Assembly (NCBI GenBank): GCA_001785175.1 | Contig: MFSY01000129.1 | Span: forward strand, 1,435-17,493 | DNA length: 16,059 nt | DNA from: Candidatus Muproteobacteria bacterium RIFCSPHIGHO2_01_FULL_65_16 | Lineage (GTDB): Bacteria; Pseudomonadota; Gammaproteobacteria; Acidiferrobacterales; Sulfurifustaceae | Reading direction: 5' to 3' | In this document: piece by piece, positions 1 through 16,059 of the stretch | Layout of the letters: each line of letters begins with the position of its first letter | Numbering within the stretch: position 1 is the stretch's first letter | The notes under the pieces: generated by a model | Databases searched by the model: none | Seen by the model: the letters and a program-made list of their open reading frames with translations, nothing else | What the model was told of the DNA's origin: nothing | Translations under genes and position numbers: made by a program

Positions 1-39
1 CTGCTAGGGTTGAGGGCGCGATAAATTCGGAGATTCAAA

Positions 40-279
40 ATGGCGAACTCGGCGATGCCGGGCGCGGCTAAGCAGCTTGTTCAAACACTCGTTTACGGGC
101 TCACCACGCTGTTGCTTTATTCCCTGCTGTACGTCTTTGAAGACTCGGTTCTCGGTCTTTCCTCCCGCGGCGGCTGGTACTTTATTTTCCCGGTGACCAT
201 CGCGTTCGTGTTCTCGTTCGTCCACGGAACGTTCACGGGCCGGTTCTGGGACGTTCTGGGCATAAAGGCAAGAAAATAA
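40..279 (+). CDS. Small two-helix membrane protein, unknown function
   Basis: A 79-residue protein that I do not recognise. Two hydrophobic stretches at about residues 14-34 and 45-64 suggest an inner-membrane protein with a short loop between them (EDSVLGLSSRGG) and a basic C-terminal tail ending in KARK. The ATG start is supported by a CGGAG ribosome-binding site at 28-32, seven bases upstream. It ends 13 bases before the TauE/SafE-UspA fusion gene on the same strand, so the two are probably co-transcribed. It may be an accessory subunit of that transporter or simply a neighbour. No catalytic or metal-binding motif is visible. That it is real is likely from the ribosome site, the membrane pattern and the operon position; its function is open. 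Confidence 0.7.
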   Translation: MANSAMPGAAKQLVQTLVYGLTTLLLYSLLYVFEDSVLGLSSRGGWYFIFPVTIAFVFSFVHGTFTGRFWDVLGIKARK

Positions 280-292
280 CAAGGGCAACATC

Positions 293-2233
293 GTGGAACT
301 GGCAGCGAATTTCGTTCATCTCGACCCCCTCCACATTTTTTACCTGTTCACCGTCGGCGTCATCGGCGGCCTCGTGAGCGGCTTCATCGGCTCCGGCGGC
401 GCCTTCGTGCTCACGCCCGCAATGATGAGCATGGGCGTACCGGGTGTGGTCGCGGTCGCGAGCAACATCTGCCACAAGTTCCCCAAGGCTCTGGTCGGAG
501 CGCTCAAGCGCGCCAAGTACGGCCAGGTGGACGTGAAGCTCGGGCTGGTTGTGGGCGCCTCGGCCGAAGCCGGCATGCTCTACGGGGCGCACGTGCAGGA
601 GACGATCAAGCGCGCCTTCGGCGACTCCGGCTCCAATCTCTATGTGAGCGCGGCCTTCGTCGTGGTGCTCGCGATCGTCGGCGGCTACGTGCTGCGCGAC
701 GCCTGGAAAATACACAAGTCCGGCGCCGCCGACGCCGAGGAAAAAGTAAACGCGCTCGCCCGCCGCGCCCAGGCGATCCACATCCCCTACACCATGATGT
801 ACTTCAAGAGCCTCAACGCGCGGGTCTCGATTCTTTTTACCGTGCCGCTCGGATTCGCCACCGGCATGCTCGCCGCCACCATCGCCGTGGGCGGCTTCAT
901 CGGCGTGCCGGGCATGCACTACGTGCTGGGCGCGCCAAGCCTCATGGCCTCGGCGACCGAGCTCGTCGTCGCCTTCGTGATGGGGCTCGGCGGCACCATC
1001 AAATACGCCTGGAGCGGTTTCGTGGACATACGGCTGGCGATGATCATCCTCGCCGGCTCGCTGTTCGGCATTCAGCTCGGTGCGATCGGCACCACTTACG
1101 TCAAGCCGTACCTGATCAAGGTGGTGATGGGCGTGATCATGGTGCTCGTGCTGTTCTCGCGCGGCATCGTCATCCCGGTGTATCTCGCGGAGCTTAAGAT
1201 CATCGGCGCGCTCGGTCCGACCACGGTGACCGCGCTCAACGGCGTGAGCTTCGCCATCATGATCCTCGCGCTCGCCTCGGGCGCATTTATCATCCTCGCC
1301 GCCCTGGCGAAAGGCATCCGCGCCGAGCGGCGCGCGGAGGCGCTCGCCGCGCCGGCGTTCGCCGCCGGCACGGTGGCGGTTCCGGTCAGTCCGCAGCTTT
1401 CGCCCATCGGGCGGTTCGAGCGCTTCCTGCTGGCGACCGACGGCTCCGAATTCAGCACCGGCGCCGTGCGCGAGTCGCTCCGCATGGCGCAGAAATGCGG
1501 CGCCCGGCTGCATGTCGTCTCGGTCCTCTCGCACGATGTGGAGTATGAATCCTTGGGCGAGCAACTGCTCAAGCAAGAACTGGACAAGGCCCAGGCGCAC
1601 CTGGAGCAGGTGCAAGCCCAGGCCGCGGCGGCCGGCATCGCGTGCGAGACGCGTCACGTCCAGGCATCCGAAATCTACCAGGAGATCGTCAATGAGGCCG
1701 AGCGGGTGCAGGCGGATCTCATCATCATGGGCCGGCGCGGCGGGCACGCCCTGGCGCGCATGATGCTCGGCGACACCACCGCCAAGGTGATCGGGCATGC
1801 GCGCTGCAGCGTGCTGGTCGTGCCGCGCGCCGCGGAGCTGGCGGGCCGGCACTTCGTGCTCGCCACCGACGGCTCGCGCTACGCCGACGCCGCGGCGGCG
1901 ACCGTCGCCAGCCTCGCCGGGCTCTGCCACACCCCGGTCACCGTGGTCTCGGTGACCATGCCGAGCCACAGCAAGCAGCGACGCGAGGAGGCCAAGCGCG
2001 CGGTGCGGCGCACCGTCGTGTTTCTCAAGCAGGAGGGCGTTGCGGCTGATGGCGATGTGCTCCACGGCCGTGCGGATCGCATGATCGTGGAGGCCGCGCA
2101 GACGAAAAACTCCGACCTGATCGTGATCGGCAGCCACGGCCGCACCGGACTGGAGCGCGCCCTGCTCGGGAGCATCTCCGAGCGGATCATCGGCGAAACC
2201 CGCAACGCCGTGCTGGTCGTCAAGGCGGCCTGA
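293..2233 (+). CDS. TauE/SafE (TSUP) family permease fused to two UspA domains
   Basis: This 646-residue inner-membrane protein has three parts. Residues about 10-345 form a TauE/SafE permease with several hydrophobic helices and a glycine-rich opening (GGLVSGFIGSGGAF); the family exports sulfite, sulfonates or related small anions. Residues about 375-505 and 521-645 are two universal stress protein (UspA) domains, each opening with [LV]LATDGS. The second UspA domain has the full nucleotide-binding signature G-2x-G-9x-G-S (G613, G616, G626, S627). The first has G480, G483 and G493 but Asp494 instead of Ser/Thr, so it may bind nucleotide differently or not at all. The GTG start is supported by AAGGG at 281-285. 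Plain TSUP proteins are about 250-300 residues, so the tandem cytosolic Usp pair is a large addition and suggests nucleotide-dependent control of transport. The substrate cannot be told from sequence alone. Confidence 0.9.
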   Translation: MELAANFVHLDPLHIFYLFTVGVIGGLVSGFIGSGGAFVLTPAMMSMGVPGVVAVASNICHKFPKALVGALKRAKYGQVDVKLGLVVGASAEAGMLYGAHVQETIKRAFGDSGSNLYVSAAFVVVLAIVGGYVLRDAWKIHKSGAADAEEKVNALARRAQAIHIPYTMMYFKSLNARVSILFTVPLGFATGMLAATIAVGGFIGVPGMHYVLGAPSLMASATELVVAFVMGLGGTIKYAWSGFVDIRLAMIILAGSLFGIQLGAIGTTYVKPYLIKVVMGVIMVLVLFSRGIVIPVYLAELKIIGALGPTTVTALNGVSFAIMILALASGAFIILAALAKGIRAERRAEALAAPAFAAGTVAVPVSPQLSPIGRFERFLLATDGSEFSTGAVRESLRMAQKCGARLHVVSVLSHDVEYESLGEQLLKQELDKAQAHLEQVQAQAAAAGIACETRHVQASEIYQEIVNEAERVQADLIIMGRRGGHALARMMLGDTTAKVIGHARCSVLVVPRAAELAGRHFVLATDGSRYADAAAATVASLAGLCHTPVTVVSVTMPSHSKQRREEAKRAVRRTVVFLKQEGVAADGDVLHGRADRMIVEAAQTKNSDLIVIGSHGRTGLERALLGSISERIIGETRNAVLVVKAA

Positions 2234-2321
2234 TTTTCAGCTTTTTCTCGGATCGGCTCCGTTCCCGCCGGCCGTCCGGCCCGGATCGGACGCGTCCCGC
2301 GACGCGCTGTCAGCTAAGGGA

Positions 2322-2330
2322 TGCTAGAAT
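2322..2330 (+). promoter_or_regulatory. Candidate extended -10 promoter for the CNNM/CorB gene
   Basis: TGC-TAGAAT matches an extended -10 box (TGn followed by TAGAAT, 5 of 6 to TATAAT). No convincing -35 hexamer lies 16-18 bases upstream, as expected for the extended -10 class. Transcription would begin near 2337, giving a leader of about 20-26 bases before the TTG start. It lies in the 123-base gap after the transporter gene. This is pattern recognition only. Confidence 0.45.
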
Positions 2331-2356
2331 CCGCGCCATGCAAACACTGAGACCCA

Positions 2357-3634
2357 TTGACCTTGAGTGCTGACCCGCTCGGCGCGCTCGTCGCCGCCCT
2401 GATTTTCCTCATCCTGCTGTCCGCGTTCTTCTCCGCAGCTGAAATCGGCCTGATGACCCTGAACCGCTACCGCCTGCGGAGCCAGGCGGAGGCCGGACAT
2501 CGCGGCGCGCGTCTGGCGCGCAAGCTCCTCGAGCGCCCCGACCGGCTGCTCGGGGTGATCCTGCTCGGCAACAACTTCGCCAACATCGCCGCCTCGTTTG
2601 TCGCCTCGCTGATCACGCTGCAAATATACGGCGAGCGGGCGCTCGCCGTCGCGGCGGCGCTGCTGACGTTCGTGGTGCTGGTGTTTTCCGAGGTCGCCCC
2701 CAAGACGCTCGCCGCGCTCAACCCGGAGCGCGTCGCCTACCCCGCGGCCTACGTCCTGCGCCCGCTGCTGCTCACGTTTTATCCGCTGGTGTGGCTCACC
2801 AACATCATCGCCAACGGGACACTGCGCCTCTTCGGCATCTCGGTCAGGAAAAAGACCCCGACCGAGATCACCGCCGAAGAGCTGCGGGCGCTGGTGCGCG
2901 AGGCCGACGTGCTGATTCCCGAGGCGCACCAGGACATGCTGCTCGCCATCCTCGATCTCGAGAAAATCACCGTGGACGACATCATGGTGCCGCGCAACCG
3001 CATCGAGGGCGTCAATCTGGACGCCGACTGGGATGAGATCGTGAATCAGCTCACCGGCAGCCGCTATACCAATCTGCCGGTCTACCGCGGGAGCCTCGAC
3101 AACGTTGTCGGCGTGATCCATGTGCGCCTGGTGCTGAACCTCATGCGCGAAGGCAGGCTGGAGCGCGAATCGCTGCAGGCGGCCGTGGCTGAACCGTACT
3201 TCATCCCGCAGGGGACCACGCTCAACACCCAACTGCTCAACTTCAAGGAGGCCAAGCGGCGCATCGGGCTGGTGGTGGACGAATACGGCGACATCCAGGG
3301 GCTGGTGTCGCTCGACGAGATCCTCGAGGAGATCGTGGGCGATTTCACCACCCGGGCGCTGGGCAAGATCGAGGATGTCACGCCGCAGGCGGACGGCAGT
3401 TACCTCGTGCGCGGCACGGTGAATCTGCGGGACCTCAACCGCAAGCTCGACTGGCGGTTGCCGACGGAGGAATCCCACACCCTGAACGGCCTGATTCTGG
3501 AGTATCTGGAGGACATCCCGGAAGCCGGAACCAGCCTCATGCTGAACGGCTACCAGATCGAAATCCTGCGCACCCGCGGGACCGCCGTGGAGGTGGCGCG
3601 CGTCCGCCCCGCGCGTCCCGGAGCCCCCGCGTAG
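2357..3634 (+). CDS. CNNM/CBS/CorC-domain membrane protein (HlyC/CorC family, YfjD/CorB-like)
   Basis: A 425-residue protein that follows Escherichia coli YfjD closely by eye. An N-terminal CNNM (DUF21) membrane domain covers about 5-190 and includes SAFFSAAEIGLMTLNRYRL and LLGNNFANI. A paired CBS domain (about 205-335) starts after VDDIMVPR and includes DEYGDIQGLVSLDEILEEI. A C-terminal CorC/HlyC domain (about 345-420) includes LNGLILEYLEDIPEAG. The family is linked to magnesium/cobalt efflux or resistance, with the CBS pair sensing adenine nucleotides. The start is uncertain: TTG at 2357 or TTG at 2363 both fit, and neither has a good ribosome site. A 12-codon ATG reading frame at 2338-2373 overlaps it out of frame. 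The gene has its own candidate promoter. Family assignment is firm; the transported ion is not shown. Confidence 0.9.
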   Translation: MTLSADPLGALVAALIFLILLSAFFSAAEIGLMTLNRYRLRSQAEAGHRGARLARKLLERPDRLLGVILLGNNFANIAASFVASLITLQIYGERALAVAAALLTFVVLVFSEVAPKTLAALNPERVAYPAAYVLRPLLLTFYPLVWLTNIIANGTLRLFGISVRKKTPTEITAEELRALVREADVLIPEAHQDMLLAILDLEKITVDDIMVPRNRIEGVNLDADWDEIVNQLTGSRYTNLPVYRGSLDNVVGVIHVRLVLNLMREGRLERESLQAAVAEPYFIPQGTTLNTQLLNFKEAKRRIGLVVDEYGDIQGLVSLDEILEEIVGDFTTRALGKIEDVTPQADGSYLVRGTVNLRDLNRKLDWRLPTEESHTLNGLILEYLEDIPEAGTSLMLNGYQIEILRTRGTAVEVARVRPARPGAPA

Positions 3635-3681
3635 CGGTCAACCCGAAGGCGCTCGAAACGACGGCGCCGCGAACCGTTTTT
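3634..3681 (+). terminator. Possible rho-independent terminator after the CNNM/CorC gene
   Basis: Nested complementary blocks lie just after the stop codon: CGGT (3635-3638) with ACCG (3673-3676) outside, and GGCGC (3648-3652) with GCGCC (3664-3668) inside. TTTTTATCTT follows from 3677. The stem is interrupted and short, so this is a moderate candidate. It sits directly before the putative hyf promoter, which fits a transcript boundary. Confidence 0.35.
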
Positions 3682-3684
3682 ATC

Positions 3685-3713
3685 TTGAATTTTCCGGCCG
3701 CGGGCACTAGCAT
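3685..3713 (+). promoter_or_regulatory. Candidate sigma70 promoter for the hyf operon
   Basis: TTGAAT (3685-3690, 4 of 6 to consensus) and TAGCAT (3708-3713, 4 of 6) are separated by exactly 17 bases. Transcription would start near 3720, leaving about 108 bases of leader before hyfB. It is the best promoter-like pair in the 193-base gap. No operator is recognisable. Confidence 0.35.
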
Positions 3714-3827
3714 CACATCCGGCAGTTAAGAAAATCTCCCTGGGTTTCACCCGCGAGCAGCGGTAACTGAAGCGGCAAACGTCCCTCGCTTCTGCGGCCC
3801 GCGTGCAGCCCCAGGCTTAGGAATAAC

Positions 3828-5855
3828 TTGTCGCCTCTGAGTCTCGCCTATCTGGCATTAGCGTGCGCCCTGGCGTCGGGCGTCTTGTCCCTCGGCGCGG
3901 ACCGTTATGCGTCGCTGCTGCGTTACGGTTCGACCATTCTGCTCGGCGCGGCTGGTCTGGCGGCCGTCGGCGCCGGCGGCTGGAGTCTGCTGCACGAATC
4001 GCGCCACGCCGATCAACTCCTGCTCGGGCTGCCCTGGCTCAAGTGGCATGTGCGCCTCGATCCGCTTTCCGGATTCTTTTTCGTCGTCGTCGGCCTGCTC
4101 GTGGCCGCCGTGAGCCTCTACGCGCCGGGTTATCTGCGCGAATTCGCGCACCGCCAGAACATCCACTCGCGCGCCGCGCTCGGCGTGGCCACCGCGTTGT
4201 TCGTCCTCGGCATGTTGCTGGTGCTGCTGGCCGACGACGCCTTCGTGTTCATGATCGCCTGGGAGCTGATGTCGGTGTCGTCCTATTTCCTCGTCGCCTA
4301 TCAGCACCAGCACGCGCCCAACCGCCGCGCCGCGTTTCTGTACCTGCTGATGGCGCACGTCGGCGGGCTCGCGATCCTGCTCGGCTTCGGCGTGCTCGCC
4401 GCGTTCGGCGGCGGCTTCACCTTCGAGGCCATGCGCGCCGCGAATCTCTCCGCCGCCTGGGCCTCGATCGCGTTCGCGCTGGTCTTCTTCGGCTTCGGCA
4501 TGAAGGCCGGCATGGTGCCGCTCCACGCGTGGCTGCCGGAGGCGCACCCGGCGGCGCCGTCGCACATCTCCGCGCTCATGAGCGGCGTGATGCTCAAGGT
4601 GGCGATCTACGGTCTCGTGCGCCTGACCTACGACCTGATCGGCGATATCCAGTGGCAGTGGGGCGTGGCGGTGCTGGTCCTCGGCACCGCCTCCACCCTC
4701 CTCGGCGTGCTGTACGCGCTGATGCAGCACGACCTCAAGCGCCTGCTCGCCTACCACTCGGTGGAGAATATCGGCATCATTCTCATGGGCCTGGGCCTGT
4801 CCATGATCTTCATCAGCAACGGCAAGCCGGTGCTCGGCGTCCTGGGCCTGGTGGCGGCGCTGTATCACACGCTCAATCACGCGCTGTTCAAGGGCCTGCT
4901 GTTCCTCGGCGCGGGCGCCGTCGCCCACGCCTGCGGCGAAAACGATCTGAACAACATGGGCGGGCTGATCCGGCGCATGCCCCAGACCGCGGTGTTCTTC
5001 CTGGTCGGCTGTCTGGCGATCTCGGGCCTGCCGCCGCTGAACGGCTTTGTCTCGGAGTGGCTCACGTTCCAGACCGCGCTGCAGGCGCCGGCGCTCGCCA
5101 GCGGCGTGCTGCGCGCGCTCATTCCCATCGCCGCCGCGGTCCTGGCGCTGTCGGCGGCGCTCGCCGCCGCCTGTTTCGTCAAGGTCTACGGCGTGGCCTT
5201 TCTCGGCCAGCCGCGCGGCCGGCGCGTCGGCCACGCGCACGAGGTGGACATCGGCATGCGCGCGGCCATGGGGCTGCTGGCGCTGCTGTGCCTGGTCTTC
5301 GGCGTGCTGCCGACATTCTTTATTGACGCGATTGACGGCATCCCGCGGATGCTGCTCGGGATCACGCCGCCGAGCGCGACCGCCGGCGGCTGGCTGTGGC
5401 TGACGCCGGTCTCGCCCAGGGTGGCGTCGTATTCCGCCCCGCTCGTGTTCGCCGGCGTCGTCCTCATCGGCGGCCTGGTCTTCCTGCTGCTGCGGGTGCG
5501 GCGGAAGAACATCCGGCGCGGCTATCCCTGGGACTGCGGCTTCGGCGCGCTCAACGCGCGCATGCAGTACACCGCCACCTCTTTCTCCATGCCGATCCGG
5601 CGCGTGTTCGCGCCGGTGTGGGACATCGAGGAGGAGATCGAGGAAACCAAACACGCGAACCAGCCGTTCCGGCCCGCGGCCATCCGCCACCAGCTGCACG
5701 TGCAGGACAAATCCTGGCCGCGGCTGTACGAGCCCATCGGCCGCCTGGTGCTCGCCGCCGCGCGCCGCATCGGACTGATCCAGACCGGCAGCATTCACAC
5801 CTATCTCGCCTACTCGTTCTTCACGCTGCTGTTGCTGCTGTGGGTGGTCACATGA
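3828..5855 (+). CDS. hyfB: Hydrogenase-4-type antiporter-like subunit B (NuoL/MrpA family)
   Basis: A 675-residue polytopic membrane protein of the proton-conducting NuoL/M/N and Mrp antiporter family; HyfB proteins are usually about 670 residues. The family's key charged residues are visible: Glu146 in the motif AWELMSVSSYFLV and Lys226 in GFGMKAGMVPLHAWLPEAHP, followed by YHTLNHALFKGLLFLGAG and SGLPPLNGFVSEWL. The HyfB-specific C-terminal region is intact from YPWDCGFGALN (566 on) through QYTATSFSMPIRR. The TTG start is preceded by AGGA at 3819-3822. It opens the six-gene operon, and its TGA overlaps the hyfC ATG (ATGA at 5852-5855). In the complex it would move protons or sodium ions, coupled to the peripheral arm. 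Start codon moderately sure, family very sure. Confidence 0.93.
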   Translation: MSPLSLAYLALACALASGVLSLGADRYASLLRYGSTILLGAAGLAAVGAGGWSLLHESRHADQLLLGLPWLKWHVRLDPLSGFFFVVVGLLVAAVSLYAPGYLREFAHRQNIHSRAALGVATALFVLGMLLVLLADDAFVFMIAWELMSVSSYFLVAYQHQHAPNRRAAFLYLLMAHVGGLAILLGFGVLAAFGGGFTFEAMRAANLSAAWASIAFALVFFGFGMKAGMVPLHAWLPEAHPAAPSHISALMSGVMLKVAIYGLVRLTYDLIGDIQWQWGVAVLVLGTASTLLGVLYALMQHDLKRLLAYHSVENIGIILMGLGLSMIFISNGKPVLGVLGLVAALYHTLNHALFKGLLFLGAGAVAHACGENDLNNMGGLIRRMPQTAVFFLVGCLAISGLPPLNGFVSEWLTFQTALQAPALASGVLRALIPIAAAVLALSAALAAACFVKVYGVAFLGQPRGRRVGHAHEVDIGMRAAMGLLALLCLVFGVLPTFFIDAIDGIPRMLLGITPPSATAGGWLWLTPVSPRVASYSAPLVFAGVVLIGGLVFLLLRVRRKNIRRGYPWDCGFGALNARMQYTATSFSMPIRRVFAPVWDIEEEIEETKHANQPFRPAAIRHQLHVQDKSWPRLYEPIGRLVLAAARRIGLIQTGSIHTYLAYSFFTLLLLLWVVT

Positions 5856-6799
5856 CGGCCTGGCTGCTCGGTGTGCTGCAAACCCTGCTGTTCGTCGTGA
5901 GCGCGCCGCTGCTCGCGGGCTGGATCAAGCGCGTCAAATGCCACATGCAGAACCGCGCCGCGCCCGCGCTCTGGCAGCCGTACCGCGATCTGGCGAAGCT
6001 GCTGCGCAAGCGCGTGGTGCTGGCCGAGCACGCCTCGTGGGTGTTCCGCGCCACGCCGTTTATCGTTTTCGGCGCCACGATCCTCGCGGCGGCGGTGGTG
6101 CCGTTGGTGCTGGCGCAGCACCCGGCCGCGGCCGTCGCCGACGTCATCGTGCTCGTCGGGTTCCTCGCGCTCGCGCGTTTCTTCACCGCGCTCGCCGGCA
6201 TGGACATCGGCACCGCCTTCGGCGGCATGGGCTCATCGCGCGAGATGATGATCGGGGCGCTCGCCGAGCCGGTGATGCTGATGGCCGTGTTCACCCTCTC
6301 GATGACCGCCTCCACGACCAACCTTTCGGAGGCCGTCGGCTACACGCTCAACGGCGGCCTGGTGCTGCGGCCGTCGTTCGTCTTCGCGCTCCTCGGCCTC
6401 ATGATGGTGGCGGTGGCCGAGACCGGACGCATCCCGGTGGACAACCCGGCCACGCACCTCGAGCTGACCATGGTGCACGAGGCCATGATCCTGGAATACT
6501 CGGGGCGCCACCTGGCGCTCATCGAATGGGCGGCGCAGATCAAGCTCATGGTTTACATGGTGCTGATCGCCAACATCTTCCTGCCCTGGGGCATCGCCAC
6601 CGAATTGACCGCGCAGGCCGCGGCGCTCGGCGTGACCGCCATCGGCGCCAAGCTCGCCCTGCTCGGCGTGCTGCTGATCCTGTGGGAGACGGTCATGGCC
6701 AAGATGCGGCTGTTCCGCGTGCCGCAATTCCTCGGCTTCGCCTTCCTCCTGAGCCTGCTCGGCATGCTGACGCACGTCGTGCTGGAAACCGGAGGATAA
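5852..6799 (+). CDS. hyfC: Hydrogenase-4-type membrane anchor subunit C (NuoH-like)
   Basis: A 315-residue hydrophobic protein of the NuoH/HyfC/HycD family. This subunit connects the peripheral iron-sulfur arm to the antiporter-like subunits. The diagnostic acidic loop is present: ETGRIPVDNPATHLELTMVHE at residues 190-210, equivalent to the loop that faces the N2-cluster subunit. The early motif DLAKLLRK and the stretch FGGMGSSREMMIGALAEPVM also fit. The start is the ATG overlapping the hyfB stop. Longer in-frame extensions upstream lie wholly inside hyfB and are rejected. After its TAA the operon is interrupted by a 127-base repeat element before hyfE. All residues expected of the family appear present. 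Confidence 0.93.
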   Translation: MTAWLLGVLQTLLFVVSAPLLAGWIKRVKCHMQNRAAPALWQPYRDLAKLLRKRVVLAEHASWVFRATPFIVFGATILAAAVVPLVLAQHPAAAVADVIVLVGFLALARFFTALAGMDIGTAFGGMGSSREMMIGALAEPVMLMAVFTLSMTASTTNLSEAVGYTLNGGLVLRPSFVFALLGLMMVAVAETGRIPVDNPATHLELTMVHEAMILEYSGRHLALIEWAAQIKLMVYMVLIANIFLPWGIATELTAQAAALGVTAIGAKLALLGVLLILWETVMAKMRLFRVPQFLGFAFLLSLLGMLTHVVLETGG

Positions 6800-6808
6800 A
6801 GAGGATAG

Positions 6809-6908
6809 ACAGGATTTACAGGATTTCTCAGGATTTACAGGATTAATTCATGAAACCTTTTTTCAGTTTTAATCTTGTTAATCCTGTTTTTAATCCTGTA
6901 AATCCTGT
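6809..6908. repeat. Inverted array of ACAGGAT words between hyfC and hyfE
   Basis: The left arm has four ACAGGAT-like words starting at 6809, 6818, 6828 (TCAGGAT) and 6837. The right arm has four complementary words (ATC[CT]TGT) starting at 6872, 6881, 6893 and 6902. Word spacing is mostly 9-10 bases, rising to 12 once. The arms can pair into a long imperfect stem with an AT-rich loop. It is followed by a T-rich run (6911-6926) ending at the hyfE ATG, so in RNA it resembles a terminator or attenuator. From memory, ACAGGATT-type arrays are dispersed in many bacterial genomes. It contains no coding sequence. Confidence 0.85.
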
Positions 6909-6926
6909 CCATTTTATTTTTTTCTT

Positions 6927-7634
6927 ATGGATTTAACGCAGTTAGGTTTGTTCGATCAGGCGGTGCTGCTGTTTGCGGCATTTGTGCTGTTTACCTCGTT
7001 CGTCATGCTGGCGCAGGCGCGCATTGTGCCGCTGATTCACACCTTCGCCTGGCAGGGGGCGCTGCTCGCCGTCACCACGGCCCTGGTCGCCTACGCCACC
7101 AGGCATCCGCACCTGTATCTCTCGGCCGGGATCACGCTGATACTCAAGGCCGCGCTGATCCCGTGGCTGCTGCACCGCCTCACCGTGCGCCTCGGCATCC
7201 AGCGCGAGGTGGAGGCGCTCGCCTACCCCACGCTCGTGTTGATCGCGGGTGGCGCGCTGGTGATCTTCAGCTATTACGTCGCGCTGCCGATCGTGCAGCT
7301 CTCCGCCATGGTCACGCGCAACACCATCGCCGCCGGCATCGCCATCGTCCTGCTCGGCATGCTGCTCATGATTGTGCGCAAGAAGGCGATCTCGCAGGTG
7401 ATCGGCTTCATGTCGATCGAGAACGGCCTGTTCTTCGCCGCCGTGGTCTCCACCTACGGCATGCCCATGGTGGTCGAGCTCGGCATCGCCTTCGACGTGC
7501 TGGTCGCGGCCGTGCTGTTCGGCGTGTTCTTCTTCCAGATGCGCGCCTCGATTGACTCGCTCGACGTGGACCGCCTCAACCGGCTGCGCGAGGTGGACGA
7601 GCCGGCGCCCGCCCCGGAGGAGACCGCGCCGTGA
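6927..7634 (+). CDS. hyfE: Hydrogenase-4-type membrane subunit E
   Basis: A 235-residue membrane protein with about seven hydrophobic helices. The C-terminal half matches HyfE by eye: KKAISQVIGFMSIENGLFF, then VVELGIAFDVLVAAVLFGVFFFQMR, then a charged tail IDSLDVDRLNRLREVDE. HyfE-type subunits occupy the NuoJ/NuoK-like position of the membrane arm. The ATG at 6927 has no Shine-Dalgarno sequence; the preceding bases are ATTTTATTTTTTTCTT, part of the repeat element region. Translation may depend on the repeat hairpin or on weak A/T-rich initiation. The last codon overlaps the hyfF start (GTGA at 7631-7634). Confidence 0.9.
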   Translation: MDLTQLGLFDQAVLLFAAFVLFTSFVMLAQARIVPLIHTFAWQGALLAVTTALVAYATRHPHLYLSAGITLILKAALIPWLLHRLTVRLGIQREVEALAYPTLVLIAGGALVIFSYYVALPIVQLSAMVTRNTIAAGIAIVLLGMLLMIVRKKAISQVIGFMSIENGLFFAAVVSTYGMPMVVELGIAFDVLVAAVLFGVFFFQMRASIDSLDVDRLNRLREVDEPAPAPEETAP

Positions 7635-9097
7635 CCGCGCTCTGGCTCACGCTGCTCATTCCGCTGCTCGGCATCGCCGTCGGCGCGCTCATCGGCCAGC
7701 GGCGCCACGCCGGCTGGGTCAACGTCGCCCTGACGGCGGCGACCCTGGCGGCCGCGCTCTGGCTCGCGTATACGGTGCTGGACCGGGGGCCGCAGCTGTC
7801 CCCGGGCAAGATGTTTTACATAGACGCCTTCAACGTCTATCTCGTGGCGTTGACCGCGTTCGTCGGCCTGACCACGGCGATCTTTTCCCGCACTTATATG
7901 CTGCACGAGGTGGAGCGGCGGCGCCTCGGCAAGCGGCGCATGCGCCTGTACCACTCCATGTACCAGGGCTTCATGTTCGCCATGTTCGCCGCGCTCACCA
8001 CCAACAACGTCGGCATCCTGTGGGTGGCGATGGAGGGCGCCACGCTCGCCACCGTGCTGCTGGTGTCGCTCTACCGCACGCCCGAGGCGATCGAGGCGGC
8101 GTGGAAGTACTTCATCCTCTGCGGCGTCGGCATCGCCCAGGCGCTCTTCGGCACGGTGCTCCTCTACTTCGCCGCCGAGCGCGTGATCCCGAACCCCGAC
8201 GATGCGCTGCTGTGGAACGTGCTCTACGCCGCCGCCAGCCAGCTCGAGCCGACGGTGTTGACGCTGGCGTTTGTCTTCCTGCTGGTGGGCTACGGCACCA
8301 AGGTCGGCCTGGTGCCGCTGCACAACTGGCTGCCGGACGCGCACTCGGAGGGCCCGACGCCGATGTCGGCCATCCTCTCGGGCCTGCTGCTCAACGTCGC
8401 GCTCTACGCCCTGGTGCGCATGAAGATGATCGTGGACGGCTCGCTCCATTCGCATCTCGCCGGTTATCTCATGATGGGCTTCGGCATGCTGTCGTTCCTG
8501 GTCGCGGGGCTGTTCCTGCACCGCCAGCGCGACATCAAGCGCATGTTCAGCTACTCCTCGATCGAGCACATGGGGCTGATGACCTTCGCCTTCGGGCTCG
8601 GCGGCGCGCTCGCCACCTTCGGCGCGCTGCTGCACATGACGGTGCACTCGCTCACGAAGAGCGCGATCTTCGTCACCGTCGGCCACGCGGCCCAGATCGC
8701 CGGCACCCAGAGCATCGAAAAGATTCGCGGCCTCATCCGCACCCAGCCCGCCGTCGGCTGGGGCCTGCTCATCGGCGCGGTGGCGATCGCCGGCTTCCCG
8801 CCGTTCGGCGTGTTCACCAGCGAATTCCTGGTGCTCACCGCCACGATGAAATCCTGGCCCTGGCTCACGCCGCCGCTGCTCGTGGGTCTGGCCATCGCCT
8901 TCGCCGGACTCTTCCGCCACCTGCACCCGATGGTGTACGGCGAGGCGCCCGCGGGCCAGCAGCGGGTGACGGCCAACATGCTGCCGGTGCTGCTGCACCT
9001 CGCCTTTGTCCTGTGGCTCGGGCTCGCGATCCCGGCGTTTCTCGCCGACTGGTTCAGCCAGGCCACGAAGCTGATCTCCGGGAGCTCGCCGCTGTGA
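7631..9097 (+). CDS. hyfF: Hydrogenase-4-type antiporter-like subunit F (NuoL/M/N family)
   Basis: A 488-residue polytopic membrane protein, the second antiporter-like subunit of the operon. Family residues are visible: Glu135 in LWVAMEGATLATVLL and Lys224 in GYGTKVGLVPLHNWLPDAHSEGP, then MTVHSLTKSAIFVTVGH and IAGFPPFGVFTSEFLVL. The N-terminal motif TTNNVGILWVAMEG is typical of HyfF rather than HyfD or HyfB. The GTG start overlaps the hyfE stop, and its TGA overlaps the hyfG GTG start (GTGA at 9094-9097), so translation of E, F and G is coupled. Length is close to the roughly 480-530 residues usual for the family. No HyfD-like third antiporter subunit is present. Confidence 0.93.
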   Translation: MTALWLTLLIPLLGIAVGALIGQRRHAGWVNVALTAATLAAALWLAYTVLDRGPQLSPGKMFYIDAFNVYLVALTAFVGLTTAIFSRTYMLHEVERRRLGKRRMRLYHSMYQGFMFAMFAALTTNNVGILWVAMEGATLATVLLVSLYRTPEAIEAAWKYFILCGVGIAQALFGTVLLYFAAERVIPNPDDALLWNVLYAAASQLEPTVLTLAFVFLLVGYGTKVGLVPLHNWLPDAHSEGPTPMSAILSGLLLNVALYALVRMKMIVDGSLHSHLAGYLMMGFGMLSFLVAGLFLHRQRDIKRMFSYSSIEHMGLMTFAFGLGGALATFGALLHMTVHSLTKSAIFVTVGHAAQIAGTQSIEKIRGLIRTQPAVGWGLLIGAVAIAGFPPFGVFTSEFLVLTATMKSWPWLTPPLLVGLAIAFAGLFRHLHPMVYGEAPAGQQRVTANMLPVLLHLAFVLWLGLAIPAFLADWFSQATKLISGSSPL

Positions 9098-10677
9098 CGA
9101 CTGCGTGGATCGCCGATTTCCTCGATCAACTCGAAGCGCGGGGCATCCCGGCGCGGGAGGCGCCGGCGCCGGGCCTGGCGCCCGCGCGACTCGTTCAGGT
9201 GGACGCCGCCGACTGGGGGCGGCTCGCGCACGCCGCGAGAGACTTCGAATGCCGCTGGGTGGCCGGCTGGGGCGAGGATGGCGGCGACGACCTGCTCGTC
9301 AACGCCTGTTTCGAAAAAGATGGCGCTTATCTCGTCGCCCGCGCCGCGGTCAAGCGCGCGGCGCCGACGCTGCCGTCGCATGCGCCGTACTATCCCGCCG
9401 CCGACCGGCCGGAGCGGCACACGCGCGACATGCTCGGGATCGTCTTCCACGATCACCCCGACGCGCGCCGCTGGACGCGCCATCAGGCCTGGAAAGATAC
9501 CGAATATCCGTTGCGCCAGGACTTTCCCGTCGCCGGCAACCGCCCCGCGCAAACGCCGCCGGACGACGGCTACGGCTTTCTGCGCGCCCAGGGTGCCGGC
9601 GTGTATGAGATTCCCGTCGGCCCGGTGCACGCCGGCATCATCGAGCCGGGGCACTTCCGCTTTCAGGCCGTGGGCGAGATGGTGCTGAACCTGGAGGAGC
9701 GGCTCGGTTACGTGCACAAGGGCATCGAGAAGATCGCCGCAGGCCGCGACGCCGCCGGACTCGCGCGCCTCGCGGGGCGCGTATCCGGCGATTCCACCGT
9801 GGCGCACGCCTGGGCCGCGTGCATGGCGCTGGAACGGGCGGCCGGCGTCAAACCCCCGCCGCGGGCCATAGGTCTGCGCGCGCTCATGGCCGAGCGCGAG
9901 CGCGTGGCCAATCATCTGGGCGACATCGGCGCGATCTGCAACGACGTGTCCTTCACCTTCGGCTTTTATCAATTCGGCCGCCTGCGCGAGGAGTGGACGC
10001 GCCTGAGCCGGTCGGCCTTCGGCCACCGCTTCATGATGGACCGCGTCATCCCGGGCGGCGTCGCCGCCGACCTCGACGTCCAGGCCGCGGCCGCGATGGA
10101 GCGACAGATCGTATCCCTGCGCAATGAGCTCGGCGGCCTGTTCAATATCCTCGATGATCTGCCGTCGCTCGAAGACCGCCTCGACACGACCGGCTATCTC
10201 GATCCGGCGACGGCGAAGGCGTTGGGCGCGCTCGGCTATGTCGGACATGCGAGCGGGGTCGCCTTCGATGTGCGGCGCGACGCCGCCTATCCGCCCTACG
10301 ACGCGCTGAAGGTCGAGGCGCCGGTGTTCAAATACGGCGACGTGGCGGCGCGCGTGAAGGTGCGGGCGCGGGAAACCCTGGCGTCCCTGAATATCATTGA
10401 AACACTGCTGGCGCGGCTGCCCGAAGGCCCGATCGGCGCCGCCTGGAAGGCACCAGCCGCCGGCGCCGAGGGGCTGGGGCTGACGGAGGGCTTTCGCGGC
10501 GAGTGCCTGGCCTACGTGCGCTTCGACGAGAATGGAAGAATCGCGCGCTACTTCCCGCGCGACCCCTCCTGGCTCACCTGGCCGGCGCTGGAAATACTGA
10601 TCCGCGACAACATCGTGCCGGACTTCCCGGTATGCAACAAATCCGTGAACGGGTCGTACTCCGGCCATGATTTATGA
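9094..10677 (+). CDS. hyfG: Hydrogenase-4-type large subunit G (NuoC-NuoD fusion) lacking all NiFe ligands
   Basis: A 527-residue cytoplasmic-arm subunit. The N-terminal third is NuoC-like (RPERHTRDMLGIVFHDHPDAR from about 105, then PLRQDFP near 140). The rest is NuoD/[NiFe] large-subunit-like (GPVHAGIIEPGHFRF, then LGYVHKGIEKIAAGRD). In HycE/HyfG of E. coli the nickel-iron site is held by RVCGIC and a C-terminal DPCYSC. Here the matching positions read RVSGDS (229-234) and NGSYSG (519-524), so all four cysteines are gone. No CxxC occurs anywhere in the protein. It also ends three residues later (HDL), with no cleavable tail. It should not bind nickel or handle H2 and is best called an Ehr-type subunit. 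The GTG start overlaps the hyfF stop. Other conserved blocks are intact, so it is not a decaying gene. Confidence 0.9.
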   Translation: MTTAWIADFLDQLEARGIPAREAPAPGLAPARLVQVDAADWGRLAHAARDFECRWVAGWGEDGGDDLLVNACFEKDGAYLVARAAVKRAAPTLPSHAPYYPAADRPERHTRDMLGIVFHDHPDARRWTRHQAWKDTEYPLRQDFPVAGNRPAQTPPDDGYGFLRAQGAGVYEIPVGPVHAGIIEPGHFRFQAVGEMVLNLEERLGYVHKGIEKIAAGRDAAGLARLAGRVSGDSTVAHAWAACMALERAAGVKPPPRAIGLRALMAERERVANHLGDIGAICNDVSFTFGFYQFGRLREEWTRLSRSAFGHRFMMDRVIPGGVAADLDVQAAAAMERQIVSLRNELGGLFNILDDLPSLEDRLDTTGYLDPATAKALGALGYVGHASGVAFDVRRDAAYPPYDALKVEAPVFKYGDVAARVKVRARETLASLNIIETLLARLPEGPIGAAWKAPAAGAEGLGLTEGFRGECLAYVRFDENGRIARYFPRDPSWLTWPALEILIRDNIVPDFPVCNKSVNGSYSGHDL

Positions 10678-10680
10678 GTT

Positions 10681-10762
10681 TTTGACGCAAAGTCGCGAAG
10701 ACGCAAAGATGTTTTCGATCTTATTCGTGCATTTCTTTGCGCCTTTGCGTCTCTGCGTCAAA
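10681..10762. repeat. Inverted array of ACGCAAAG words between hyfG and hyfI
   Basis: Two 29-base arms, 10681-10709 and 10734-10762, are inverted copies with 25 of 29 positions matching. Each arm is three variants of an 8-base word close to ACGCAAAG. They are separated by a 24-base AT-rich loop and can form a long stem. It fills nearly all of the 99-base gap in the operon, leaving only AT-rich bases before the hyfI ATG. Elements of this CGCAAAG type are, from memory, scattered in intergenic regions of many bacteria. Confidence 0.88.
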
Positions 10763-10776
10763 TGATCATATAAAAT

Positions 10777-11298
10777 ATGTTACGAATTTTAGGCAAAATT
10801 CAGCGCATCGGCGTCGTCACCGAGCCGCTGCCGAAGATCGAAGAGCCCGCGCTCGCGGAGGTCGGCGCGCAGATCAAGGCGTGCGTCGGGGAACTCTTCG
10901 GGGGAAGCCTGGCGATCCGCCAGGTGGACGCCGGTTCGTGCAACGGCTGCGAGCTGGAGATCCACGCGCTCAACAATCCCTACTACGGCATCGAGCGCTT
11001 CGGCGTGCACTTCGTGGCCAGCCCGCGCCACGCCGACATGCTGCTCGTGACCGGCCCGGTGTCGCGCCACATGGAAGCGGCGCTGCGCCGGACCTACGAC
11101 GCCACGCCCGAACCGAAACTGGTGATCGCCGTCGGCGAGTGCGGCGCCAACGGCGGCGAGTTCGGTGTGTCCTACGCCTCGTGCGGCGCGGTGACTAATG
11201 TAATTCCGGTGGATGCGGTGATCCGCGGCTGCCCGCCGACGCCGCTCGACCTGATGCGCGGGATTCTGGAGGCGATCGGGAAGCAAAGTAGCCGCTGA
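10777..11298 (+). CDS. hyfI: Hydrogenase-4-type small subunit I (NuoB-like, N2-type iron-sulfur protein)
   Basis: A 173-residue peripheral-arm protein of the NuoB/HycG/HyfI family. Four cysteines expected to bind one 4Fe-4S cluster are present: Cys55 and Cys58 in SCNGCELE, Cys122 in GECGANGGEFG, and Cys152 in RGCPPTP. The spacing CxxC matches the hydrogenase type rather than the adjacent CC of complex I. It pairs with HyfG. In this operon its cluster is the only one predicted, because no HyfA or HyfH ferredoxin gene is present. The ATG at 10777 has no evident Shine-Dalgarno site; the upstream bases are AT-rich and follow the ACGCAAAG repeat element. It is the last gene of the operon. Confidence 0.93.
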   Translation: MLRILGKIQRIGVVTEPLPKIEEPALAEVGAQIKACVGELFGGSLAIRQVDAGSCNGCELEIHALNNPYYGIERFGVHFVASPRHADMLLVTGPVSRHMEAALRRTYDATPEPKLVIAVGECGANGGEFGVSYASCGAVTNVIPVDAVIRGCPPTPLDLMRGILEAIGKQSSR

Positions 11299-11327
11299 TT
11301 CGCGGCGCACGACGCGGCCTGGGCCGG

Positions 11328-11350
11328 CCCCGGCTTACATCTTGCCGGGG
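11328..11350. terminator. Hairpin downstream of hyfI, possible terminator without T tract
   Basis: CCCCGGC (11328-11334) and GCCGGGG (11344-11350) form a perfect 7-bp stem with a 9-base loop, 30 bases after the hyfI stop. On neither strand does a T run follow directly, so it may be only a stabilising 3' hairpin or a chance palindrome. It also lies just past the toxin remnant that reads toward it from the minus strand. Confidence 0.3.
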
Positions 11351-11401
11351 CAGGACCACGCCGGAATGACGAATCGGTACTTGATCAGGGGTTCCCAATG
11401 T

Positions 11402-11709
11402 TCATAGTCGCTCACGCCAGTAGCCCGGACGCCTAGCGTGATGAGCAAACGCGATTACAAAGATTTCTGTAGCGCGCTCGGAGACAACGACGGAGTAGGG
11501 GAAACGCCTGAGCATTAGCCGTTTGACACCACGGGTTCCGGCCGCACCCATCAGGGATGTCAGTGGGACGATCGCTTCTTCAAGCAGGTCAAGAGCCGCA
11601 TCAATGGCGTGCTCGAATTCTACGCCTAGCCCGGGACGTTCTTTTTCGTACCACGCTGCGGCCTCGGCTGCTTCCTCGCGGCCGCCTCGTGAATGCGCAA
11701 TGTGCGCAT
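11402..11709 (-). pseudogene. RelE/ParE-family toxin, frameshifted near its N-terminus
   Basis: Read on the minus strand, an ATG at 11709-11707 overlaps the antitoxin stop by one base and gives MRTLRIHEAAAR before the frame runs off into unrelated residues. From 11677 another frame carries a clear RelE/ParE toxin body to a TGA at 11404-11402: EEAAEAAAWYEKERPGLGVE, then GVKRLMLRRFPYSVVV, then the family's C-terminal AFAHHARRPGYW. One extra base in the GC-rich run around 11675-11690 would join them into a protein of about 102 residues, the usual family size. The second frame has no ATG, GTG or TTG start upstream. So the toxin is either truly inactivated by a one-base deletion or hit by a sequencing error. 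Gene order antitoxin-toxin is standard for this pair. Confidence 0.8.
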
Positions 11710-11948
11710 CAGGGGCGGTTCATGCGGGCGCGCATTCGGCGGCGAAGTTCCTTACGGTCAACGAGGTTTGCAGTGCCTGCATCGATCTCGGAAAGCCTGC
11801 GTAGAATCTCCGTGTCCCACGCCTTTTCCACGTCCGCATCCGGCGACCCGTCGAGGCTGACGACCAGGTTGTAGGCAAGCTCTGCGCGCTCGGTTTCCGA
11901 GAGGTTGAGCGCCTCGGAGCGTAGTTTTTCCAGTGCTTTGCTACCCAT
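11709..11948 (-). CDS. Addiction-module antitoxin (TIGR02574-like)
   Basis: A 79-residue, highly charged helical protein matching the small putative addiction-module component family that pairs with RelE/ParE toxins. Family-like features are EALNLSETERAELAYNLVVS near the start and the SLDGSPDADVEKAWDTEI segment in the middle, ending in a basic tail RKELRRRMRARMN. The start at 11948 is chosen because GGAG lies seven bases upstream; a longer in-frame start at 12005 has no ribosome site. Its stop overlaps the toxin ATG, so the pair is translationally coupled. It would neutralise the toxin and probably autoregulate the operon. Because the toxin frame is broken, it may now be an orphan antitoxin. 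Confidence 0.82.
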   Translation of the reverse strand: MGSKALEKLRSEALNLSETERAELAYNLVVSLDGSPDADVEKAWDTEILRRLSEIDAGTANLVDRKELRRRMRARMNRP

Positions 11949-12029
11949 ATGCGTGCTCCATTTGAAATGGCGGTGCAACTGCGAACAGGATAGCGCAGCC
12001 AGCAATCGCTCACAATCCGTGGTCCGTTA

Positions 12030-12050
12030 GATCGCAGTTTCTGCTTATAT
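12030..12050. repeat. Dispersed motif copy 1 (GATCGCAGTTTCTGCT...)
   Basis: Copy 1 of a roughly 21-23-base motif with pattern GATC-[AG]C[AT]GTTTC-[TC]GCT[AT]AT. Other copies lie at 13829-13850 (same orientation) and 14068-14090 (inverted). This copy is in the 325-base gap between the antitoxin start and the end of the ligase gene. Apart from this motif and the one at 12204, I see nothing I can name in that gap. Confidence 0.6.
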
Positions 12051-12203
12051 TTAGAGAAAGCTTTGATCTGTGAGGCATACCCGTTTCAAATAAGTTGCGC
12101 TACGAACATCCGGTGACCACCAACAATCCAGATTGCGCTAAACCCTAAAACTGCCGCCTTTTCCCCATATCCAGCACGAAATGAGCTCACCCCTGGCGCC
12201 ATC

Positions 12204-12219
12204 ATTCGAGTCAGACCCC
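12204..12219 (-). other. RAYT-flank-like motif (GGGGTCTGACTCGAAT on minus)
   Basis: ATTCGAGTCAGACCCC on the plus strand differs at one base, over the shared 15, from ATTCGAGTCTGACCC at 16016-16030. The latter lies about 70 bases upstream of a RAYT N-terminal fragment. Motifs of the form GGGTCAGACTCGAAT are, from memory, common next to REP-associated transposases. No transposase coding sequence is seen beside this copy. Confidence 0.45.
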
Positions 12220-12273
12220 GATGACTACCCAAGCGACTCCTGGAAACCCGCCGCGATCCCAAACGACCTTGAT

Positions 12274-13638
12274 CTAAACCGATGTGTTGTTCTGGTTGAC
12301 GATCAGCAGCAGCTTTCCGGTAGGTCCGCGGGGGATTTCATCCATTATTTCAATGCTGATCTTTTGAGACACCGAACCCTGCCGCGCGAGCTCATTCTGA
12401 ATCTTCGTTTCGAGTCGGTCTGGAGAAAACCCGGCTCGCGGTCGTGCCAGACGCAAGTGCAGGCCATCGCTTCTCTGAATGACCTGCCACGCTTCTACGG
12501 CTTCTGGCTCGAGAAGGCTCTTGAACGTGTTCGGGTGAACCGTCACGCGGGAACCGTCAGGCGCGGGAAACCGAAGGAAGTCTGCGCGCCGACCCTGAAT
12601 CTCCTCGATCAATCCGTAAGGGCGGCCACACTCGCAGCGTGACCTTGAAAATCGCACACAATCGGTGATTTCGTAGCGAATGAGTGGCAGGGTCCGCGAA
12701 AACAAACTGGTGACTAGAATCTTTGAACCAAGTTCGCCAGGCGGCACCGGTTGATTCTTCTCGTCCACGTTCTCGACGATCAGGAGGTCGTCGCGGACGT
12801 GCAAGCCTTTATGGGCGGCGCATTCGGCGGCAATAACGCCGGTTTCTGTAGCCCCATAACAATCAAAACCCTCCACTCCCCAGCGCGCGCTCATTTCCTG
12901 CCTCAACGCGGGTGAACTGGGCTCGGCGGTCAAAAGAACAGCCAGCGGCTTGAACTGCACGCGCCCCAGTCGAAGCTCTTCGAGGATCTGCTCCATCACG
13001 CTCGGGTAGGTCACAAACACAGTGGGTTGAAACTCATTGAGGCGATCAATGTTTTCGCGGACAGGATCGGTTGCATCCAGGCGCAAACGGGGAACGGTGC
13101 GCACAGCCATGTCATGGCCTACTCGCGCTGATTGGTGCCAAGGAGTTTTTGACCCGATGATCGCAAGGCGGGTCTTGCCAAAAAAGTTGGTCTTAACGCC
13201 CGCGAAATCGTTGCAACACATGTATGAGGCTAAAGCTACGGCCCATTCCGTTTTGTCGTAAACAAAGACGGCGTTCTTGCCGGTGCTGCCCGAAGTGGAC
13301 ATGAGCCAGTACCGCCCGAGATAGAGATCGTCCACAGCCATCTGCTTCATATATGATTCGAGGGCGTGAAGTCTCAGGCGCGAGTCGGTACTTATCTCAT
13401 TAAAATGCGCGAGATAGTCCGACTTGGAAAGGCTCGGTAACTCACCCAGAGGCTTGTCGAAGAGGCCCTTGTGGAATTGTTGATAGAACCCGGATCGGCT
13501 GTAGGCAAACTGACGAAGCTCGGCCAACTTCCGATGTTGAATTCTTTGAATCTGCTCCGGCAAGAGGCGGTCGTGGCCCCGCAGCGTGTGGCGCTTCTGA
13601 AGAACTGAAATGATCAAAGGCAAATGCACAATCCGCAC
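12274..13638 (-). CDS. PaaK/CapK-like adenylate-forming ligase (phenylacetate-CoA ligase family)
   Basis: A 454-residue AMP-forming ligase of the PaaK/CapK group, which activates carboxylic acids as acyl-adenylates, often for transfer to CoA. Visible motifs are the phosphate loop TSGSTG (115-120), YGATE (261-265), RYEITD (321-326), then IQGRRADFL (347-355), and a C-terminal catalytic-lysine context GPTGKLLL. The length is usual. The start is GTG at 13638 or the in-frame GTG nine bases downstream; an in-frame stop lies just upstream, so no longer form exists. Several other genes of this subgroup are found in polysaccharide clusters, but no such neighbours are here, so the substrate is unknown. 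Base composition is clearly more AT-rich than the hyf operon, and repeats of mobile type flank it on both sides, suggesting horizontal acquisition. Confidence 0.85.
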   Translation of the reverse strand: MRIVHLPLIISVLQKRHTLRGHDRLLPEQIQRIQHRKLAELRQFAYSRSGFYQQFHKGLFDKPLGELPSLSKSDYLAHFNEISTDSRLRLHALESYMKQMAVDDLYLGRYWLMSTSGSTGKNAVFVYDKTEWAVALASYMCCNDFAGVKTNFFGKTRLAIIGSKTPWHQSARVGHDMAVRTVPRLRLDATDPVRENIDRLNEFQPTVFVTYPSVMEQILEELRLGRVQFKPLAVLLTAEPSSPALRQEMSARWGVEGFDCYGATETGVIAAECAAHKGLHVRDDLLIVENVDEKNQPVPPGELGSKILVTSLFSRTLPLIRYEITDCVRFSRSRCECGRPYGLIEEIQGRRADFLRFPAPDGSRVTVHPNTFKSLLEPEAVEAWQVIQRSDGLHLRLARPRAGFSPDRLETKIQNELARQGSVSQKISIEIMDEIPRGPTGKLLLIVNQNNTSV

Positions 13639-13655
13639 AATCCTGGGTCAGATCA

Positions 13656-13822
13656 GAATGGCACTTACTTAAGGAAAAGACCTTTGTTCACGTCGTCATT
13701 CCGGCGAAAGCCGGAATCCAGGGCTTAAATAACATCGGCCGATAGGCCGATTCTGGATGCCGGCTTTCGCTGGCATGACGTAGATTTTTACTTGTGTGGC
13801 CTTAAGTAAGTAAGTGCCATTC
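13656..13822. mobile_element. Nested-palindrome MITE-like element with flanking 10-bp direct repeats
   Basis: Three nested inverted repeats share one centre. Outermost, AATGGCACTTACTTAAGG (13657-13674) is inverted at 13800-13821, where one TAAG is duplicated. Next, a 28-base arm at 13694-13721 is inverted at 13753-13780 with 25 of 28 matches; it resembles the common CGTCATTCCGGCGAAAGCC palindrome. Innermost, ATCGGCC (13734-13740) pairs with GGCCGAT (13745-13751) around GATA. GGGTCAGATC occurs in direct orientation on each side, at 13645-13654 and 13823-13832, like a 10-bp target duplication. There is no open reading frame of note. It looks like a non-autonomous insertion moved by a transposase elsewhere; the family is not identified. 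Confidence 0.7.
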
Positions 13823-13828
13823 GGGTCA

Positions 13829-13850
13829 GATCGCTGTTTCCGCTAATGTA
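13829..13850. repeat. Dispersed motif copy 2 (GATCGCTGTTTCCGCT...)
   Basis: Second copy of the GATC-nCnGTTTC motif, in the same orientation as copy 1. It directly follows, in the minus-strand sense, the stop codon (13853-13851) of the RAYT C-terminal remnant. It also overlaps the right-hand GGGTCAGATC direct repeat of the MITE-like element. Confidence 0.6.
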
Positions 13851-14001
13851 CTAGAAAACATAGTAATCACCCATCGGCTCCTCCGCACGGTCAGCTCGTG
13901 GCCGGCCGGATCGGCCAGGGGGTTCGACGTGCGGTCATCTGTTCTATTCTGTCCTTGAAGTCCTCGCGGCCCAAGACCGGTTCAACGCCGGGCAGATTGA
14001 A
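13851..14001 (-). pseudogene. C-terminal remnant of a REP-associated tyrosine transposase (RAYT)
   Basis: On the minus strand, from about 14001, one frame reads FNLPGVEPVLGREDFKDRIE and then QMTARRT. After a run of five C (plus-strand GGGGG at 13918-13922) a shifted frame reads PGRSGRPRAD and ends at TAG (13853-13851). Both parts match the C-terminal end of RAYT/TnpA_REP transposases, which end in LGxxxFKxxI...RR...PGxxGRP. The N-terminal and catalytic HUH/Tyr regions are missing, and one base must be removed to join the frames. It is a dead fragment. The surrounding 568 bases (13639-14206) hold no intact gene: the MITE-like element, this remnant, two repeat motifs and the dehydrogenase promoter. 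Confidence 0.65.
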
Positions 14002-14067
14002 ACGAGGCCTTCGCGCCAAGGTCCGCCTCCGTGTGGGGATGCATGCCGATGCGGCGGCAGCGGAAAA

Positions 14068-14090
14068 CTATATTAGCAGAAACTGTGATC
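14068..14090. repeat. Dispersed motif copy 3 (inverted)
   Basis: Third copy of the GATC-nCnGTTTC motif, inverted relative to the other two (the minus strand reads GATCACAGTTTCTGCTAATA). With copy 2 it brackets the RAYT C-terminal remnant as an inverted pair. Confidence 0.6.
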
Positions 14091-14152
14091 TGGCCCAGGT
14101 AGTTGGGGGCAACGGGCCGAGGTTCCCGCGGCCCACCATTACGGGATCAATA

Positions 14153-14161
14153 TGGCATAAT
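14153..14161 (+). promoter_or_regulatory. Candidate extended -10 promoter for the FAD dehydrogenase gene
   Basis: TGG-CATAAT is an extended -10 type box (5 of 6 to TATAAT). No good -35 is visible. Transcription would begin near 14168, giving a leader of about 39 bases to the ATG at 14207. It lies just inside the end of the repeat-rich stretch. Confidence 0.4.
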
Positions 14162-14206
14162 ACCCGGTACTTACTGCCTTTCCGTGCCAGCCCTCTCCGC
14201 GACCCC

Positions 14207-15820
14207 ATGCTGCGATTGACGGAAGTAAAACTCGGCCTCGATCACACCGAGACCAACCTCAAGACCGCGGTTCTGCGCACGCTGGGAATACCGGAGCCGG
14301 AACTGCTTGGCTATCACATCCGCCGGCGCGGCTACGACGCGCGTAAATCGGACGAGATTGCCTTCGTCTACACCCTCGATGCCGAGGTCAAAAACGAAGC
14401 CGCGCTGCTTCAGCGCTTCCGGCACAGCCAATACATCCGGAAAGCACCGGATGAAACCTATCGTTACCCGGTTCAGGCGCCAGCCAATCGCCGTGCCCGA
14501 CCCGTCGTCATCGGCACCGGCCCCTGCGGCCTGTTCGCCGGACTGGCGCTGGCGCGCATGGGCTTCAAGCCCATCGTTCTCGAGCGCGGCAAGATGGTGC
14601 GCGAGCGCACCAAGGACGTGTGGGGCCTGTGGCGCGAGCGCCGGTTGAATCCGGAATCGAACGTGCAGTTCGGCGAAGGCGGCGCGGGCACGTTCTCCGA
14701 TGGCAAGCTGCACACCGGCATCAAGGATCGCGGGCATCACATCCGCCAAATCCTCCAAGACTTCGTGGACGCGGGCGCGCCCGAGGAAATCGTTTACATC
14801 AGCAAGCAGCACATCGGCACGCTGCGGCTCGTTAAGGTGGGCGAAAACCTGCGTAACAAAATTATTGAACTCGGCGGCAAGGTCCGGTTTGAGAGCCGCG
14901 TGACCGGCATCACGATTGAAGATGGGGTGGTGCGCGGTGTAACGCTCGCCAGCGGAGAAACCATTCCCACCGACCACGTCATCCTCGCCGTCGGCCACAG
15001 CGCACGCGACACGTTCGAGATGCTGCACCACCGCGGCGTACACATCGAACCCAAACCGTTCTCCATCGGCTTTCGTATCGAACATCCGCAGGCATTGATC
15101 GACCGCTGCCGCCTGGGCCCCCATGCCGGGAATCCGGTGCTCGGCGCCGCCGACTACAAGCTCGTGCATCACTGCAAAAACGAGCGCTCGGTGTACAGCT
15201 TCTGCATGTGCCCCGGTGGGCAGGTGGTCGCGGCCACCTCCGAGGCCGGGCGCGTAACCACAAACGGCATGAGCCATTACTCGCGCAACGAGCACAACGC
15301 CAATGCCGGCATCGTCGTAGGCGTCACGCCGCAGGACTTCGGCAGCGACCATCCGCTCGCGGGCATTGCGTTGCAGTGCACGCTTGAGGAAAAGGCGTTT
15401 GAATTGGGCGGAAAGAATTACAACGCGCCGGCGCAGCTCGTCGGCGATTTTCTCGCCGGGCGCCCGTCGACCGGACCAGGTTCGGTGATTCCTTCCTATA
15501 CTCCCGGCGTCACCTGGACGGATCTCAGTACCGCACTGCCGGACTACGCCATCGCCGCCATCCGCGAGGCGATTCCAGCATTCGATAAGACGATCAATGG
15601 TTTCGCCATGAACGACGCCGTACTCACCGGTATCGAGACACGTACCTCCTCGCCAGTCCGCATCACGCGCAACGAAGATTTTGAAAATGTGAATGCGATG
15701 GGCTTATATCCCGCCGGAGAGGGCGCGGGCTTTGCCGGCGGCATCATCTCCGCCGCCGTGGATGGGATGAAAGTCGCCGAGGCCGTGGCACAAAACATCA
15801 CGCAATGTAGGTTGGGCTGA
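14207..15820 (+). CDS. FAD-dependent dehydrogenase, COG2509-like
   Basis: A 537-residue flavoprotein. Residues 1-95 are an N-terminal domain opening MLRLTEVKLGLDHTETNL. The FAD-binding Rossmann motif GTGPCG lies at 103-108 and is followed by an acidic residue ending the second strand (VLERG). The family-typical FGEGGAGTFSDGKLHTG starts near 155, and the C-terminal FAD motif GLYPAGEGAGFAGGI is at 499-513. This fits the uncharacterised FAD-dependent dehydrogenase family (COG2509); its substrate is unknown. The ATG at 14207 begins the conserved sequence. An in-frame extension back to 13898 runs through repeat and RAYT-remnant DNA and is rejected. The ribosome site is weak. The last four codons and the stop (15806-15820) come from a GTAGGTTGGG repeat, so the natural C-terminus was probably slightly different. 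Confidence 0.88.
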   Translation: MLRLTEVKLGLDHTETNLKTAVLRTLGIPEPELLGYHIRRRGYDARKSDEIAFVYTLDAEVKNEAALLQRFRHSQYIRKAPDETYRYPVQAPANRRARPVVIGTGPCGLFAGLALARMGFKPIVLERGKMVRERTKDVWGLWRERRLNPESNVQFGEGGAGTFSDGKLHTGIKDRGHHIRQILQDFVDAGAPEEIVYISKQHIGTLRLVKVGENLRNKIIELGGKVRFESRVTGITIEDGVVRGVTLASGETIPTDHVILAVGHSARDTFEMLHHRGVHIEPKPFSIGFRIEHPQALIDRCRLGPHAGNPVLGAADYKLVHHCKNERSVYSFCMCPGGQVVAATSEAGRVTTNGMSHYSRNEHNANAGIVVGVTPQDFGSDHPLAGIALQCTLEEKAFELGGKNYNAPAQLVGDFLAGRPSTGPGSVIPSYTPGVTWTDLSTALPDYAIAAIREAIPAFDKTINGFAMNDAVLTGIETRTSSPVRITRNEDFENVNAMGLYPAGEGAGFAGGIISAAVDGMKVAEAVAQNITQCRLG

Positions 15821-15890
15821 GCGCCAGCGAAACCCAACGTCGAGCCGTGCAATTGCTTGTTGGGGTTCATTACATTCACCCCAACCTACG
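15806..15890. repeat. GTAGGTTGGG inverted-repeat element
   Basis: GTAGGTTGGG (15807-15816) is inverted as CCCAACCTAC (15880-15889). Inside, AACCCAAC on the left matches GTTGGGGTT on the right, so the element is two diverged copies of one unit facing each other. Similar TAGGTTGGGCTGAGCG units are, from memory, widespread intergenic repeats in proteobacteria. The left end supplies the final codons of the upstream dehydrogenase gene; the right end abuts the RAYT N-terminal fragment. Confidence 0.8.
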
Positions 15891-15946
15891 AGCTGGATGA
15901 CGTGTTGCGGGACACCGGGAAGGCTATAGCGGGGCAGCCGCGCCAT
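15890..15946 (-). pseudogene. N-terminal fragment of a REP-associated tyrosine transposase (RAYT)
   Basis: From the ATG at 15946 the minus strand reads MARLPRYSLPGVPQHVIQ, the characteristic first residues of RAYT/TnpA_REP proteins (normally followed by RGN). After about 19 codons the sequence passes straight into the GTAGGTTGGG element and homology stops. The reading frame continues further by chance, but those residues are repeat-derived. It is a truncated, inactive remnant. The 239 bases after the dehydrogenase stop hold only this fragment, the GTAGGTTGGG repeat and the motif at 16016; I see no other gene there. Confidence 0.65.
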
Positions 15947-16015
15947 GGGGCCAGACGGTTCGATGGGTCAAACGCATCGCGGCAGCTTAGTCCGTGGCCG
16001 GGAGAGAAGTCAATA

Positions 16016-16030
16016 ATTCGAGTCTGACCC
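16016..16030 (-). other. RAYT upstream motif (GGGTCAGACTCGAAT on minus)
   Basis: The minus strand reads GGGTCAGACTCGAAT followed by TATTGA, about 70 bases upstream of the RAYT fragment start. From memory this is a recurrent flank of RAYT genes and may be a REP-type recognition or regulatory site. A near copy is at 12204-12219. Confidence 0.5.
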
Positions 16031-16059
16031 TAAAGGTACGCAGCGGCACCCAACACCCC

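Follow-up and report, generated by a model that had tools for sequence, protein, structure and literature searches.

The window analysed here (the whole 16,059-nt stretch MFSY01000129.1:1,435-17,493, forward strand, assembly GCA_001785175.1, from Candidatus Muproteobacteria bacterium RIFCSPHIGHO2_01_FULL_65_16) contains a complete six-gene operon, hyfBCEFGI, whose HyfG is, judged on its sequence, a group-4-type large subunit that has lost all four Ni-Fe ligands. We are highly confident that the complex is Ehr (energy-converting hydrogenase-related), an assignment made by defining features and not by named Ehr reference sequences; the Ehr class has already been published, and the window's HyfG is a member of it. 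The explanation that we find best as a whole, and on balance probable, is that HyfG is the Ehr large subunit of a six-subunit, complex I-like membrane complex in which a conserved polar pocket replaces the Ni-Fe site and which works by the redox mechanism described below. At the level of sequence its basis is shown by the loss of the four ligands, a substitute signature, the missing tail, residues of proton-channel type, four HyfI Cys and an operon in which no polyferredoxin subunit was seen.

The comparison covered 141 Ehr loci, made up of the window, 80 loci from close relatives and 60 from a phylum sample, with possible species overlap between both samples. Genome-level counts come from 398 sampled Pseudomonadota genomes, 63 of them Ehr-bearing (window's genome included) and 335 others; of the 62 Ehr genomes besides the window's, G049 and G144 were left out of locus retrieval. 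What is said below of the pocket signature, the retention of E184 and the missing polyferredoxin subunit applies to Pseudomonadota.

Loss of the Ni-Fe ligands in HyfG

The hyfG gene (ehrL; 9094..10677, + strand) starts at a GTG that overlaps the hyfF stop and encodes 527 aa, a 30-kDa domain fused to the large subunit. In a phmmer alignment with HycE (7z0s, E 1.3e-65), the L1 signature RVSGDS (residues 229-234; 9778..9795, +) stood opposite RVCGIC, and NGSYSG (residues 519-524) opposite DPCYSC; the latter lies within the L2 and carboxy-terminal signature NKSVNGSYSGHDL (residues 515-527; 10636..10674, +). These are the replacements that the preliminary description had read by eye, and its statement that the protein has neither CxxC nor a cleavable C-terminal tail was likewise correct: the six Cys (53, 72, 243, 282, 471 and 514) form no CxxC, and the protein ends at L527 with GHDL, three residues past L2. 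Seven HycE-type loci have 35 residues past the last L2 Cys, starting with TDR, and none of the 141 Ehr loci has any residue beyond the L527 column.

The loss is shared by the whole set. The S231 column holds Ser in 137 loci, Cys in three and Ala in one; position 234 has S/T in 125 loci, A in seven, C in five and M in four; the S521 column is Ser in 137/141 and the G524 column Gly in 140/141, with one gap. CxxC occurs at L1 in zero of 141 loci and elsewhere in the protein in eight of the 141 homologues. A decaying hydrogenase or a sequencing error would account for the ligand loss and for that only; because the ligand-loss signature is conserved in 141 loci, a sequencing error is excluded, and with 90 HyfG positions at least 97% conserved, an open HyfG frame and a complete operon, we regard this explanation as ruled out, with next to no probability left to it. 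The change was rightly taken at the outset as a functional replacement, and neither of the findings named then as fatal to the description, other Cys at the NiFe positions or an error in the DNA, came out of the alignment or the 141-locus conservation. An AF2 model of HyfG (pLDDT 84.3, pTM 0.89) has a hydrogenase/NuoCD-like fold, with 7z0s_E as its best PDB match (TM 0.87); its use is limited to the fold, pLDDT falling below 50 in the pocket loops (162-198, 505-508 and 523-527).

The operon and its assignment to Ehr

Four membrane subunits precede HyfG. The antiporter-like HyfB (3828..5855, +; Pfam PF00361 Proton_antipo_M, E 8e-58; NCBIfam NF005086, hydrogenase 4 subunit B, above cut-off) is followed by the NuoH/HycD-like anchor HyfC (5852..6799, +; PF00146, E 8.6e-37), whose gene overlaps the hyfB stop, then by HyfE (6927..7634, +), which resembles hydrogenase 4 membrane subunit E and has a NuoK-like part (PF00420, E 7.8e-4, and NF008556, E 5e-20, both below cut-off), and by a second antiporter-like subunit, HyfF (7631..9097, +; PF00361, E 9.4e-53; NF005045 above cut-off). 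Channel-type residues are at least 97% conserved in both antiporter-like subunits (E146, K226, K257 and K355 of HyfB over 113 rows; E135, K224, K343 and E398 of HyfF over 136 rows). The small subunit HyfI (ehrS; 10777..11298, +; PF01058, E 1.2e-28) has one [4Fe-4S] site, whose ligands C55 and C58 are Cys in 131/131 rows, C122 in 128/131 (three gaps) and C152 in 126/131 (four gaps, one Ala). By a strict count all six genes are present in 108/141 stretches, and 29 of the remaining 33 are short of flank; plasmids such as pRL11 of Rhizobium johnstonii 3841 (RL_RS31255 to RL_RS31230) also carry the operon as a six-gene unit. No ORF of at least 90 aa with a CxxCxxCxxxC motif, the one motif searched, was seen inside the operon in the 141 stretches, meaning that no polyferredoxin/HycB/HycF/NuoI-type subunit was detected. 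Seven such ORFs occur in these stretches, six at no more than 6.5 kb from hyfG and outside the operon. Of the NADH and NuoI modules of complex I, neither was seen in the operon.

The locus has the features that define Ehr, as the preliminary description had supposed: a large subunit homologous to group 4 [NiFe] hydrogenase/NuoD, absence of both Ni-Fe CxxC, and a small subunit co-encoded with Mrp/NuoL-like membrane subunits. By their descriptions, group 4-like subunits, antiporter-like membrane subunits and absent CxxC ligands are also common to the Ehr of Geobacter, Nitrospira, ammonia-oxidising archaea and Margulisbacteria (PMC6349859, PMC10284858, PMC10432482, PMC7894505, PMC12342949). In HydDB (PMC5037454), Ehr is listed with the hydrogenase homologues that have no H2 metabolism; Mbx of Pyrococcus, to which a reaction is ascribed, is also counted among hydrogenase-related complexes in the account of PMC6349859.

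The known relatives each differ. HycE of E. coli formate hydrogenlyase (7z0s), the closest solved structure, and HyfG of hydrogenase 4 share with the window's protein the fused 30-kDa domain, the E184 and R468 positions and a small subunit of CxxC type, HycG in formate hydrogenlyase. A group 4a [NiFe] hydrogenase (HycE/HyfG) would have the four Ni-Fe Cys, a C-terminal endoprotease tail, Hyp maturation genes in the genome and HycB/HycF-type ferredoxin subunits in the operon; in the window the Cys and the tail are gone, the operon has no such subunit by the motif in ORFs of at least 90 aa, and the window's genome (G000, 79% complete) has no HypD match. HypD is absent from 41/63 Ehr genomes and present in 22, a count that leaves out G093 (below cut-off). 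The label "hydrogenase 4" for such genes, which database records call hydrogenase 4 or formate hydrogenlyase, is misleading, as had been said from the start. In complex I the large subunit NuoD/NuoCD is homologous, and its GEIDR-type C-terminus appears by eye to stop at the same place, but in the Nqo4 alignment Tyr87 corresponds to Gly232 and His38 to Ile183, so that the early remark on a quinone Tyr lacking a counterpart also stands. Pyrococcus MBH (MbhL, 6cfw) shares E21 with Ehr and is the only one of the two to keep the Ni-Fe.

The proposed tree of large subunits, followed in part, separated 48 of the 141 Ehr rows from HycE, MbhL and the majority of Nuo rows at a split of 92/95, which is below the tool's star and came with long-branch warnings; its rows are free of named Ehr references (Geobacter, N. 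moscoviensis) and of MbsL, and L185, a 136-aa fragment, was dropped.

The substitute pocket and candidate reactions

Seven residues of HyfG (E184, D233, R468, N515, K516, S517 and Y522) are invariant in 141/141 loci. E184 aligns with MbhL E21, the hydrogenase proton-transfer Glu, and R468 is the Arg of the RG motif, which is kept. Among the pocket residues first proposed, D233 and D526 stay candidates, while H525 drops out, its column being His in only 65/141; D233, K516, N519, S521, Y522 and D526 are better candidates. The HyfI cluster is of the hydrogenase (CxxC) type, as opposed to the adjacent-Cys (CC) type of complex I. Judged by its residues, the HyfG pocket resembles that of hydrogenase more closely than that of complex I: E184, R468 and the proximal cluster of CxxC type have been retained, and complex I H38/Y87 and the adjacent-Cys cluster are absent. 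What seems to be new here is an Ehr pocket that keeps the proton Glu reported absent in MBS and has none of the complex I quinone residues.

We favour a proton-coupled redox complex with a soluble partner and a non-H2 substrate. A soluble redox protein would dock on HyfI, the single [4Fe-4S] cluster would relay electrons, in either direction, between that protein and a small substrate other than H2, which D233, S231, S521, K516, N519 and R468 would hold, and E184 together with the membrane arm would link the proton transfer that goes with this to the proton motive force. Taken by itself, we give this redox mechanism of the Ehr complex about even chances. The redox relatives that have been characterised possess a subunit of NuoI/HycF/MbhN type. 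MbsN is such a subunit in MBS, as described in PMC7684303. That none was seen in the Ehr operon (one motif, ORFs of at least 90 aa), nor an electron donor or acceptor found, speaks against the redox reading; the subunit may be encoded elsewhere, or the function may be non-redox. In the literature searched, no paper was seen that ascribes a reaction to Ehr of this type, links Ehr to inorganic carbon or gives functional data on the subfamily.

A quinone-linked oxidoreductase like complex I, with another quinone site and ferredoxin or some other soluble donor, could serve forward or reverse electron transport in chemolithotrophs or methanotrophs. The NuoD/NuoCD homology, the NuoH-like HyfC and hosts that often bear RuBisCO or are methanotrophs by record titles agree with it, but the replaced Tyr87 and H38, a p-cluster with CxxC and not CC, the NuoI-like subunit not seen and a full-length NuoD-type gene already present in the window's genome make it unlikely, if worth keeping in view.

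A further candidate is a sulfane/polysulfide reductase like Pyrococcus MBS (MbsL, 6u8y), which has also lost Ni-Fe Cys, two of the four according to PMC7684303. Many hosts are sulfur oxidisers by record titles, yet others are methanotrophs or Rhizobium, which do not fit, and MBS is described as having a three-Cys p-cluster and lacking E21 (PMC7684303), whereas Ehr conserves four Cys and E184; we regard this reaction as very improbable. A complex linked to formate dehydrogenase (FDH-Ehr), which PMC6349859 puts forward for Margulisbacteria, or the formate hydrogenlyase annotated in Sideroxydans, gains from the greater abundance of Geobacter Ehr subunits on formate than in hydrogen-containing conditions reported in PMC7894505. 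Against it, FdhA (TIGR01591) is above cut-off in only 21/63 Ehr genomes, the best match in the window's genome (E 2.8e-28) is below cut-off, and the operon has no HycB-like motif, leaving this alternative a slim chance. Some FdhA match exists in 61 genomes; the weaker ones are expected because related oxidoreductases match. FDH as a general Ehr partner was rejected for the sampled set.

Ehr-type large subunits are widespread in Pseudomonadota (63/398 genomes) within the complex I/hydrogenase family. The conserved pocket, a proton Glu without a metal centre, the lack of any electron-input subunit in view and tractable hosts that can be named allow specific tests of function, and a solved Ehr reaction would show couplings of a complex I-type pump beyond H2, quinone and sulfur.

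Neighbouring genes, host genomes and inorganic carbon

In a non-redox alternative, CO2 hydration or bicarbonate accumulation would be driven by the proton motive force: by analogy, the pocket would hydrate CO2 and the complex I-type arm remove the proton, with no net redox. DAB/NDH-1MS, as described in PMC13144422, offer a functional analogy only, in that chemistry is coupled to a proton subunit of complex I type; they use other folds and differ from Ehr in the catalytic subunit. The electron-input subunit not seen in the operon would suit this reading, as would invariant K516 and R468, which could bind an oxyanion; however, HyfI keeps its cluster Cys, for which a non-redox enzyme should have no use, and no Zn-type ligand set is visible in HyfG.

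Host genomes point both ways. Counted with fragments (G164 and G245 among them, G245 at 31 bits only) and without full-length matches of ~200-247 bits (RuBisCO-like proteins) or the weak G001, G282 and G361, RuBisCO is found in 39/63 Ehr genomes versus 59/335 others, and by family in 13/22 versus 8/66. The enrichment lies between families: within the largest, f40, RuBisCO shows no association with Ehr (24/31 Ehr-bearing genomes have it, yet so do 33 genomes without Ehr). DabA occurs in 0/39 Ehr-bearing and 5/41 Ehr-free RuBisCO genomes (p 0.055), so that mutual exclusion of DabA and Ehr is suggestive only.

Neighbours were called with a home-made ORF caller; 13/141 loci had no operon block and contig ends often cut the flanks, so neighbour counts are lower bounds. 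A SulP transporter is encoded no more than about 2 kb from the operon in 17/141 loci, leaving aside two short SulP-like fragments (L136, L075), and 11 of the 17 are methanotrophs. The split is 16/80 close loci versus 1/60 in the phylum sample, the latter about chance by a rough estimate; SulP was rejected as a general partner, its adjacency being lineage-specific. SulP proteins are described as transporting a variety of compounds (PMC10880623), and the five c20-type SulP tested all scored above the sulfate permease cut-off. A carboxysome-shell-carbonic-anhydrase-like gene, broken in one case, lies directly 3' of hyfI in four order-level relatives, and in L191 SulP, CorC, hyfBCEFGI and this gene form one row. 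Within the 35-locus order sample, many of whose loci repeat the close set, SulP and carbonic-anhydrase neighbours occur in 7/13 own-family loci and 0/22 others. In the window's genome, searches for the carbonic-anhydrase-like protein, SulP and DabA all came back empty; by the first and the last of these results, it shows no dedicated carbonic-anhydrase-like subunit of the kind that vectorial carbonic anhydrases (DAB, NDH-1MS) have in their complex. The neighbours in relatives point towards inorganic carbon but fall short of proof. We rate the proton-driven CO2 reading as improbable. A wider proposal would be a long shot: Ehr would represent a third architecture for the energised uptake of inorganic carbon, a complex I-type machine working alongside SulP transporters and carboxysome-type carbonic anhydrases in chemolithoautotrophs, and its emptied hydrogenase pocket, with invariant Lys/Arg/Asp and the retained proton Glu, would hydrate CO2 or handle bicarbonate at proton-motive-force cost.

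Upstream of hyfB, the window encodes a TauE/SafE-UspA-UspA fusion (293..2233, +; PF01925, PF00582), a possible anion transporter whose cluster is also upstream in L005, L014 and L042, and a CorC/CNNM-type protein (2357..3634, +; PF01595, PF03471); either may be linked to the complex. The CorC/CNNM-type cluster recurs beside the operon in close relatives, in nine loci with the window included, and in L007 it lies downstream instead.

The large subunit and its missing nickel-iron ligands

The hyfG gene (9094-10677, forward strand) starts with a GTG codon that overlaps the hyfF stop and encodes 527 amino acids, in which Pfam detects the domains Complex1_30kDa and Complex1_49kDa plus the N-terminal part of NiFeSe_Hases. 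The phmmer search aligned HyfG to MbhL, NuoCD, Nqo4 and, at E 1.3e-65, to HycE (7z0s) from the formate hydrogenlyase of E. coli. As the preliminary description had read by eye, RVSGDS (residues 229-234) lies opposite RVCGIC of HycE (L1) and NGSYSG (519-524) opposite DPCYSC (L2); in addition, N515-K516 faces I-G. The absence of any CxxC and of a cleavable tail was likewise borne out: the six cysteines of HyfG form no such pair, and the protein stops at GHDL, whereas seven HycE-type loci encode 35 residues beyond the last L2 cysteine, beginning with TDR. Cleavage of HycE presumably falls after this TDR; if so, hyfG encodes the mature length directly. Judged from sequence, [NiFe]-based H2 chemistry by Ehr is excluded.

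As a kind of complex, Ehr is already known: passages of PMC6349859, PMC10284858, PMC10432482, PMC7894505 and PMC12342949 describe a group-4-like complex without Ni-Fe ligands or known function, the last also reporting that its expression in N. moscoviensis does not rise with H2, and part of PMC5037454 shows that HydDB places Ehr among homologues not metabolising H2. A Sideroxydans cluster named formate hydrogenlyase (in a passage of PMC5178258) and hydrogenase-4-like genes without HyfA in a vent sulfur oxidiser (in a passage of PMC4136832) may be Ehr too. Our literature search found no reaction for this Ehr type, no E184/K516 signature and no inorganic-carbon neighbours.

In a tree of 48 Ehr rows with HycE, MbhL and Nuo, built without named Ehr references, a branch of 92/95 (below the tool's star) set the Ehr rows off from HycE, MbhL and every Nuo row except the divergent locus L187. 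Second hyf-type genes lie beside the first operon in L017 (12272-19654), L020 (3-4163), L021 (16409-21576), L013, L011 and L046; the tandem large subunits of the first three fall in another Ehr subclade and have NLSYSG ends. The second copy of L015 and the L187 protein both sit on long branches, and their placement is uncertain. The L015 copy (14512-16209; 33% identical to the query, ending in FDLSYCGNDL) is a third large-subunit type beside an Ehr operon, and the L187 protein (G039:C1:757500-759700; 27% identity, RINAVD at L1, STGVDL end) perhaps represents a distant cysteine-less class.

Conserved pocket and features shared with hydrogenases

Across 81 HyfG sequences (80 loci and the window), 134 positions vary in no more than one row. 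When 60 loci from the phylum sample were added, H179, E184, H208, D233, R468, G469, F511, P512, N515, K516, S517 and Y522 were invariant in 141/141; positions 231 and 521 are Ser in 137 loci each, position 519 is Asn in 140, and G524 and D526 are each kept in 140, with one gap. No row of the 141 has a CxxC at L1 or residues beyond the L527 column. Since the signature and many positions are conserved in both sets, HyfG is not decaying, in agreement with the earlier view that ligand loss is a functional change; H525, put forward as a pocket residue, is His in only 65/141 loci. The alignments point clearly to a conserved polar pocket in place of the Ni-Fe ligands.

E184 of HyfG was aligned by phmmer with MbhL E21, the proton-transfer Glu of the hydrogenase, which is reported to be missing from MBS (PMC7684303). 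In the small subunit HyfI, C55 and C58 are Cys in 131/131 rows; C122 is Cys in 128, the other three being gaps, and C152 in 126, with four gaps and one Ala; C55 and C58 share the CxxC spacing of hydrogenases, whereas the corresponding cysteines of complex I are adjacent. Antiporter-type charged residues are kept at 97% or more in HyfB (113 rows) and HyfF (136 rows). The quinone-site Tyr of complex I corresponds to Gly232, so that it has no counterpart, as had been suggested, and the quinone-site His corresponds to Ile183; quinone binding of complex I type is unlikely in Ehr. With its metal ligands lost but this Glu and a cluster of hydrogenase type retained, Ehr does not look like a step on the path to MBS.

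Operon make-up, electron input and plasmid copies

The operon consists of hyfB, hyfC, hyfE, hyfF, hyfG and hyfI (3828-11298), all in one direction. Counted strictly, 108/141 stretches contain the complete set; among the remaining 33, the flank is too short in 29 and sufficient in four (L010, L038, L055, L063). In L042, L044, L055 and L063, titled Thiomargarita, Thioploca and Thiotrichaceae, hyfI gave no match and the membrane genes next to hyfG are few; their operon may be split, the flank being ample only in L055 and L063.

In the 141 stretches, no ORF of at least 90 aa inside the operon contains CxxCxxCxxxC, and thus no electron input of the HycB/HycF/NuoI type was seen there. Seven ORFs with this motif were found in all, six at 6.5 kb or less from hyfG, outside the operon. 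ORFs with two such motifs lie downstream of the Ehr operons of L131 (14157-16272) and L158 (13249-15364), and are Rnf-like by size only. A subunit for electron input may be encoded elsewhere. On sequence, Ehr combines missing Ni-Fe ligands, a conserved polar pocket, conserved cluster cysteines and conserved channel-type residues with an operon in which no polyferredoxin subunit was seen. It could be a redox-coupled proton complex with a putative soluble partner, a reading to which we give about even chances.

The hyfBCEFGI unit is plasmid-borne on pRL11 of Rhizobium johnstonii 3841, on pSRDI969_4 and on a Methylocalor plasmid, where transposases flank it on both sides; these units are annotated as hydrogenase 4, formate hydrogenlyase or NADH-quinone oxidoreductase. 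On both Rhizobium plasmids an annotated helix-turn-helix regulator gene overlaps hyfB, and cluster c5, XRE-like by eye, occurs in 24 loci, being the next gene upstream in 19. The 99-nt hyfG-hyfI gap of the window (10678-10776) is a palindromic element with 37-nt arms, 81% complementary, and 63 matches in its own genome, some being both strands of one place; as estimated for 131 loci, this gap has a median of 9 nt and does not exceed 30 nt in 106 of them. The hyfC-hyfE gap (6798-6919) holds a second, different inverted-repeat element with 28-nt arms and CAGGATTTACAGGATT repeats.

Distribution and neighbouring genes

An Ehr-type large subunit, assigned by identity (Ehr 43-53%, own genome aside; HycE-type 32-34%; complex I at most 32%), occurs in 63/398 sampled Pseudomonadota genomes and in 36/57 genomes of the window's order. 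HypD is absent from 41 of the 63, including the window's own genome (79% complete), and present in 22; curated FdhA scores above cut-off in 21, the own genome not among them.

The boldest reading, which we consider improbable, is that Ehr would carry out a non-redox carbon reaction driven by proton motive force; the carbon-related genes bear on it. Bona fide RuBisCO occurs in 39/63 genomes with Ehr, among them the window's own, versus 59/335 others (p 4e-12), and in 13/22 Ehr families versus 8/66 others (p 3e-5). The association is one between lineages, and family size may confound it; within family f40 there is no link (24/31 Ehr genomes have RuBisCO, but so do 33 genomes without Ehr). DabA was found in 0/39 RuBisCO genomes with Ehr against 5/41 tested of the 59 without (p 0.055).

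In 17/141 loci a SulP transporter gene is found no more than about 2 kb from the operon (eleven methanotrophs, L005, L007, L027, L028, L042, and L152 of family f39 in the phylum sample). Taken by itself, the phylum sample gives 1/60, by a rough estimate near chance because SulP is so common (350/398 genomes). Apart from the window, 35 loci of its order were fetched. Four of these (L190, L191, L192, L196) have SulP upstream, and four (L191, L193, L194, L197) have a carboxysome-shell-carbonic-anhydrase-like gene directly 3' of hyfI, L191 having both; one or both occur in 7/13 loci of the own family and 0/22 of other families. Neither SulP nor a match to the carbonic-anhydrase-like protein was found in the own genome. 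The L006 copy of this protein matches TIGR02701 under the model's cut-off (E 1.7e-8) and no Pfam model at 1e-5; some of its relatives carry PF20686, and their annotations range from carboxysome shell carbonic anhydrase for some to hypothetical protein for many, and the best solved match is CsoSCA (weak, E 0.04). The gene is broken in L197 (5725-6476) and open in L191, L193 and L194. Upstream of the window's operon lie a TauE/SafE transporter fused to two universal-stress (Usp) domains (293-2233) and a CorC gene.
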